The notes beneath the pieces were generated by a model, which made no database searches, was not told the origin of the DNA, and worked only from the letters and a program-made list of their open reading frames with translations. DNA of 64,000 bases from Pseudomonadota bacterium (GTDB lineage: Bacteria > Pseudomonadota > Alphaproteobacteria > Puniceispirillales > Marisalimonadaceae): the NCBI GenBank assembly GCA_027625145.1, contig JAQBXK010000005.1:1-64000 (forward strand). The letters run 5' to 3'. Numbering within the stretch: position 1 is the stretch's first letter; every line of letters begins with the position of its first letter. This document shows positions 1 to 64,000 of this stretch, in pieces. The position numbers and the translations under genes are program-made.

Positions 1-65
1 ATTTATAATACATCATAATTTAAATTATTTATTTTATAATAAGAACTTATAAAGAATGAATTAAC

Positions 66-1427
66 ATGTCAAAAAAAGTATATATAGGTTGTGGTGCTGG
101 GTTTGCAGGAGATAGATTTGATGCTTCAATTCCAATAGTAAAACAACTTTCCAAAATCAACGCACCTAAATATTTAATGTTTGAAGTTCTCGCTGAAAGA
201 ACATTGGCATTAGCTCAACAATTAAAAACTAAAAATTCAGAAGAAGGTTATTCACCTTTTCTGGATTCATATATCACTCCGATATTAAGTGATTGTTTAG
301 AAAATAATATTAAAATCATTTCTAATATAGGTGCTGCAAATCCAATGGGTGCAGCAAAAAGAATTTTTGAAATAGCTAAAAAACAAAAAATAAGAAAACC
401 AAAAATTGGAGTTGTTATAGGTGATGATTTATTAGCATATATGTCAGACAGTGAAATCTTAGAAAGCCCTACAATGGAAGGGTTAGATTTTTCAAACAAC
501 AAAATAACAGCTGCTAATGTTTATCTTGGCGCACAGCCAATAGCAGACGCTCTTGAAAAAGGCGCTGATATAGTTGTTGTTGGAAGATCAGTTGATAGTG
601 CTCTTGCACTTGGACCTTTGATTTACGAATATAAGTGGACAGAGAATGATTTAGATTTAATGGCATCTGGAACTATTTGTGGACATCTTTTAGAATGTGG
701 AGCTCAAGTAACTGGAGCATATTTTGCTGATCCTGGTTATAAGGATGTCCCTGATCTAGCTAATGTAGGGTTTCCTATAGCTGAAGTTCATGAAGATGGA
801 ACATTTGTAATAACTAAACCAGATGGAACTGGCGGCCTAGTTAACGAAGCAACCGTAACGGAGCAATTACTCTATGAAACCCATGATCCATCTAGTTACT
901 TAGTGCCTGATGTAACAGCAGATATGACAGGCTTAATTTTAGAAAACGATGGAATTAATCGAATACTTGTAAAAGGAGCAAAAGGAAAAAATCCTCCAAA
1001 ACAATTAAAAGCTACTATTTGTTGTGACAATGGGTTTATGGGGGAAGCTGAAATCAGTTACGCTGGCCCTAATGCTCTTGCAAGAGCGAGACTTGCTGGA
1101 GAGATTATTGATCAGAGAATTCAAAAATTAGGGATACAAGGTCCCATGCGGATTGAAATTATAGGAGGAGGATCAGTACATTATTCTCTTGAGGAAACTG
1201 CATCTTATGAACTTCCAAATAATGGAGATTACAGGGTTCGTGCATCTGCTATATATCCTCATAAAGAACAAGCTCAACAAATGATTGATGAAGTAACCTC
1301 ATTATATTGTTCCGGTCCATCTGCAGGAGGTGGAGCAAGATCTTATGTAACACCTCAATCTTCTACAGCATCTATTTTAGTTGATAGAAGCATTGTAAAC
1401 CCTCACATTGAAGTTAAACTTTTGTAA
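66..1427 (+). CDS. AtuA family protein (DUF1446)
   Basis: Full-length 453-aa member of the AtuA family, known from acyclic terpene (citronellol/geraniol) gene clusters of pseudomonads but with no settled reaction. The sequence shows the glycine-rich start GCGAGFAGDR (residues 8-17), NIGAANPMGAA (87-97) and VVGRSVDSAL (171-180). There is no signal peptide, so it should be cytoplasmic. The roughly 100-residue domain often fused behind AtuA is missing here and is encoded by the next gene, 19 nt downstream. The two genes probably form one operon with the thiamine-diphosphate enzyme after them. The substrate is unknown; use of terpenes is not implied by family membership alone. Confidence 0.85.
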   Translation: MSKKVYIGCGAGFAGDRFDASIPIVKQLSKINAPKYLMFEVLAERTLALAQQLKTKNSEEGYSPFLDSYITPILSDCLENNIKIISNIGAANPMGAAKRIFEIAKKQKIRKPKIGVVIGDDLLAYMSDSEILESPTMEGLDFSNNKITAANVYLGAQPIADALEKGADIVVVGRSVDSALALGPLIYEYKWTENDLDLMASGTICGHLLECGAQVTGAYFADPGYKDVPDLANVGFPIAEVHEDGTFVITKPDGTGGLVNEATVTEQLLYETHDPSSYLVPDVTADMTGLILENDGINRILVKGAKGKNPPKQLKATICCDNGFMGEAEISYAGPNALARARLAGEIIDQRIQKLGIQGPMRIEIIGGGSVHYSLEETASYELPNNGDYRVRASAIYPHKEQAQQMIDEVTSLYCSGPSAGGGARSYVTPQSSTASILVDRSIVNPHIEVKLL

Positions 1428-1446
1428 ATTTAATTAAGAGATTAAT

Positions 1447-1818
1447 ATGAAAACTATAAATTTACCTGTTCATGCAATAGCACATGCTAGAGCCGGAGAT
1501 AAAGGAGATGTATCAAATATTTCTCTTATTGCTTATTTAGATAATGGTTGGGATCTAATTAATAATCTAGTTACAGAAGACAAAATTCAAAGTATTTTTA
1601 AACGCTTAGGATCAACTAAAGTTGATAGGTATGAGTTACCTAACCTTAAAGCTTTAAACTTTGTAATTCATAGTGTACTTGGTGGTGGGGTTAACAGCTC
1701 ATTAAGATTGGATAGACATGGAAAAACATTGTCCTCTCATTTATTACTTGAGTTAGTTTTACCCATTACTAAAGATATGATACCTTTAAACTCACCTTAT
1801 TTAGAAAAATTTATTTAG
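1447..1818 (+). CDS. AtuA-associated C-terminal-type domain protein
   Basis: A 123-aa protein matching the small domain that in many species is fused to the C-terminus of AtuA proteins. Conserved elements are HARAGDKGD (residues 13-21) and GGGVNSSLRLD followed by RHGK (79-93). It has no signal peptide or membrane segment and most likely acts as a partner of the upstream AtuA protein in the cytoplasm. The gene lies 19 nt behind that gene and 10 nt before the next, which argues for co-translation. The reaction is unknown for the whole family; the split arrangement is visible in the sequence, the partnership is inferred. Confidence 0.8.
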   Translation: MKTINLPVHAIAHARAGDKGDVSNISLIAYLDNGWDLINNLVTEDKIQSIFKRLGSTKVDRYELPNLKALNFVIHSVLGGGVNSSLRLDRHGKTLSSHLLLELVLPITKDMIPLNSPYLEKFI

Positions 1819-1828
1819 GACTAAAAAT

Positions 1829-3493
1829 ATGCAAGAAGCAGGATCACTAATAGTAGATATTTTAGAAAAACAAAAAGTTGATAGGGTTTTTTGTGTCCCT
1901 GGCGAAAGCTATTTATCTGTTATGAATGGATTACAAGAAACTTCAATAGAAACTATTCTATGTAAACATGAAGGTGCTGCATCAATGATGGCAGAGGCTG
2001 ACGGCAAATTAACAGGCAGACCCGGAATAGCATTTGTTACAAGAGGCCCAGGAGCAACTAATGCCGCTTCAGGAATTCATGTTGCTCAACAGGACAGTAC
2101 ACCTATGATCTTGTTTGTAGGCCAAATTGGTAAAGAAATGTATGGAAGAGATGCCTTTCAAGAAGTTGATTATCAACAATTTTATGGTGGAATGGCAAAA
2201 TTAGTTATAGAAGTACAACAGGCTGATAGATTGCCAGAAATAATATCACGTGCTTATTACACAGCTATGTCAGGAAGACCGGGTCCTGTAGTTATAGCGC
2301 TACCGGAAAATATGCTAACTGAAAAAACAAATAAACAAGCTCCTGGTTATATAGATCAAATTTCATCTGCTCCTACAACCAAGAACTTGGCTCAATTTAT
2401 TGAAGAAATCAAAAATGCAAAAAAACCTATTTTAGTTTTAGGTGGTTCAATCTGGTCAGAAGAAGCGGAAAAAGATTTAGCTTCAATATCAGAAATGCTA
2501 GGTTTAACTGTCATTACATCTCACAGAAGACAAAGTTTTTTTAATAACTTTCATAAAAACTACGGTGGAGATCTTGGTTTAGGAGTAAATCCAAAGTTAA
2601 TTGATCGAATTAATGAAAGTGATTACTTAGTTTTATTGGGAGGAAGATTAAGTGAAAACCCTTCTCAAAGCTTTACTCTCCTGGATATTCCTGAACACAA
2701 TAAAAGATTTGTTCATATACATCCTGGACCAGAAGAAATAGGAAGAATATATAAACCTTATCTTGGTATTCCTGCTAACCCTATAGAGTTTGTTAAAAGT
2801 TTAAATAGCGCTCTTAAAGGTTTAAATACCTCTCCATCTTCATCTAATGAAATAGAAACAAGTCAAGCTCATGAAGATTTTATTGATTGGGGCAACATGC
2901 CTCTTGAAGCTCCAAACTTTGGAGTTGATCTCACATCCGCTTTTAGAACGTTAAGGGAAAAAATTAAACCAGATACTATTATTACAAATGGTGCAGGTAA
3001 CTACGCTGTTTGGGGGCATAGACTTTTTAGATTTCAAAATTTAAAAACACAGCTTGCACCCATATCTGGATCAATGGGATACGGACTTCCTGCAGCCATT
3101 GCAGCTAAATTAAGATATCCTGATCAAATGGTTATTGCCTTAGCTGGCGACGGATGTTTTCAAATGACTTCAAATGAATTTGCTACTGCAGTTCAATATA
3201 ATGCTTCTGTCATTTTAATGGTTATTGACAATGGCATGTATGGCACAATTAGAATGCATCAACATAAGCATTATAAAGGTAAATATAAACATACAGGCTT
3301 AGTAAACCCTGACTTTGCTGAATTAGGAACCGCTATGGGAGGAAAAGGTTTTACAGTAGAAAGCACTGAACAGTTTTATGATATTTTTGAAGAGGCTAAT
3401 ATCTGGGCAAACAATAATAATTTACCTGTCTTAATACATGTTAAAACAGGTCCTGAAATGGTTTTGCCTGGAAAACGCTATAGTGCCTTATGA
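1829..3493 (+). CDS. thiamine-diphosphate-dependent enzyme, acetolactate synthase-like
   Basis: A 554-aa enzyme with the three-domain layout of the acetolactate synthase/benzoylformate decarboxylase family. The N-terminal pyrimidine-binding domain carries the activating glutamate in KHEGAA (E48). The middle domain follows at about 190-340. The C-terminal domain has the Mg-ThDP motif GDG (440-442) with DN at 467-468, 26 residues on. No small regulatory subunit (IlvH) lies nearby, so classic branched-chain amino acid synthesis is unlikely. It is third in an operon behind the AtuA pair. The neighbouring hydroxy-acid oxidase suggests a 2-oxo or 2-hydroxyacyl substrate (inference); decarboxylase and lyase activities are equally possible. 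Confidence 0.85.
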   Translation: MQEAGSLIVDILEKQKVDRVFCVPGESYLSVMNGLQETSIETILCKHEGAASMMAEADGKLTGRPGIAFVTRGPGATNAASGIHVAQQDSTPMILFVGQIGKEMYGRDAFQEVDYQQFYGGMAKLVIEVQQADRLPEIISRAYYTAMSGRPGPVVIALPENMLTEKTNKQAPGYIDQISSAPTTKNLAQFIEEIKNAKKPILVLGGSIWSEEAEKDLASISEMLGLTVITSHRRQSFFNNFHKNYGGDLGLGVNPKLIDRINESDYLVLLGGRLSENPSQSFTLLDIPEHNKRFVHIHPGPEEIGRIYKPYLGIPANPIEFVKSLNSALKGLNTSPSSSNEIETSQAHEDFIDWGNMPLEAPNFGVDLTSAFRTLREKIKPDTIITNGAGNYAVWGHRLFRFQNLKTQLAPISGSMGYGLPAAIAAKLRYPDQMVIALAGDGCFQMTSNEFATAVQYNASVILMVIDNGMYGTIRMHQHKHYKGKYKHTGLVNPDFAELGTAMGGKGFTVESTEQFYDIFEEANIWANNNNLPVLIHVKTGPEMVLPGKRYSAL

Positions 3494-3496
3494 CAA

Positions 3497-4690
3497 TTAG
3501 TTGAAATCAGTTAAGTGAAAATCTTTACCTATCATCACTTTCTGATTTTTTAATTCTTCAATGTTTGCAGCACAAATTTGTTCCATTATATTAGATAACT
3601 CATCTTTTAAAATGTCATGTACGTGATTTGCTCCTTTTGCTCCTAATGCAGCAAGGCCAATAATAAAAGGTCGACCGGTCATAACAAAATCAGCTCCAAG
3701 AATTAAGCCCTTAGTTATATCTTGACCTGAATAAAACCCTGAATCAATTATAATTGGAAATTTAGTCCCAACTTTTTTTCTTATATTGGGCAACATCTGT
3801 AATGGACTAGGAGCGATATCAAGTTGTCTTCCTCCATGATTTGATAAATAAATAGCATCAACTATATTTATTGCCTTCATAGCATCATCTTCATGCATTA
3901 AACCTTTTAAAATCAAAGGCCCTTTCCAAATATCTTTAACTTCTTTTAAATAATCCCAATCTACGTATCTTTGCATCTGACTGCCTGCAAATCCAGCTTT
4001 TGACTTTGCATTACCATGCCAATTTCCATTGCTATATTGGTCCATTGTTCCAAATGCTGGTATACCATTTTTTAATGTACCTATTGACCATGATGGACAT
4101 ATAGCTGCCTGGAAAAAAGTTCTTAGGTTATTTTTTGGAGGAACTGACACTCCAGCCATTCTTAAACGCTCTCTTCTGCTAGATGCAGGAATATCAGCCG
4201 TAACAATTAATGTTTTAAAACCTGCATTTTTAGCTCTTTTAAGCAAATCATCTCTAATTGCTTTATCTTCTGGTGGGTATAATTGAAACCAGCCATTGCC
4301 ATTTAGTTCTTTTCCAATTTCTTCTACAGAAGCACATGCAACAGTTGATAAAGCAAAAGGGACATTGTTTTTAACAGACATTTTAGCTAATGCAACTTCA
4401 GCTCCAGGCCACATTAAACTTGTCATTCCAACAGGTGCCATTCCAAATGGTGCATCATATTCATGATCAAATAATTTAGTTTTTAAACTTGGGGTAACTG
4501 TACCTTTTAGATATTTTGGAGTTAAAAAAATTTGATTTAAAACTTTTCTATTATTCTCAAGAGCTTCATCATATCCAGTTCCTGCAAACAAATACTCAGA
4601 TGCAAAATACGGCATTCTTCTTTTGGCAAGCTTTAACATATCACTTACCCGTGGAAACTTATCAACTAAACTAGACAAAATATACTCCAT
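3497..4690 (-). CDS. FMN-dependent alpha-hydroxy-acid oxidase/dehydrogenase
   Basis: A 397-aa TIM-barrel flavoenzyme of the L-lactate dehydrogenase/glycolate oxidase family, which oxidises L-2-hydroxy acids to 2-oxo acids with FMN. The catalytic His and substrate-binding Arg are in SNHGGRQLD (H285, R288). The FMN phosphate-binding segments DSGFYSG and GADFVMTGRPF follow. Length and motifs are complete. The gene converges on the thiamine-diphosphate enzyme with only three bases between stop codons, leaving no room for an intergenic terminator. The substrate cannot be read from sequence; lactate, glycolate, mandelate or longer 2-hydroxy acids are all possible. Confidence 0.88.
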   Translation of the reverse strand: MEYILSSLVDKFPRVSDMLKLAKRRMPYFASEYLFAGTGYDEALENNRKVLNQIFLTPKYLKGTVTPSLKTKLFDHEYDAPFGMAPVGMTSLMWPGAEVALAKMSVKNNVPFALSTVACASVEEIGKELNGNGWFQLYPPEDKAIRDDLLKRAKNAGFKTLIVTADIPASSRRERLRMAGVSVPPKNNLRTFFQAAICPSWSIGTLKNGIPAFGTMDQYSNGNWHGNAKSKAGFAGSQMQRYVDWDYLKEVKDIWKGPLILKGLMHEDDAMKAINIVDAIYLSNHGGRQLDIAPSPLQMLPNIRKKVGTKFPIIIDSGFYSGQDITKGLILGADFVMTGRPFIIGLAALGAKGANHVHDILKDELSNIMEQICAANIEELKNQKVMIGKDFHLTDFN

Positions 4691-4770
4691 TTAATTCTTC
4701 AAGTATGATATTTAACATGTTATGATTAAATAATTAACAATAAAAATAAAAAAATTTGAAAGTGTGAATT

Positions 4771-5475
4771 ATGATTGAAAACCCACCATTGATACAAATC
4801 AAAAAATTAACAAGTAGAAACAAACCTTCCAAAGAACAAATCAATAGTTTCAAGAATATTCCTACAGGTTTCATCTGTGATGCATTGAACGGCTACGCAG
4901 CATTGGATCACATAATTAAGCCATTACCTATTCCTAACAAGCCTACAAACCATATAGTTGGTCCTGCATTAACCGTTTTCTCTGGTGCAGCTGATGTACT
5001 GGGCTTAGCTATTGCATTAAGCGAGATTCAAGAAGGCGATATTATTGTAAATTGTGTAAATGGTTGGCAAGGGACAGCTGCTGTAGGCGATCGAATTGCT
5101 GGAATGATTAAAAATAATGGAGGAAAAGGCCTGGTAACAGATGGACCAATGAGAGATTTAAATGGTATTATTGAGACTGGGTTAGATTGCTTTTGTACTG
5201 GATTAAACCCAAATTCTCCTTATAATAGTGGTCCTGGGCGTATAGGGTTTCCTGAAAATATAGGAGGGAAAACTGTTAATAGTGGGGATATAATAGTTGC
5301 AGACACAGATGGAGTAACAGTTGTACCTTTTGAAATGATAGATGAAGTTATTGTTAAAATTAAAAGAATAGTAGAATTAGAAAATGATATGGACAAAAAA
5401 GTTGCTAATGGTCTTAAAATATCACAATCAGCTCTAGACTTAATAAAGAGTGATAAAGTTGTATATATCGACTAA
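4771..5475 (+). CDS. RraA family lyase (4-hydroxy-4-methyl-2-oxoglutarate aldolase-like)
   Basis: A 234-aa protein of the RraA/HMG-aldolase fold. The metal-site motif TDGPMRDL (residues 123-130) supplies the Arg (R128) and Asp (D129) conserved in class II pyruvate aldolases of this family, and GDRIAGM at about 106-112 precedes it. In the family, some members cleave 4-hydroxy-2-oxo acids or decarboxylate oxaloacetate, while others inhibit RNase E. The catabolic neighbours favour the enzyme role (inference). The gene has its own upstream region of 80 bases shared with the divergent hydroxy-acid oxidase, and it ends six bases before the stop of the convergent CoA-transferase subunit. Confidence 0.8.
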   Translation: MIENPPLIQIKKLTSRNKPSKEQINSFKNIPTGFICDALNGYAALDHIIKPLPIPNKPTNHIVGPALTVFSGAADVLGLAIALSEIQEGDIIVNCVNGWQGTAAVGDRIAGMIKNNGGKGLVTDGPMRDLNGIIETGLDCFCTGLNPNSPYNSGPGRIGFPENIGGKTVNSGDIIVADTDGVTVVPFEMIDEVIVKIKRIVELENDMDKKVANGLKISQSALDLIKSDKVVYID

Positions 5476-5481
5476 AAAAAA

Positions 5482-6138
5482 CTATTGATAAACATTTCCA
5501 TCTGTTACCATTTGCAAATAATCTAGAGTTATGTTTTCATTTAATTCTAAAACCTTAAATCCTTTATCAGTAATGTCTAACGTCGCATAATCTGAATAAA
5601 TTCTTGATACAACAGAAGCACCTGTTAAGGGTAATGAGCATTGTTTGACTAATTTTGGTTCACCTTCTTTTGTTAAATGCTGGGTCATCACAAAAACATG
5701 TTTTGAGCCTGCAACTAAGTCCATAGCGCCTCCAACAGCAGGTATCCCTGTCCCTGTTGACCAGTTAGCTAAATCACCTTTAATAGACACTTCCATAGCG
5801 CCAAGAACACAATAGTCAATATGTCCGCCTCTAATCATTGAAAAACTATCTGCATGATGGCAAAAACTACCACCAGGAAGGATTGTTACTGGTTTTTTGC
5901 CTGCGTTTATTAAATCTAAATCAATTTCATTTTCTTGTGGCGGAGGCCCCATACCTAACAAGCCATTTTCAGAATGATAAACGATTTCTCTACCACCTTC
6001 TATATATTGTGAAACAAGTTCTGGCATACCAATACCAAGGTTAACATAAGAACCATGTGGCAAGTCTTTTGCAATCTTTGATGCTATAGTATTACGATCC
6101 CACCCTGAAATTATTTCTAATGCAATAATCTTTTTCAT
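5482..6138 (-). CDS. 3-oxoacid CoA-transferase, subunit B
   Basis: A 218-aa beta subunit of a family I CoA-transferase, which moves CoA between a carboxylic acid and an acyl-CoA by way of a glutamyl-CoA thioester. The catalytic glutamate sits in SENGLLGMGP (E57). The gene overlaps the end of the subunit A gene by four bases, so the two are almost certainly translationally coupled and form an A2B2 enzyme. Succinyl-CoA:3-oxoacid (ScoAB), acetoacetate (AtoDA) and 3-oxoadipate (PcaIJ) enzymes look alike at this level, so no gene symbol is assigned. Confidence 0.9.
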   Translation of the reverse strand: MKKIIALEIISGWDRNTIASKIAKDLPHGSYVNLGIGMPELVSQYIEGGREIVYHSENGLLGMGPPPQENEIDLDLINAGKKPVTILPGGSFCHHADSFSMIRGGHIDYCVLGAMEVSIKGDLANWSTGTGIPAVGGAMDLVAGSKHVFVMTQHLTKEGEPKLVKQCSLPLTGASVVSRIYSDYATLDITDKGFKVLELNENITLDYLQMVTDGNVYQ

Positions 6139-6848
6139 GGATAAACAGCTCCTTCAGCAATAGCTTTTGACTCTATAATAGGATTTTCAATTTTAATAAT
6201 ACGATTAACAAATATCCCTGGTGTAACTACTTGTTCAGGATCTGTATCTTTTGGATCAATAATATTTCTTACTTGAACAATAGATTGTTTAGCTGCCATA
6301 CACATTATGGGATTAAAATTTCTTGCTGTCTTATTATAAGTTAAATTTCCATATCTATCTGCAACATCCGCTTTGACAAATGCAAAATCAGCATGCAAAG
6401 CGTTCTCTAAAATATATTTTTTACCATTAAATAATTTTTCTTCTTTTCCTTCTGCTAAAGGTGTGCCCACTCCAGTTGCTGTATAAAAACCTGGAATCCC
6501 AGCTCCTGCTGCTCTAATTCTCTCTGCTAAAGTTCCTTGAGGAACAACTTCTAATTCAATTTTACCTTTTGCATATAATTCTGGAAAAGTTATTCCTTTT
6601 GCAGAACGTGCAAATGAACAAATTACTTTTTTAACTTGATTCTGTCCAATTAAAGCTCCTAAACCAACTCTTCCGTTACCAGCATTATTAGCAATAATAG
6701 TTAAGTTTTTTGCCCCATTATCAATTAACCCATGTAATAATTCAATTGGGCTTCCTGCTTCACCAAAACCACCAATCATAATAGTAGCACCATCAAAAAC
6801 ATCTGATAAAAGATCAGACATTTCGTTCATAATTTTATTTATTTTCAT
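6135..6848 (-). CDS. 3-oxoacid CoA-transferase, subunit A
   Basis: A 237-aa alpha subunit of the same CoA-transferase. The CoA-binding segment reads GGFGEAGSPIE near residues 26-36, where the commoner form is GGFGLCGIP, so this is a slightly divergent version. It is first in a two-gene operon and transcribed away from the acyl-CoA dehydrogenase pair. The divergent spacer contains a tandem repeat (see 6889-6929). A link to beta-oxidation of the neighbouring acyl-CoA dehydrogenases is plausible from context only. Confidence 0.9.
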   Translation of the reverse strand: MKINKIMNEMSDLLSDVFDGATIMIGGFGEAGSPIELLHGLIDNGAKNLTIIANNAGNGRVGLGALIGQNQVKKVICSFARSAKGITFPELYAKGKIELEVVPQGTLAERIRAAGAGIPGFYTATGVGTPLAEGKEEKLFNGKKYILENALHADFAFVKADVADRYGNLTYNKTARNFNPIMCMAAKQSIVQVRNIIDPKDTDPEQVVTPGIFVNRIIKIENPIIESKAIAEGAVYP

Positions 6849-6888
6849 TATACTCTTTCAAAAAGTTGATTAAAAAAAGTTATGGATG

Positions 6889-6929
6889 TATTTATATAAC
6901 ATATTAACTATTTATATAAAAATATTAAC
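6889..6929. repeat. imperfect 20/21-bp tandem repeat in divergent promoter region
   Basis: Two adjacent copies of a unit starting TATTTATATAA and ending ATATTAAC occupy 6889-6908 and 6909-6929. They differ only by a small change and one inserted A in the middle. The pair lies between the divergent CoA-transferase and acyl-CoA dehydrogenase genes, just upstream of the latter, and may be a duplicated promoter or regulator site. Confidence 0.7.
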
Positions 6930-6950
6930 TTAAAAAAAGTGGTAAAAAAA

Positions 6951-8147
6951 ATGAATTTTGAATACTCTGAAAAAGAAAAAGTGTTTCGTGATGATGTTAA
7001 AAAATGGCTGAAAGAAACACTTCCTTCAACTTTATCTGAAAAAGTTAAAAAATATCAAAGATTAAATAGAGAAGATTATGAGATCTTTATGAAAAATTTA
7101 AATGATCGAGGTTGGTTAGCTTGGCATTGGCCTACTGAGTATGGAGGAACGGGATGGAGTGCTATCGAAAAACATATATTTGAAGAAGAAATTATTAATG
7201 CTTCAGCTCCAAGAATAGTTCCCTTTGGAGTGAATATGTTAGGACCTGTTCTTATAGAATTTGGAACAGAAGAACAAAAAAAATACTATCTTCCAAGAAT
7301 ACTAAATAATGAAGATTGGTGGGCTCAAGGGTATTCTGAACCAGGTGCGGGATCTGATTTAGCAAGTTTAAAAACTAGAGCCATTGACCATGGTGATCAT
7401 TACATTGTAAATGGACAAAAAACTTGGACAACACTTGGTCAATATGCGAATAAAATTTTCTGTTTGGTAAAAACTGATATTAATTCCAAACCTCAATCTG
7501 GAATTTCATTCCTTTTAATTGATATGGATACACCAGGAATAGAAGTGAAACCTATTGTAACTCTTGATGGTGAGCACGAGGTAAATGAAGTTTGGTTTAC
7601 TGATGTAAAGGTTCCTAAAAAAAACCTTGTTGGAAAAGAAAACGAAGGTTGGACTTGTGCAAAATATTTATTAACATTTGAACGTACTGGAATTGCAGGT
7701 GTACCCTATTCAAAGTCTGCATTAAACCTCCTAAAAATTATATCAAAAAAGTCCTTTAAAAATGGAAAACCTTTAATTGAAGATCCCGTTTTTTCTTCTG
7801 AAATTGCAGAATTGGAAATAGATCTTTTAGCTATGGAAATATTTAATTTAAGAATAGTTAGTCAAGCATCTGAAGGTAAAGCTCCCGGGATGGAAAGTTC
7901 TTTGTTAAAAATCAAAGGTACCTTAGTTAGACAAAGAACAACAGAATTGCTAAGAAAAGCTCTTGGCCCTCAAGCTCTACCTTACTTACCTGAACAGTTT
8001 GATGAAGGTTGGAACGATATGCCTATTGGACCTGATTATGCTGGACCAATAGCAAAACAATATTTTAACATGCGCAAAATTTCTATATATGGAGGATCTA
8101 ATGAAATCCAAAAAAATATAGTAGCTAAAGCATCATTTGGTTTATAG
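6951..8147 (+). CDS. acyl-CoA dehydrogenase (catalytic-type partner of a pair)
   Basis: A 398-aa FAD-dependent acyl-CoA dehydrogenase. The FAD/substrate motif is intact (YSEPGAGSDL), followed by NGQKTWTT, and the C-terminal YGGSNEIQKN segment is typical. A GTG at 6939 would add four residues (MVKK), but the ATG at 6951 begins the conserved MNFEYSEKE and is preferred. The next acyl-CoA dehydrogenase gene starts nine bases after the stop, and the two share an operon. In actinobacteria and proteobacteria such adjacent unequal pairs often form heterotetramers acting on bulky acyl-CoAs such as steroid side chains. The substrate here is unknown. Confidence 0.9.
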   Translation: MNFEYSEKEKVFRDDVKKWLKETLPSTLSEKVKKYQRLNREDYEIFMKNLNDRGWLAWHWPTEYGGTGWSAIEKHIFEEEIINASAPRIVPFGVNMLGPVLIEFGTEEQKKYYLPRILNNEDWWAQGYSEPGAGSDLASLKTRAIDHGDHYIVNGQKTWTTLGQYANKIFCLVKTDINSKPQSGISFLLIDMDTPGIEVKPIVTLDGEHEVNEVWFTDVKVPKKNLVGKENEGWTCAKYLLTFERTGIAGVPYSKSALNLLKIISKKSFKNGKPLIEDPVFSSEIAELEIDLLAMEIFNLRIVSQASEGKAPGMESSLLKIKGTLVRQRTTELLRKALGPQALPYLPEQFDEGWNDMPIGPDYAGPIAKQYFNMRKISIYGGSNEIQKNIVAKASFGL

Positions 8148-8156
8148 GAAATTTTA

Positions 8157-9275
8157 ATGGACTTTTCGCTTTCAGAAGAAAGAAAAATGCTTCAAGAAAC
8201 TATCGCTCGTTTTTTTGAAAATCATTATGACAACATTAATAAGCATCATATTAATGGTAACTTACCTAATGGATTCGATAATAATCTTTGGCAAGAGAGT
8301 GCTGATTTAGGTATAATAAGCGCCTTGGTATCTCCTAATTTTGGTGGATTAGGAGGAACAGGTGAAGATATATCAATAGTTTTTGAATTAATTGGAAAAT
8401 CACTTTGCGTAGAACCATTTCTCTCTACAGCAGTTTTATCTAATACAGTTCTTACATCTATTCCAAACCCTAAAAGTAATTTGATAAGTAAAATTATTGA
8501 AGGAAACTTATTGATATCTTTTGCCCATTCTGAAATGAATAGTAGATATGAAGAAAGCCATATAGAAACAAAAGCAGAATTTAAGAATGATAAATGGTTA
8601 ATTAATGGTGACAAATCATTTGTTCTCAATGGGGATTCATCAGATCAAGTTATTGTAACCGCTAGAATTGAAGGGAACGTTAATGATAGGAATGGTATTG
8701 GAATATTCTTATTAGATAATAAGGAAATCAATAAAAGGTCTTATAATACAATTGATGGATATAGAGCTGCAGAATTAAAATTTGACAATTCTTCTGGAGA
8801 GTTGCTTGCAAGAGATCATCATGCATTGAAATGTATTATCAAAGCTAATTCATCAGGAGCGCTCGCCTTATCTGCAGAGGCTTTAGGTATTATGCAAATT
8901 TGCTTTGATATGACGCTTGATTATTTAAAAACAAGAAAACAGTTTGGAAAATCAGTTGGATCATTTCAAGCAATTCAGCACAGAATGGTTGATATGATGC
9001 TTGAAATTGAACAAGTAAGATCTGCAGTTATGTTAGCATCTTCAACATATCAATCTGATGAAACTTTAAGAGACAAACATATTTCAGCAGCTAAAAATTT
9101 AGTTGGTAGAGTAGGTAAACTTGTAGCTGAAGAAACAATACAGATGCATGGAGGAATAGCAATGACTTGGGAATACTCTGCTGCACATTATGCCAAGAGA
9201 TTGATAATGATTGATCACTTAATGGGTGATAGTGATTATCACAGGGATCGTTTCAAGGTATTAAACAGAATTTAA
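8157..9275 (+). CDS. acyl-CoA dehydrogenase-like (degenerate partner subunit)
   Basis: A 372-aa acyl-CoA dehydrogenase homologue. The C-terminal half is well conserved (TRKQFGKSVGSFQAIQHR, then IQMHGGIAMTWEY). The middle domain lacks the usual TEPxAGSD motif, reading AHSEMNSRY instead. That loss fits the second subunit of an alpha2beta2 acyl-CoA dehydrogenase whose active sites are made with the neighbouring 398-aa protein. Gene order and the nine-base gap support the pairing; heteromer formation is inferred. Its 3' end overlaps the stop of the convergent double hot-dog gene by four bases. Confidence 0.87.
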   Translation: MDFSLSEERKMLQETIARFFENHYDNINKHHINGNLPNGFDNNLWQESADLGIISALVSPNFGGLGGTGEDISIVFELIGKSLCVEPFLSTAVLSNTVLTSIPNPKSNLISKIIEGNLLISFAHSEMNSRYEESHIETKAEFKNDKWLINGDKSFVLNGDSSDQVIVTARIEGNVNDRNGIGIFLLDNKEINKRSYNTIDGYRAAELKFDNSSGELLARDHHALKCIIKANSSGALALSAEALGIMQICFDMTLDYLKTRKQFGKSVGSFQAIQHRMVDMMLEIEQVRSAVMLASSTYQSDETLRDKHISAAKNLVGRVGKLVAEETIQMHGGIAMTWEYSAAHYAKRLIMIDHLMGDSDYHRDRFKVLNRI

Positions 9276-10525
9276 ACTAAAAAAGCATTAGCCTTATTTT
9301 TAAATTTTTCTGGAATAACAATTGACAATCGTTTTTCTAAATCAAATAATACAGCGACTATTTCTATGTCCATAATTATATCTCCTGAAGCATCATCAAT
9401 CATATGATGTGTAAATTTTATAGATTTATTTCCTATCTTAGTAAAACTTGAATGTATACTGATAGCCATACCTAATGGGGCTGACCTAAAGTACCTTACA
9501 GAATAATCTAAGGCAGCAGAACCAATTTTATATTTTGTTCTCCAATTATAATCGGCTCCACAAGCTGTAAAAAAATGTGTCGCTGAATCTGAAACACAAC
9601 TTATTTTAAATTGACTGGAACCCATATTATCATAATCTAGATCCCAAGTATTCACAGCTTTCTTACAACTTACAAAAGCATTTTTAGCAGTTTTTTTTGC
9701 TGGCCTTAGATCAGTTAAATCTCTTAGTTCTTCAAAATTTAATTCATTAAGAAAAGTAAATTTTTCTGTTGTAAAAATTTCTTTAATAACATTTTGTAAA
9801 TTATTGAAAGTTTCAAATGTTATTTTTGTCTCAAAATAAGCAGATACATTTTGATTATCCAAACAAAATATTTTACTTAATAATATCAATTCATTCTTAT
9901 TTATTTTTTTTAAACTTAGGACAACTTCTAAAGAAGAATTCAAATGAACTTCTTTACTAAAAATACATCGTTCTTTTTCTATTTTAAATAAGATTTCTTT
10001 TTTACAAATTGAACTTATTTTGTTAAATAGATTTTTTATTGCTGAAGAATGTTTATCAAAGTAAAATTGAACATTCATATGTGACATTTGATCACATTCA
10101 CTTTTTTTTACTATGCCTTTATAAGCAGAAAAAATATCGTTTTTTTGATTAATGGTTTTGTATAAAATATGTCCTTTATCTTTAATACTCACTATAAATA
10201 TTTTACTTATTATTAAATTTGAATTGTTGTTTAAAGAAGTTCCATCAATATAAAGATTATGCAAAATTTGAATTTTATTGTCTTCATTTTCTTGAAATTC
10301 GGTAATGACATTAATTGAGCTAAATGGCTCTATAACTATATTTTTATTTTCATTTACTATTTTAATTTCTAGTATATTTTCATATTCTTTTTCAATAATA
10401 TTTGATGTAAAAATCATAGCTTCTTCAAGTATTCTAGAAATAGATGATTCTTTCAAAAAAAATTGTAAATTAATATCAAATTGATTAACTACACCACGAA
10501 AAGTTTCGAATTGATTTTTATTCAT
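9272..10525 (-). CDS. double hot-dog thioesterase-like protein
   Basis: A 417-aa protein with two hot-dog regions. The first, around residues 130-260, has a thioesterase-like SECDQMSHMNVQFYFDK stretch. The second, about 280-410, has ACGADYNWRTKYKIGSAALDY. The first ~120 residues are poorly conserved and lysine/isoleucine/asparagine-rich. 4-Hydroxybenzoyl-CoA thioesterase relatives release CoA from acyl-CoAs, and tandem-domain versions are known. It lies 39 bases behind the ACAD11-like dehydrogenase gene on the same strand and is probably the last gene of that operon. The exact acyl-CoA is unknown, and a non-enzymatic acyl-binding role cannot be excluded. Confidence 0.65.
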   Translation of the reverse strand: MNKNQFETFRGVVNQFDINLQFFLKESSISRILEEAMIFTSNIIEKEYENILEIKIVNENKNIVIEPFSSINVITEFQENEDNKIQILHNLYIDGTSLNNNSNLIISKIFIVSIKDKGHILYKTINQKNDIFSAYKGIVKKSECDQMSHMNVQFYFDKHSSAIKNLFNKISSICKKEILFKIEKERCIFSKEVHLNSSLEVVLSLKKINKNELILLSKIFCLDNQNVSAYFETKITFETFNNLQNVIKEIFTTEKFTFLNELNFEELRDLTDLRPAKKTAKNAFVSCKKAVNTWDLDYDNMGSSQFKISCVSDSATHFFTACGADYNWRTKYKIGSAALDYSVRYFRSAPLGMAISIHSSFTKIGNKSIKFTHHMIDDASGDIIMDIEIVAVLFDLEKRLSIVIPEKFKNKANAFLV

Positions 10526-10550
10526 TATAAAACCTATTGCAAAATTATTT

Positions 10551-10570
10551 AATTAGGATTTTTCCTAATT
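10551..10570. other. small hairpin overlapping a stop codon
   Basis: An 8-bp perfect inverted repeat AATTAGGA/TCCTAATT with a four-base loop. The stop codon of the minus-strand acyl-CoA dehydrogenase (10565-10567) falls inside one arm. The T-run that follows is on the plus strand, where no gene ends, so it is unlikely to be a terminator for the minus-strand operon. It could modestly affect translation or mRNA decay between the two genes. Confidence 0.4.
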
Positions 10571-11767
10571 TTTTTCTCTTAATTCTAATTTCGCAACACT
10601 CATTCTATGAACTTCATCAGGGCCATCGGCTAATCTTAAAGCTCTTGCATATCCGTAAGCGTAGGATAATGGAAAATCTGAAGTTACACCACCTCCACCG
10701 TGAATTTGAATAGCTCTATCAATAACTCTAGCAGCCATATTAGGCGCTATAACTTTAATCATTGATATTTCTTTTCGTGCTACTTTATTACCTACTGTAT
10801 CCATCATATAAGCTGTCTTTAATACTAATAACCTAGCTTGTTCAATCTCCGCTCTACTTTCAGCAATTGCGTGCATTACAACACCCTGTTCTGATATTGA
10901 TTTACCAAAAGCTACTCTAGATTTAGCTCTTTTAACCATTAGTTCAAGAGCCCTTTCTGCTTGACCTATTAATCTCATGCAGTGATGAATTCTTCCTGGC
11001 CCAAGTCTTCCTTGAGCAATTTCAAACCCCCTACCTTCTCCTAATAAAATACTTGATACAGGAACTCTGACATTAGAAAAATCAACTTCTGCATGACCAT
11101 GTGGTGCATGGTCATATCCAAATACAGGAAGATGTCTCAAAACCTTTACTCCAACTGTATCAAAAGGAATTAATATCATAGATTGTTGTTTATATTTATC
11201 TGCATCAGGGTTAGTTTTACCCATAAAAATCATTATTTTACATCGAGGGTCCATAGCCCCAGAAGTCCACCACTTTCTTGCATTTATAACGTACTCACTT
11301 CCATCTTTTACAATGCTGCCTTGAATATTAGAAGCATCAGAAGATGCAACTTCAGGCTCAGTCATGGCAAACGAAGAACGAATTACTCCGTTTAATAAAG
11401 GAGTTAACCACTTAGCTTTTTGTTCTTCAGAACCATACCTTACTAAAACTTCCATATTGCCTGTATCAGGAGCAGAACAATTAAAAATCTCCGCGCCAAT
11501 GGGAGAACGTCCCATTATTTCACAAAGAGGGGCATATTCAATATTAGTTAAACCTGCTCCAAGATTACTGTCTGGAAGAAACATATTCCAAAGTCCTTCA
11601 GCTTTAGCTTTTAGCTTTAATTCTTCCATTATTTCAGGAACACACCATCTTCCGCCATCTTCAACCTGATTGTTATAAACATCTTCATTTTTATAAACAT
11701 TTTCATTCATAAAATTAGTTAATTTTTCTTGAAGTTTTTTTACTTTATTTGAATATTCAAAATCCAT
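10565..11767 (-). CDS. ACAD11-like acyl-CoA dehydrogenase (LvaC type)
   Basis: A 400-aa acyl-CoA dehydrogenase close to the dehydrogenase half of animal ACAD10/ACAD11. It has [13 protein letters not shown] at about 137-149, [30 protein letters not shown] and [11 protein letters not shown]. In ACAD11 and in the bacterial levulinate pathway (LvaA/LvaC), this type works with an APH-like kinase that phosphorylates a 4-hydroxyacyl-CoA so that phosphate can be eliminated to the enoyl-CoA. Here the kinase-type gene lies 21 nt upstream on the same strand. Motifs and neighbour are seen; the substrate is inferred. Confidence 0.88.
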
Positions 11768-11788
11768 TATTTATCCTTTGTATTATAA

Positions 11789-12853
11789 TTAAAATTCATA
11801 AACATTATTTGCTCTATATATTAAAGCTTCAATTCTATTTCTAAAATTAGCAAAACGTTGATCAGTTGTTTGACCTCTTAAAAATCTAATAAATATTTGT
11901 TGCAAAATTACTGCTAATTTAAAAGCTCCAAAAGCATAATACCAATCAATATCATTTATATTAAATCCAGTTTTTTCGGAATAATAATTAACAATCTCTT
12001 TTCTTGATGGATACATTAAACTTTTTATAGGCATAGATGTGATTTTTTTACAATTTTCATCGTCACTTTCTTCAATCCAATAATTAAGCATATGACCAAT
12101 GTCCATCAATGGATCTCCTCTGGTACACATATCCCAATCAAAGACAGCAACAGGAATAGTTGCATCAAATTTGCTCCACATTATATTATCAAGCTTATAA
12201 TCATTATGAAGTATAGTTGCTGCTTGAGGGACAGGCACATTCAATCTTAAATGATTGATTAACTTATCAAATCTAGTTTCTTCAATCTTAGTAAATGAAG
12301 ATTTTCTCCATCTATCCTCCCAACCGTTTAACTGCCTTAAAACAAACCCTTCTGGCTTACCAAAATTACCTAACCCAATATCATTTGGATTAATTTTATG
12401 TAAATCAGAAATAATATCTATCATTTTAAAGCTTAGCTTTCTAATAGATTCTCGAGATCCTTCAAATTCTGGTCTCATTTCTTTTCTAATAACAACACCT
12501 TTTCTTCTTTCTATAATATGAAATTTTGCTCCAATTATACTTTCATTATCACAAAATATTAAACTATTGGGAGCCAAAGGAAATAATTTATTAAGAGATG
12601 ATTGCACTTTATGTTCTCTAAACATGTCATGGGAAGATGGAGCAACCGGGCCTATAGGTGGTCTTCTTAAGACAAATTCATCTTTTCCAAACTTAATTAG
12701 ATACGTTAAATTTGCATGACCACCGCCAAATTGTAAGATTTCGAGATTATGATCTTCAACTTCTAAATTAGATAAAAGATATTTTTTTAATGAGCCTTTA
12801 TCTATATGCTCACCTTTCCTAACATCTATTAACTCTTTATCTTCTTTATTCAT
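11789..12853 (-). CDS. APH-type phosphotransferase (ACAD10/11 kinase-domain-like, LvaA type)
   Basis: A 354-aa protein-kinase-like phosphotransferase. It has a glycine-rich loop FGGGHAN (about residues 42-48), the catalytic-loop motif HNDYKLDN (about 216-223) and the metal-binding DWDMCTRGDP (about 239-248). These fit the APH/choline kinase fold and in particular the kinases paired with ACAD11-type dehydrogenases, which phosphorylate the hydroxyl of 4-hydroxyacyl-CoAs. Antibiotic resistance is unlikely in this operon. The start is set at the ATG at 12853, behind GAGAA, rather than the TTG two codons upstream. It heads the operon with the dehydrogenase and double hot-dog genes. Confidence 0.85.
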   Translation of the reverse strand: MNKEDKELIDVRKGEHIDKGSLKKYLLSNLEVEDHNLEILQFGGGHANLTYLIKFGKDEFVLRRPPIGPVAPSSHDMFREHKVQSSLNKLFPLAPNSLIFCDNESIIGAKFHIIERRKGVVIRKEMRPEFEGSRESIRKLSFKMIDIISDLHKINPNDIGLGNFGKPEGFVLRQLNGWEDRWRKSSFTKIEETRFDKLINHLRLNVPVPQAATILHNDYKLDNIMWSKFDATIPVAVFDWDMCTRGDPLMDIGHMLNYWIEESDDENCKKITSMPIKSLMYPSRKEIVNYYSEKTGFNINDIDWYYAFGAFKLAVILQQIFIRFLRGQTTDQRFANFRNRIEALIYRANNVYEF

Positions 12854-12970
12854 AAACAATTCTCAAATGATAATTTTAAAATTTATAAAATAATATTAGA
12901 TGATTTTACAAAACTTTAAATATATTTATTATGTTAATTAAAGTTTATTTTAAGTATTCAAAGGAATAAA

Positions 12971-13753
12971 ATGAATAATTTATTTGATATTAGCAAAAAA
13001 GTTGCATTAGTTACTGGTGGATCTAGAGGAATAGGCGCCATGGTAGCTGAAGGGTTTGTTAAAAATGGTGTAAAAACATATATAACATCAAGAAAACACG
13101 ATGCCTGTAATAAAAAAGCTCAAGAATTATCAAATTTTGGTGAATGTATTTCCATACCTGCTGATTTAACCGATTTAAAAGCAATGGATGATTTAGTTTC
13201 AAAAATTAAAGAAAATGAAGATAATCTTCATATTTTAGTTAACAATGCTGGCGCTGCTTGGGGAGCATCCTTTGATGACTTTCCCGAAATTGGATGGGAC
13301 AAAGTCATGGATACAAATGTAAAATCAATTTTTTTCCTAACACAAAAATTAGTAGATATTTTAGAATATTCAGGAACAAATGATGATCCATCAAGAATAA
13401 TTAACATAGGATCAATAGATGGTATAGGTATCCCAAGAATGGAGACATATTCATACCCTGCTTCTAAAGCCGCTGTCCACCAATTAACAAAAGTACTAGC
13501 AAATAGACTTTCTGATAGAAACATAAATGTTAATGCTATAGCCCCAGGACCTTTTGAGAGTGACATGATGGCATCCACATTAGATCTATATAGTGAAGAA
13601 ATAAAAAAATCAGTGCCAAGAGGTCGTATAGGTATAAAGGAAGACATGGTTGGCATATCAATCTTTTTATCTTCAAGAGCTAGTGCATACATTACTGGAA
13701 CTATAATTCCTGTAGACGGAGGCTCATTAGTTGGTAGAAGAAATATGGATTAG
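12971..13753 (+). CDS. SDR family oxidoreductase
   Basis: A 260-aa classical short-chain dehydrogenase. The cofactor motif is TGGSRGIG (15-22), with NNAG at 91-94 and the catalytic YPASK (Y162, K166). The ending TGTIIPVDGG is typical of 3-oxoacyl/3-hydroxyacyl reductases. It is divergent from the kinase-dehydrogenase operon and starts behind a clear AGGAA site. Its stop is one base from the stop of the convergent acyl-CoA ligase. Context suggests oxidation or reduction of a hydroxy/oxo-acyl intermediate, but the substrate is not predictable from sequence. Confidence 0.87.
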   Translation: MNNLFDISKKVALVTGGSRGIGAMVAEGFVKNGVKTYITSRKHDACNKKAQELSNFGECISIPADLTDLKAMDDLVSKIKENEDNLHILVNNAGAAWGASFDDFPEIGWDKVMDTNVKSIFFLTQKLVDILEYSGTNDDPSRIINIGSIDGIGIPRMETYSYPASKAAVHQLTKVLANRLSDRNINVNAIAPGPFESDMMASTLDLYSEEIKKSVPRGRIGIKEDMVGISIFLSSRASAYITGTIIPVDGGSLVGRRNMD

Positions 13754-13754
13754 A

Positions 13755-15392
13755 TTAAGTTGTAATTTGATAATTACCAAATTGTTCTCTTAATTTAGTT
13801 TTCAAAATTTTTCCAGTTGCTCCCAAGGGAATGGAATCAGTAAATATAATATCATCAGGTATCATCCATGTTGCTATCTTACCTTCATAAAAATCTAAAA
13901 TATCAGATTTTGAAGGAGAAATTCCTGGCATAGCCTCGATAATCAACAAAGGTCTCTCTTCCCATTTTTCATGATAAATAGAAATAACACCCGCATTTGC
14001 AACATCAGGGTGACCAACTGCAATATTTTCTAGATCTATTGAGCTAATCCATTCACCTCCTGATTTTATTATATCCTTTGTTCTATCTGTGATTGTCATA
14101 AACCCATTACTATCAATAGTAGCTACATCACCAGTTTCAAACCAACCATCTTCTAAAAATTTATTTTTTTCTGTATCATCTTTATAATATTCCTTTAACA
14201 CCCAATACCCTCTAGAAAGCAATCTTCCTTGAGTAACACCGTCATGTGGCAAGGGATTGCCTTCATCATCAATAATTTTTATTTGATGACCAAAAATAGT
14301 TCTTCCTTGAGGCATCTTTTGATCATAATAAGATATTTTGTCATTTTTATTAACCACTTTAAGAGGTGTGTTAACTGTACCTAACGGGCTCATTTCAGTC
14401 ATTCCCCAGGCATGAATTACGTCTATCCCAAGCTCTTCTCCAAAACCTTCAAATAGCACACGAGGACAAGCAGATCCTCCAATAATTAATCTTTTAACTG
14501 TTTTCAATGTTTCACCTGATTGACGAAGATGATTTAATAAAGCTAACCAAATCGTTGGAACACCTAGTGATACTGTCACCTCTTCATCATTCATTAAATT
14601 AGCTAGATTCTCTCCATCTAACTTTGTTCCGGGGAAAACTAATTTTGAACCACACATTGGAGCAGCGTAAGGAGTACCCCAAGCATTTACATGAAACATA
14701 GGAACAACAGGTAAAACAGCATCTTGTGCTCCATATGGAACAACATCTTTTAAATTCATACCATAAGCATGCAAAACTGTAGATCTGTGGCTATATAAAA
14801 CACCCTTCGGATTGCCTGTTGTACCTGAAGTGTAACATAAAGATGAGGCAGTTTTTTCATCAAAAGAGTTCCAGATAAATTCAGAACTTTCATTTGAAAT
14901 AAAATCTTCATAGCAAATTATTTTTATATTTTTAGGGATCTTAGTGGTAGGCATATTTTGCTTATTGGTCATTAAAACTATTGCCTTAACAGTTTTGAAA
15001 TTTGGAGAAGCTGCTTCAATTAGAGGCAAAATATTCAAATCCATAAATATAATTTTATCTTCTGCATGATTAACAATATAACATATTTGATCAGGATGTA
15101 ACCGAGGGTTAATAGTATGACATATAAATTCGCTTGATGAAGTTGCATAGTAAATTTCTAAATGCCTATATCCATTCCAAGCCAAAGTCCCAACTTTATC
15201 TCCCTTACTCAACCCAAAAGATTTCAAAGCATTAGCTAATTTTTTAGTTCTATACCCCCAATCTTTATAACTATATTTATGAATTCCACCTTCAACAGTA
15301 TTAGATATTATTAATTGATCAGAATAAGAGTTTATAGCGTGTTCAAATATATTTGATATCAGCAATGGATGATCTTGCATTAAACCTAACAT
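13755..15392 (-). CDS. long/medium-chain acyl-CoA ligase (AMP-forming)
   Basis: A 545-aa adenylate-forming ligase that activates a carboxylic acid to its CoA thioester. The P-loop-like [11 protein letters not shown] (about residues 188-198), the [11 protein letters not shown] segment, the hinge [20 protein letters not shown] and the C-terminal lysine region [13 protein letters not shown] are all present. Family length is normal. It belongs to the minus-strand run with the second ligase and the Liv genes upstream, so an imported acid or amino-acid-like compound may be the substrate (inference). An alternative ATG lies four codons inside at 15380. Confidence 0.9.
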
Positions 15393-15455
15393 AATTTCTA
15401 ATAACTCCCTTAAATTTACAACAAAGATATAATATAAAACTATAAATTTTAAAAC

Positions 15456-17021
15456 TTAAAATTTATTACGCATTTCTTGAATTATTTTTGCTTTAATAAT
15501 TTTACCATTTTTATTTTTAGGAAGTTCTTTATTTAGGAAAGTCCAATAATCAGGTTGCTTATATTGAGCAATATTATTTGAACAAATCATTTTTAATTTA
15601 TCTAAATTTTTCTCTCCTTGGCTTGAGTACACAATAACGTGTATTTTCTCGCCAAGAATTGGATCTTTATATGGAACCGCAGCCGTTTCAATAACAAGAC
15701 CGCTTAAACTAAGTAAGTTTTCTATTTCTGAAGAGTAAATTTTATAACCTCCTCTATTAATTACATCTTTTTTTCTATCTAAAATATAAATATAACCACT
15801 AGCATCTATATAACCAACATCTCCTGACTTCCAATAACCGCCTATAAATTCTTCATTAGTTTTCAGATCATCTTTCCAATAACCAGGTATAACCATCGGG
15901 CCTGATATCCATAATTCACCGTGATTACCTGTTTCAACCTCGTGACCTTGCTCGTCCATAACTAATATCTTTCCTGTTTCAACTACTTTTCCAACGCTAG
16001 CAATCATATTATTTTTATAAAATAAAGGCATTAAAGTAGCAGGAGAACAAGTTTCAGTTGATCCATAAGCATTAATTAACAATAAATTTGGAAGTATTTT
16101 TTTTAATTTTTTAATAGTGCCTGTTGGCATAGGAGCTCCACCAAAGCATCCTATTCTCCAATTTGAAAGGTTATATTCACTTATATTGCCTCGATGAATG
16201 CACAAATTATACATGGCTGGAACCATAATTAAAAAAGATAGCTTTTCTTTTTCAGCCAGAGAAAGAAATTCTTTAACATTAAATGATTCCATTAAAATAA
16301 GATGACCGCCAGAAAATAACGTTGTCATGATATGCGCTACTAATCCAGTAACATGACTAGCAGGAACAACTAAAATACAGTTATCTTTTTCATTAAGATT
16401 AAAATGCCTTGTATAATGGTAGCAGGAGTGAATTATATTAAAATGGGTTATCATTGCACCTTTTGGTTTTCCAGTGGTACCTGATGTGTATAAAATGAAA
16501 GCTACATCTTCTTCTTCAACTATAGATTTAAAATTTGAAAACTGATTTTCTAAATCAAAATATTTACTTTCATCAAAAAATTCTAAGCTTTCAACAGATT
16601 TAATTTTTTCTTTGGAGGGAATGTTTTCTATAAGTTTTTTATCAAAAAAAAATCCTTTTGCAGAACAATCGTTGATAATTAATTCATTTTCTATTACTGA
16701 CGACTTTGGATTAAGTGGTACAATAATAATACCATCCTTTATACCGGCTAAAATACAAACTATTAGAGGCCAGCTATTTTCAAATAAAACACAAGCTCTA
16801 TCGCCTTTATTAAAGCCTATTTTTTTTAAATATTTTGATTTTTTAAAAACATAATTATAAATTTCTATATAAGAAATTTTTTTTTTACCATCTGATAAAG
16901 CTATATTATTTGGATATTTTTTTGTATTATTTAAAAAAAATTCCCAAAAATTTTGGCGCCTTTTGTTAAAGCAAGGAACTATTCTATTATTAAAATGTAC
17001 CTCATTAGATATTCGCAACAT
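15456..17021 (-). CDS. class I adenylate-forming acyl-CoA synthetase
   Basis: A 521-aa AMP-forming ligase, a different subgroup from its downstream neighbour. The motifs are YTSGTTGKPKGAM (about 179-191), NAYGSTETCSPAT, GDVGYIDASGYIYILDRKKD and the catalytic lysine in PKNKNGKIIKAKI near the C-terminus. The N-terminal 35 residues are unusually basic and not conserved-looking, but no later start has a better ribosome site: a GGGGAGG stretch lies 13 nt before the ATG at 17021. It is 33 nt behind livF and likely co-transcribed with the transporter. The substrate is unknown. Confidence 0.88.
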   Translation of the reverse strand: MLRISNEVHFNNRIVPCFNKRRQNFWEFFLNNTKKYPNNIALSDGKKKISYIEIYNYVFKKSKYLKKIGFNKGDRACVLFENSWPLIVCILAGIKDGIIIVPLNPKSSVIENELIINDCSAKGFFFDKKLIENIPSKEKIKSVESLEFFDESKYFDLENQFSNFKSIVEEEDVAFILYTSGTTGKPKGAMITHFNIIHSCYHYTRHFNLNEKDNCILVVPASHVTGLVAHIMTTLFSGGHLILMESFNVKEFLSLAEKEKLSFLIMVPAMYNLCIHRGNISEYNLSNWRIGCFGGAPMPTGTIKKLKKILPNLLLINAYGSTETCSPATLMPLFYKNNMIASVGKVVETGKILVMDEQGHEVETGNHGELWISGPMVIPGYWKDDLKTNEEFIGGYWKSGDVGYIDASGYIYILDRKKDVINRGGYKIYSSEIENLLSLSGLVIETAAVPYKDPILGEKIHVIVYSSQGEKNLDKLKMICSNNIAQYKQPDYWTFLNKELPKNKNGKIIKAKIIQEMRNKF

Positions 17022-17054
17022 ATAACTAAAACAGCCTCCCCTGAGCCTAAATAA

Positions 17055-17696
17055 TTAGTTTACATTTTCTCCACGTTCAATAATATATTCTTTATCAAAA
17101 ATATCTTCCGTATGATTTAATTCTGACTGACTTAAAATAATTGATAAATTTTGTTTTTTTAAGTCTCTAATCACATCCCCTAATCTTTGACTTAATGCTG
17201 GCGCCACACCTTCAAAAGGCTCGTCAAGCAAAAGTAATTGTGTACCAGACATCAAAGCTCTTCCTAATGCTGCCATCTTCTGTTGACCTCCAGATAACAA
17301 TAATGCTTTTCTATCTGACATTTCCTTTAGTTCAGGCATAATTTTATATACTGTGGCTAAACGTTCAACACCATTCAAATTCTTTAATGCCCAAGAAGGT
17401 AACAATATATTTTCTTCAACTGTTAATTCTGGAATTAATGCTCTATCCTCTGGCATATATCCAATACCAAGTGAGGCTCTATAATAATTGGGGGTACCAG
17501 AAAGATCTTCGTCAAGAAATTTTATATAACCTGTATTTAACTTATTTACTCCCATTATAGATTTTAAAAGAGTGGTTTTTCCTGCACCATTTCTTCCAAT
17601 TAAAGCAACTATTTCTCCTTTTTTGATTTCAAGAGAGAAATTTTTTAAAGCTAGGATAGCTGCAATTTTTACACTTACTTTATCTATAAATAACAT
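17055..17696 (-). CDS. livF: branched-chain amino-acid-type ABC transporter ATPase LivF
   Basis: A 213-aa ATPase of the high-affinity branched-chain amino acid/amide transporter family. It has the Walker A GRNGAGKT (34-41), the signature LLSGGQQKMAALGRAL and the Walker B LLLLDEP. LivF normally runs to about 235 aa, so this is a little short at the C-terminus but has every motor motif. It couples ATP hydrolysis to transport through LivHM on the cytoplasmic face. It follows livG with two bases between stop and start and is last of the five transporter genes. The real cargo may be amides, acids or amino acids. Confidence 0.93.
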   Translation of the reverse strand: MLFIDKVSVKIAAILALKNFSLEIKKGEIVALIGRNGAGKTTLLKSIMGVNKLNTGYIKFLDEDLSGTPNYYRASLGIGYMPEDRALIPELTVEENILLPSWALKNLNGVERLATVYKIMPELKEMSDRKALLLSGGQQKMAALGRALMSGTQLLLLDEPFEGVAPALSQRLGDVIRDLKKQNLSIILSQSELNHTEDIFDKEYIIERGENVN

Positions 17697-17698
17697 TA

Positions 17699-18466
17699 TT
17701 AATTGGCCTTTAACTTAGTTTTCCCTGTGACATACTCTTGTACTTTTGAATCGCTTAAAACTTCTTTACTATTTCCATCTGCTATCACAGAGCCTGAATA
17801 AAAAGCTATAATCCTATCTGAGTAATTTTGAACTATATCCATATCATGCTCTACAAATATAACTGTTAAATTTTCACCTGATAAAGCCTTAGCTATAGTG
17901 TCCATCAAAGGATATTTTTCTTCTGAACCTACGCCACTAGTTGGCTCATCTAATAATAATATTTTAGGTTTTCTTACCAAGGCCATAGCTATATCTAAGA
18001 GCTTTCTTACTCCGCCTGGAAGCTCACTAACTTGTCTATGAGCAAATTCGTTTAGAGCAAATCTATTAAGAATTTCATCAATATAGTCAGCGTTCTCTTG
18101 TGATTTAGCTGATTTAAAATATGAATGTTTTTTCTTAGATGTCCCTAGCGCAACAAGAAGATTTTCCCAAGCAGTCATTGGTTCAAAAATTTGAGGTATT
18201 TGAAAAGATCTACTTATACCTTTTTGGGTTATTTGTCTTGGATTAAGTTGAGTTATATCTTTATTTTCAAAAATAATAGACCCTGTATCCGGCTTTAAAT
18301 ATCCTGTAACCATATTCATAAATGTTGTTTTACCAGCTCCATTAGAGCCTATAAGTGAAACCTTTTCTCCACTTTGAATATTGATATTGATATCATTAGC
18401 TGCGGTAACTGCACCGAATGATTTATTAATACCTTCTGCTCTTAAAATATAATTGGCATTAGTCAT
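17699..18466 (-). CDS. livG: branched-chain amino-acid-type ABC transporter ATPase LivG
   Basis: A 255-aa ATPase, partner of LivF. The Walker A is GSNGAGKTT (about 38-46), the signature reads LPGGVRKLLDIAMAL and the Walker B with D-loop is ILLLDEPTSGV. The C-terminal 30 residues (VIADGNSKEVLSDSKVQEYV) are the extension usual in LivG. The LPGG form of the signature is a common subgroup, not a defect. The gene is 16 nt behind livM and tightly packed before livF, consistent with one transcript for the whole importer. Confidence 0.93.
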   Translation of the reverse strand: MTNANYILRAEGINKSFGAVTAANDININIQSGEKVSLIGSNGAGKTTFMNMVTGYLKPDTGSIIFENKDITQLNPRQITQKGISRSFQIPQIFEPMTAWENLLVALGTSKKKHSYFKSAKSQENADYIDEILNRFALNEFAHRQVSELPGGVRKLLDIAMALVRKPKILLLDEPTSGVGSEEKYPLMDTIAKALSGENLTVIFVEHDMDIVQNYSDRIIAFYSGSVIADGNSKEVLSDSKVQEYVTGKTKLKAN

Positions 18467-18482
18467 TTAAAACTCTCAAAAT

Positions 18483-19448
18483 TTACTTGTTCTTTTTTTT
18501 ATTTAGCTTATCCATGAATTTCTTAAAAAATGATCCAATTCCTGTTGGTATATAAATAATACTTAAGATAAGGAAAACACCTAAAATTAATTGCCATGTG
18601 TCAGGAAAGTACCTTCCAGAAAAAGATCGTACCAACTCTAGAAGCAAAGCAGCTAAAAATACAGCTGGAACGCTTAAATAACCTGCAAGAATTGATATAA
18701 AAACAAACTCTCCTGAAGTTGTCCAATAAGAAAATTCAGGATCTATATGGCCTAATGCAATACCATTCAATGCTCCACCCATCCCACCTAATCCAGCTGC
18801 AATAGTAAAATTTAATACTGTTACGGTAAAAGCTGAAGCTCCTAAATATTCAACTCTTAATTCATTTTCTCTAACTGCCAATGCTATCAATCCAGGAGTT
18901 GAATTATAGTAATACCTTAGTAAGATGGATACTATACCTGACAAAATTATTGAAACTAAATATAGCATATAATCGGCATACTCAGTGGAAGGCAAAATGC
19001 CAAAATAAGTTGATTCAGGTAAAACAAAGCCATCAGAACCACCTATAGCATCAATTTTAATTAACACTCCATATAAAACCATAGAAAATGCAAGAGATAG
19101 CATAGCAAAAAATATATCTCTATACCTTGCTAAAAGTGGTCCAATTATTAAACCAACAAAACCAGTGAACAAGAAACTAATGAATAACAATAAAATTGCA
19201 TCCGTTAAACCAGCTTGAGTTCCAAGTAAACCAGCAGTATAACCACCAATTGCAAAAACAAAACCTTGTCCAAAAGAAACTAACCCACCTCTCATCAAGG
19301 TAACAATTCCAAGAGCAACCAAGCCATAAGCAATAGCCTTTGTTATAACAAACACAAGCCAATTAGGAATAAATAAACCCATTATAATAAGGATAGACAT
19401 TAAAAAAATGCTTTGAACAATTAGATTATTATAAAATTTATTTATCAT
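18483..19448 (-). CDS. livM: branched-chain amino-acid-type ABC transporter permease LivM
   Basis: A 321-aa polytopic inner-membrane permease with roughly eight to ten hydrophobic helices and the BPD_transp_2 features LMRGGLVSFGQG and ALRENELRVEYLG. The EAA-like coupling loop that contacts the ATPase is around AVRENELRVEYLG. A lysine-rich C-terminus (DKLNKKKNK) faces the cytoplasm. Its first base is shared with the last base of livH, as expected for TAATG translational coupling. It pairs with LivH to form the transmembrane channel. Confidence 0.92.
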   Translation of the reverse strand: MINKFYNNLIVQSIFLMSILIIMGLFIPNWLVFVITKAIAYGLVALGIVTLMRGGLVSFGQGFVFAIGGYTAGLLGTQAGLTDAILLLFISFLFTGFVGLIIGPLLARYRDIFFAMLSLAFSMVLYGVLIKIDAIGGSDGFVLPESTYFGILPSTEYADYMLYLVSIILSGIVSILLRYYYNSTPGLIALAVRENELRVEYLGASAFTVTVLNFTIAAGLGGMGGALNGIALGHIDPEFSYWTTSGEFVFISILAGYLSVPAVFLAALLLELVRSFSGRYFPDTWQLILGVFLILSIIYIPTGIGSFFKKFMDKLNKKKNK

Positions 19449-20347
19449 TATATTTTCCTAGCTTGAGCACCCTGAAACAAACCTTTAGGTCTGAAAATAA
19501 GCATACCTGCCATACAAAAATACATAATAAAAATTTCTGCTTCAGGAAATTTGTGAACACAAGCAGCTCTAGCCATTCCAATAATTAATGCACCTATTAC
19601 TGCACCAGGAATACTTCCTAATCCTCCTATAATAACTACAGCAAAACTCTCAATTACAACTGCAACGCTTATACCAACCTGAACAGATATTAAAGGAGCC
19701 GTAAAAGATCCAGCTAAAGCAGCTAAAAAAGCTCCTACAAAGAAAGCTGCTAAGTAGACCTTATTAATATTAACACCCATACACCCACTAATTTCAGGAT
19801 TATGGATAACCGCTAAAACTATTTTTCCAGACCTTGTTTTATTTAATGTTAACCACAAAGTTAATCCACAAAAAATAGCTAACCCAATAAGTGCTAAATC
19901 ATAACCAACATAATATAGAGATCCCATCTCTACACCACCAAGAATTTCCCTAGGTTCTGAAACATAAAAAGATTTCATTCCCCAAATGAGTTTCTGCACA
20001 TCCTCTAAAACTAAATAAATAGCATAAGTTACTAAAACAATTAGAACTTCATCTTGCCCATAAAACCTTCTTAAAAGGCCTCTTTCCATTATGGGTGTAA
20101 TTACTATTGCTACCGCTAAAGCTGAAAATAACATTGCTATAATTACAAACTCTTCAGGCAAGCCCAATGTATAAAAAATTGGAACTATGGTTGCTGCTGA
20201 ATAAGCTCCAAGCGCATATATACCTCCATGCGCTATGTTAAGTATTTTTAACACTCCAAAAACAAAGGTTAGACCAACAGCAACAATAAAAAGCCAAGAG
20301 GCATATATTGCGCCATCTAAAAAAATAGTTAAAATTTCATCAAACAA
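19448..20347 (-). CDS. livH: branched-chain amino-acid-type ABC transporter permease LivH
   Basis: A 299-aa membrane permease of the LivH branch. The hallmark segments are VLKILNIAHGGIYALGAY (N-terminal third) and SFAVVIIGGLGSIPGAVIGAL near residues 230-255. About eight transmembrane segments are visible. It lies about 100 bases downstream of the binding-protein gene, across a strong hairpin that may lower read-through into the permease genes. It forms the channel with LivM. Confidence 0.93.
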   Translation of the reverse strand: MFDEILTIFLDGAIYASWLFIVAVGLTFVFGVLKILNIAHGGIYALGAYSAATIVPIFYTLGLPEEFVIIAMLFSALAVAIVITPIMERGLLRRFYGQDEVLIVLVTYAIYLVLEDVQKLIWGMKSFYVSEPREILGGVEMGSLYYVGYDLALIGLAIFCGLTLWLTLNKTRSGKIVLAVIHNPEISGCMGVNINKVYLAAFFVGAFLAALAGSFTAPLISVQVGISVAVVIESFAVVIIGGLGSIPGAVIGALIIGMARAACVHKFPEAEIFIMYFCMAGMLIFRPKGLFQGAQARKI

Positions 20348-20394
20348 TTGTAAACTCTTTTTCTCAATTTAATATTTAAATGTCACCATAACAA

Positions 20395-20428
20395 AAGCTG
20401 AGACAAATTAAAAGATCTGTCTCAGCTT
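20395..20428 (-). terminator. strong hairpin between binding-protein and livH genes
   Basis: A perfect 11-bp stem AAGCTGAGACA/TGTCTCAGCTT with a 12-base loop, followed on the minus strand by TTTTGTTA. It lies just after the binding-protein stop and about 45 bases before livH. Such hairpins between a binding-protein gene and its permease genes act as partial terminators or 3' mRNA stabilisers, giving excess binding protein (known for several ABC operons; inferred here). Confidence 0.75.
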
Positions 20429-20450
20429 AATTTTATACACTTATTCCTGC

Positions 20451-21758
20451 TTATTTGTTACAAACTGCACCAGGAAACCCTGCTTCAATCCAGTCAGTTG
20501 CTTTGATTCCATTAGGAGGATTTACACAAGTAGCATTATATCTAACAATATCTGTAATAGTTATATTGCCATCTTTATCTTTAGCTGTTTTACCAATTGC
20601 GTGTGGTTGAATTGCTTGATGACCATTACCAAGCTTCATTTGAACTAGTCCACCCGGAGCTTCCCATTCTAAACCATTAAAGGCTGTTGCAATTTGGTCC
20701 TTATTAGGTTTCTTTCCACCATTATTTTCCATAGCTTTTTCAATTGCCATTTTTAAACCCATTAGACCTTGAACCATCCTATAAGGAGGTTGAGCTGGAA
20801 AAACACCATACTTATCCATATATACTTTATAGAACCATCTATTTAAAGCAGTGTCAGGAGCCATCATTCCGTATTGACCTCTTGCTCCCACAATTACACC
20901 TTCAGGATATTTGTTCCCAAGACCAGGCATCACATGGTCACCAGCAGAAAAAACAACTTGTGTTCTCTTAAATAAACCACGAGGCTTTGCTTGAAGAATA
21001 AATGACTGAAGATCACCTCCCCACAAAGAACTGTGAACAACTTTAGCTTTTGAATTGATTAAAGCTGAAATCTCTGTTCCAAATTGCCCAGAAAATAATT
21101 TAGGAAACAATTCATTTTCAACGGTTGAGTTAGGAGACAATTTTTTAATCGAAACGCTAAAATCTTTCCAACTATCTTTACCCCATGAGTAGTTCTGGTT
21201 AATCCCTGCTATTGAACTTACGTCATATCCCTTGCTTATCAAATACTTGGCAATAGCGATGTTATCCATTGCTGCGTGTGCAGCTGTTCTAAATACATAT
21301 TTATAAGATGCATCTTCAAAAACTCTAGGTGTACCACAGTCATAAAGAACAGTTAAAGCTTGAAGTTCATCAGCGACTGAAGGTATTGCCATACAATCAC
21401 CAGAAGAAACATATCCCAATACTGCGTCAACATTATCTCTTTGAACTAAATTTCTAAATTCTTGTACCTGTTTAGTTGCGCCGCCATTTTCATCGATAGG
21501 AATAGCAGTAATTTTCATACCACCAAAACCAACTTTATTATATGGCGCAGGAGCTTTCCCTGCATTTAATAAATCTATAAATAATTTTCCTCCATTCCAA
21601 GCAGGAACCCCAAATGGCTCTGCCCCTGGACCAGATAAAAAAGTTACAACACCTAATTTAAAACCTTTATGATCATCAGCACTCGCCGTACCAAAAACAG
21701 AAAATAAAGATATTAAGATAGATGAGACAACTATTAGAAATTGTCTGAAAATTTTCAT
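20451..21758 (-). CDS. Liv-type ABC transporter substrate-binding protein
   Basis: A 435-aa periplasmic binding protein of the LivK/amide-binding type. A signal peptide is clear: MKIFRQF, a hydrophobic core of about 15 residues, then a probable cleavage after TASA. Mature features are KLGVVTFLSGPGAEPFG and VQEFRNLVQRDNVDAVLGYVSSG, typical of this fold. The start is placed at the ATG at 21758; the longer frame adds MGRSI only because it translates the GGGGAG ribosome site. It is the first gene of the transporter operon and captures the ligand for LivHMGF. The ligand is unknown. Confidence 0.92.
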   Translation of the reverse strand: MKIFRQFLIVVSSILISLFSVFGTASADDHKGFKLGVVTFLSGPGAEPFGVPAWNGGKLFIDLLNAGKAPAPYNKVGFGGMKITAIPIDENGGATKQVQEFRNLVQRDNVDAVLGYVSSGDCMAIPSVADELQALTVLYDCGTPRVFEDASYKYVFRTAAHAAMDNIAIAKYLISKGYDVSSIAGINQNYSWGKDSWKDFSVSIKKLSPNSTVENELFPKLFSGQFGTEISALINSKAKVVHSSLWGGDLQSFILQAKPRGLFKRTQVVFSAGDHVMPGLGNKYPEGVIVGARGQYGMMAPDTALNRWFYKVYMDKYGVFPAQPPYRMVQGLMGLKMAIEKAMENNGGKKPNKDQIATAFNGLEWEAPGGLVQMKLGNGHQAIQPHAIGKTAKDKDGNITITDIVRYNATCVNPPNGIKATDWIEAGFPGAVCNK

Positions 21759-21765
21759 TATACTT

Positions 21766-21771
21766 CTCCCC
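21766..21771 (-). promoter_or_regulatory. GGGGAG ribosome-binding site deciding the binding-protein start
   Basis: GGGGAG on the minus strand ends eight bases before the ATG at 21758. It is among the strongest Shine-Dalgarno matches in the window, fitting high expression of a periplasmic binding protein, and it fixes the start five codons inside the longest frame. Confidence 0.8.
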
Positions 21772-21842
21772 AAATTTTAAAAATTAAAGTACTTTATAAA
21801 ACAATATATTAATGATTAAAACAACTTAATTAAAAAATTATA

Positions 21843-22775
21843 TTATATTCCTGAAATATTAATTGCATTCTTAAGTGCATTAATCTCTGCATCACTAAGT
21901 TTCATTAAAGGAGGCCTTACTATAGCTTTATCCATTAAGCCCATAAGAACCAAGGTTTCTTTCATTCTATTATGCATATCCAAAAATGGAGGAGAGTAAA
22001 AAGCTTGAACTAAAGGAAAAATTTTATTGTTAATTTCTTGTGCAGAAGACAAATCTTTATTTTTAACAGCATTAAATAAGGAAACCTGTAAATCAGCTAT
22101 CACGCTCCCCGCTCCAGATAACAATCCATTTGCTCCCATTACTAATGAAGACATCAACCAAGAACTATGAGTTGTGAGCACATTTATTGGATTTGAAAGA
22201 TTTTGAAATGTTCTTATATGCTTTTCGTGTAACATTGGATCATTAGACCAATCTTTAATTGCTTTAATAGTAGGAACAGAATCGAATAATTTTAACAATG
22301 TTTCAAAGGGATAAGTGAGATTACCTGCCGATGGATAATTAAAACAAATTAAAGGCAAGTCAGTGCTGTCTGCAATTCTTTTAAAATGCTCAATAGCCAT
22401 TTCAGGCCTAAGATGGCCACCCATAGACATGCTTTGAGGAGGAAAACACAATAAAGCAGAAGCTCCATTTTCTTCAGACATCTTAGCTATTTTAGCTGCT
22501 TCAATACTTCCATCAGCATAAACACCATTAATTACATGTGTAATATCTCCAACTTCATCCAAAGAAAAATTTAAAATTCTTTTTTGTTCTTCAAAGCTAC
22601 ATGCATGAACTTCAGAAGAGTGACCATTAACAGTAATTGCAGATATACCCTTTGTTGAGGCACAATGTTTAATGTGTTTTCTACTTGATTTTTCATCTAT
22701 ATCAAATTCATTGTTAAATGCTAATAATGTAGCTGGAATAACTCCCTCTAACTTAATTTTACCTTTTAACGACAT
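21843..22775 (-). CDS. dihydrodipicolinate synthase family lyase/aldolase
   Basis: A 310-aa class I aldolase of the DapA/NanA superfamily. The Schiff-base lysine is in IKAIKDWSND (K174), the active-site tyrosine in CFNYPSAGN (Y147), and the carboxylate-binding motif reads GHSSE (51-55) where DapA has GTTGE. That change argues against true DapA and for a catabolic 2-oxo-acid aldolase or dehydratase. It stands alone on the minus strand behind the Liv binding protein, divergent from the MaoC gene. Candidate substrates include sugar 2-keto acids; none can be assigned. Confidence 0.85.
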   Translation of the reverse strand: MSLKGKIKLEGVIPATLLAFNNEFDIDEKSSRKHIKHCASTKGISAITVNGHSSEVHACSFEEQKRILNFSLDEVGDITHVINGVYADGSIEAAKIAKMSEENGASALLCFPPQSMSMGGHLRPEMAIEHFKRIADSTDLPLICFNYPSAGNLTYPFETLLKLFDSVPTIKAIKDWSNDPMLHEKHIRTFQNLSNPINVLTTHSSWLMSSLVMGANGLLSGAGSVIADLQVSLFNAVKNKDLSSAQEINNKIFPLVQAFYSPPFLDMHNRMKETLVLMGLMDKAIVRPPLMKLSDAEINALKNAINISGI

Positions 22776-22890
22776 TTAACACCTCATATAAAAATTATTT
22801 TTTTATTTTAATGTATCTTATTTTTTATTACTATAATTTGATTAGATAAAAACATTAAGTCAAATATAAAAAATTAGGAAAAAGCACAAC

Positions 22891-23349
22891 ATGGTTATTA
22901 TTGACAGTCCGTCAGAAATACAAAAATTTATCAATTTACCTTTGACACCAAGCGAATGGTATCATGTTTCACAAGATAAGATTAATGATTTTGCAGATGC
23001 AACTTCTGATCACCAATGGATTCATGTAGATAAAGAGAGAGCCAAAAATGAAATGCCAGAAGGCAAAACAATAGCTCATGGATATTTTATGCTATCTTTA
23101 CTTCCTGTGCTTGCATCCCAAAATGCTCAGATAAACAATACTTCAAGAACATTAAATTATGGGTCTGATAAGGTAAGGTTTATAAATATGGTCAAAGTAG
23201 GATCATATGTAAGATTAAACCGAAAGATTATCTCTTGTGAAAAAATGGATAATGGAGGGTTTCGTGTTGTTAATAAATGCGAATTAGAAATTAAAGATGA
23301 GAAAAAACCTGGATTTGTAGCAGAAACAATATCTTTAGTTTTTCCATAA
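22891..23349 (+). CDS. MaoC family (R)-specific enoyl-CoA hydratase-like protein
   Basis: A 152-aa single hot-dog protein. The hydratase-2 motif is recognisable as ADATSDHQWIHVD, with the catalytic pair D40 and H45, then TIAHGYFMLSLLP at about 60-72. The family hydrates trans-2-enoyl-CoA to (R)-3-hydroxyacyl-CoA or acts in related acyl-CoA steps. It is first of a two-gene unit with the quinone-oxidoreductase-like gene 28 nt downstream. A modest AGGAAAAA ribosome site precedes the ATG. Confidence 0.87.
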   Translation: MVIIDSPSEIQKFINLPLTPSEWYHVSQDKINDFADATSDHQWIHVDKERAKNEMPEGKTIAHGYFMLSLLPVLASQNAQINNTSRTLNYGSDKVRFINMVKVGSYVRLNRKIISCEKMDNGGFRVVNKCELEIKDEKKPGFVAETISLVFP

Positions 23350-23377
23350 AAATTTAAATTTAAAAAAAGGTAAAATA

Positions 23378-24346
23378 ATGAAAGCAATAGTTTGCAATTC
23401 TTTCGGGCCAATAAAAGATATCGAATATAAAGAAGTTAATGAACCTATTATAGAAGATAATAGTGTAATTATCGATGTTAAATCTATAGGAGTTAATTTT
23501 CCAGATGGTTTGCTAGTTCAAGGAAAATATCAACTAAAGCCTGAAACACCTTTTACTCCAGGAATGGAAGTTGCTGGAAATGTTATAAAAGTTGGTTCTA
23601 ATATTTCTAAATTCAAAGTTGGAGATAAAGTTGCAGCATTATCTCAATTAGGTGGCTATGCCGAACAAGTTCTTGTTAATGAAAGTTCTGTTTTTAAAAT
23701 TCCTGAAAAAATGTCATTTGATGATTCTTGTGCATTGTTATGTGCATATGGCACATCTCACTATGCATTAAAACAAAGAGGAAATTTAAAAAAAGACGAG
23801 ACGTTAGTAGTATTAGGCGCTTCAGGCTCTACAGGAATTGCAGCAATTCAAATAGGAAAAATAATTGGAGCAAAAGTAATTGCAGTAGCATCCTCTCAAG
23901 AAAAACAAGAAATAGCTAAAGAGTATGGAGCCGATATAATCCTTGGATACGATAACTTAAAAGATGAGTTAAAAAAATTAACAGATGGAAAAGGTGTTGA
24001 TGTTATTTTTGACCCTGTTGGTGGTGAAATATTTGATACAGTTGCAAGAACCATGGCCAGAAAGGGAAGGCTTCTAGTTATTGGATTTGCCTCAGGCACT
24101 ATTCCTAAATTAGCTGTTAACCTAGCTTTAGTAAAAGAATTTAGCGTAGTTGGCGTTTTTTGGGGAGCATTTACAAGAGGAGAACCTCAAGCATATGCTG
24201 AGAACATGATTGAATTATTTGATTGGCATCAAAAAGGTTTAGTTAAACCTTTAGTTGAAGATCATTATAATTTATCTGACGCAGCGATAGTTCTAGAAAA
24301 AATATTATCTAGAGGTGCCAAAGGAAAAGTTATTTTAAATCCTTAA
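23378..24346 (+). CDS. NADPH:quinone oxidoreductase-like MDR enzyme
   Basis: A 322-aa zinc-independent medium-chain dehydrogenase/reductase. The Rossmann motif is GASGSTG (147-153), and the N-terminal GroES-like domain contains FTPGMEVAGNV. No zinc-ligand cysteine cluster is visible, so it belongs to the quinone oxidoreductase/enoyl reductase branch that reduces activated double bonds with NADPH. It follows the MaoC gene in an operon and ends about 145 bases before the Zrg-like operon. An acrylyl-CoA or crotonyl-CoA reductase-like role is possible but not shown. Confidence 0.87.
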   Translation: MKAIVCNSFGPIKDIEYKEVNEPIIEDNSVIIDVKSIGVNFPDGLLVQGKYQLKPETPFTPGMEVAGNVIKVGSNISKFKVGDKVAALSQLGGYAEQVLVNESSVFKIPEKMSFDDSCALLCAYGTSHYALKQRGNLKKDETLVVLGASGSTGIAAIQIGKIIGAKVIAVASSQEKQEIAKEYGADIILGYDNLKDELKKLTDGKGVDVIFDPVGGEIFDTVARTMARKGRLLVIGFASGTIPKLAVNLALVKEFSVVGVFWGAFTRGEPQAYAENMIELFDWHQKGLVKPLVEDHYNLSDAAIVLEKILSRGAKGKVILNP

Positions 24347-24375
24347 AAAATAAACTCATTTAAAAAATTATTTTT

Positions 24376-24390
24376 TGCAATACTATTGCA
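24376..24390. promoter_or_regulatory. perfect 15-bp palindrome upstream of the Zrg-like operon
   Basis: TGCAATA-C-TATTGCA lies about 100 bases before the first gene of the metal-type operon, with a second partial copy (TTGCATTAATG) near 24431. Its position and AT-rich dyad make it a candidate operator for a Fur/Zur-family repressor. The match to any known Zur box is only general, so the regulator is inferred. Confidence 0.5.
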
Positions 24391-24491
24391 TTGTCTAAAA
24401 AATTTTGCTATGACCATTTTTGATATATTATTGCATTAATGAATTAAAGTCATACAAGTGATTTTTTTAAATATAAAAAGGAATAAATTAA

Positions 24492-25016
24492 ATGATAAAA
24501 ACACTACAAATTATATTTACGATTATAATTTTTGGATTGAGTTCATCACAATCGTTTGCTGAAAAACGTCAATTAGAAAGCCATGAGCATGGGGTAAGTA
24601 AATTACAAATTGTAATTGAGGAAAACATTATTCAATATGAGCTTGAAGCTCCTGCAAATGATATAGTTGGGTTTGAAAACTCTCCTAAAAATACACAGCA
24701 GAAAGAATCTATAAATAAAGCTATCAATCTGTTTAAGAATACCGATCGATTATTTACAACATCATCTAATGCTAATTGTAGATCTAGCAAAATTGATATT
24801 AAATTTGAAGTTGAGGGTACTCATGCAGGATTTCATGCAAAATGGAATAGTAATTGTAAAAAAATATCTGAATTAACAGAATTAACAACTAAGTTTTTTC
24901 AAATATTTCCAAAAGCTGAAGAATTAGAAGTTCAGATAATTTCTGAGAAAGGTCAGAGTGCTATTGAATGGGAAAGTGATACAAAAACAATTAAAATCCC
25001 AAAAATACATAATTAA
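24492..25016 (+). CDS. DUF2796 (ZrgA-like) periplasmic protein
   Basis: A 174-aa secreted protein. The signal peptide is MIKTLQ, a hydrophobic core and a probable cleavage after QSFA. The mature N-terminus begins RQLESHEHGVSKLQI, the family's His-containing metal-site signature, and the C-terminal QIFPKAEELEVQIIS is also typical. ZrgA of Vibrio cholerae belongs to a zinc-starvation operon with MacB-like transporter genes, and the same order is seen here. Only one His-rich motif (HEH) is present, fewer than in some relatives. Zinc or another divalent metal is the expected ligand by family. Confidence 0.85.
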   Translation: MIKTLQIIFTIIIFGLSSSQSFAEKRQLESHEHGVSKLQIVIEENIIQYELEAPANDIVGFENSPKNTQQKESINKAINLFKNTDRLFTTSSNANCRSSKIDIKFEVEGTHAGFHAKWNSNCKKISELTELTTKFFQIFPKAEELEVQIISEKGQSAIEWESDTKTIKIPKIHN

Positions 25017-25035
25017 ATTAGGCTTTGAAAAACCC

Positions 25036-25758
25036 ATGAAAAATATTCAATCAGCAATCCAATTATCTAATTTATACTTTTCATGGGGTAATTCAGCAAA
25101 CGACTTTAACTTCAAACTTAATAATTTTGTCTTACCCATAAATACAAGTGGAATTATTTTGGGCTCATCTGGTTCAGGAAAATCAACGCTCTTAGGTATT
25201 ATTAGCGGCATTACAAAACCTAATGTTGGTGTTGTTAAAGTATTAGGAGAAGACCTTTTTAAAATGACAGGCTCACAAAGAGATAGATTTCGAGCAGATA
25301 ATATAGGAATTATATTTCAACAGTTCAACCTCATACCTTATCTTTCAACATTAGAAAATGTTCTATTACCATTAAGGTTATCCTTAAAAAGAAGAATATC
25401 ATGCGGTTCTTCTAAAGAACAATATATTTACGAAGCAAAAAAGCTACTTGATGCATTAGGTGTATCATCAAAAAAGTTTGGAAATCAATTAGCTAGCACC
25501 TTATCAGTTGGTCAACAACAAAGAGTTGCAGCAGCTAGAGCTTTTATTGGTTCTCCTCCACTAATTATTGCAGATGAACCAACCTCTTCACTTGATGAAA
25601 TAAGTGAAACAGATTTTCTTAAACAATTATTCAAGCAAACAAGTACTAACAAAACTACTTTATTATTGGTAAGTCATAACAAAAAAATTATTCCAAAATT
25701 TAATAAATCATTTGAAATCACTGATATTATTCAATCAACCTTAAGTCAGAAAACATAA
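25036..25758 (+). CDS. ABC transporter ATPase, LolD/MacB-like (Zrg-type operon)
   Basis: A 240-aa ATPase. It has the Walker A GSSGSGKST (43-51), Q-loop FQQFNLIPYLSTLENV, signature LSVGQQQRVAAARA, Walker B LIIADEPTSSLDE and switch His in LLVSHN. The ATG at 25036 is preferred over an upstream frame start at 24958 that would overlap the DUF2796 gene by 59 bases. It is 19 nt behind that gene and two codons' width from the permease. It belongs to the lipoprotein/macrolide-export mechanical ABC class rather than nutrient importers. The role in metal handling is inferred from the operon. Confidence 0.88.
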   Translation: MKNIQSAIQLSNLYFSWGNSANDFNFKLNNFVLPINTSGIILGSSGSGKSTLLGIISGITKPNVGVVKVLGEDLFKMTGSQRDRFRADNIGIIFQQFNLIPYLSTLENVLLPLRLSLKRRISCGSSKEQYIYEAKKLLDALGVSSKKFGNQLASTLSVGQQQRVAAARAFIGSPPLIIADEPTSSLDEISETDFLKQLFKQTSTNKTTLLLVSHNKKIIPKFNKSFEITDIIQSTLSQKT

Positions 25759-25759
25759 T

Positions 25760-27019
25760 ATGTTAGTATTTAATCTTGCATACAAAAGTATAATGAATCG
25801 AAAATTAACATCATTACTTACTATTATATCTATTTCATTATCAGTAATTTTAATATTAAGCGTTGAAAAAATTCGAAAGTCCACAAGAACAAGTTTTATA
25901 AACACAATATCAGGAACAGATTTGGTTATTGGCCCTAGAGCAAGTGGAATTCAACTTTTACTTTATTCTGTTTTTCATATGGGAGATGCAACCGCAAACA
26001 TAACAATAAAAACAGTGGAAGACATTAAAAAAAGAAGTGAAATTGATTGGGTTGTTCCAATATCATTAGGCGATTCTCACAAAGGTTTTAGAGTAATAGG
26101 AACCACTAATAATTATTTCGAACGAATTCGTTATCGAAGAAATATGACTTTAAAATTTGACAAAGGAAATTCTTTTTCAAATCTTTTTGAAGCAGTTATT
26201 GGTAATGATGTTGCTAATTCATTAGGTTATAATGTAGGCGACAAAATCATTTTAGCACATGGAACTGGTGATGTAATTTTTGGAAAAGATCATAGCGACA
26301 CCCCTTTTATAATATCTGGCATTTTAGAAAAAACTGGTACACCATCAGATCGAGCTGTAATAGTTAGCCTAGAGGCTATTGAAGCTATTCACATAGGTTG
26401 GAATTCCGGCACATATGACAAAAAAATTAAAACCGTAAAAGATTATAAAGCTATAAATTTAAAACCTACAAATGTTACAGCTCTTTTTGTTGGACTCAAA
26501 TCAAGAATGACAACTTTTTCATTTCAAAGATGGATAAACAGATATTCTCAAGAGCCTATTACTGCAATTCTTCCAGGAGTTGTTTTTGGTGAATTATGGT
26601 CTTTAATCATTAATATAGAAAAAGCACTTTTTATAGTAACATCTATGGTTGTGTTCACAGCCTTACTTGGCATGATAGTTTCAATATTAAGTTCATTAAA
26701 CGAACGTCGAAGAGAAATGGCCATTTTAAGATCATTGGGAGCAAAACCTATACATATATTCACTTTATTTATTACTGAATCTTCATGTATTGCTTTTTTA
26801 GGTGTGTTTTCAGGAGCTACAACTATGTATGCTTTACTTTTTACTTTCAAATCAATTATAGAAAAGTTTACAGGACTTTATATTGAGATTACTTCTCCTG
26901 GAAACAATGAATTTATAATTATGTTGATTATTATATTAGCTAGTATAATTTCTGGTGTAATACCTGCTCTAAGAGCCTATTCTCTTTCACTTTCAGATGG
27001 TTTAATTGTAAAATCATGA
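25760..27019 (+). CDS. MacB/FtsX-type ABC transporter permease (Zrg-type operon)
   Basis: A 419-aa permease with one N-terminal membrane helix (about residues 15-37), a periplasmic MacB core domain of about 220 residues and three C-terminal helices beginning near residue 285. The cytoplasmic loop NERRREMAILRSLGAKP between helices is the FtsX-family hallmark. It starts one base after the ATPase stop (TAATATG) and overlaps the DUF3299 gene by ATGA, so all four genes are coupled. Such permeases transmit ATP energy to periplasmic partners rather than opening a classic channel. Confidence 0.88.
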   Translation: MLVFNLAYKSIMNRKLTSLLTIISISLSVILILSVEKIRKSTRTSFINTISGTDLVIGPRASGIQLLLYSVFHMGDATANITIKTVEDIKKRSEIDWVVPISLGDSHKGFRVIGTTNNYFERIRYRRNMTLKFDKGNSFSNLFEAVIGNDVANSLGYNVGDKIILAHGTGDVIFGKDHSDTPFIISGILEKTGTPSDRAVIVSLEAIEAIHIGWNSGTYDKKIKTVKDYKAINLKPTNVTALFVGLKSRMTTFSFQRWINRYSQEPITAILPGVVFGELWSLIINIEKALFIVTSMVVFTALLGMIVSILSSLNERRREMAILRSLGAKPIHIFTLFITESSCIAFLGVFSGATTMYALLFTFKSIIEKFTGLYIEITSPGNNEFIIMLIIILASIISGVIPALRAYSLSLSDGLIVKS

Positions 27020-27588
27020 CATTAGAAAAAATGATAAAATCTTTTTCCAAATTTTTAATTTTAATTTTTTTGTTAATTATTAATAGTTTTTCATTCGCAG
27101 ATAACAAAAAGATTTCATGGGATGATTTGGTGCCAAATGAAGAAGCAGGAGTTAAAATAAATACAACTGGTATAAACACAAAAGGCATTCCAGATATTTC
27201 TAAATTTGGAGGCTCTAAAGAAGAATTAAATAGATTTTTAAATGATATGAAGGAATTTAAAAAGCTGCAAAAAAAAGATGCTCTTATAAATACTAAGTTT
27301 GATGGAAGTAAGATAAAAATTCCTGGCTACATTGTACCTCTTACTTTTGATGGAGATAATATAATTGAATTTCTCTTAGTTCCAAATTTAGGAGCATGCA
27401 TTCATGTTCCACCTCCCCCCGCAAACCAAATCATTTATATTAAATCTGCCAAAGGATTGAAAGCAGAACAGGTTAACTCAGCTGTTTGGGTTTCTGGTAT
27501 GCTAAAAGCTAAATCTGTTTCTACGATAGTAGCAGATGTTGGTTATACTATAGATGAAGCTGCAGTGACTTCATATTCATCATGGTAA
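27016..27588 (+). CDS. DUF3299 periplasmic protein (Zrg-type operon)
   Basis: A 190-aa exported protein with a hydrophobic N-terminal segment and a probable signal cleavage after SFSFA. The family core is present: KIPGYIVPLTFDGDNI, then GACIHVPPPPANQIIYI with a conserved Cys-His pair, plus VWVSGML and VGYTIDEAAV. DUF3299 proteins recur downstream of ZrgA-ATPase-permease genes, and their function is undefined. Translation is coupled to the permease by a 4-bp ATGA overlap. An alternative ATG five codons in (27031) would leave the signal peptide intact. Confidence 0.82.
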   Translation: MTLEKMIKSFSKFLILIFLLIINSFSFADNKKISWDDLVPNEEAGVKINTTGINTKGIPDISKFGGSKEELNRFLNDMKEFKKLQKKDALINTKFDGSKIKIPGYIVPLTFDGDNIIEFLLVPNLGACIHVPPPPANQIIYIKSAKGLKAEQVNSAVWVSGMLKAKSVSTIVADVGYTIDEAAVTSYSSW

Positions 27589-27608
27589 CATGTTGAATAA
27601 TTAATTAT

Positions 27609-28799
27609 TTATATAGTCTCACTGACACCCCAAATATTTGTTACCTGACTTGATAAAACTCCACCATTTCCATGGGCAACAGAAAGCTTTGCATTTGGAA
27701 TCCAGCCTCCATTTAATCTTTTACCCACATTGTCTCCAGAAGAGTTTCTTAATTGTCTTATTGCTTCTATAGTAACAAAAAGGCCATACATTCCAGGATG
27801 AACACATGACAACCCTCCCCCATTTGTATTAACTGGCAAATTACCAGATGGACCTATATTATTATTTTTAATTAAATTTATAGCTTCACCTTTATTACAA
27901 AATCCTAAATCTTCTAAAAATAACAAAGTATTAATTGTAAATGCATCATAAAGTTGAATAGTATTCATATCTTTAGGTAAATACCCAGACATTGCAAAAG
28001 CTCTTTTTCCACTGTCTATGGCAGATGTTCTAACTAAATCAGGCATCTCAGAAATCATGCGATGATGATGTTCCATTGCAGCACCTAAAAGATAAATTGG
28101 AGTGTTTTTGGTATCTTTTGCTCTATCTGCTCTTGTCATTACAACAGCAGCAGCACCATCAGTTACAAGACAACAATCAAGTTTTCCTAAAGGATCAACT
28201 ATAGGTCGAGCTGATAACACTTCATTTACTGATAGAGGACCATCGTTATGAGTATAAGCTCTAGGATTTAAAAGTGCCCATTCACGAGCTGAAACAGCAA
28301 CATTAGCAAGATCTTCTCGTGTGGCGCCAAATTCATACATATATCTCTTAGCAGCTAATGCATATGCAGTTACAGGCATTCTTGGTTCATATTGAGCTTC
28401 ATATGGCATAGCTTCAGAAATAGTTTTAAAACCTCCAATACTTTTCTGATTAGAACCATAGGCAACAACTGCAACATTAATTAAACCAGCATCAAGAGCC
28501 ATTGCAGCTGTTAAAATATGTGAAAGAAAACTTGATCCACCAATTTGAGATCCATCGGCAAATTTAGGTTTTACACCAAGATATTCTGATAAAGACATTG
28601 CAGCCATAGAATGAAAAGCTGTAGCAGCAAAAATTCCATCAACTTCACTTAACTTTATACCTGCATCATCTAGGGCATCATGAACAGAGTTTGCCATTAT
28701 TTCCATAGCACTCCAGCCCTTAGCAATTCCACAACCACTTTCAGCCAAACCAACTACAGCTGTTTTACCTTTTAACTTATTTATATCATTATAACCCAT
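27609..28799 (-). CDS. thiolase-like protein lacking the nucleophilic Cys (Ltp2/SCP-x type)
   Basis: A 396-aa thiolase-fold protein of the lipid-transfer/SCP-x branch. The position of the acylated cysteine reads QIGGSSFLSH (85-94), with serines and no Cys. The C-terminal GLSCVHPGMYG keeps the histidine motif. Cys-less thiolase-like proteins that pair with DUF35 partners include Ltp2-type retro-aldolases that cleave steroid side-chain hydroxyacyl-CoAs. Here the DUF35 gene is immediately upstream, five bases away. A C-C cleaving aldolase role is therefore inferred; ordinary thiolysis is unlikely. Confidence 0.82.
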   Translation of the reverse strand: MGYNDINKLKGKTAVVGLAESGCGIAKGWSAMEIMANSVHDALDDAGIKLSEVDGIFAATAFHSMAAMSLSEYLGVKPKFADGSQIGGSSFLSHILTAAMALDAGLINVAVVAYGSNQKSIGGFKTISEAMPYEAQYEPRMPVTAYALAAKRYMYEFGATREDLANVAVSAREWALLNPRAYTHNDGPLSVNEVLSARPIVDPLGKLDCCLVTDGAAAVVMTRADRAKDTKNTPIYLLGAAMEHHHRMISEMPDLVRTSAIDSGKRAFAMSGYLPKDMNTIQLYDAFTINTLLFLEDLGFCNKGEAINLIKNNNIGPSGNLPVNTNGGGLSCVHPGMYGLFVTIEAIRQLRNSSGDNVGKRLNGGWIPNAKLSVAHGNGGVLSSQVTNIWGVSETI

Positions 28800-28804
28800 T
28801 AAAA

Positions 28805-29194
28805 TTATCCCTCTACAATATCAAAAATTATGGCCGGCTCTCCTTTTAAAGAAGAAATTCTAGCTTTAACCTTTTGTCCAATGACAACTTGATCAGGTGC
28901 CACACCTTTAATTTTTGCCATCATCCTTGGCCCTTCTTGAAGGGTAATTAATGATATGTTAAAATCGCCTCCTTTTTCTGGCAATCTTCTATTACAACTA
29001 GTACTATAAACAATTCCATTTCCTGAAGCTTCAACCCATTCCAAATCACGTTCCCCTGTTCCAGGAAAAGCTACTCTTGGGTGAAAGAAAAATTTATTTA
29101 GACTTTTGCTTTTTTGTATCATGAATTTACCTTCTGAAAGGTAATTCTTAAATTGTTGTTCTGGACCTATAGAACCTGTTAAGTTTTCTGGCAT
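28805..29194 (-). CDS. OB-fold protein (DUF35), zinc-ribbon cysteines lost
   Basis: A 129-aa DUF35-family partner protein. The OB-fold core is clear (SGNGIVYSTSCNRRLP, ISLITLQEGPRMMAKI, KVKARISS). The N-terminal rubredoxin-like ribbon, normally four cysteines around a PRxxCPxCG stretch, reads FFHPRVAFPGTGERD without them, so it cannot bind zinc in the usual way. DUF35 proteins bind thiolase-like enzymes and help form the acyl-CoA site. The gene pair order with the Cys-less thiolase and the ADP-forming synthetase suggests one operon. Confidence 0.8.
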   Translation of the reverse strand: MPENLTGSIGPEQQFKNYLSEGKFMIQKSKSLNKFFFHPRVAFPGTGERDLEWVEASGNGIVYSTSCNRRLPEKGGDFNISLITLQEGPRMMAKIKGVAPDQVVIGQKVKARISSLKGEPAIIFDIVEG

Positions 29195-29219
29195 TTTCTC
29201 TCCTCAGAATAAAAAGTAG

Positions 29220-31304
29220 TTATTTGGTTACAATCAAAGCATCAAGAGCAATTATTTGATCTTCGCTTACAATCACTGGGTTCATTTCGACTTGATCGAC
29301 TTGATCTTTATTAGCTGCAATAAAATTGGACAAAGTAACTATTAACTGTGTTAAAGCTTTTACATCAATTGGTGCTTGCCCTCTAGCACCATAAAACAAA
29401 TCTTTACACTTTAGAGAAAGGATCATTTTTTCAGCTTTTTCATTTGATAAAGGAGCTTCTGCAAAAACAATGTCTTTCATGATCTCAGCGTATATACCAC
29501 CAAGCCCAAACATAATAATAGGGCCAAAAACCGGATCAATTTTAGCACCCAATATACATTCAAAACCCCCTTCAATCATTGGAGAAAGCATTACACCTTC
29601 AATTTTAGCATTAGGGGCATTCTTTTTTACATTCGACAATATTTGTTCATAAGCTTTTTTTGCTTGTTCAACACCTTCAATATTTAATATGACACCACCA
29701 ACATCCGTTTTATGTTGAATCTCAGATGAAACTATTTTCATCACGTGTTTGTTCTGATTTTCATTAAATATCGCAGATAATTCGTCTATATTATTAATTA
29801 AAAAAGACGAAACTATTGGTAAACCAGCTTCTCTTAAAATTTCACTGCAATCAATTTCATTTAATTTTTTTTGAGGAATTTTAACTAAAAAGTCATTTTC
29901 ATTAAAATTGTTTTTAAATTTATTCTCATTAAACTTTTCACCAAAAAACATTAAAGCAGACATGGCTACTACAGCTCTAGTAGGGTCCTCAATACATATA
30001 AAGCCTTCATCTTCATAAGTCTTAACTATTTCCTCAGAAGCAACCATACAATTGATAAAAAGTTTCTCCTCGTAACCTGTCATTGCTTGCTTTAAAGATG
30101 AAAGTAATGGCGTTGCTATAACAGGCGATCCAGCAGCAGATGTCCAAAATCCAATTAATGCATCATAACCACCTCTAGATAACATTAAATCAGTAAATTT
30201 TGGAACAATAGATAAATCATTAAAAAACTGAGCAGTAACATCTACCGGATTCATTGGAGAAGCAAAAGGAACAAGCTCTTTTAGTATATCTTGTGCATCC
30301 TGTGGCATTGGTCCAACTGTTAAACCTACATCAGACGCGGCGTCAGCCATCAAAACACCTCCACCACCGGAAATTGTTACAATACCTAAATTTTTGCCTA
30401 CAGGAAAAATTCTAGGTTTAGTGGCATAAGCAACATCAAGCATTTCTTCAGTGCTTTTAACTCTGTAAGCACCATGAGCTCTTAAAACTTCATCATAAAT
30501 AGCATCTTCTCCAGCCAATGAAGCTGTGTGAGAATTTGCTGCTGCTGCTCCAACTTCTGACCTACCAACTTTCATAAATATTACAGGCTTCTTTTCAGAT
30601 CTTGCTGTGTCTAAAGCTTTTGTAAATTGAGGTCCATTTTTAACACTTTCTGCATAAGCCATTATGGTATGCACTTCGGGATCTTCGGCCATTAATTGAA
30701 TTGTTTCTCCAACGGATAAATCAACTTCATTACCAGTAGTCATCCAATACGTAATATCAAGACCTCTCTCTTGGGCAACCATATAAATATGACTTCCATA
30801 TGCTCCAGATTGACTTGCAATTGCAAAGCCGCCTGGTTTAGGGGTTGTTCTATTAACTGTTGTGGTGAAAGTAGGAAAAAAATTATTAGACGAATTAAAC
30901 AGACCTAAACAATTTGGACCAATAACTCTAAGGCCACTCTCTTGACTAATTTTTTTGATTTGATTTTGTAAAATTTCACCTTGAGCACCAATTTCTGAAA
31001 ATCCAGATGAGAATATTAATGCTGTTTTTGCTTTTTTAATAACTGCTTCTTCTAATACAGATACAACTATTTTAGATGGAACAGAAACTAAAACAAAATC
31101 AAGATCTCCCTTGACATCAAGGAGGCTAGAATAAGCCTTTATACCCTGAACTGTTTCCCTATTAGGGTTAATCGGATATACGTCACCAGAAAAATTTTTC
31201 TCAATCATATTAGCTAAAGGACGTCCTCCAATTCTACTTTTAGTATCGGAAGCACCAACAATTGCTATTGATTTAGGTGACATTATTTCTTTTAAAGTCG
31301 TCAT
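29220..31304 (-). CDS. ADP-forming acyl-CoA synthetase (acetate-CoA ligase family)
   Basis: A 694-aa fused two-subunit synthetase. The N-terminal CoA-binding domain (IAIVGASDTKSRIGGRP), succinyl-CoA-ligase-like domain (VIGPNCLGLFN, SQSGAYG) and catalytic histidine in NSHTASLAGED (H259) are followed by a C-terminal ATP-grasp domain from about residue 480. The family interconverts acyl-CoA and acid with ADP/ATP through phospho-His. It heads the minus-strand trio with the DUF35 and thiolase-like genes, so it may activate the acid these act on. The acid is unknown. Confidence 0.88.
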   Translation of the reverse strand: MTTLKEIMSPKSIAIVGASDTKSRIGGRPLANMIEKNFSGDVYPINPNRETVQGIKAYSSLLDVKGDLDFVLVSVPSKIVVSVLEEAVIKKAKTALIFSSGFSEIGAQGEILQNQIKKISQESGLRVIGPNCLGLFNSSNNFFPTFTTTVNRTTPKPGGFAIASQSGAYGSHIYMVAQERGLDITYWMTTGNEVDLSVGETIQLMAEDPEVHTIMAYAESVKNGPQFTKALDTARSEKKPVIFMKVGRSEVGAAAANSHTASLAGEDAIYDEVLRAHGAYRVKSTEEMLDVAYATKPRIFPVGKNLGIVTISGGGGVLMADAASDVGLTVGPMPQDAQDILKELVPFASPMNPVDVTAQFFNDLSIVPKFTDLMLSRGGYDALIGFWTSAAGSPVIATPLLSSLKQAMTGYEEKLFINCMVASEEIVKTYEDEGFICIEDPTRAVVAMSALMFFGEKFNENKFKNNFNENDFLVKIPQKKLNEIDCSEILREAGLPIVSSFLINNIDELSAIFNENQNKHVMKIVSSEIQHKTDVGGVILNIEGVEQAKKAYEQILSNVKKNAPNAKIEGVMLSPMIEGGFECILGAKIDPVFGPIIMFGLGGIYAEIMKDIVFAEAPLSNEKAEKMILSLKCKDLFYGARGQAPIDVKALTQLIVTLSNFIAANKDQVDQVEMNPVIVSEDQIIALDALIVTK

Positions 31305-31399
31305 TATAATCCTTTTTTTGTATATACAATTTTCAAAACAAATATAAACTACAATAAATAATAAACTTGTTAAATACTTAATTTAATTTTTAGGACAAA

Positions 31400-32620
31400 A
31401 TGCCAAGAATTGTAATTTTAAGCTGCTTTATACAAATGATTTCTATGACTGGGTTTGCAGTTTGGCCAATTTATCTTATTGAACTTCAAAAAGTATGGCA
31501 TTTAACTAATAGTGAAGCTGGATGGATTAGTGGATCATTTTATATTGGTTATGTAATTGCTACACCATTCTTAGTTAGTATGACAGATACTTTTGATGCA
31601 AGAAAACTTTATTGTTTTTCATCTTTATTAGGCTGTATAGGATTATTATGTTTTTCATTATTTGCTAGCAATGCAATAAACGCCTCAATTTGTTGGGCTC
31701 TTGTTGGAGCAGGACTTGCAGGTACATATATGCCTGGTTTACAAATATTAAATTCAAGGCTTAATCAAACTTCACAAGAAAAATATGTTTCTGTTTACAC
31801 GTCTTTTTTTGGATTAGGTGTTGCCTTTTCTTTTTTTATTTTTGGAATATTAAAAAGTTATAAGATAAGTTGGGAAGAATCTTTTTTTTATGCATCTATT
31901 CTTTTATTTTTTTGTTCATTTCCTTTACTTTTCTTTGCTGGTGAAGAAATAGAAGAAAAAAAAAAGAAAAAATATCAAGGCTTATTAAAAGTAATTGTTC
32001 CAATTTTGGGTACTTTTAAAAATAAAAAAGCTTTACCTTACATCCTCGGCTACGGTGGACATAGCTACGAATTATTTGGTTTTAGAAGCTGGACATTTCC
32101 ATGTATTTTATTTCTATCAAACCATTTCAAAACACCTGCCAGTGATTCCTTTATTGCCAATGCAATTGGCTTAATGGGTTTTTTAGGTGTTTTTGCCTCT
32201 ATATATGGAGCTAAATATTGTATCGATAAAGATAGAGCAAAAATAGTCAGCAAGATGGGCTTAATATGTTTTATTGGGTCTATATTAACTGCCATATCTT
32301 TTTTATTAAGCTTCTGGTTAGCTATTTTAATGCTTTTTATATATAATGCACTTATTGTATTGGATTCTGGATCGTTAACAACTGGCGCTGTGATTAATGG
32401 GAAACCTGAAGAAAGAGGGGTAAGATTAGCTTTACATTCTATGATTGGTTTTTTTGGGGGAGCTTTGGGAGGGCCAGTAATTGGTTTTGTTTTAGATAAC
32501 TTTGGAGGTCAATCAAGTCATCTAGCTTGGTTTTTATCATTTGTCTGTTTAGGACTAGGATCTCTTTTTTCTTTTTTAATATTCAGATATTATTTTTTTT
32601 CAAGTAATAAATTCAAATAA
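31400..32620 (+). CDS. MFS transporter
   Basis: A 406-aa major facilitator with about 12 hydrophobic helices and a lysine-rich central cytoplasmic loop (GEEIEEKKKKKYQG, around residue 185) separating the two halves. The segment AGWISGSFYIGYVIATPFL after helix 1 and the loop TDTFDARKLY are family-like. It is divergent from the ADP-forming synthetase and followed 61 nt later by an MDR reductase gene. Direction of transport and substrate cannot be inferred; the cyanate/oxalate-type subfamilies are comparable. Confidence 0.85.
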   Translation: MPRIVILSCFIQMISMTGFAVWPIYLIELQKVWHLTNSEAGWISGSFYIGYVIATPFLVSMTDTFDARKLYCFSSLLGCIGLLCFSLFASNAINASICWALVGAGLAGTYMPGLQILNSRLNQTSQEKYVSVYTSFFGLGVAFSFFIFGILKSYKISWEESFFYASILLFFCSFPLLFFAGEEIEEKKKKKYQGLLKVIVPILGTFKNKKALPYILGYGGHSYELFGFRSWTFPCILFLSNHFKTPASDSFIANAIGLMGFLGVFASIYGAKYCIDKDRAKIVSKMGLICFIGSILTAISFLLSFWLAILMLFIYNALIVLDSGSLTTGAVINGKPEERGVRLALHSMIGFFGGALGGPVIGFVLDNFGGQSSHLAWFLSFVCLGLGSLFSFLIFRYYFFSSNKFK

Positions 32621-32681
32621 TTTTCTTGTTAAATATTAACTAATAATTAATTATCAAATATAATTTAATGGAGAAATTTTA

Positions 32682-33707
32682 ATGAATACAAAGATATTAC
32701 TTAACGAACGTCCTTACGGCGAACCAACACTTCAAAATTTTAAAACAGTTAAAGAAGATATTAAAAATCCAAATGATGGAGAAGTACTTTTAAAAACTAT
32801 ATATATGTCCTTAGATCCATATATGCGTGGAAGAATGAATGATACAAAGAGTTATGCAAAGGCTGTTGAAATTGGTGAAGTAATGGAAGCTGGCGCCTTA
32901 AGCCAAGTTATTAAAAGTAAATCCAATGATTTTAAAGAAGGTGATTTTGTAGAAGGTAGGACTGGATGGCAAGACAATCCAACTGTGGATGCTAAAGAAT
33001 TAAGAAAAATTGACCCTGCAATGGCTCCATTGTCGACATCTATTGGTGTATTAGGCATGCCTGGAACTACTGCTTATGTTGGAATGCATAATTTTGCAAA
33101 ACCACAAAAAGGAGAAACTATTGTTGTATCCGCTGCGTCTGGAGCAGTTGGAGCTACAGTTGGACAAATTGGAAAAATATATGGATGTAGAGTTGTAGGC
33201 GTAGCAGGTTCAGAAGAAAAATGTAATTTCACAAAGTCTGAATTAGGATTTGATGAGTGTGTGAATTATAAAGATCCTGATTTTAAAGATAAACTTAAAT
33301 CAGCATGTCCTAATGGTATAGATATCTATTGGGAAAATGTTGGTGGAATAACATTTGAAAATGTAATGCCACTCCTAAATGATTACGCAAGAATTCCAGT
33401 ATGTGGATTAATTTCTTTATATAATGCAACGAGTCTAAATGGAGAAGGACCGGATAGATTGCCAGGTTTGTTTAGACAAATCCTTACTAAAAGAATGATG
33501 ATTAGAGGCTTTATAGTATTCAACCATTATGATCAAAGAGAAGAGTCTATAGTTGAGCTTTCTAAATGGATAAAAGAGGGAAAAATAAAATATAAAGAAG
33601 ATTTTATAGAAGGTCTTGAAAATGCACCAAATGCTTTTATTGGTTTATTAAATGGAAAAAACTTTGGTAAACTTATTGTAAAAGTAAATCCAGATCCAAC
33701 TATGTAA
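32682..33707 (+). CDS. NADP-dependent MDR oxidoreductase (CurA/leukotriene dehydrogenase-like)
   Basis: A 341-aa medium-chain reductase. It has the subgroup signatures SLDPYMRGRM (43-52), MPGTTAYVGM and the cofactor motif AASGAVG (151-157). Relatives (prostaglandin reductase, curcumin reductase CurA) reduce the double bond of alpha,beta-unsaturated ketones or aldehydes with NADPH. A GGAG ribosome site precedes the ATG. The gene ends just before a strong hairpin terminator. The physiological enone is not predictable. Confidence 0.88.
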   Translation: MNTKILLNERPYGEPTLQNFKTVKEDIKNPNDGEVLLKTIYMSLDPYMRGRMNDTKSYAKAVEIGEVMEAGALSQVIKSKSNDFKEGDFVEGRTGWQDNPTVDAKELRKIDPAMAPLSTSIGVLGMPGTTAYVGMHNFAKPQKGETIVVSAASGAVGATVGQIGKIYGCRVVGVAGSEEKCNFTKSELGFDECVNYKDPDFKDKLKSACPNGIDIYWENVGGITFENVMPLLNDYARIPVCGLISLYNATSLNGEGPDRLPGLFRQILTKRMMIRGFIVFNHYDQREESIVELSKWIKEGKIKYKEDFIEGLENAPNAFIGLLNGKNFGKLIVKVNPDPTM

Positions 33708-33719
33708 ACAATATATTAG

Positions 33720-33754
33720 TTTTGATAGCCCTAATTCAGGCTATCAAAATTTTT
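33720..33754 (+). terminator. intrinsic terminator overlapping a convergent stop codon
   Basis: An 11-bp perfect stem TTTTGATAGCC/GGCTATCAAAA with an eight-base loop, followed by five T on the plus strand, so it should end the MDR reductase transcript. The right arm encodes the last residues of the convergent FadJ-like protein and the loop contains its stop codon (33731-33733). No T-run follows on the minus strand. Confidence 0.85.
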
Positions 33755-35827
33755 ATTGTTTTTCACTAAATCAATCAACAACTCAGGTGGAGACCAAAAT
33801 CTAGGGTCTTCTTCAGAAAATTTCTGTATATTTAATAATATTTTATCTAATCCAACCATGTCAGCGTATTTCATTGGACCACCTCTCCATCTAGGAAACC
33901 CATACCCATTCGTGTACACCACGTCTATATCTGAAGGACGAATTGCTATTTTTTCTTGCAATATTTTTACACCTTCGAAAACCATTGCAGCTATGTATTT
34001 ATCTAGTATTTCTTGATCCGAAAAGCTTTTAGGTTTTATTCCAACTCTTTGTCTTTCATTTTCACAAATTATATTAATTTCAGGATTTGCTGTTAAAGGT
34101 TTTATACCATCACCATAAAGGTAATAGCCTTTAGAAGTTTTCTGTCCAAACCAACCATTTTCACAAACTCTGTCTGCTATTTCTACATATCGATCATCCT
34201 TATGACGAAAAGGAGCCTTCCTTTTTCTAGTAGCCCAACCAATATCGCCACCAGCCAGATCTATTACCTGAAACACACCCATGGCACATCCAAAATTTCT
34301 TAAGACTGTATCAATATGAAAAGGGCTAGCTCCGTCTTCAACCATATGATAAGTACCAATTAAATACTTAGAAAGAACTCTGTTTCCAATAAATCCATCA
34401 CAAACACCAGAACGGACAGGAACTTTTTTCATTCTTTTAGCTAATAAGAAAGCTGTAGCAACAGTATCATCAGAAGTTTTGTCTGCGACCACTATTTCAA
34501 GTAATTTCATAATATTAGCAGGAGAGAAAAAATGAAGCCCAATTACCCTACTTGGATTTTCAACTACTGAGGCTATCTCATTAACATCTAAATAGCTTGT
34601 GTTAGATGCTAAAATACATTCTTTACTACAAATTGTATTTAGCTTAGCAAAAACTTGTTTTTTAATTTCCATGTTTTCAAAAACAGCTTCAATAACTAAT
34701 TCTCTATCAATAAGATTATCCATATTGGTAACTGCTGTAAATAAACTCATTATTTGATTTTTTTGTTCAGAAGAAATTCGACCTAACTTAACATTTCGAT
34801 CATAAGTTGCATTGATTTTTGTTAAAGCTTTCTCAATAGCTTCATCATTCTGTTCTATCATTACAACAGAAAAACCTGCGTTCATTGCAGCCATTGAAAT
34901 ACCAGTGCCCATGGTGCCTCCGCCAATAACACCTATTTTTTTAAGTTCTTTAGGTTTGCCTAATTCTAGCTCAGGAACTTTTGTTATTGCTCTCTCTGCA
35001 AAAAAAGAGTGAATTAAGCCTTGTCTTTGAGGACTTTCAATACATTCTTTAAACAACCTTCTTTCATTATCTATAGCATTAGGAAAGCTTAAATTTAATC
35101 CCTCTTCGACTGATTTGATAATAGCGTGGGGAGAAAAGAGATTTTTAGCTTTAATTAAAGTTTCAGATTTAATTTTTTCTATTGTCTTTTTTATTTCATC
35201 TAAATTATCAATTTTATCACTTATTTCTGAGGTAGGACGGACATCACTATTTCTTTTAAGTAATCTCCTTGCGTATGATATTCCGTTTTTTACCGTATCA
35301 TCATCTTCAGCTATTTCATCAATAATTCCATTTTTAAATGCTTCATCTATATTTACATGCCTGCCTGTTAACATCATATCTAAAGCCATGGAAACTCCAC
35401 ATAATCTTGGAAGACGTTGAGTTCCTCCAGCGCCTGGAAGAATTCCTAACAAAACCTCAGGAAGTCCAACTTTAGTCTTTGGAGCTGCAATTCTATAATG
35501 AGCAGACATTGCAACTTCAAGTCCTCCACCTAAAGGAGTGCCATGTAAAGAAGCAACAACAACCTTGTCTAGAACTTCAATTTTATCACAAACTTCACTT
35601 AAAATTGGTCCATCTACATTTTTCCCAAATTCTTTAATATCTGCCCCTGCTAAAAAAGTTCTTCCAGGTGCTGCTATTACAATTGCTTTGATTAAATTAT
35701 TCGCCCCAAGCTCATTAATGCTATTTAACAAACCTTTTCGAACAGAAGCACTAATTGCATTTACAGGAGGATTCGAAATTTCAATTAACCCAATTTCATC
35801 TATTATCGTGTGTTTAACTTCAGTCAT
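33731..35827 (-). CDS. bifunctional enoyl-CoA hydratase/3-hydroxyacyl-CoA dehydrogenase (FadJ-like)
   Basis: A 698-aa beta-oxidation enzyme. Residues 1-190 are an enoyl-CoA hydratase domain: an oxyanion segment FLAGADIKEF and both catalytic glutamates, E104 in GGGLEVA and E124 in LPEVLLG. The 3-hydroxyacyl-CoA dehydrogenase domain begins with the NAD motif GGGTMG (302-307) and keeps the catalytic HFFSPA histidine. It hydrates enoyl-CoA and oxidises the product to 3-oxoacyl-CoA. Its stop codon is inside a hairpin shared with the convergent gene. No separate FadI thiolase with an intact cysteine is in view. Confidence 0.93.
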   Translation of the reverse strand: MTEVKHTIIDEIGLIEISNPPVNAISASVRKGLLNSINELGANNLIKAIVIAAPGRTFLAGADIKEFGKNVDGPILSEVCDKIEVLDKVVVASLHGTPLGGGLEVAMSAHYRIAAPKTKVGLPEVLLGILPGAGGTQRLPRLCGVSMALDMMLTGRHVNIDEAFKNGIIDEIAEDDDTVKNGISYARRLLKRNSDVRPTSEISDKIDNLDEIKKTIEKIKSETLIKAKNLFSPHAIIKSVEEGLNLSFPNAIDNERRLFKECIESPQRQGLIHSFFAERAITKVPELELGKPKELKKIGVIGGGTMGTGISMAAMNAGFSVVMIEQNDEAIEKALTKINATYDRNVKLGRISSEQKNQIMSLFTAVTNMDNLIDRELVIEAVFENMEIKKQVFAKLNTICSKECILASNTSYLDVNEIASVVENPSRVIGLHFFSPANIMKLLEIVVADKTSDDTVATAFLLAKRMKKVPVRSGVCDGFIGNRVLSKYLIGTYHMVEDGASPFHIDTVLRNFGCAMGVFQVIDLAGGDIGWATRKRKAPFRHKDDRYVEIADRVCENGWFGQKTSKGYYLYGDGIKPLTANPEINIICENERQRVGIKPKSFSDQEILDKYIAAMVFEGVKILQEKIAIRPSDIDVVYTNGYGFPRWRGGPMKYADMVGLDKILLNIQKFSEEDPRFWSPPELLIDLVKNNKNFDSLN

Positions 35828-35841
35828 TTAGTCCTCATCAA

Positions 35842-36807
35842 TTAAAGTAGTTTATTTTTAGCGTCTTGATACTCGTTATTAATTCTTTTTATTAAATCCT
35901 TAGCAGGTAAAATTGATTTTACAGCAGATATACCTTGTCCAGAACCCCATATTTCTTTCCAACTTTTTGGTTTTGATGCACCAGAACTAAAATTCATTTT
36001 ACTATTATCACTAGTTTCAAGATTATGAGGATCTAATCCCTGCGCTTCAATAGATCCTTTTAAATAGTTACCATGAACTCCAGTGAAAAGATTAGTATAG
36101 ATAATATCATCAGCTGATGAGTTTGTTATCATTTCTTTATAACGTTGATCTGCATTAGCCTCATTAGTAGCAATAAATGCCGACCCAATATAAGCTAAAT
36201 CTGCCCCCATAGCTTGGGCAGCTAATACAGCTCCTCCATTAGCTATTGATCCAGATAACAATAATGTCCCATCAAACCATTCACGTATTTCTTGAATTAA
36301 TGCAAATGGTGATAAAGTTCCAGCATGCCCTCCCGCTCCTGCAGCTACGGCAACAAGTCCATCTGCTCCTTTATCAATTGCTTTTTTTGCAAAAAAATTA
36401 TTTATTACATCATGTAAAACTATTCCATTAACTTCATGAGCTACTTTATTTACTTCTGGCCTAGCTCCTAATGATGTAATCCAAATAGGCGCTTTCCATT
36501 TAGCACAAATATCAATATCTTTTTCAAGTCTGACATTAGATTTATGAACAATGTGATTAACAGCATATGGTGCAGCTGGGTTTTCAGAGTTTTCTTGATT
36601 AAACTTATCTAACTCTTCATTGATTTTTTTAAGCCAGGTTTCCAACATATTTGGCTCCCCTTCCTCTTCTCTTGCATTTAAACAAGGAAAAGATCCAACA
36701 ATGCCAGCTTTACATTGAGCTATAACTAAATCAGGGTTTGATATTATAAATAAAGGTGACCCTACAATAGGAATTTTTAATTTATCTAAAGGTGATATAA
36801 GCGTCAA
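35842..36807 (-). CDS. nitronate monooxygenase / 2-nitropropane dioxygenase-like
   Basis: A 321-aa FMN-dependent TIM-barrel enzyme. The family histidine is in GAGGHAGTLSPF (H161), with GSFPCLNARE early and GADLAYIGSAFIATNEA for flavin binding. Characterised relatives oxidise alkyl nitronates, while others act as enoyl-ACP reductases or unknown FMN oxidoreductases. It sits 14 nt upstream of the FadJ-like gene on the same strand, so an acyl-CoA-related role is possible and the nitronate label is only the family name. Confidence 0.83.
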   Translation of the reverse strand: MTLISPLDKLKIPIVGSPLFIISNPDLVIAQCKAGIVGSFPCLNAREEEGEPNMLETWLKKINEELDKFNQENSENPAAPYAVNHIVHKSNVRLEKDIDICAKWKAPIWITSLGARPEVNKVAHEVNGIVLHDVINNFFAKKAIDKGADGLVAVAAGAGGHAGTLSPFALIQEIREWFDGTLLLSGSIANGGAVLAAQAMGADLAYIGSAFIATNEANADQRYKEMITNSSADDIIYTNLFTGVHGNYLKGSIEAQGLDPHNLETSDNSKMNFSSGASKPKSWKEIWGSGQGISAVKSILPAKDLIKRINNEYQDAKNKLL

Positions 36808-36886
36808 AATTATTCCTTCTAACTATTTATTCTTAATTTATTTAACACGCTAATTATATGAGCATCAATTTATTTTATTATTCTTT

Positions 36887-36914
36887 TTGATTTTTTATTC
36901 ATATTGAATATTAT
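36887..36914 (+). promoter_or_regulatory. candidate sigma-70-type promoter for the dioxygenase gene
   Basis: TTGATT at 36887-36892 and TATTAT at 36909-36914 are separated by 16 bases and lie 24 bases before the ATG at 36939, which has a GGGAG ribosome site. In such AT-rich DNA chance matches are common, so this is tentative. Confidence 0.4.
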
Positions 36915-36938
36915 AGAACAAAATATTGGGAGTTTACA

Positions 36939-37739
36939 ATGAATTTAAGTGATGCTGATTTAAAAAAATTTGATGAAGATGGTTATTTATTTTTTCCAAA
37001 AATGTTTAATTCTGAAGAAGCTTCCTTGTTAAAAAAAGAAGCTGATAAAGTATATTCAGAAGATAGAAAAGAAGTATGGAAAGAAAGTTCTGGCGTTGCA
37101 AGAACAGCATTTGCTGCCCACAAATATAATGAAGCATTTAGTCGCCTAGGATCTCACCCAAGATTAATTAACCCTGTCACACAAGTGTTAGACGGAGACA
37201 TATACATGCATCAATTTAAGTTAAATGCTAAAGCAGCATTTGATGGAGCAGTATGGCAATGGCATCAAGATTATGGAACGTGGAAAAGAGATGACGGAAT
37301 GCCCGAGCCTAGAGCAATGAATATAGCGGTTTTTCTTGACGATGTTACAGCTGCTAACGGTCCCTTATTATTTATTCCTGGGAGTCATAAGGTAGGGGTT
37401 ATTGAGGCCGGCCATGATTTAGAAACAACAAGTTATCCTCTTTGGACTCTAGATAATGAAAAAGTTCTTGAGTTAGCTAAAAGAGGTGGCTGTGTTGCTC
37501 CTACTGGTCCAGCAGGAAGTATGCTTATGTTTTCTTCATTACTTGTTCATGCAAGCCCTCCAAATATTTCACCATTTGGAAGGACAATTGTTTATCTTTC
37601 ACTATGTCATGTAGACAACCATATACGTGAATTCAAACGTGAAGAATGGATTGCTCATAGAGATTTTACCCCTATTTCACCACTTAATGACAATTGTTTA
37701 TCAGAATTAGTTAATCAACAAGTAAGTGCTGCTGAATAA
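36939..37739 (+). CDS. phytanoyl-CoA dioxygenase family protein, EctD-like
   Basis: A 266-aa Fe(II)/2-oxoglutarate dioxygenase. The metal triad is visible as H109 and D111 in WQWHQDYGTW and H204 in LLVHASPPN, with the 2-oxoglutarate arginine R215. The stretch RDDGMPEPRAMN resembles ectoine hydroxylase, though the substrate may be any small polar metabolite. It has no signal peptide. The clear GGGAG site and TTGATT/TATTAT upstream suggest it begins a plus-strand operon with the phosphatase and SAF-type oxidoreductase. Family and cofactors are secure; the hydroxylated substrate is not. Confidence 0.88.
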   Translation: MNLSDADLKKFDEDGYLFFPKMFNSEEASLLKKEADKVYSEDRKEVWKESSGVARTAFAAHKYNEAFSRLGSHPRLINPVTQVLDGDIYMHQFKLNAKAAFDGAVWQWHQDYGTWKRDDGMPEPRAMNIAVFLDDVTAANGPLLFIPGSHKVGVIEAGHDLETTSYPLWTLDNEKVLELAKRGGCVAPTGPAGSMLMFSSLLVHASPPNISPFGRTIVYLSLCHVDNHIREFKREEWIAHRDFTPISPLNDNCLSELVNQQVSAAE

Positions 37740-37803
37740 TTTAAAATAATACTTTAAATTAAAAAAATTATTTTAAAAAATTAACAAGAAAAGAGACATA
37801 AAT

Positions 37804-38550
37804 TTGTCATTCATCGACTCTGTATCAAATTTTAGAGATGCTGGAATAGGCTCTAAAATGAAAAAAAATCTATTATTCAGATGTGCCAAATTAAGTACAT
37901 TAAATGAAAAAGACATTGATAAAATAGAAAAATTAAATCCTCATGCAATAATTGATTTTAGGGATCCTAAAGAAATAAATAAGGCTCCAGATAATCTATC
38001 AAAAGATTTATTAAAAAAATATATTAGCCTCCCTATTTCTGCTAGTACTTTAAATAGAATGGTAATTCAAAAAAATATAGATGGTGACAATGAGTTAACT
38101 TATGAAAATGTTATGGAAGAGAGTTATAAATTATATATAAATAATCATCAACACGTTTGGAAAGAGTTTTTAAAAATTTTATTAAGTTCAAATAACCATC
38201 CTGTCATATTTCATTGCTCAGCAGGAAAAGATAGAACAGGAATAGCAAGCTTTATAATTCAAAAAATATGTGACAATCCAATTGAGTTGATTTTTGAAAA
38301 TTATATTCTTTCAAATAAATTATTAACAATTAAAGCAGCCACAACAGAACAAACAACCTCTTCTAGCAATGATTATCAAATGGTAACTAGAATAATGCTA
38401 GAAACTCTTGGGAAAGTTCAAAAGTCATACTTAATTTCTGCAATTAATGAAATAGAAAGTGAATTTCAGACCCTTGAAAAATATATAATTCAAGAACTTG
38501 GATTTAAAGAAACAGATATTCATGATTTAAAAAAATTATATTGTAATTAA
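37804..38550 (+). CDS. tyrosine-protein-phosphatase family protein
   Basis: A 248-aa phosphatase of the Tyr_phosphatase3/LipA-like type. It has the P-loop HCSAGKDRTG with nucleophile C138 and R144 and an N-terminal NFRDAG motif (residues 9-14) typical of the group. The start is a TTG at 37804; no ATG gives the NFRDAG element. Substrates in the group range from phosphotyrosine to phosphoinositides and small phosphate esters. It lies 64 nt behind the dioxygenase gene and 12 nt before the SAF-type oxidoreductase. A metabolic phosphatase is favoured by context (inference). Confidence 0.83.
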   Translation: MSFIDSVSNFRDAGIGSKMKKNLLFRCAKLSTLNEKDIDKIEKLNPHAIIDFRDPKEINKAPDNLSKDLLKKYISLPISASTLNRMVIQKNIDGDNELTYENVMEESYKLYINNHQHVWKEFLKILLSSNNHPVIFHCSAGKDRTGIASFIIQKICDNPIELIFENYILSNKLLTIKAATTEQTTSSSNDYQMVTRIMLETLGKVQKSYLISAINEIESEFQTLEKYIIQELGFKETDIHDLKKLYCN

Positions 38551-38562
38551 AAAGGTTTATAA

Positions 38563-39879
38563 ATGTTTTTACAAAAAGCAATTTCCAAAAGAATAGATGA
38601 CAACAATCCAGTAAAAGTAGCATTAATTGGAGCAGGTAAATTTGGCTCTATGTTTTTAAGTCAAGTGCCTTCAACAAAAGGATTAGAAGTTACAGTAATA
38701 GCTGACTTGAATCCTGAAAATGCAAAAAAAGCATGTAGAAATGTTGGTTGGACCGAGGATTTAATAAATAAAACGCAATTTGTTGATGATGCATTGAAAG
38801 CAATAAAAATGTCTGAAGTAGAAGTTGTTGTAGAAGCTACTGGCTTTCCACCTGCAGGAATAGAACATGCAAGACACTCTTTTCAAAATGGAAAACATAT
38901 AGTGATGGTTAATGTTGAAGCTGATGTACTGGCTGGATCAGCCCTAGCTAAAGAAGCTGAACAAGCTGGCGTAGTATATTCAATGGCATACGGAGATCAA
39001 CCTGCGTTAACAGCTGAAATAGTTGAATGGGCAAGAGCATCAGGGTTTCATGTTAGCAGTGCTGGGAAAGGAACAAGATATCAACCCGCTTATCATCAAT
39101 CTACTCCAGATACAGTTTGGGATTTTTACGGACTTTCTCATGAGGAAGCAAAAAAAGCTGGAATGAATGCAAAAATGTTTAATTCATTTTTAGATGGAAC
39201 TAAATCAGCACTAGAAATGGCCGCTATAGCTAACGCGTGTGATTTAAAAGTTCCATACGATGGTTTGTTGTTTCCAGCTTGTGGAATGGATGATTTAGCT
39301 CAAATTCTTAAACCAAAAGAATATGGTGGAGTATTAAGTGAAAATGGTCAAGTTGAAGTAGTTTCATCACTTGAAAGAGATGGAAGACCTGTTTTTAAAG
39401 ACTTAAGATGGGGAGTTTACGCTGTATTGCAAGCACCTAACGATTATGCAGCTTCATGCTTTAAACAATATGGAATGAATACTGATGATACTGGAGAGTT
39501 TTCTGCTATGTATAAGCCGTTTCATCTTATTGGAATGGAATTAAATATTTCAATTTTCTCTGCGGCTTTGTTTCATCAACCTACTGGTCAAACTAAAAAA
39601 TTTATTGGTGACGTAGTTTCAACTGCCAAAAGAAACTTAAAAATGGGTGAAGTTTTAGATGGGGAAGGGGGAGCTACGGTTTGGGGAAAGCTGTTACCAT
39701 CAGAAAAATCATTGTCCTTAGAAGCTCTTCCGATTGGTTTAGCTCACGGAATTAAACTGAAGAATGATGTTCCAGAAGGTCAAACTGTAAAATGGACTGA
39801 TGTTGAGTTTTCTTTAAATGATCCTGCGATTTCATATAGACGATCTATGGAAAAAGATTTTAAAACTTTATTGGCTTAA
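38563..39879 (+). CDS. NAD(P)-dependent oxidoreductase with C-terminal SAF-like domain
   Basis: A 438-aa protein. It starts with a Rossmann domain (VALIGAGKFG, residues 19-28) like homoserine dehydrogenase/Gfo-Idh enzymes, then a substrate domain and a C-terminal SAF-like segment (SLEALPIGLAHGIKLKNDVPEG, from about residue 388). Members recur in sugar-acid and polyol clusters without a known reaction. The gene overlaps the convergent lactonase-like gene by 20 bases at the 3' ends. It ends the dioxygenase-phosphatase run. A redox step on a hydroxy acid is likely, but the substrate is unknown. Confidence 0.8.
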   Translation: MFLQKAISKRIDDNNPVKVALIGAGKFGSMFLSQVPSTKGLEVTVIADLNPENAKKACRNVGWTEDLINKTQFVDDALKAIKMSEVEVVVEATGFPPAGIEHARHSFQNGKHIVMVNVEADVLAGSALAKEAEQAGVVYSMAYGDQPALTAEIVEWARASGFHVSSAGKGTRYQPAYHQSTPDTVWDFYGLSHEEAKKAGMNAKMFNSFLDGTKSALEMAAIANACDLKVPYDGLLFPACGMDDLAQILKPKEYGGVLSENGQVEVVSSLERDGRPVFKDLRWGVYAVLQAPNDYAASCFKQYGMNTDDTGEFSAMYKPFHLIGMELNISIFSAALFHQPTGQTKKFIGDVVSTAKRNLKMGEVLDGEGGATVWGKLLPSEKSLSLEALPIGLAHGIKLKNDVPEGQTVKWTDVEFSLNDPAISYRRSMEKDFKTLLA

Positions 39880-40678
39880 TAGGTCCTTTATCTAATCTCC
39901 ATACAAATCCAGAAACACCTTCAATAGGAAAAAAATCCTTCAACAAAGGATCATGCCCAGGAATAACTAAATCATCGTTAGAAGCTAAACTTCTAATAGT
40001 TTTAAATCCATTCAACATATCTTCAAGATCAACAACTATAGGAAAAGGTTTCCCGGTAAGAAAATTTTCATAGAAATGAGTGGCATCAGAAGCTAAACAC
40101 ATAAATCCATTTTCAGTTTTAACTCTTACTGATTGCAATCCCCTTGAATGCCCTCCAATTAAATGAACAGTTACACCAGGTTGAATAGATCCAATCCCAT
40201 TATAAAAAATTACTCTTCCTGAGTATAAGTTTTTTACCATTTGACAAATATGTTCACCAGTAAAAGGCATTTTTATTGTTTCATGACACATGCATGGCCC
40301 AGTTGCATAAGACATTTCAGTTTCCTGTAAATGAAATTTTGCATTAGGAAATTCCATTAACCCACCTGCATGATCATAATGAAGATGTGTAATAATTACA
40401 TCAGTTACCTCACTTGCATTTATATTAATAGATTTCAAAGCTTCTGATGGAGATCTTTCAATAGGCCTATTTCTTCTTTTTGCCTCGTCATAATCATATC
40501 CAGTATCAACAACAATTGTACTATTTCCAGATTTTAATACCCAGATAAAATAATCAATTGTGTGACTTTTATTGGAATGATCATCAAAAATAAAACTTTC
40601 TCTTCTTGTTCTATCTGATCTTACTGCATATTTTAATGCATAAACTTCCCAATTTTTTTCTAGAGCTGTATCCATCAT
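39860..40678 (-). CDS. metallo-beta-lactamase-fold hydrolase, N-acyl homoserine lactonase family
   Basis: A 272-aa metallohydrolase. The HxHxDH motif is complete in THLHYDHAGG (H98, H100, D102, H103). The later metal ligands are present as GGHSRG, ASDATH and IPGHDP. The AiiA-type lactonase family opens lactone rings, but many members in catabolic clusters hydrolyse sugar lactones or other esters, and nothing else here suggests quorum sensing. It shares a strand with the aldo/keto reductase 10 nt upstream, so lactone formation by that reductase and hydrolysis here is a possible pair (inference). Confidence 0.82.
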   Translation of the reverse strand: MMDTALEKNWEVYALKYAVRSDRTRRESFIFDDHSNKSHTIDYFIWVLKSGNSTIVVDTGYDYDEAKRRNRPIERSPSEALKSININASEVTDVIITHLHYDHAGGLMEFPNAKFHLQETEMSYATGPCMCHETIKMPFTGEHICQMVKNLYSGRVIFYNGIGSIQPGVTVHLIGGHSRGLQSVRVKTENGFMCLASDATHFYENFLTGKPFPIVVDLEDMLNGFKTIRSLASNDDLVIPGHDPLLKDFFPIEGVSGFVWRLDKGPIKPIKF

Positions 40679-40688
40679 ATCACCTTAT

Positions 40689-41657
40689 TTAATGAGCCAT
40701 TTCTTCTAATCTATCAGTAGCCGGAGGAGGTGTTGGACTAATAGTAGATATTAATTTATAGGTTTCTTCATTCAGAGAAATATTTGTTGAATCAAGAGAA
40801 GACTGCAATTGTTTTAGGTTTCTTGCACTTATTATTGGCGCAGTAATAGCATCATTATAAGAAACCCAAGCTACAGCTAATGCTATAGGATCTTGATTAA
40901 TATTTTGAGCAAGCTTTTGAAGATTTGTTGCAGCTTCATACATCCAATTTTGACCATATCTTAATTTATATTTATCGTTATCGTGCAATCTTCCAGAACT
41001 ATTTTTGTTTAATGAATTACTTTCTGTCGAATATTTTCCAGTCAACAAACCTCCCCCTAATGGACTATAACTAATGACACCAATATTCTCTGATTTAGCC
41101 ATAGGAAGAATTTCAACCTCAGCCTGTCTTTTGACTAAGTTATACATAGGTTGAAGGATATCAATATTAGGAAAATCATATTTTTCAGCTAAAGCTTTAG
41201 CTTTCATAACTTGCCAAGCTGAAAAATTAGATACACCTAGGTGAAAAAATTTCTTTTCTTCTTTTAATTCTCTAAGTGCCTCAAAAGTTTCTTCTAATGG
41301 AATATTATCATCCCAATGATGAAGAAAAAATATATCAACGTAATCTTGATTTAGCCTCTTTAGACTTTCTTCTAATTGAGACCTTATATTTGATCCACTT
41401 GAACCGCCTACCGATCCTGCTTTTGTAACTAGAATAATATTTTCTCTATCTTGAGTAATGAGTTTACCTAATATTTTTTCTGATTTTCCACCTGTGTAAA
41501 CGTAAGCTGTATCAAAAAAATTTATTCCATTATCTCTACAAGCTTGATACATTTCTTGACTATCTTTTTCATCAGCTCCATCTCCAAATTGCATTGTTCC
41601 AAAACACAAAGCAGAGTTTTCTAATTCATTAGGTCCATATTTTCTAGTTAACGCCAT
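40689..41657 (-). CDS. aldo/keto reductase
   Basis: A 322-aa (beta/alpha)8 NADP-dependent oxidoreductase. The catalytic tetrad is D49, Y54 (FFDTAYVY), K79 (LVTKAG) and H113 (FFLHHWDD). The family reduces aldehydes or oxidises sugars such as L-fucose and D-arabinose. It is followed 10 nt later by the lactonase-like gene and preceded 16 nt earlier by otnI on the same strand. The run looks like a single minus-strand operon from otnC to the lactonase. A sugar dehydrogenase role is plausible. Confidence 0.88.
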   Translation of the reverse strand: MALTRKYGPNELENSALCFGTMQFGDGADEKDSQEMYQACRDNGINFFDTAYVYTGGKSEKILGKLITQDRENIILVTKAGSVGGSSGSNIRSQLEESLKRLNQDYVDIFFLHHWDDNIPLEETFEALRELKEEKKFFHLGVSNFSAWQVMKAKALAEKYDFPNIDILQPMYNLVKRQAEVEILPMAKSENIGVISYSPLGGGLLTGKYSTESNSLNKNSSGRLHDNDKYKLRYGQNWMYEAATNLQKLAQNINQDPIALAVAWVSYNDAITAPIISARNLKQLQSSLDSTNISLNEETYKLISTISPTPPPATDRLEEMAH

Positions 41658-41673
41658 AAAATTTACTTTCTCT

Positions 41674-42444
41674 TTACTGTTTAAAAAAACTCATCCAGCC
41701 TAATCCTTCTTCAGTACTCTTTCTAGGTTTATATTCTGCGCCTATATATCCTTTATAACCTAATTTATAAACTTCAGGAATCACAAAGTTAAAGTTCAAC
41801 TCACCATTGTCTGGCTCTCCTCTATCTTGAACCGAAGCAATTTGAACATGGCCTATAAAAGGAAGATAATCTTCAAACCTTTTAAGAACATTCCCTTGAT
41901 TGATTTGAATATGATAAAAATCAAACATAATTTTAACTCGATCTATATCTACTAGCTCACAAATTTCTTTTGCTTGCTCAACTTTTGTAAGAAAATATCC
42001 TGGATTATCGTTTGTATTTAAAGGCTCTATAACTAAATTTATGTCACTATCTTTTATTAAATCTGTTGCAAACTTTAAATTATCTATAAATGTAACAAAT
42101 GACTTAGTTGACAAATCTGCTGTTCCAGCCATAGCGTGTATATTTTTTGATTTTATAATTTTAGCATATTCAACTGCTAATCTTATAGCGTCTCTTGCTT
42201 CATTTATTCTTGATGGAAGAGCGAGTAATCCATTGTCACCTTTTTCAACATTACCTTTAATGGTATTAATGCCTATTACAGGTAAGTTTACTTCGTCTAA
42301 CGCTTTTTTAATTTCTATTACGTCATATTTATAAGGAAATTGAAATTCAATTGCATCAAATCCATTTTCTTTTGCTTTATAAATAGCTTCTATTTGAGAA
42401 ACATCATTCCATAAAAAACCTAAGTTAGCTGAAAATTTATACAT
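41674..42444 (-). CDS. otnI: 2-oxo-tetronate isomerase-like protein (Hyi family)
   Basis: A 256-aa TIM-barrel sugar isomerase of the hydroxypyruvate isomerase family. The metal-site glutamates fall in VIEPLN and GAEYKPR, with MFDFYHIQI between. The immediate upstream neighbour is an OtnC-like decarboxylase, which favours the OtnI role (2-oxo- to 3-oxo-tetronate) over hydroxypyruvate isomerase proper. The ATG at 42444 begins the conserved MYKFSANLGF. A TTG six codons earlier would overlap the end of the OtnC gene. The gap to that gene is eight bases. Confidence 0.8.
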   Translation of the reverse strand: MYKFSANLGFLWNDVSQIEAIYKAKENGFDAIEFQFPYKYDVIEIKKALDEVNLPVIGINTIKGNVEKGDNGLLALPSRINEARDAIRLAVEYAKIIKSKNIHAMAGTADLSTKSFVTFIDNLKFATDLIKDSDINLVIEPLNTNDNPGYFLTKVEQAKEICELVDIDRVKIMFDFYHIQINQGNVLKRFEDYLPFIGHVQIASVQDRGEPDNGELNFNFVIPEVYKLGYKGYIGAEYKPRKSTEEGLGWMSFFKQ

Positions 42445-42452
42445 TTTGTTTA

Positions 42453-43100
42453 TTAATCCCAATCTATATTAAATTTATTTACAACAGAGTTAATTTGATC
42501 TTGATTTAACTCAATTGCTCCCATTCCTCTTAAAATCAATGCTAATTTAGCTGTACTTTCTAATTCTTCAATAGCATTGACTGAAGCTTCAAGGTTTTTA
42601 CCTGATACGACTGGACCATGGTTGGCTAACAAAACAGCAGATCTTTTTCCAGCTAAACCTTTAATCGCTTCACCCATTGCTGGATCACCTGGAACAAAAA
42701 AAGGTAAAAGTTTTACTTTGCCCAATAACATTATTGAATAAGGTGTGTATGATGGCAACACACTATCTACATTAATACCTGGTAACATAGAAAGTGCAAC
42801 AGAATGAGTGGAATGCAAATGGACAACTGCTCCAGATTTCAATCCTCTTGTTTCATAGAATGCTTTATGAAGTGGCAACTCTTTGGTAGGAACAGAAGAT
42901 CCAATCAAAGATCCTTCTTTTGTTACTTTAACAATTTCATTGGGATCCAGTTTTCCAAATGAAGAACCTGATGGCGTTACGAGAATTGCGTCATCATTTA
43001 CACGAACTGAAATATTACCAGTTGATCCGTGAGTTAGCCCTCTATTAAACATTGAGGCTGCAAAAGTGCATATTTGTTCTCTTAATTTACTCTCATCCAT
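42453..43100 (-). CDS. otnC: 3-oxo-tetronate 4-phosphate decarboxylase-like class II aldolase
   Basis: A 215-aa class II aldolase/adducin protein. It has the OtnC-type signatures GLTHGSTGNISVR (21-33) and VTPSGSS, the zinc histidines in HLHSTH (H94, H96, H99) and the active-site region PTKELPLH (E74). OtnC decarboxylates 3-oxo-tetronate 4-phosphate to dihydroxyacetone phosphate at the end of the threonate/erythronate route. The start is the ATG at 43100. The longer frame adds 58 residues that are unlike the family and would run over the neighbouring gene. The kinase OtnK is not in this window. Confidence 0.85.
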   Translation of the reverse strand: MDESKLREQICTFAASMFNRGLTHGSTGNISVRVNDDAILVTPSGSSFGKLDPNEIVKVTKEGSLIGSSVPTKELPLHKAFYETRGLKSGAVVHLHSTHSVALSMLPGINVDSVLPSYTPYSIMLLGKVKLLPFFVPGDPAMGEAIKGLAGKRSAVLLANHGPVVSGKNLEASVNAIEELESTAKLALILRGMGAIELNQDQINSVVNKFNIDWD

Positions 43101-43129
43101 AATATTAATATATCCTATATTAATAAAAT

Positions 43130-43690
43130 TTAATAACCAAAAAATTGAAATAATGTCCCTATTGCAATCCCTATGACTGAATGGCTCCAAATTGCTAAAG
43201 AACAGGTGAGCAATGGTGAAGGTGTTTTTATACCTAAAAAGCCTTTTCCTAGAAGAGGCATGAAAAAGAACCATGGAACTACAACACTGACTAAACCAAA
43301 CTTCAGACCGTCAAAAAATGAAGCATTCATAATTTCATAATTAATTAAAATGAAAAAAGTTAAAGAATACATTATTGCTACAAAATAATGAACCAACCAG
43401 CCAATCTTTAATTCATTATGTATTGAAGGTTCATCGTCAATAGAAGGATTGTAAATTTTTCCTTTTAAAATAGATAACATAAACCATCTTCCAACAACAG
43501 CCCAGTTTGAAGGGTTTATCCTATATAAAAGGTTTAATAGCCTTTGCCATAAATCCATTGCTAAACAAGACAATATTCCTACTATTATTATGTGAATTAA
43601 TTCCAAAATATTTTCTCTTAAAATTTTATTTTTTTCTAGCAATGAACTAGTTAACAATATAAAAGTGAATAGTTCTATAATAATTTTCAT
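43130..43690 (-). CDS. small membrane protein, DUF2938-like
   Basis: A 186-aa membrane protein with five or so hydrophobic segments: two in the first 50 residues, others near 100-122, 128-148 and 160-185. The segment AMDLWQRLL and the NWAVVGRWF motif fit the DUF2938 family, whose function is unknown. The start is the ATG at 43690; the longer frame has 53 extra residues running into the divergent SDR gene. It is 29 nt upstream of otnC on the same strand. No transport mechanism can be assigned. Confidence 0.72.
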   Translation of the reverse strand: MKIIIELFTFILLTSSLLEKNKILRENILELIHIIIVGILSCLAMDLWQRLLNLLYRINPSNWAVVGRWFMLSILKGKIYNPSIDDEPSIHNELKIGWLVHYFVAIMYSLTFFILINYEIMNASFFDGLKFGLVSVVVPWFFFMPLLGKGFLGIKTPSPLLTCSLAIWSHSVIGIAIGTLFQFFGY

Positions 43691-43736
43691 TTTAAAGAAA
43701 ATTACAAAATAAATCAAAATGATGGGGGAATAATAA

Positions 43737-44471
43737 ATGGCTAATTTTAATGGACAAACAGCAGTTATAACTGGAGGAGCGCAAGGCATTGGGTTGGCTA
43801 CTGCAAAGAGATTTACTGAAGATGGCTGTGAAGTTATGATTTGGGACATGGATGAAAAATTGGGATTAGAAGCGGCAAAAAAATTAAATTGTCATTTTCT
43901 TAAAATGGACCAAACTGATAATAATTTAGTAAAAGAAACAACTGAAAAAACTATAAAAATAATGAAAAAAATTGATATTTTAGTTTGTAGTGCTGGAATA
44001 GCCGGCCCTACTTTTCCTACCTGGGATTACCCAGTCGAAGAATGGTCAAAAGTATTTAATGTAAATGTTAATGGCGTTTTTTATTGTAACAAACATGTTG
44101 TTAAGTCAATGCGCGAAAATGGATATGGAAGAATAATTAATATAGCTTCTATAGCTGGAAAAGAAGGTAACCCTAATGCATCTGCTTACTCAGCTTCCAA
44201 AGCTGCTGTAATAGCTCTAACTAAGTCTTTGGGGAAAGAAACTGCTGATCAAGATATTGCAGTTAATTGTATTACACCAGCAACTGCTAAAACTAGAATT
44301 TTAGACCAAGTTTCTCAAGAATTTATTGATTATATGATTTCAAAAATTCCCAGAAATAGATTTGTTAAAGTTGAAGAAATAGCCGCATTAATAGCTTTTT
44401 TAGCAAGCAAAGAAAACAGCTTTACAACAGCAGGAGTATTTGACATTTCTGGAGGTAGAGCAACTTATTAA
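43737..44471 (+). CDS. SDR family oxidoreductase
   Basis: A 244-aa classical SDR. It has the cofactor motif TGGAQGIG (12-19), CSAG in place of NNAG (84-87) and catalytic YSASK (Y151, K155). The C-terminal TTAGVFDISGGRATY is typical of sugar/polyol dehydrogenases. A strong GGGGGA site is seven bases before the ATG. It is divergent from the DUF2938 gene and is followed by a hairpin terminator at 44524, so it is a single-gene transcript. 3-Oxoacyl-ACP reductase is a less likely label because no fatty acid synthesis gene is near. Confidence 0.87.
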   Translation: MANFNGQTAVITGGAQGIGLATAKRFTEDGCEVMIWDMDEKLGLEAAKKLNCHFLKMDQTDNNLVKETTEKTIKIMKKIDILVCSAGIAGPTFPTWDYPVEEWSKVFNVNVNGVFYCNKHVVKSMRENGYGRIINIASIAGKEGNPNASAYSASKAAVIALTKSLGKETADQDIAVNCITPATAKTRILDQVSQEFIDYMISKIPRNRFVKVEEIAALIAFLASKENSFTTAGVFDISGGRATY

Positions 44472-44484
44472 TAAATTAATTAGT

Positions 44485-44505
44485 GAGGATTTTTAGGAGA
44501 TCCTC
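44485..44505. other. short hairpin after the SDR gene
   Basis: A 6-bp stem GAGGAT/ATCCTC with a nine-base loop containing TTTTAGGAG, 14 bases after the SDR stop and 18 bases before the true terminator. It may add to 3' end stability; no other role is apparent. Confidence 0.4.
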
Positions 44506-44523
44506 TGCACCTTTGAATAATGA

Positions 44524-44562
44524 GACAATAATAATCGGGGGAGAAAATTATTGTCTTTTTTT
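44524..44562 (+). terminator. intrinsic terminator of the SDR gene
   Basis: A 9-bp perfect stem GACAATAAT/ATTATTGTC, extendable by one A-T pair, with a G-rich loop (GGGGGAGAA) and then seven T on the plus strand. It is about 50 bases after the SDR stop. The G-rich loop is unusual because it carries a Shine-Dalgarno-like sequence with no gene after it. Confidence 0.8.
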
Positions 44563-44672
44563 ATGATTAATTAAACGGGGAGTTATATATAATCATTGAG
44601 ACATTATTTGCATGATTTATCTAATAAATTAATTGTTATTTTCTTCAGTAAATCAGAATAAACAAATACGCA

Positions 44673-44721
44673 TAAAATTTAATCAACATTTCTGCTGGAA
44701 TTTAATTATGATTAAATTTTA
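44673..44721. repeat. 13-bp inverted repeat downstream of the LysE gene
   Basis: Arms TAAAATTTAATCA at 44673-44685 and the reverse complement at 44709-44721 enclose 23 bases. The repeat lies seven bases after the LysE stop on the minus strand, and the second arm ends in TTTTA, so a weak AT-rich terminator for lysE is possible. The non-coding region 44472-44727 otherwise shows no gene. Confidence 0.5.
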
Positions 44722-44727
44722 ATCTAG

Positions 44728-45339
44728 TTATACGTCAGAACTTAGTTCCATAATTGCAGAAAGAATGACAACTGCAAATAATGCTATTCCCATCCCCCTA
44801 TTAACCCAAAGTTGTTTACTTGAGTGTAAAGACCATTTTTTTAAACTTAATCCAAGCCACAGCCATAAAAAATGTATGGGTATCCATATGCAATTAACAA
44901 TTAAAAACTTAGTAAGTATCTCAACATTATATGAGTCCATACCTAATGATAATACAATAAATAAATGTCCCTGAACGACATAAGCCTTAGGGTTAATAAA
45001 CTGAAGAATTATTCCTTCATATAATCTTGGTGCTTTTGAAACTTCTTTAAAACCTGTTTTATTATCAGATGTTGCAATACGCCAAGCCAAAAAAGATAAA
45101 TATGATAGAGACAAAAATAAAAAAGTTATTTCAACACCATCGATTTGAAATAAAAACTTTTTAAACCCAATCACAACTAATAAAGCAACCGAATTAGTTC
45201 CAATAAACAAACCTATTAGATACAGGACACCTATACGCCATCCAAAACCAGCTCCAACACCAGCAAGCGACAGAACTCCAGGGCCAGGAGTGACCATCAT
45301 TAAAAAACTAATAATAATATAAGAAATATAAGAAACCAT
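44728..45339 (-). CDS. LysE/RhtB family exporter
   Basis: A 203-aa inner-membrane exporter with about six hydrophobic helices. The family signature MMVTPGPGVLSL lies in the first helix region, and QFINPKAYVVQG around residue 115 is the second conserved loop. Members export amino acids such as lysine, threonine or homoserine lactone. It stands alone on the minus strand between the SDR terminator region and the FAD oxidase gene. The substrate is unknown. Confidence 0.88.
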   Translation of the reverse strand: MVSYISYIIISFLMMVTPGPGVLSLAGVGAGFGWRIGVLYLIGLFIGTNSVALLVVIGFKKFLFQIDGVEITFLFLSLSYLSFLAWRIATSDNKTGFKEVSKAPRLYEGIILQFINPKAYVVQGHLFIVLSLGMDSYNVEILTKFLIVNCIWIPIHFLWLWLGLSLKKWSLHSSKQLWVNRGMGIALFAVVILSAIMELSSDV

Positions 45340-45433
45340 ATTATTCTTATAAAGTAGACACTCTATACCTTTATTAAAAATATAAAAAAATAATTGATAT
45401 GTTAATTATATGAAACGAATAAGTTTAGCAATA

Positions 45434-46846
45434 CTATAAAAAAAGCTTTCCAGGGTTCATTATTTTATATGGGTCAAATGCCATTTTAACCTGTTTCATA
45501 ACATTCACAGCACTGCCAAGCTCTTTTAACATATATTTTCTTTTACCTTGTCCTATACCATGTTCGCCAGTACAAGTTCCATCCATACGTATAGCTCTTT
45601 CAGAAATTCTCGTTAAGAACGTATCAAGCTTTTTTAACTCTTCTTTACTATTTTTATCAATTAATAATGCCACATGAAAATTACCATCTCCAGCATGACT
45701 GACAATTGGGCCAATAAGGTTATTTTTTTCCATATCTTCAATTGTCTCTATCATGCAATCTGAAAGTCTAGAGATAGGTACACAGACATCTGTCGAATAA
45801 ATATTTGCTTCAGGGCGAACCGCTTTACAAGACCAATAAGCATCATGCCTTGCTTGCCATAACTTACTTCTTTCTTCATTATTTGATGTCCATTCGAAAT
45901 CATTTCCTCCAAAATCAGATGCAATTTCTCCAAATAACTCTGACTGCTCTTTTACGGATGATTCGCTTCCATGAAACTCTAATAATAACAAAGGTGATTC
46001 TGGCAAATTTGTCTTAGAGTAGTTATTAATGGCTTTGACTTGTGCGAGATCCAAAAACTCAATCCTAGCAACTGGAATGCCTGATTGTATAGTCATTATC
46101 ACAGCATCAGTAGCGTCTTTTACCGAAGGAAAACTTACTCTTCCACCAGCTATAACTTCAGGTATTCCATATAACTTCAAAGTTATTTCAGTAGAAATAC
46201 CAAGCGTTCCTTCAGAGCCAACCATTAGACGAGTCAAGTCATACCCAGCAGAACTTTTACGTGCTTTATTAGCTGTTTTAATTAATTGTCCATCAGCAGT
46301 TACTACTTCAAGAGCTATTACATTATCTTTCATAGTCCCATATTTTACGGCATTAGTTCCAGATGCTCGAGTAGCTGCCATGCCTCCTATAGATGCATTT
46401 GCTCCAGGATCAATTGGAAAAAAAAGCCCTGTATCTCTCAGGTGAGTATTTAGTTGTTCTCTTGTAACTCCGGGTTGAACAACAACCAAAAGATCTTCTT
46501 GATAAACATTAAGGATTTTATTCATATTATTCATATCAATTGATATCCCTCCATAAGGGGCATTTACATGCCCTTCAAATGAAGACCCAATTCCAAACGG
46601 AATGATTGGACATTTATATTCATTACAAATTTTTACTACTTTTTGAACATCTTCTTTAGATTCAACAAAAACCACTCCATCTGGCAACTCTGAATCATGG
46701 ATAGTCATAGTGTGAGTATGTTGTTCTAAAATACTTTTAGAACTTGAAAATTGTTGACCAAATTCACTTTTAATTTTTTCTACACATAATCTAATACTTT
46801 CCTTATCATAATCATTTTCTGACCAGAAAGACGTGTTATCATCCAT
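45434..46846 (-). CDS. FAD-linked oxidase, glycolate/D-lactate dehydrogenase (GlcD-like), copy 1
   Basis: A 470-aa FAD-binding PCMH-type oxidase. The FAD site is IPFGIGSSFEGHVNAP and PGVTREQL with IDPGANASIGGM, and the C-terminal catalytic region has SHAGDGNFHVAL and CTGEHGIGQGK. The enzymes oxidise D-lactate, glycolate or D-2-hydroxyglutarate to 2-oxo acids. The ATG at 46846 is preferred; a GTG five codons before it would overlap the ribosome site GGGAG. It is a close tandem paralogue of the next gene, 45 nt apart, and no GlcE/GlcF subunits are nearby. Confidence 0.88.
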   Translation of the reverse strand: MDDNTSFWSENDYDKESIRLCVEKIKSEFGQQFSSSKSILEQHTHTMTIHDSELPDGVVFVESKEDVQKVVKICNEYKCPIIPFGIGSSFEGHVNAPYGGISIDMNNMNKILNVYQEDLLVVVQPGVTREQLNTHLRDTGLFFPIDPGANASIGGMAATRASGTNAVKYGTMKDNVIALEVVTADGQLIKTANKARKSSAGYDLTRLMVGSEGTLGISTEITLKLYGIPEVIAGGRVSFPSVKDATDAVIMTIQSGIPVARIEFLDLAQVKAINNYSKTNLPESPLLLLEFHGSESSVKEQSELFGEIASDFGGNDFEWTSNNEERSKLWQARHDAYWSCKAVRPEANIYSTDVCVPISRLSDCMIETIEDMEKNNLIGPIVSHAGDGNFHVALLIDKNSKEELKKLDTFLTRISERAIRMDGTCTGEHGIGQGKRKYMLKELGSAVNVMKQVKMAFDPYKIMNPGKLFL

Positions 46847-46891
46847 GCTTATTGCTCCCACAAATAAAGCTATTAAAAATATTTTTGATAA

Positions 46892-48304
46892 TCAAAGAAT
46901 TTTTCCTGGATTCATTATTCCTTTTGGATCAAGTTCATTCTTTATAAGTTTCATAAAATTAACAGCTGGGCCCAGCTCATCAATTAAATATTGTTTCTTT
47001 CCTTGGCCAACACCATGCTCTCCAGTGCACGTTCCATCCATTCTTATAGCTCTATGAGCTAACCTTTCTAAAAAACCATTAGCAACCTCAACTTCTTTTT
47101 GATTTTTAGGGTCTATTAAAAGTTGTACATGAAAATTACCATCACCAACGTGTCCTACAATTGGACCAAAAAGAGAATTTTTTTCCATATCTTCTATTGT
47201 ATCAATAATGCATTCAGACAGACGAGAAATAGGAACGCACACGTCAGTTGCTATATATTCAGCTTCTGGACGACAAGCTTTGACTGCATAATAAACGTCA
47301 TGCCTAGCCTTCCAAAGTTTATTTCTCTCTTCAATATTTGAAGTCCATTCAAAGTTATCAGCGTCGAAATCTTTAGAAATTTCATTAAATAATTCAGACT
47401 GTTCTTTTACCGATGACTTGCTTCCATGAAATTCTAATAATAGTAATGGAGCCTCTGGTAAGCTTAACTTGGAATAGTTGTTAACAGCTTTGACTTGTGC
47501 AACATCTAAAAGTTCAATTCTAGCTATTGGAATTCCTGCTTGTATAGTCATAATTACAGCATCAGTTGCATCTTTGACTGATGGAAAAGTGCATCGTCCT
47601 GCTCCTATTTCCTCAGGGATACCATATAATTTAAGTGTTATTTCTGTGATTACTCCCAATGTACCTTCTGACCCGACTATTAACCTGGTTAAATCATAAC
47701 CAGCTGAGCTTTTTTTTGCTCTACTTGCAGTTTTTATTATCTCTCCATTAGGCATTACAACTTCTAATGAAATAACATTATCTTTCATTGTTCCGTAACG
47801 AACAGCATTTGTACCAGAAGCTCGAGTAGCCGTCATTCCTCCAATAGATGCATTTGCTCCAGGATCAATGGGGAAAAATAATCCAGTGTCTCTTAAATAA
47901 GTATTAAGTTGTTCTCTAGTAACTCCTGGCTGAACAATAACTGTGGAATCCTCAGGATGAACTTCTATTATTTTATTAAGGTTATTCATATCTATAGATA
48001 TGCCACCAAAATTAGCATTCAAATGGCCTTCCAGTGAAGATCCAGCGCCAAAAGGTATAATAGGACATCCAAATTCTTGACAAATTTTAACAGTTTTTTG
48101 AACATCTTCTTTGTTTGATGCAAAGACAACACCATCCGGCAATTCAGATTGATGGACTGTAGTTGTACTAGTGTGTTGTTCTCTAACGGACTTAGAAATT
48201 GAAAATTGTTGTCCAAATTCTTCTTTTAAAGCATTAACTGCTCCTGATATATTATAATTATAATCCTTGTACATTGCGTTGTCATTTTGATTGAAAATTG
48301 TCAC
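46892..48304 (-). CDS. FAD-linked oxidase, glycolate/D-lactate dehydrogenase (GlcD-like), copy 2
   Basis: A 470-aa paralogue of the adjacent downstream gene, matching it nearly throughout in alignment. The FAD segments IPFGAGSSLEGHLNAN and PGVTREQL and the C-terminal GHVGDGNFHVQL and CTGEHGVGQGK are intact. It begins with a GTG at 48304, which aligns its N-terminus with that of copy 1. Differences cluster in the substrate region (YYAVKACRPEAEY against YWSCKAVRPEANI), so the copies may prefer different D-2-hydroxy acids. It is upstream of copy 1 on the same strand, divergent from the KDG kinase gene. Confidence 0.88.
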   Translation of the reverse strand: MTIFNQNDNAMYKDYNYNISGAVNALKEEFGQQFSISKSVREQHTSTTTVHQSELPDGVVFASNKEDVQKTVKICQEFGCPIIPFGAGSSLEGHLNANFGGISIDMNNLNKIIEVHPEDSTVIVQPGVTREQLNTYLRDTGLFFPIDPGANASIGGMTATRASGTNAVRYGTMKDNVISLEVVMPNGEIIKTASRAKKSSAGYDLTRLIVGSEGTLGVITEITLKLYGIPEEIGAGRCTFPSVKDATDAVIMTIQAGIPIARIELLDVAQVKAVNNYSKLSLPEAPLLLLEFHGSKSSVKEQSELFNEISKDFDADNFEWTSNIEERNKLWKARHDVYYAVKACRPEAEYIATDVCVPISRLSECIIDTIEDMEKNSLFGPIVGHVGDGNFHVQLLIDPKNQKEVEVANGFLERLAHRAIRMDGTCTGEHGVGQGKKQYLIDELGPAVNFMKLIKNELDPKGIMNPGKIL

Positions 48305-48447
48305 TTAAAGTTCCTATTTTATAATAGTCATTTAATTATATTAAAATATTATAATCAATTAATTACAATTACAGATTGATTAAAATACAACATATCAATA
48401 AAAATTATAATTTGAAGAAAATATTAAGTGATTTCTTTAGGAATGCA

Positions 48448-49392
48448 ATGATGAATAAAAATAAAAAAGCTGTGTTTGTTGGCGAATGCATGATTGAATT
48501 AAGTGGAAGCATTGCTAACTTAAGCAAGACATCAACATCAATAAACATCAACTTTGGAGGAGACACTTATAATTCTGCTGTATATTTTTCAAGATTATCT
48601 TCTAATAAGACAACAACGTTTTATTCAACAGCACTTGGCAAAGATAATTTTTCTGAACAAATGGTTTCAAGGTTTAAATCAGAAAATATAAATTGTGATT
48701 ATATTAGAAGAGATGGGAGACATCCTCCGGGCCTATATTCTATTGCAACTGATGAAAAAGGTGAGAGAAAATTTTCATACTGGAGAAATGAGTCACCATC
48801 AAAGCTTATTTTTTCAGGACTAAAAGGAAGAAAGTTAATTGATAATATTTTAAATTCAGACATTCTTTATTATTCTGGAATAACTGCGAGCATTATAGAT
48901 AAGAATCAGCAAATAGAGCTTATTAAATTAGGAGCATCTGCATCAATTTCTGCTTTTGACTTTAATTACAGAGATAAACTTCACTTTAATAAAAAAGAAT
49001 CTCAACTATTATTTAAAGATATTAATAATAATGTTAATATTCATTTCATTTCATATGATGATGCAAAAGAATTATTTAATATAAATAACCCTAATGAAAT
49101 TATTGAAATTGCTAGCAACAACAAAAATCTTGTTATCTTGCGATATAAAAATAAAATATTGTATAAAAAAAAGAATGAAGAATTAAAAACGATAACAGTT
49201 CCTCATGGAGAGGTTGTAGATACTACTGCTGCTGGAGATGCTTTTAATGGATCTTTTTTAGCTTTAATGAATAATGAAAAAAATATTTCAATAGAAGAAA
49301 ACATTCTCATTTCGCACTCAATTACACGTGAAGTGATTAAACATAAAGGGGCTATTATTCCTAAAGAACTTATGCCTGAAATATTAAATTAA
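48448..49392 (+). CDS. kdgK: 2-keto-3-deoxygluconate kinase (PfkB family)
   Basis: A 314-aa ribokinase-type sugar kinase. It has the N-terminal FVGECMIELSGS and NFGGDTYNSAVYFSRL of KDG kinases and the catalytic DTTAAGDAFNGS (anion hole and base Asp). It phosphorylates 2-keto-3-deoxygluconate to KDPG, the substrate of the Eda-type aldolase at 58877. The start is taken at the ATG at 48448 (a second ATG follows directly), since the longer frame adds 24 basic residues before the family start. It is followed 19 nt later by a hydroxyacid dehydrogenase. Confidence 0.83.
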   Translation: MMNKNKKAVFVGECMIELSGSIANLSKTSTSININFGGDTYNSAVYFSRLSSNKTTTFYSTALGKDNFSEQMVSRFKSENINCDYIRRDGRHPPGLYSIATDEKGERKFSYWRNESPSKLIFSGLKGRKLIDNILNSDILYYSGITASIIDKNQQIELIKLGASASISAFDFNYRDKLHFNKKESQLLFKDINNNVNIHFISYDDAKELFNINNPNEIIEIASNNKNLVILRYKNKILYKKKNEELKTITVPHGEVVDTTAAGDAFNGSFLALMNNEKNISIEENILISHSITREVIKHKGAIIPKELMPEILN

Positions 49393-49411
49393 TAATAAGG
49401 AGGAACTTAAA

Positions 49412-50365
49412 ATGAAAAAAAACTTACTTATAATGTCTGAAATGCCTGAATTCTTAGTATCTTTATTTGATAAGTCATACAATACTTTTAAAGTTTGGGA
49501 GCAAAGAGGCTCTCCATTAAACAAAGATAAAGAAATATATATATCAAAAATTAGTAAAGATATCGATGCGATTGCTGTCATGGGAGGAACAAAAATATCT
49601 GCAGAATTAATGCAAAGCATGCCTAATTTAAAAGTTATAGGCTGTTATGGTGTTGGATATGATGCAATTGATGTCAAATTTGCACAAAGTGCTGGGATTA
49701 AAGTTACCAACACTCCAGAAGTATTAAATGATGAAGTGGCTGACACCGCTATTGCGTTAATGCTGGCCGTATATAAAAATATTATTCATGCTGAAAAATT
49801 TGCAAGAAATAATTTATGGGTTGATGGAGAATTTCCTTTATCAAGAAAATTTTCCGGAACAAAACTAGGTATAGTTGGAATGGGAAGAATAGGAAAAGCT
49901 ATAGCTAAACGAGCAGAAGCTTTTGATTGTAAGGTTTCTTATCATTCTAGAAACGAAACAGATGTTAAATACAAGTACTATAAAGACATAAATGATTTAG
50001 CAAAAGAAGTTGATACGCTTTGTATAATTACACCAGGAGGTAAAGAAACTGAAAAATTAATTAATAGAACGGTTTTAAATAATCTTGGAAAAAACGGAGT
50101 AATCATAAATGTTGCCAGAGGTTCTGTCATAGACCAAGATGAATTAATTAATTGCTTGAAAACAAATGTCATAGCTGGAGCTGGCTTGGATGTTTATACC
50201 AATGAACCAAATATCCCTATAGAACTAATTAATCTTAAAAATACCGTTTTATTACCACATATAGCTTCAGCAACCGTTGAAACAAGAAATGCTATGGGAC
50301 AATTAGTTTTTGATAATATTAAAGCTTATTTTGAAAACAAGCCTTTAATTTCACCAGTTGTTTAA
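49412..50365 (+). CDS. D-isomer-specific 2-hydroxyacid dehydrogenase
   Basis: A 317-aa NAD(P)-dependent dehydrogenase of the glyoxylate/hydroxypyruvate reductase type. The Rossmann motif is GMGRIGKAIA (about 156-165). The catalytic residues are R236 (VARGSVID), E265 and H283 (LPHIASAT). It reduces 2-oxo acids to D-2-hydroxy acids or the reverse. A GGAGG site precedes the ATG. It is in a plus-strand unit with kdgK, and its stop is one base from that of the convergent hydroxyacid dehydrogenase. Hydroxypyruvate, glyoxylate or a sugar 2-oxo acid are candidates. Confidence 0.9.
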   Translation: MKKNLLIMSEMPEFLVSLFDKSYNTFKVWEQRGSPLNKDKEIYISKISKDIDAIAVMGGTKISAELMQSMPNLKVIGCYGVGYDAIDVKFAQSAGIKVTNTPEVLNDEVADTAIALMLAVYKNIIHAEKFARNNLWVDGEFPLSRKFSGTKLGIVGMGRIGKAIAKRAEAFDCKVSYHSRNETDVKYKYYKDINDLAKEVDTLCIITPGGKETEKLINRTVLNNLGKNGVIINVARGSVIDQDELINCLKTNVIAGAGLDVYTNEPNIPIELINLKNTVLLPHIASATVETRNAMGQLVFDNIKAYFENKPLISPVV

Positions 50366-50366
50366 A

Positions 50367-51266
50367 TCAATTTTTATTTTTAGGTAAGTTTATGCCGGCA
50401 TTACGTGCGTATACTTTTGCAACAGCGGCATCATCTTCATTACCTAAACCAGAGCCAGCTGCAGCAACAAATTGCTGTAATGCTGCTGCAGTTAATGGAG
50501 CAGAAAAGTTAGAATTTTTAGCAATATCTAGAACAATACCTAAATCTTTGGGCCATATATTAACAGATGACCTAGGCGTATAATCATTATCTATTATGTG
50601 TGGAGCCCTATTTTCAAGCATCCAAGAACTTCCTGCACATTTTGAAATAACTTCTAAAAATCTTTTAGGTTCAATGCCCTGAGTAATACCAAAAGTAAGA
50701 GCCTCTGCCATTGCTGCTATATGAACACCTGCAAGCATTTGGTTCACAGCTTTCATAGCAGAGCCCGCGCCTGGAGTTTCACCAAATTCAAATATTGTTT
50801 CTGATGTCGCTTCCAAAATAGGCTTAGCTAAATTATATGCTTCATTACTTCCTGAGATCATATAAGACAATTTACCTTGAGATGATTTCAAAGAACCACC
50901 TGAAATAGGAGCATCAAGATATAGCAACCCATAGCTTTTGCAATTCATAGCCATTTCTTTTGCAAAATCAGGTGAGACAGTAGTGCATACAATTATTAAG
51001 GTGCCTTTTCTTAATTTTTTTGCAATTCCATCTTCTCCAAATAGAATATCTCTAGTTTGTTTGTCATTCAAAACAACAATGAAAACTGCATCTAAAAGAT
51101 CAAAAGAGATGTTTTCTTTAGCCCCTCCTTCTTCTATAAGTTTTTTTTGTTGAAGAGGATTTATGTCTTGTCCATAAACAATATAACCAGATCTAACAAG
51201 TGATTGAGCTATTCCGTAACCCATTGATCCTAGCCCAATAACTGATATTTTTTTTTTATTACTCAT
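50367..51266 (-). CDS. 3-hydroxyacid dehydrogenase family (L-threonate dehydrogenase-like)
   Basis: A 299-aa beta-hydroxyacid dehydrogenase. The NAD motif is VIGLGSMGYGIA (9-20), the substrate motif is DAPISGGSLKSSQG and the catalytic lysine is K172 in GAGSAMKAVNQMLAG. The GVHIAAMAEAL continuation resembles LtnD-type threonate dehydrogenases, which feed the OtnI/OtnC route. 3-Hydroxyisobutyrate or tartronate semialdehyde enzymes are close alternatives. It is 23 nt downstream of the IlvD/Edd dehydratase gene on the same strand. The LtnD assignment is tentative. Confidence 0.83.
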   Translation of the reverse strand: MSNKKKISVIGLGSMGYGIAQSLVRSGYIVYGQDINPLQQKKLIEEGGAKENISFDLLDAVFIVVLNDKQTRDILFGEDGIAKKLRKGTLIIVCTTVSPDFAKEMAMNCKSYGLLYLDAPISGGSLKSSQGKLSYMISGSNEAYNLAKPILEATSETIFEFGETPGAGSAMKAVNQMLAGVHIAAMAEALTFGITQGIEPKRFLEVISKCAGSSWMLENRAPHIIDNDYTPRSSVNIWPKDLGIVLDIAKNSNFSAPLTAAALQQFVAAAGSGLGNEDDAAVAKVYARNAGINLPKNKN

Positions 51267-51289
51267 GATATTTAATTGCTCATGCTAAA

Positions 51290-53071
51290 TTAATGGTTAT
51301 CACGTGGCAATGATCTTCTGACCTTTTGGTATTTTACCGCATTTTCTAAAACACCACCTTGAGCTAATTGTCCGACGTAATTTCTATAAATCTCTTGCCA
51401 AGGAGTCTGACTTTCTGGCATTTCAGGAGGACCTAATTTTTTTCTTTCATTAAGCTCTTCATCGTCAACTAACATATCAGCAGTATGCTTATTTAAATCA
51501 ATTTTAATGATATCGCCAGTTTTAAGCCAAGCTAAACCACCTCCTACTGCACTTTCAGGAGAGGCATTTAATATAGAAGGACTTCCAGATGTACCTGATT
51601 GACGTCCATCTCCAATACAAGGCAACTCTTTTACACCTCTTTTAATTAACTCATCAGAAGGTTGCATATTAACAACTTCAGCAGAGCCTGGCCATCCTAC
51701 CGTTCCCGCACCTCTAATAACTAAGATACAATTTTCATCCATATTTAAACTTTGATCATTAACCCTATCATGATAATCTTCAGAGCCTTCAAAAACTATT
51801 GCCCTTCCTTCAAGAACACCTTCAGCTCCTGGCCTAGAAAGAAAGTTTTCTTTAAAACTTTGAGAAATAACAGAAGTTTTCATTATAGCAGAATCAAAAA
51901 GGTTTCCTTTTAAAACGATAAATCCAGCACGTTCCATTAGTGGCTTTTGGAATGAAGTAATTACTCTTTCATCTTTACTTTTTATTCCTTCAAGTGCTTT
52001 AGATAATTTTTTTCCACTAACTGTTAAAACATCCCCATGAAGTTTTTTATTTGCTAAAAGCTCTGCCATAACAGCAGCGGTTCCTCCAGCTCTATGATAG
52101 CTTTCACATAAAAATTCACCTGCTGGCTGTATATTTACCATTAATGGAATATCGTAACCTATATTTTGCCATGCATCGGTTTCCAATTCTAATCCAACAT
52201 GTCTTGCTATAGCTGTCAAATGAGGCTGAGCATTTGTAGACCCTCCAATTGCAGAATTAACAACAATTGCATTTTCAAAAGCTTGACGTGTCATAATTTT
52301 AGAAGGTGTTAAGTCTTCTTTAACCATTTCAACAATTCTCAAGCCTGTCTTATAAGCCATTTGACCACGCTCTTTGTAGGGTGCAGGAATGTTAGCATTT
52401 CCAGTCAAGCTCATTCCCAAAGCTTCAGCTAAAGAATTCATAGTTGAAGCAGTGCCCATTGTATTACAATGACCATCAGATGGAGCTGAAGATGTAACAA
52501 TCTCAATAAATTCTTCATAATCTATTCTGCCTGCAGCTAACTCTACACGACCATCCCAAACAGCAGTCCCAGAGCCTGCTAATTTTCCATTATGCCATCC
52601 ATCAAGCATTGGGCCACCATTTAAAACAATAGCTGGCAAATCAACAGTTGCAGCAGCCATTAAGCATGCAGGTGTTGTTTTATCGCAACCAGTTGTCAAA
52701 ACTACTCCATCTAAAGGGTATCCGTGTAAAATTTCTACTAATCCTAAATAAGCTAAATTTCTATCTAATGAGGCAGTTGGTCTTTTTAAAGTTTCTTGAA
52801 TTGGATGAACTGGAAACTCAAATGCAATTCCTCCTGCACTTCTTATTCCTTCTCTAACTCTTTCTGCCAGTTTAATATGTACCCTATTACAAGGAGATAT
52901 ATCTGATCCAGTTTGTGCTATTCCTATTATAGGCTTACCTGAGCGCAATTCTTCTGGAGTTAAACCAAAATTCATAGATCTTTCTAAATATAAAGCAGTC
53001 ATTCCAGGATTTGTTGGATTATCAAACCATTGTTGACTTCTATATTTTGGATTAAAATTCTTATCTGACAT
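51290..53071 (-). CDS. IlvD/Edd family sugar-acid dehydratase
   Basis: A 593-aa iron-sulfur dehydratase. Three cysteines fit the cluster ligands of the sugar-acid branch: C61 (SPCNR), C129 ([11 protein letters not shown]) and C202 ([11 protein letters not shown]), close to positions I recall for L-arabinonate dehydratase. It removes water from an aldonate to give a 2-keto-3-deoxy acid. The real start is the ATG at 53071, eight bases after GGGGAG; the longer frame merely translates that site (MGSKF). The LtnD-like gene follows. The substrate could be arabinonate, xylonate, fuconate or similar; dihydroxyacid dehydratase IlvD itself is unlikely. Confidence 0.87.
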
Positions 53072-53078
53072 AAACTTG

Positions 53079-53084
53079 CTCCCC
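53079..53084 (-). promoter_or_regulatory. GGGGAG ribosome-binding site deciding the dehydratase start
   Basis: GGGGAG on the minus strand precedes the ATG at 53071 by seven bases. It shows that the in-frame TTG upstream is not the start. Confidence 0.8.
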
Positions 53085-53104
53085 AAGTAAAAAAAAATTA
53101 AAAT

Positions 53105-53116
53105 TTTGTTAACAAA
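53105..53116. promoter_or_regulatory. 12-bp palindrome between divergent sugar-acid operons
   Basis: TTTGTTAACAAA is a perfect palindrome in the 195-base spacer between the IlvD/Edd gene and uxaA, nearest the former. Its TTGT..ACAA pattern resembles sites of GntR/LacI-type regulators in a general way, but no regulator gene is nearby. It may be chance in AT-rich DNA. Confidence 0.4.
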
Positions 53117-53196
53117 TTAAGTATATAAATTATTTTATAAATAGTATGTATATAATATTAAATTTAAATATTTTATGAAATTTAAAATAATCATAC

Positions 53197-53215
53197 TTGA
53201 TTTTAAAAAAATCAA
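53197..53215. promoter_or_regulatory. 19-bp palindrome upstream of uxaA
   Basis: TTGATTTT-AAA-AAAATCAA has eight-base perfect arms and lies 51 bases before the uxaA start. Together with the 12-bp palindrome at 53105 it makes this divergent spacer a likely control region. The left arm also supplies a possible -35 TTGATT. Confidence 0.45.
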
Positions 53216-53253
53216 AAGATAATTTAGTTATTTATAAAATAATTTTATCAAAT

Positions 53254-53259
53254 GGGGGA
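53254..53259 (+). promoter_or_regulatory. GGGGGA ribosome-binding site deciding the uxaA start
   Basis: GGGGGA ends seven bases before the ATG at 53267. The in-frame ATG at 53252 overlaps this site and would add only MGELL, so 53267 is the true start. Confidence 0.8.
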
Positions 53260-53266
53260 ACTATTA

Positions 53267-54790
53267 ATGACTATAGATGAAAAGCTAACTGTCAAACTAA
53301 ATGATAATGATAACGTGGCAACGGCTCTTAGAGACATTAATATTGGAGAAAATACTCATGGAATTGAATGTATTAACAAAATTCCAAAAGGTCATAAAAT
53401 ATCGTTAAAGAATATAATCAAAGGTCAAAAAATTATTAAATATGACCAATTAATTGGGATAGCTAGCAAAGATATTTTAATAGGTGATCATGTTCACGTA
53501 GATAATACAAATTTCAGATCTACTGATCATGATTATGAATTCTCAACTTCTATCAAACTTCCAAATATGATCGAGCCTGATAACAGACCAACTTTTAGAG
53601 GCTATAAAAGAGCAAATGGCAAAGTTGGAACGAGGAACTATATAGGTGTATTAACTTCGGTTAATTGCTCTGCAACTGCAGCAAGAAATATTGCAAATGT
53701 ATTTACTGAAGAAAAACTTGCTGAATACCCTAATGTTGATGGGGTTGTTTCATTTACGCATGGCACTGGATGTGGAATGGCTGATTCTGGAGATGGGTTT
53801 GACGCTCTTCAAAGAGTTTTGTTAGGATACATTCAACACCCTAATTTAGCTGGTATATTGCTAATAGGCTTAGGATGTGAAGCGAATCAAATTAAATTTC
53901 TTCTTGATGCATTTGATCTTCATGAAAATCCATTTTTTCATACTATGACACTTCAGGAAATGGGTGGATTAAGAAAAACTATAAAAGCAGGAGTAGAATG
54001 CATCGAAAAAATGCTTCCTGAAGTCAATTCAATTGAAAGAACGGATCAATCAGTTGAACATTTAACTGTTGCATTACAATGCGGCGGATCTGATGCCTGG
54101 TCAGGCATTACTTCAAACCCTTCACTTGGACATGCGGCAGATTTAATAGTTAAAAATGGAGGAACTGCCATTTTAGCTGAAACTCCAGAAATATATGGTG
54201 CTGAACATATGTTAACTAGAAGAGCCATTACACCTGAGGTAGGAAAAAAACTTATTGATAGAATCTTATGGTGGGAAGACTACGTTGCACGAAACAAAGG
54301 TAGTATGGATAACAATCCTTCACCAGGAAATAAAGCTGGAGGATTAACAACGATTCTAGAAAAATCCTTAGGTGCAGTTGCGAAAGGTGGGACGACTCCA
54401 TTAAATGATGTTCTTCTATACGCACAAAAAGCCGAAAAAAAAGGATTTCTATTCATGGATAGCCCAGGATATGATCCTGCTTCAGTGACAGGACAGATAG
54501 CTAGTGGATGTAATGTAGTTACTTTTACAACTGGACGAGGTTCATGTTTTGGATGCAAACCATCTCCTTCCATTAAAATAGCAACAAATACTGAAATGTA
54601 TAATAACATGATAGAAGATATGGACGTTAATGCTGGAACCGTGATTACAGAAAACAAGAATATAGAAGACGTAGGACAAGAAATTTTTGACTTAATTGTT
54701 AAAGTAGCATCAGGTGAAAAATCTAAGTCTGAACATCAAGGTTTGGGTGATTTAGAATTTGTACCTTGGCAAATCGGCGCAACAATGTAA
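53267..54790 (+). CDS. uxaA: UxaA family altronate dehydratase-like enzyme
   Basis: A 507-aa enzyme. An N-terminal SAF domain (about residues 1-90) joins the altronate/galactarate dehydratase core. The core carries GTGCGMADSGDGFD, LQCGGSDAWSGITSNPSLG and, near the C-terminus, RGSCFGCKPSPSIK with paired cysteines, as expected for the iron-containing dehydratases. Altronate gives 2-keto-3-deoxygluconate, matching the KDG kinase and KDPG aldolase elsewhere in the window. The SDR and FAH genes directly behind it suggest instead a deoxy-sugar acid, so the substrate is open. It leads a three-gene operon that ends at a strong terminator. Confidence 0.85.
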   Translation: MTIDEKLTVKLNDNDNVATALRDINIGENTHGIECINKIPKGHKISLKNIIKGQKIIKYDQLIGIASKDILIGDHVHVDNTNFRSTDHDYEFSTSIKLPNMIEPDNRPTFRGYKRANGKVGTRNYIGVLTSVNCSATAARNIANVFTEEKLAEYPNVDGVVSFTHGTGCGMADSGDGFDALQRVLLGYIQHPNLAGILLIGLGCEANQIKFLLDAFDLHENPFFHTMTLQEMGGLRKTIKAGVECIEKMLPEVNSIERTDQSVEHLTVALQCGGSDAWSGITSNPSLGHAADLIVKNGGTAILAETPEIYGAEHMLTRRAITPEVGKKLIDRILWWEDYVARNKGSMDNNPSPGNKAGGLTTILEKSLGAVAKGGTTPLNDVLLYAQKAEKKGFLFMDSPGYDPASVTGQIASGCNVVTFTTGRGSCFGCKPSPSIKIATNTEMYNNMIEDMDVNAGTVITENKNIEDVGQEIFDLIVKVASGEKSKSEHQGLGDLEFVPWQIGATM

Positions 54791-54799
54791 GGAAATAAG

Positions 54800-55534
54800 A
54801 TGATAGATTTAAAAGGCAAAATAGCTCTCTTAACAGCAACAGGCCAAGGAATAGGGAATGCAACTGCTAAAGCATTCTCAAAAGCTGGAGCCTACGTAAT
54901 AGCTACCGATATTAATCCAGAAACTTTATCTTCATTAAAAAATATTGTTGATGAGACACATGTACTAGATGTAACAAATCATGATGCAATTAAGTCTTTA
55001 GTTAGATCTATAAAAGCTCCTGACATACTTTTTAATTGTGCAGGTGTTGTCCATAATGGAACTATTTTAGAATCTTCTGATGATGATTGGGACTTTGCAT
55101 TTAATCTTAATGGTAAAGCCATGTATCATATGATTAAAGAAATAATTCCCATAATGTTAAAAAAAGGTGGCGGCTCTATTATTAACATTGCTTCCGTTGC
55201 TTCATCAGTAAAAGGTGTGCCAAATAGATTTGTATATAGTGCTTCAAAAGCTGCCGTTTTAGGTATTACAAAATCGATTGCTTCAGACTATATAACTCAA
55301 GGTATTAGATGTAACGCTATATGTCCTGGAACAATTCAAAGTCCATCACTAGATCAACGTTTGTCGGATATGGGAGATTATGAAAAAGCTAGAAAGCAAT
55401 TCGTTGCTAGACAACCAATGGGACGTATTGGAGAGGCAGAGGAAATAGCAAACCTAGCTCTTTATTTAGCAAGTGATGCATCAGCTTATACAACTGGTCA
55501 GTTTCATATAATTGATGGCGGCATGTGTATCTAA
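54800..55534 (+). CDS. SDR oxidoreductase, 2-keto-3-deoxy-L-fuconate dehydrogenase-like
   Basis: A 244-aa SDR of the BDH2/DHRS6 branch. The first cofactor glycine is replaced (TATGQGIG at 12-19), as is characteristic of that branch. The catalytic YSASK (Y146, K150) and SVASSVKGVPNRFVYS resemble KDF dehydrogenases, which make the 2,4-diketo acid. Nine bases separate it from uxaA and 26 from the FAH gene, which fits the non-phosphorylated L-fucose/L-rhamnose route. 3-Hydroxybutyrate dehydrogenase activity, also reported in this branch, is an alternative. Confidence 0.83.
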   Translation: MIDLKGKIALLTATGQGIGNATAKAFSKAGAYVIATDINPETLSSLKNIVDETHVLDVTNHDAIKSLVRSIKAPDILFNCAGVVHNGTILESSDDDWDFAFNLNGKAMYHMIKEIIPIMLKKGGGSIINIASVASSVKGVPNRFVYSASKAAVLGITKSIASDYITQGIRCNAICPGTIQSPSLDQRLSDMGDYEKARKQFVARQPMGRIGEAEEIANLALYLASDASAYTTGQFHIIDGGMCI

Positions 55535-55560
55535 ATATTTTTTAATAGAAAGGAAATAAA

Positions 55561-56403
55561 ATGAAATTATTACGTTTTGGAGAATTTGGAAAAGAAAAAC
55601 CAGGCATCATAGATAAAGATGGTAAAATTAGAGATCTATCAAATCATATCCCAGACATTAATGGAGAAACCATTACATCTGATAGTTTAAAAAAAATATC
55701 AGCTATAGATTTATCTTCTCTTCCAATAGTTCCAGATAACTCTCGTATAGGAGCGTGTGTAGGAAACATAGGAAAATTTTTATGTATAGGATTAAACTAT
55801 TCTGATCATGCAGCTGAGACAGGCATGCCAGTCCCAGGTGAACCTATTCTTTTTTCTAAAGCAACTTCAGCAGTAGTGGGACCTAATGATAATGTTGAAA
55901 TACCAAAAAATTCTTCTGAAACAGACTGGGAAGTTGAGCTTGGAATAGTTATAGGCAAAAAGGCAAAATATATAAATGAAGATGAAGCAGAAGAATACAT
56001 AGCTGGATATTGTGTAATAAACGATGTTTCTGAAAGAGAGTTTCAACTTAAAAGAGAAGGTCAATGGACGAAAGGAAAATCATGCGACACTTTTGGACCT
56101 ATAGGACCTTATTTAGTAACAAAAGATGAAATAACTGATGTACAAAACTTAAATATGTACTTAGATCTTAATGGTAAAAAGATGCAAAATGGATCTACTA
56201 AAACTATGATTTTTTCAGCTAATCATATTGTATATTATTTATCTCAATTTATGAGTTTACATCCAGGAGACGTAATCGCGACTGGAACACCTCCAGGAGT
56301 AGGAGTAGGTATGAAGCCACCTGTTTTTTTAAAAGCTGGAGATGTTATGAAACTTGGAATAGAGGGACTGGGAGAACAACAACAAACATGTATTCAAGCA
56401 TAA
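55561..56403 (+). CDS. fumarylacetoacetate hydrolase family enzyme (diketo-deoxy-acid hydrolase-like)
   Basis: A 280-aa FAH-fold hydrolase. The metal ligands are E124 and E126 in TDWEVELG and D155 in INDVSERE. GLNYSDHAAETGMP supplies the general-base region (H83, E86), and FGPIGPYLV and TGTPPGVGVGMKP complete the family core. It fits L-2,4-diketo-3-deoxyfuconate/rhamnonate hydrolase, which yields pyruvate and lactate, and the preceding SDR would make that substrate. The tandem D-lactate oxidases and the L-hydroxyacid oxidase could consume the lactate. Ureidoglycolate lyase is a common but doubtful label for this family. Confidence 0.83.
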   Translation: MKLLRFGEFGKEKPGIIDKDGKIRDLSNHIPDINGETITSDSLKKISAIDLSSLPIVPDNSRIGACVGNIGKFLCIGLNYSDHAAETGMPVPGEPILFSKATSAVVGPNDNVEIPKNSSETDWEVELGIVIGKKAKYINEDEAEEYIAGYCVINDVSEREFQLKREGQWTKGKSCDTFGPIGPYLVTKDEITDVQNLNMYLDLNGKKMQNGSTKTMIFSANHIVYYLSQFMSLHPGDVIATGTPPGVGVGMKPPVFLKAGDVMKLGIEGLGEQQQTCIQA

Positions 56404-56485
56404 TTATTTGGAAGTTTTCTATAAAAAAATAAATAATTCATTAACTTGATAAGGTTAAAGCACTGAAATAAAAAATTAAATAATC

Positions 56486-56543
56486 TGAACCTCTTTGTCT
56501 TATAGATATAATAGAAAATCTATGAAAAAGAGGTTCATTTTTT
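56486..56543 (+). terminator. intrinsic terminator of the uxaA-SDR-FAH operon
   Basis: An 11-bp perfect stem TGAACCTCTTT/AAAGAGGTTCA encloses a nested ATAGAT/ATCTAT hairpin and is followed by six T on the plus strand. It is 82 bases after the FAH stop and 76 bases after the end of the convergent mesD gene. The U-rich sequence on the other side may also stop minus-strand transcripts. Confidence 0.85.
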
Positions 56544-56618
56544 ATAGTATCGCCAGAAACAATTTTTAAAATAAATGATCTAATTAGAGCTATAAGTTAA
56601 GAAACAAAATCTATAAAA

Positions 56619-57635
56619 TTAACTTTTGGAAAACAATAATGTACCTTGAACTAAAGCTTCTAATTTTCTTCTTGCTATAGATCTTTTTAAAGGAACTAAT
56701 CCACAATTAGTGCAAGCCGTAATTTTACTTTTGTTAATAAATTTAGAAGCCGTATTAAGAACTTTTAATATCTCTTCAGGAGTTTCTATTTCATTGTTAG
56801 CTACATCAATAACCCCTACCATAACTTCTTTATTTTCCAACAAACTTATTAACTCCATTGGAACCTTAGAATTAATACATTCCAAACTAACTTGTTGAAT
56901 TGAACTTTTTGCTAGTTGAGGAAAAATATTTTCATATTGGCGCCATTCATCTCCTAATGTTTCTTTCCACTTAATATTTGCTTCTATACCATACCCATAA
57001 CAAATATGAACGGCTGTTTTATTTATTAAACCTTCACATGCTTTTTCAAGAGCTGAAACACCCCAATTTTTAACATCATCAAAAAAAACGTTGAAAGCGG
57101 GTTCATCAAATTGAATAATATCTACTCCAGCTTCAGATAATTCTTTAGCTTCTGCATTTAATATTGAAGCAAATTCAAAGGCTAATTTTTCTCTACTACC
57201 GTAGAAATTATCATATAAAGTATCTATCATTGTCATAGGCCCAGGTAGGGTAAACTTAATAGGCTTGGTTGTAAGAGACCTTAGAAGCTTTGCATCTTCA
57301 TAGAAAACAGATTTTTTTCTATAAACTTTCTCAAATATAATAGGAACGTCTGCATCATACCTATCTCTAATTCTAACAGTTTTCTTGTTATTAAAATCAA
57401 CGCCACTTAGACCTTCTATAAAAGTTGTAACAAAATGTTGTCTTGTTTGCTCTCCATCTCCAATTATTGAAATTCCAGCCATTTCTTGTTCTAATACAGC
57501 AAGTCTTAGGGCATCAGCTTTTGCTTCTAATAATTCATTACCGGACAATTTCCAAGGAGCCCAAATTTTTTCACCTTCTGCCAGCCAAACTGGCTTTGGT
57601 AAACTTCCAGAAATAGTTGTATTAACATTAGTCAT
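56619..57635 (-). CDS. mesD: core-MetE-type methionine synthase, MesD-like
   Basis: A 338-aa protein equal to the catalytic half of MetE. The zinc/thiol-site residues are present: H210 and C212 (VHICYGYG), E242 (LECINS) and C311 (CTNCGL). SLPKPVWL, GDGEQTRQHFVTTFIEGLSG, PGPMTMIDTLYD and QFDEPAFNVFFD match the MesD group, folate-independent methionine synthases that need the partner MesX (DUF1852) and oxygen. No DUF1852 gene is next to it here. Full-length MetE (about 750 aa) is excluded by length. It is 21 nt behind cysK in a sulfur operon. Confidence 0.85.
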   Translation of the reverse strand: MTNVNTTISGSLPKPVWLAEGEKIWAPWKLSGNELLEAKADALRLAVLEQEMAGISIIGDGEQTRQHFVTTFIEGLSGVDFNNKKTVRIRDRYDADVPIIFEKVYRKKSVFYEDAKLLRSLTTKPIKFTLPGPMTMIDTLYDNFYGSREKLAFEFASILNAEAKELSEAGVDIIQFDEPAFNVFFDDVKNWGVSALEKACEGLINKTAVHICYGYGIEANIKWKETLGDEWRQYENIFPQLAKSSIQQVSLECINSKVPMELISLLENKEVMVGVIDVANNEIETPEEILKVLNTASKFINKSKITACTNCGLVPLKRSIARRKLEALVQGTLLFSKS

Positions 57636-57656
57636 GAAATAACCGTTAAAATTTTT

Positions 57657-58736
57657 TTAGCTCAATTGATACCCAGGAGTAGATTTTGACAAAGCGATTT
57701 CTTCATCTGACATTTCTTCTTCAATTCCATCAAAAAGAGGAGTAGAGAGGTATCTTTCACCAGTGTCAGGCAACATACATAAAATATTAGCTCCTGGCTT
57801 AGCTTTTTGAGCAACTTCAATAGCAACAGCTAAACTAGAACCACCAGAAACCCCAGTAAAAATGCCTTCTTCCATTGCTAATTTTTTTGCCCACAATATT
57901 CCTGCGCCACCAGAAACTTTTATCATCTCATCATAATAGTTATTATCTATGGCTTCTTGAAGAACATATGGAATAAAGTCTGGTGTCCACCCTTGAATAG
58001 GATGAGGTTGGAAACTAGGATGACTTACTGTCGGTTCATTTTTTTGATTACGCTCTTGAGCATGACCTGATGACACAATTGCAGCATTATCAGGTTCACT
58101 TAAAATAATTTTTGTATTTGGGCTTTGTTTTTTTAAAACCCTGGCAACACCTGAAACTGTTCCGCCCGTTCCATAGCCAGTAACAAAGTAATCCAAAGAT
58201 CTGTCTTCAAAGTCTTTTATAATTTCATTTCCTGTTGTCTGTTCATGAATATCAGCATTAGCTTTAGTTTCAAATTGATGAGCTAAAAACCATCCATTTG
58301 TTTCTGCTAATTCTTTTGCTTTTTGATACATTCCAAAACCTTTTTGAGCACGAGGAGTTAGGACAACCTTTGCTCCAAAAAACCTCATTAACTTTCTTCT
58401 TTCAATTGAAAAGCTGTCTGCCATAGTTATTACTAAAGGGTAGCCTTTCGTTGCGCATACCATAGCCAATCCAATACCAGTATTTCCACTTGTAGCTTCT
58501 ACTACCGTCTGACCAGGCTTTAAAGATCCATTTCGCTCTGCTTCTTCTATAATGTTAATAGCTAACCTATCTTTCACTGAGCCAGCGGGATTAAAAGACT
58601 CAACCTTAACAAAGATATTGACTCCATCAGGTGCAACTTTATTTAATTTTACTACGGGTGTGTCTCCAATAGTTTCTGTTATTGAATTATAAATTTTACC
58701 TCTGCCTTTAGTATTAAATATAGTGTTAGATGACAT
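57657..58736 (-). CDS. cysK: cysteine synthase (O-acetylserine sulfhydrylase)
   Basis: A 359-aa PLP enzyme of the CysK/CBS family. The PLP lysine is K55 in NPAGSVKDR, the substrate loop is EATSGNTGIG and the phosphate-binding loop is GTGGTVSG. There is no C-terminal CBS-domain pair, and the length is only slightly above the CysK norm because of an insertion near residues 230-260. It makes cysteine from O-acetylserine and sulfide, or cystathionine from homocysteine and serine in some relatives. It leads an operon with mesD, which supports a methionine/cysteine role. Confidence 0.9.
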   Translation of the reverse strand: MSSNTIFNTKGRGKIYNSITETIGDTPVVKLNKVAPDGVNIFVKVESFNPAGSVKDRLAINIIEEAERNGSLKPGQTVVEATSGNTGIGLAMVCATKGYPLVITMADSFSIERRKLMRFFGAKVVLTPRAQKGFGMYQKAKELAETNGWFLAHQFETKANADIHEQTTGNEIIKDFEDRSLDYFVTGYGTGGTVSGVARVLKKQSPNTKIILSEPDNAAIVSSGHAQERNQKNEPTVSHPSFQPHPIQGWTPDFIPYVLQEAIDNNYYDEMIKVSGGAGILWAKKLAMEEGIFTGVSGGSSLAVAIEVAQKAKPGANILCMLPDTGERYLSTPLFDGIEEEMSDEEIALSKSTPGYQLS

Positions 58737-58876
58737 GTTAAATTACCTTATTTTGTTATCTTTTAAAGATACTTTATTTATTAATGAAAAAACAAACTTT
58801 TATTATTAATAAAAATAATTTTCTTATTTTCAATATATAATAGAAAAATATTATCTTTATCTAATTAACAAAAACT

Positions 58877-59497
58877 TCACTGAAGTAACTTAGAAGCCAA
58901 TAAAGCTTTATTTGTTATTTCTTTAAAATCATAAATGTTAGAAGGAACTATCCAACTTCCTCCAACGCAAATTACATTTTTTTGATTAAGCCATTCAAGT
59001 GCATTATTTTCATTTATTCCACCTGTGGGGCAAAACATAATATCTGGGAAAGGGCCTATTAAAGAATTAATATATTTTATTCCTCCAGAAGCCTCAGCTG
59101 GAAAAAATTTAAAATGTTTATATCCAAGGTCTAATAAATTCATAATTTGACTTGAAGAAGAAACACCAGGAAGAAAAGGAAAATTTATATCTACAGCCAT
59201 TTTTGCTAATTCATAAGTTGATCCAGGACTTACTGCAAATGATGCTCCAGCATCCTTAACATTTTTTAAATCTGTTGTATTTAAAACTGTTCCAGCACCT
59301 ACCTTTAGCTCAGGAAATTTATTTGCAACAATTTCAATTGCCTTTAATGCACATGAGGTTCTTAGGGTAATCTCTATATTATTTAAATTACCTTCTATTA
59401 ATGATGACATTAAATTCTCCAAATTATCAATTGTGTTTATTATTAATACAGGCATGACTGGTGAAAGTGACAAAATCGATTTAATCTTGGTATGCAT
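58877..59497 (-). CDS. eda: KDPG/KHG aldolase
   Basis: A 206-aa class I aldolase of the Eda type. The active-site Glu is E42 and Arg R46 in EITLRTSCA. GAGTVLN holds the phosphate/carboxylate site, and the Schiff-base lysine is K130 in HFKFFPAEASGG. It splits KDPG to pyruvate and glyceraldehyde-3-phosphate, finishing the UxaA-KdgK route in this window. The length is usual. It is on the minus strand, divergent from denD, with an AAGGAA ribosome site before its ATG. Confidence 0.9.
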   Translation of the reverse strand: MHTKIKSILSLSPVMPVLIINTIDNLENLMSSLIEGNLNNIEITLRTSCALKAIEIVANKFPELKVGAGTVLNTTDLKNVKDAGASFAVSPGSTYELAKMAVDINFPFLPGVSSSSQIMNLLDLGYKHFKFFPAEASGGIKYINSLIGPFPDIMFCPTGGINENNALEWLNQKNVICVGGSWIVPSNIYDFKEITNKALLASKLLQ

Positions 59498-59592
59498 ATT
59501 TTTTTCCTTAAATATTATTTTTTATTTAACATTGTAACTGTATATAATGTCATATAAAATTCTTAAATAATTAAATTTAAAAAGAGGTCTCA

Positions 59593-60564
59593 ATGAAAAT
59601 TCTTATAATGGGTGGTGCTGGAATGGTTGGGCAGAAATTGCTTAAACAGATTTTAAAGAAACAAGAGTTAAGAAGTCAGAAAATAACTGAAATAACATTA
59701 TTTGATATTATTAAAGCTCCATATCCAGAAAATACTAATATATCCATTAAAACAAAATCTGGTGACATTTCAGATTCTAATGTTAGTAATGAAATTATTG
59801 CTTCAAAACCTGACATTATATTTCACCTTGCCGCAATCGTATCAGGACAAGCTGAACAAGAATTTGATTTGGGGTGGAATATAAATGCCAAAGGAAGTTG
59901 GGGCCTGTTTGAAGCGATAAGATCTCTTGGAGATGATTATTGTCCAAGAGTTGTCTTTACTAGTTCAATTGCTGTTTTTGGAGCTCCTTTCCCAGAAAAA
60001 ATTCCTGATGATTTTTTTGCAACTCCCTTAACTTCTTATGGTGCTCAAAAAGCTATTTCTGAACTTTTATTAGCTGATTATTCTAGAAAAGGAATGATTG
60101 ACGGTATTTCAATTAGGCTTCCAACTATATGTGTTCGACCTGGAAAACCTAATTTAGCAGCATCTGGTTTTTTCTCTGGAATAATAAGAGAACCTCTCAA
60201 TGGCAAAGAGGCTATTTTGCCAGTTGGAACAGATGTAAGGCATTGGCATGCCACACCTCGTTCAGCAGCTGGATTTTTAATACATGCAGCGGAACTTGAT
60301 ACCAAACAATTAAACAATAGAATAACTTTAAACATGCCCGGCTTGTCTGTGACAGTTCAAGAGCAAATTGATGCCCTTGGAAGAGTTGCTGGAAATGACG
60401 CTGTTAAGTTAATCAAACATCAACCTGATCCAGTAATACAAAAAATTGTAAGTGGGTGGGCGCGAGATTTTGATACTCAAAGATCCATCGATTTAGGTTT
60501 CAAAGCTGAAAATAATTTTGATGATATAATTAAAATTTATATTGAAGATGATTTAAACAAGTAA
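59593..60564 (+). CDS. denD: D-erythronate dehydrogenase (NAD-dependent epimerase/dehydratase family)
   Basis: A 323-aa extended SDR. The NAD motif is GGAGMVG (7-13) and the catalytic pair is Y149 and K153 in SYGAQKAISE. FHLAAIVSGQAEQEFDLGWNINAKG and RLPTICVRPGKPNLAASGFFSG are typical of DenD. It oxidises D-erythronate at C2, and its product would go to OtnI and OtnC at 41.7-43.1 kb after OtnK phosphorylation. The ATG has an AAGAGGT site. It is 34 nt before the oxoprolinase-like gene, so the two may be co-transcribed, which does not obviously fit one pathway. Confidence 0.85.
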   Translation: MKILIMGGAGMVGQKLLKQILKKQELRSQKITEITLFDIIKAPYPENTNISIKTKSGDISDSNVSNEIIASKPDIIFHLAAIVSGQAEQEFDLGWNINAKGSWGLFEAIRSLGDDYCPRVVFTSSIAVFGAPFPEKIPDDFFATPLTSYGAQKAISELLLADYSRKGMIDGISIRLPTICVRPGKPNLAASGFFSGIIREPLNGKEAILPVGTDVRHWHATPRSAAGFLIHAAELDTKQLNNRITLNMPGLSVTVQEQIDALGRVAGNDAVKLIKHQPDPVIQKIVSGWARDFDTQRSIDLGFKAENNFDDIIKIYIEDDLNK

Positions 60565-60598
60565 ATTTTAACTTTATTAATTCTAAAGGTTTAAAATA

Positions 60599-63500
60599 AT
60601 GTGGCAATTTTGGATAGACAGAGGTGGGACGTTTACTGATATTGTGGCTCGCAAACCTGATGGTTCTATTTTAATTAATAAACTATTATCAGAAAACCCT
60701 AATCAATACAAAGATGCGGCAATAGCCGGGATTAAAAAATTTTTAAGCTTAAACTCTGATGAATTGATTCCTAGAGACAAAATTTCATCTATTAAAATGG
60801 GAACAACCGTTGCAACTAATGCTTTACTAGAAAGAAAAGGTGACAGAACATTACTATTAATTACTAAAGGATTTGGAGATTTATTACGAATTGGTTATCA
60901 AAATAGACCTTTATTATTTGATTTAAATATAAAATTACCTGAACTTTTATATGATCGTGTAATTGAGGTATCAGAAAGATTAGACGCAAAAGGAAATATT
61001 GTAACAGATCTTGATAAAGAAAGTGTAAGAAAAGCATTAAAAGAAGCGAAAGCAGATGGAATTAAGGGAGTTGCCATAGCATTTATGCATTCATATTTAA
61101 ATCCTATTCATGAAGAAATAATTGCAAATATTGCGATTGAAGAAAAGTTTTTACAAATTTCTGTTAGTCATAAAGTCTCACCATTAATTAAATTGGTAGG
61201 TAGAGCTGATACAACTGTTGTTGATGCTTATTTATCGCCAATTCTTAGAAGATATGTAGACCAAGTATCAAATGAACTTGATAATACAAAATCTACAAAA
61301 CTAATGTTCATGCAATCAAATGGTGGATTAACTGACGCCAACCTATTTCAAGGTAAAGATTCTCTCTTATCTGGGCCTGCCGGAGGAGTTGTTAGCATGG
61401 CTCAAACTGGTATTCAAGCAGGTTTTAATAAATTAATTGGCTTCGATATGGGAGGCACATCTACTGATGTTTGCCATTTTTCAGGAGAATATGAGCGATC
61501 TTTCGAAACGGAAGTTGCTGGTGTTAGAATAAGGGCACCTATGATGCAGATCCATACGGTTGCAGCAGGAGGAGGATCTATTCTTTCTTTTAAAGATGGA
61601 CGTTTTCAAGTAGGTCCAGAAAGTGCTGGTGCCATTCCTGGGCCTGCATCTTATGGAAAAAATGGCCCCCTAACCGTAACTGATTGTAATGTTTTACTTG
61701 GAAAATTACATCCTGAATATTTTCCTAATGTTTTTGGCAAAAAAGGAAATGAGCCATTAAACTTCGAAATTGTTAAAAAGAAATTTTTACTATTATCTAA
61801 AGAAATTGCCCATCAAACAGGTGATCCTGAAATGGATATTACATTAATGGCAGAAGGTTTTTTAAAAATTGCAGTTGAGAATATGGCAAATGCCATTAAG
61901 AAAATATCAATTCAACGTGGATATGATATTACAAATTATACTATGAATTGTTTTGGAGGAGCAGGAGGTCAACATGCTTGTCAAGTTGCAGACTCACTTG
62001 GCATGACAAGTGTTCTACTTCATCCCTATGCAGGCGTTTTATCTGCATTTGGAATGGGTCTTGCTGAAATACGTGCAATAAGAGAAAGTCATTTTGAAAA
62101 AGACATAGAATATATAGATGATGCTAAAAAATTAATTGATAAGTTATCGTCTCAATCCTCTAAAGATATAATGAAACAAGGTATAAAAAATACATCTATT
62201 AAACTAGTTAAAAAAGCATTTCTTCATTATCAAGGGTCTCATCAAAATTTAGAAATTACCTTTAGTTCTTCAAAAATAATGAGACTATCTTTTGAAAAAG
62301 AACATAAAAAAAGATTTGGGTTTTATACAAAAGATCGTAAAATTTTAATAGAGATGCTTACAGTTGAGGCTATAGGAAAGTCTGCAGAAAATCATGACTT
62401 TTCAAACCTAACAAGTCCTGTTATTGATGCTATTCCTTCAGCATATAAAAATATGAATGTAAATAACATTGATATTAATACTCCTATTTATCAACGTTCA
62501 GATTTAAAAATTGGACAAATAATTGATGGCCCAGCAATCATTTGTGAGAATACAGGTACAAATGTTATTGACGAAGGCTGGATAGCAAGCTTAGATAAAT
62601 TCCAAAATTTAATCTTAAATAGAAATCAAAAAAAAATTAATAAAAAAAGTATTGGGACATCTGTAGACGTTGTAATGCTAGAAGTATTTAATAATCTTTT
62701 TATGAATATAGCAGAACAAATGGGGGCAACGCTAGCAAACACAGCATATTCCGTTAATATTAAAGAAAGATTTGATTTTTCTTGCGCACTTTTTAACGGC
62801 TCAGGTGCATTGGTTGCTAATGCTCCTCATGTGCCGGTTCATCTTGGGTCAATGTCTGAAGCCATAAGAACTGTAATAAAATTAAATAAGGGCAATATTT
62901 TCGCTGGTGATATTTTTGTTTTAAACGCCCCTTTTAACGGTGGAACACACCTTCCAGATGTTACTGTGATAACTCCAGTATTTAATAAAGAACAAAATAA
63001 AATTCTTTTCTTCGTTGCTTCACGTGGTCATCACGCTGATATAGGAGGCAAAACTCCAGGATCGTGCCCTCCAGATTCAAAACACATTGATGAAGAAGGT
63101 GTGCTTATTGACAACTTTAAAATGTTTGAAAAAGGCATTTTTCGTGAAAATGAAATGAGGAAAATACTAGCTTCCGGTAAATATCCATGCAGGAATATTG
63201 AACATAATATGGCTGACCTTGCCGCCCAAGTAGCAGCTAATGAAACTGGTATTCGTGAAATTAATTCAATGATTAATCAATTTGGCATTGAAACAGTTCA
63301 CGCCTATATGGACCATGTTCAAGATAATGCTGAAGAATGTATACGAAGTGCAATAACTAAATTAAAAGAAGGTAAGTATGAATATGAACTAGATAATAAT
63401 GAGTTCATAAAAGTGTCAATCAAGGTTGATAAAATTAAACGTGAAGCAACTATTGATTTTACTGGAACTGCAAAGAAAAATCCTTTTAACTATAATGCTC

Positions 63501-64000
63501 CAATGGCTGTTTGCCATGCTGTAATCCTTTATGTTTTTAGAACATTAGTGGGAACGAACATTCCTTTGAATGAAGGATGTTTCAAACCTCTCAATATAAT
63601 AATACCAAACAACTCTATGATAAATGCTCAATACCCATCTGCTGTCATTGCAGGCAATACAGAAGTGAGTCAATTAACTTGTAATGCCATTTTTGGTGCT
63701 CTAGGCGTCATTGCCGGAAGTCAGGCTACAATGAATAATTTTGTTTGGGGCAATGATAAAATTCAGAACTATGAAACTATATGTGGAGGCACTGGTGCAG
63801 GGCCTGATTTTCATGGTACGTCTGCAGTTCAAACACATATGACTAACACAAGAAGCACCGACCCTGAAATATTAGAATCAAGATTTCCAGTTAGATTAGA
63901 AGAATTTTCTATAAGAAAAAACTCAGGTGGTAAGGGAAAATTTAACGGAGGAGATGGTGCTACAAGAAAACTAAGGTTTCTTGAGCCAATGATCGTTACA
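60599..64000 (+). CDS. 5-oxoprolinase / hydantoinase-type protein (HyuA-HyuB fusion), 3' end beyond window
   Basis: An open frame of 1,134 codons with no stop by the window end, so the gene is cut off. The ATG at 60599 gives MWQFWIDRGGTFTDIV, the ATPase-like first motif of HyuA. GFDMGGTSTDV follows near residue 282. A HyuB half starts near residue 682 (GTSVDVVMLEVFNN, GGTHLPDVTVITP, SRGHHADIGGKTPGS). This fused order is that of eukaryotic-type 5-oxoprolinase, which opens 5-oxoproline with ATP; hydantoin or N-acyl amide hydrolysis are alternatives. A probable further 60-120 codons lie outside the window. Confidence 0.9.
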   Translation, partial: MWQFWIDRGGTFTDIVARKPDGSILINKLLSENPNQYKDAAIAGIKKFLSLNSDELIPRDKISSIKMGTTVATNALLERKGDRTLLLITKGFGDLLRIGYQNRPLLFDLNIKLPELLYDRVIEVSERLDAKGNIVTDLDKESVRKALKEAKADGIKGVAIAFMHSYLNPIHEEIIANIAIEEKFLQISVSHKVSPLIKLVGRADTTVVDAYLSPILRRYVDQVSNELDNTKSTKLMFMQSNGGLTDANLFQGKDSLLSGPAGGVVSMAQTGIQAGFNKLIGFDMGGTSTDVCHFSGEYERSFETEVAGVRIRAPMMQIHTVAAGGGSILSFKDGRFQVGPESAGAIPGPASYGKNGPLTVTDCNVLLGKLHPEYFPNVFGKKGNEPLNFEIVKKKFLLLSKEIAHQTGDPEMDITLMAEGFLKIAVENMANAIKKISIQRGYDITNYTMNCFGGAGGQHACQVADSLGMTSVLLHPYAGVLSAFGMGLAEIRAIRESHFEKDIEYIDDAKKLIDKLSSQSSKDIMKQGIKNTSIKLVKKAFLHYQGSHQNLEITFSSSKIMRLSFEKEHKKRFGFYTKDRKILIEMLTVEAIGKSAENHDFSNLTSPVIDAIPSAYKNMNVNNIDINTPIYQRSDLKIGQIIDGPAIICENTGTNVIDEGWIASLDKFQNLILNRNQKKINKKSIGTSVDVVMLEVFNNLFMNIAEQMGATLANTAYSVNIKERFDFSCALFNGSGALVANAPHVPVHLGSMSEAIRTVIKLNKGNIFAGDIFVLNAPFNGGTHLPDVTVITPVFNKEQNKILFFVASRGHHADIGGKTPGSCPPDSKHIDEEGVLIDNFKMFEKGIFRENEMRKILASGKYPCRNIEHNMADLAAQVAANETGIREINSMINQFGIETVHAYMDHVQDNAEECIRSAITKLKEGKYEYELDNNEFIKVSIKVDKIKREATIDFTGTAKKNPFNYNAPMAVCHAVILYVFRTLVGTNIPLNEGCFKPLNIIIPNNSMINAQYPSAVIAGNTEVSQLTCNAIFGALGVIAGSQATMNNFVWGNDKIQNYETICGGTGAGPDFHGTSAVQTHMTNTRSTDPEILESRFPVRLEEFSIRKNSGGKGKFNGGDGATRKLRFLEPMIVT

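Follow-up and report, generated by a model that had tools for sequence, protein, structure and literature searches.

Two adjacent genes on the minus strand of the 64,000-nucleotide stretch of DNA analysed here (the window), from an alphaproteobacterium of the marine SAR116 cluster, pose the question of what a thiolase-fold protein without its nucleophilic cysteine might do in company with a DUF35 protein without its zinc-ribbon cysteines, and whether such a pair is a singular reduced form or the member of a larger family.

Gene content of the locus and of its relatives

The features bearing on this question are the following.

27609-28799, minus strand: Cys-less thiolase-fold YDAF protein, 396 aa (NF004811, PF22691, tree, model)
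28805-29194, minus strand: DUF35 / ChsH2-type OB-fold partner, 129 aa, ribbon cysteines absent (PF01796)
29220-31304, minus strand: ADP-forming acyl-CoA synthetase, 694 aa (PF13607, PF13549, PF13380, PF19045)
33731-35827, minus strand: enoyl-CoA hydratase / 3-hydroxyacyl-CoA dehydrogenase fusion, FadB/FadJ-like (PF00378, PF02737, PF00725)
35842-36807, minus strand: NMO/FabK-like flavoprotein, syntenic with the pair (PF03060)
22891-23349, plus strand: MaoC-type hydratase (PF01575)
24492-27588, plus strand: zinc-uptake-type operon (ZrgA PF10986, ABC ATPase, FtsX-like permease, DUF3299)

The genes for the enzyme and the DUF35 protein are separated by 5 bp, and the synthetase gene lies 25 bp upstream of the DUF35 gene on the same strand, a spacing and orientation that make the three genes resemble a single operon. 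The original prediction had placed an ADP-forming synthetase beside the pair, and this is borne out here and by the recurrence of such synthetases beside other pairs of the family. The synthetase retains H259 in the motif SHTASLAGED. The FadB/FadJ-like fusion is likely to belong to the same pathway as the pair, and the MaoC-type hydratase is a candidate supplier of 3-hydroxyacyl-CoA. Three acyl-CoA-dehydrogenase-like genes (6939-8147, 8157-9275 and 10565-11767), situated 16-20 kb from the pair, fall in one cluster with known acyl-CoA dehydrogenases and could be the source of the dehydrogenation step that is absent from the immediate cluster. A gene for a PhyH-family dioxygenase (36939-37739, plus strand) is also found near the cluster, with relatives in the SAR116 loci L039-L041, and the ZrgA-type zinc-uptake operon converges on the pair, with about 20 bp between it and the end of the gene for the Cys-less enzyme.

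Profile matching within 10 kb of 81 family loci identified a DUF35 gene in 76 of them, along with acyl-CoA dehydrogenases (53), crotonases (46), SDR proteins (39), MaoC hydratases (33), CoA-transferases III (31), ADP-forming synthetases (25), AMP-binding synthetases (18) and NMO/FabK-like proteins (PF03060; 13). Annotated plasmid loci carry the same kinds of genes. The closest named relatives are 80-92% identical (L037-L041) and include uncultured alphaproteobacteria of the SAR116 cluster. The order NMO-like protein, FadB-like fusion, synthetase, DUF35 protein and enzyme is retained in L039-L041, a related gene set with a FadB-like profile match upstream of the synthetase is present in L042-L045, and L037, L039 and L041 each have a MaoC gene in the vicinity of the pair. 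A close copy of the enzyme, truncated in one case, occurs in 40 of the 58 genomes of the host bacterium's own family, many of which are incomplete, and the 78 other genomes of the order yielded a 53% identical relative in one and remote homologs in seven. A pattern scan of genome contigs confirmed at least 584 stretches encoding a relative, indicating that the family is large.

Active site and phylogenetic placement of the enzyme

The enzyme matches NF004811 (PRK06158) with 549 bits against a curated cut-off of 421, and also PF22691. Its best PDB matches by sequence are 4u4e (E-value 2.3e-97; 46% identity), CtSal (4.7e-55; 34%) and TcLtp2 (1.3e-43; 31%). The motif GGSSFLSH had originally been read as a thiolase position without its cysteine, and alignment with Cys-bearing SCP2-type thiolases agrees, placing Gly87 at the position of the nucleophile (SQIGGSSFLS in the enzyme versus IEAACASGGA, VEAACASGSL and VEGACASGGL). 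The thiolase HDxF (or NEAF) motif is absent, its histidine replaced by Tyr284 in YDAF, and the CxG cysteine is missing from the corresponding stretch, VAHGNGG, so that the GHP-type histidine, H334 in HPGMYG, is the sole thiolase active-site residue retained. Across 52 aligned sequences, G87, G88, Y284, D285, A286, F287, H334, P335, G336 and M337 are invariant. Comparison with four relatives (L037, L039-L041) gave dN/dS values of approximately 0.05-0.11 in the enzyme gene and 0.07-0.23 in the DUF35 gene; these low values and the invariance of the active-site residues argue that the two oddities of the pair reflect neither chance nor decay.

To place the enzyme among its relatives, we inferred a maximum-likelihood tree of 75 rows, including 51 YDxF Cys-less proteins, SCP2-type Cys thiolases, BbsB and archaeal thiolases, with the PDB rows taken from HMMER alignments in which some terminal residues are missing, and with TbSLP not included. 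A branch with 100/100 support leaves all 51 YDxF proteins, among them TcLtp2, CtSal and the enzyme, on one side, and the sampled thiolases just listed on the other, and this split retained a support of 100 after removal of the motif columns and three long rows. The tree thus recovers the kinship with Ltp2 and Sal enzymes proposed in the original prediction; a grouping with classical thiolases, which that prediction had named as its refutation, was looked for in the tree and not seen. Within the clade, the enzyme's subclade is separate from Ltp2 and Sal (100/99), the position of CtSal relative to it being less certain owing to a long branch (100/93 and 83/62 in two trees). All sampled YDxF proteins lack the cysteine at the nucleophile position and all sampled non-YD proteins have it, except PDB 4yzo (Sulfolobus tokodaii ST0096). 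Having lost the thiolase cysteine (DNTSGSGGS) and kept the HD motif (LHDMAT), 4yzo is, judging by its motifs, a case of cysteine loss outside the YDxF clade. We conclude that the enzyme is almost certainly not a thiolase.

The structure prediction that had been asked for at the outset was carried out on single chains and points in the same direction. The model of the enzyme (pLDDT 89.7, with low confidence in loop 335-337) matches 4u4e best, followed directly by the Sal-Shy (9myr) and Ltp2-ChsH2 (6ok1) aldolases, with a TM-score of approximately 0.85 to both. The likeness to 4u4e, a putative thiolase from Sphaerobacter thermophilus, and to NF004811/PRK06158 as a whole extends to the GGSS and HPGMYG motifs, the lack of the cysteine and the YDxF motif, which reads YDSF in 4u4e and YDAF here; the name of NF004811 implies a thiolase, but the residues contradict it. 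With the bile-acid aldolase of Comamonas testosteroni, CtSal-Shy(DUF35), the enzyme shares the fold, the glycine at the cysteine position, the tyrosine base of YDxx and a DUF35 partner, whereas Cys304 and Gln352 of CtSal are replaced by Ala286 and His334. The C3 steroid side-chain aldolase TcLtp2-ChsH2(DUF35) likewise has the same fold, YDxF, no cysteine and a DUF35 partner, but differs in Tyr344 (His334 in the enzyme) and in reading YDHF instead of YDAF. The DUF35-dependent Cys thiolases BbsAB (7pxp) and the archaeal complex 6esq have the thiolase fold and a DUF35 partner in common with the pair, but keep the nucleophilic cysteine and HDxF, and their DUF35 proteins bind zinc through four cysteines.

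The DUF35 partner and its zinc ribbon

The DUF35 protein matches PF01796 (now the ChsH2 C-terminal OB-fold) with 49.9 bits against a cut-off of 27.1 (3.1e-13), and is the single match to this profile in the whole genome. Its N-terminus had been described as lacking all ribbon cysteines, and the alignment confirms this: the C-x2-C...C-x2-C positions are occupied by S29, L32, F43 and T46, and a zinc ribbon (C-x2-C-x10-C-x2-C or Cys3His1) is absent. The model (pLDDT 90.6) nonetheless fits ribbon-bearing DUF35 structures best, with ChsH2-DUF35 first, followed by Trf and Shy-DUF35. ChsH2 has a C4 ribbon and the DUF35 domain of Shy, part of a MaoC-containing protein, binds zinc by Cys3His1, whereas the protein encoded here is free-standing and has no ribbon cysteines.

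The state of the ribbon is bimodal among the 113 family pairs, this one included: all four cysteines are present in 55, none or one in 58, and two or three in no pair. It changes about ten times on the enzyme tree, with at least three changes forced by well-supported branches, and the ribbon-less members share a replacement motif, RSxSTGxxVFYPRVxxPGTGxxDLEWV. In the host bacterium's own family the first ribbon cysteine is sometimes present (IQRCKSLN) and sometimes a serine. Decay of the DUF35 gene was considered and rejected on the grounds of its dN/dS and of the conserved replacement motif; taken with the repeated changes on the tree, these indicate that the ribbon-less protein is a stable and recurrent form. 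The original description of the pair as singular and further reduced does not hold, because cysteine loss is a trait of the YDxF clade as a whole, NCBIfam already lists the family, and the ribbon is missing in approximately half of the family, as the C4 ribbon is in IpfE, discussed below.

An ADP-forming synthetase lies within 4 kb of 21 of 38 ribbon-less pairs and of none of 42 ribbon-bearing pairs (Fisher P = 2.8e-9), an association that is confounded by relatedness, comprises three independent pairs on supported branches and is not established after correction for the tree. Neighboring genes for MaoC hydratases, CoA-transferases, AMP-binding synthetases and acyl-CoA dehydrogenases showed no correlation with ribbon loss (Fisher P of 0.1 to 0.8). 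Some ribbon-bearing pairs (L053, L059, L116 and similar) have a two-domain MaoC hydratase as their immediate neighbor, an arrangement reminiscent of the Shy-Sal pairing but unfused. Zinc sparing, suggested by the neighboring ZrgA-type operon, was also considered; we treat this neighbor as a coincidence, since the L041 pair adjoins other genes and ribbon-less DUF35 proteins occur in non-marine bacteria too (for example Pseudomonas and Paraburkholderia).

Predicted reaction and alternative readings

We consider it likely that the pair constitutes a thiolase-fold retro-aldolase and its DUF35 partner, operating in a route of acyl-CoA breakdown. The substrates would probably be non-steroid 3-hydroxyacyl-CoAs and, by analogy with Ltp2 chemistry, our guess is a 3-hydroxy compound that cannot be oxidized to a ketone, such as a tertiary alcohol. 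In the proposed route, the ADP-forming synthetase would join a carboxylic acid to CoA, the resulting ester would be turned into the 3-hydroxyacyl-CoA by a dehydrogenase and a hydratase of the MaoC or crotonase type, and the Cys-less enzyme would split its Calpha-Cbeta bond without thiolysis. Tyr284 of YDAF would abstract the proton of the 3-OH and an aldehyde or ketone would depart, leaving an acetyl-CoA or propionyl-CoA enolate to be protonated, most likely by His334. For the enzyme dimer, the DUF35 protein would be a structural partner whose ribbon region would keep its fold but bind no zinc. The reaction type, the formation of an enzyme-DUF35 complex and the absence of zinc from the ribbon-less protein are what we infer from the residues and neighbors described above; a hydratase and a CoA-activating enzyme beside a Cys-less thiolase fold are what a hydrate-then-retro-aldol route predicts.

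In CtSal, which has a glycine at the cysteine position, Tyr302 and Cys304 are essential and the C304A substitution abolishes activity, while TcLtp2 uses the catalytic pair Tyr294 and Tyr344, of which Tyr294 is essential (PMC12329534). In an ungapped alignment, His334 falls at the positions of Ltp2 Tyr344 and Sal Gln352, and Ala286 at that of Sal Cys304, so that neither known general acid, Ltp2 Tyr344 or Sal Cys304, is present in the enzyme. The retained tyrosine base, the alanine and the placement of His334 together suggest a Tyr284-His334 acid-base pair. Retention of His334 is not by itself an argument for an aldolase, since the same residue is the ordinary thiolase histidine. Points that count against the retro-aldolase include the alanine that inactivates CtSal and that the enzyme has by nature, the low confidence of the model in loop 335-337, and the FadB-like fusion, which could oxidize ordinary 3-hydroxyacyl-CoAs, for which a retro-aldolase would be unnecessary. 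A further one is that in the literature we found no measured activity for any NF004811 family member and no paper tying 4u4e, apparently unpublished and entered as a 'putative thiolase', to a function.

The retained fold and GHP histidine, and the database name 'acetyl-CoA acetyltransferase', would agree with a thiolase or acyltransferase relying on another nucleophile, be it Ser89, Ser90 or a displaced cysteine. Position 89, however, is S, A, G or C across the family, which led us to reject the serines as substitute nucleophiles, the loop holds no conserved nucleophile in place of the cysteine, the HDxF histidine has become a tyrosine and the tree sets the enzyme apart from every sampled Cys thiolase, making this reading very improbable. 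A steroid side-chain aldolase proper, orthologous to Ltp2 or Sal, would belong to the same clade and have the same fold; the separate subclade and identities of only 31-34% led us to reject orthology, the acid position differs and the DUF35 protein carries no fused hydratase, and we give this reading very little credence.

Aldol reactions are reversible, and the enzyme might instead run in the biosynthetic direction as an aldol- or Claisen-type condensing enzyme, or decarboxylate malonyl-CoA-like esters. TbSLP, a related Cys-less protein, is a slow decarboxylase of malonyl-CoA, but CtSal does not decarboxylate it (PMC12329534), and the neighboring genes are those of catabolism (for CoA activation, acyl-CoA dehydrogenases, hydratases and substrate-binding proteins), so we regard both variants as unlikely. 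Several homologs are named 'lipid-transfer protein', as would suit a non-catalytic scaffold binding CoA or lipid, yet the active-site residues are invariant across the 52 sequences, selection on the gene is purifying, and those clade members from bacteria that have been characterized are enzymes (PMC12329534); such a role appears highly improbable.

The pair belongs to a catalogued and widespread family with a distinct active site, which under the retro-aldolase reading is mislabeled; it is set apart from known aldolases by its acid position and by a partner without zinc ribbon. If this reading is right, many genes of Alpha-, Beta- and Gammaproteobacteria and of some Actinobacteria encode aldolases under the name of thiolase or acetyl-CoA acetyltransferase, and models of metabolism resting on those names are wrong; the fold would support a third acid-base arrangement (Tyr-His, beside Tyr-Tyr and Tyr-Cys), and aldolases for non-steroid CoA esters would be added to those known. 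The apparent dispensability of the DUF35 ribbon also turns the role of its zinc into a direct question. A doubtful but possible extension is that the whole NF004811 family ('acetyl-CoA acetyltransferase') consists of thiolase-fold retro-aldolases of a third class, which would use a Tyr-His pair on 3-hydroxyacyl-CoAs of non-steroid kind, and that within it ribbon loss accompanies a change of partner, the zinc-free DUF35 protein perhaps coupling synthetase to aldolase.

A parallel is provided by the ibuprofen pathway of Rhizorhabdus wittichii MPO218. IpfD, commonly named an SCPx thiolase, was proposed from genetics to remove the acyl-CoA group of dihydroxylated ibuprofen-CoA (PMC6063337), and an ipfD insertion mutant does not grow on ibuprofen (PMC9195938). 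Identified through the accessions in PMC11347016, IpfD (plasmid pIBU218, L168:5229-6827) has YDAF, lacks the cysteine and falls within the YD clade, and IpfE is a free-standing DUF35 protein without a C4 ribbon, so that both absences co-occur in a genetically supported pathway. As here, a CoA synthetase gene is adjacent, but it is of the AMP-binding type; IpfD is 31% identical to the enzyme, has a tyrosine at the acid position as Ltp2 does and is placed by the tree nearer to Ltp2 within the clade, at weak support (80/46). From these residues, ibuprofen side-chain removal may be a retro-aldol reaction. The same plasmid encodes a second pair of an OB-fold protein and an Ltp2-like protein (L167:8552-10116), 58% identical to TcLtp2 and with an intact C4 ribbon, which adjoins crotonase and CoA-transferase genes.
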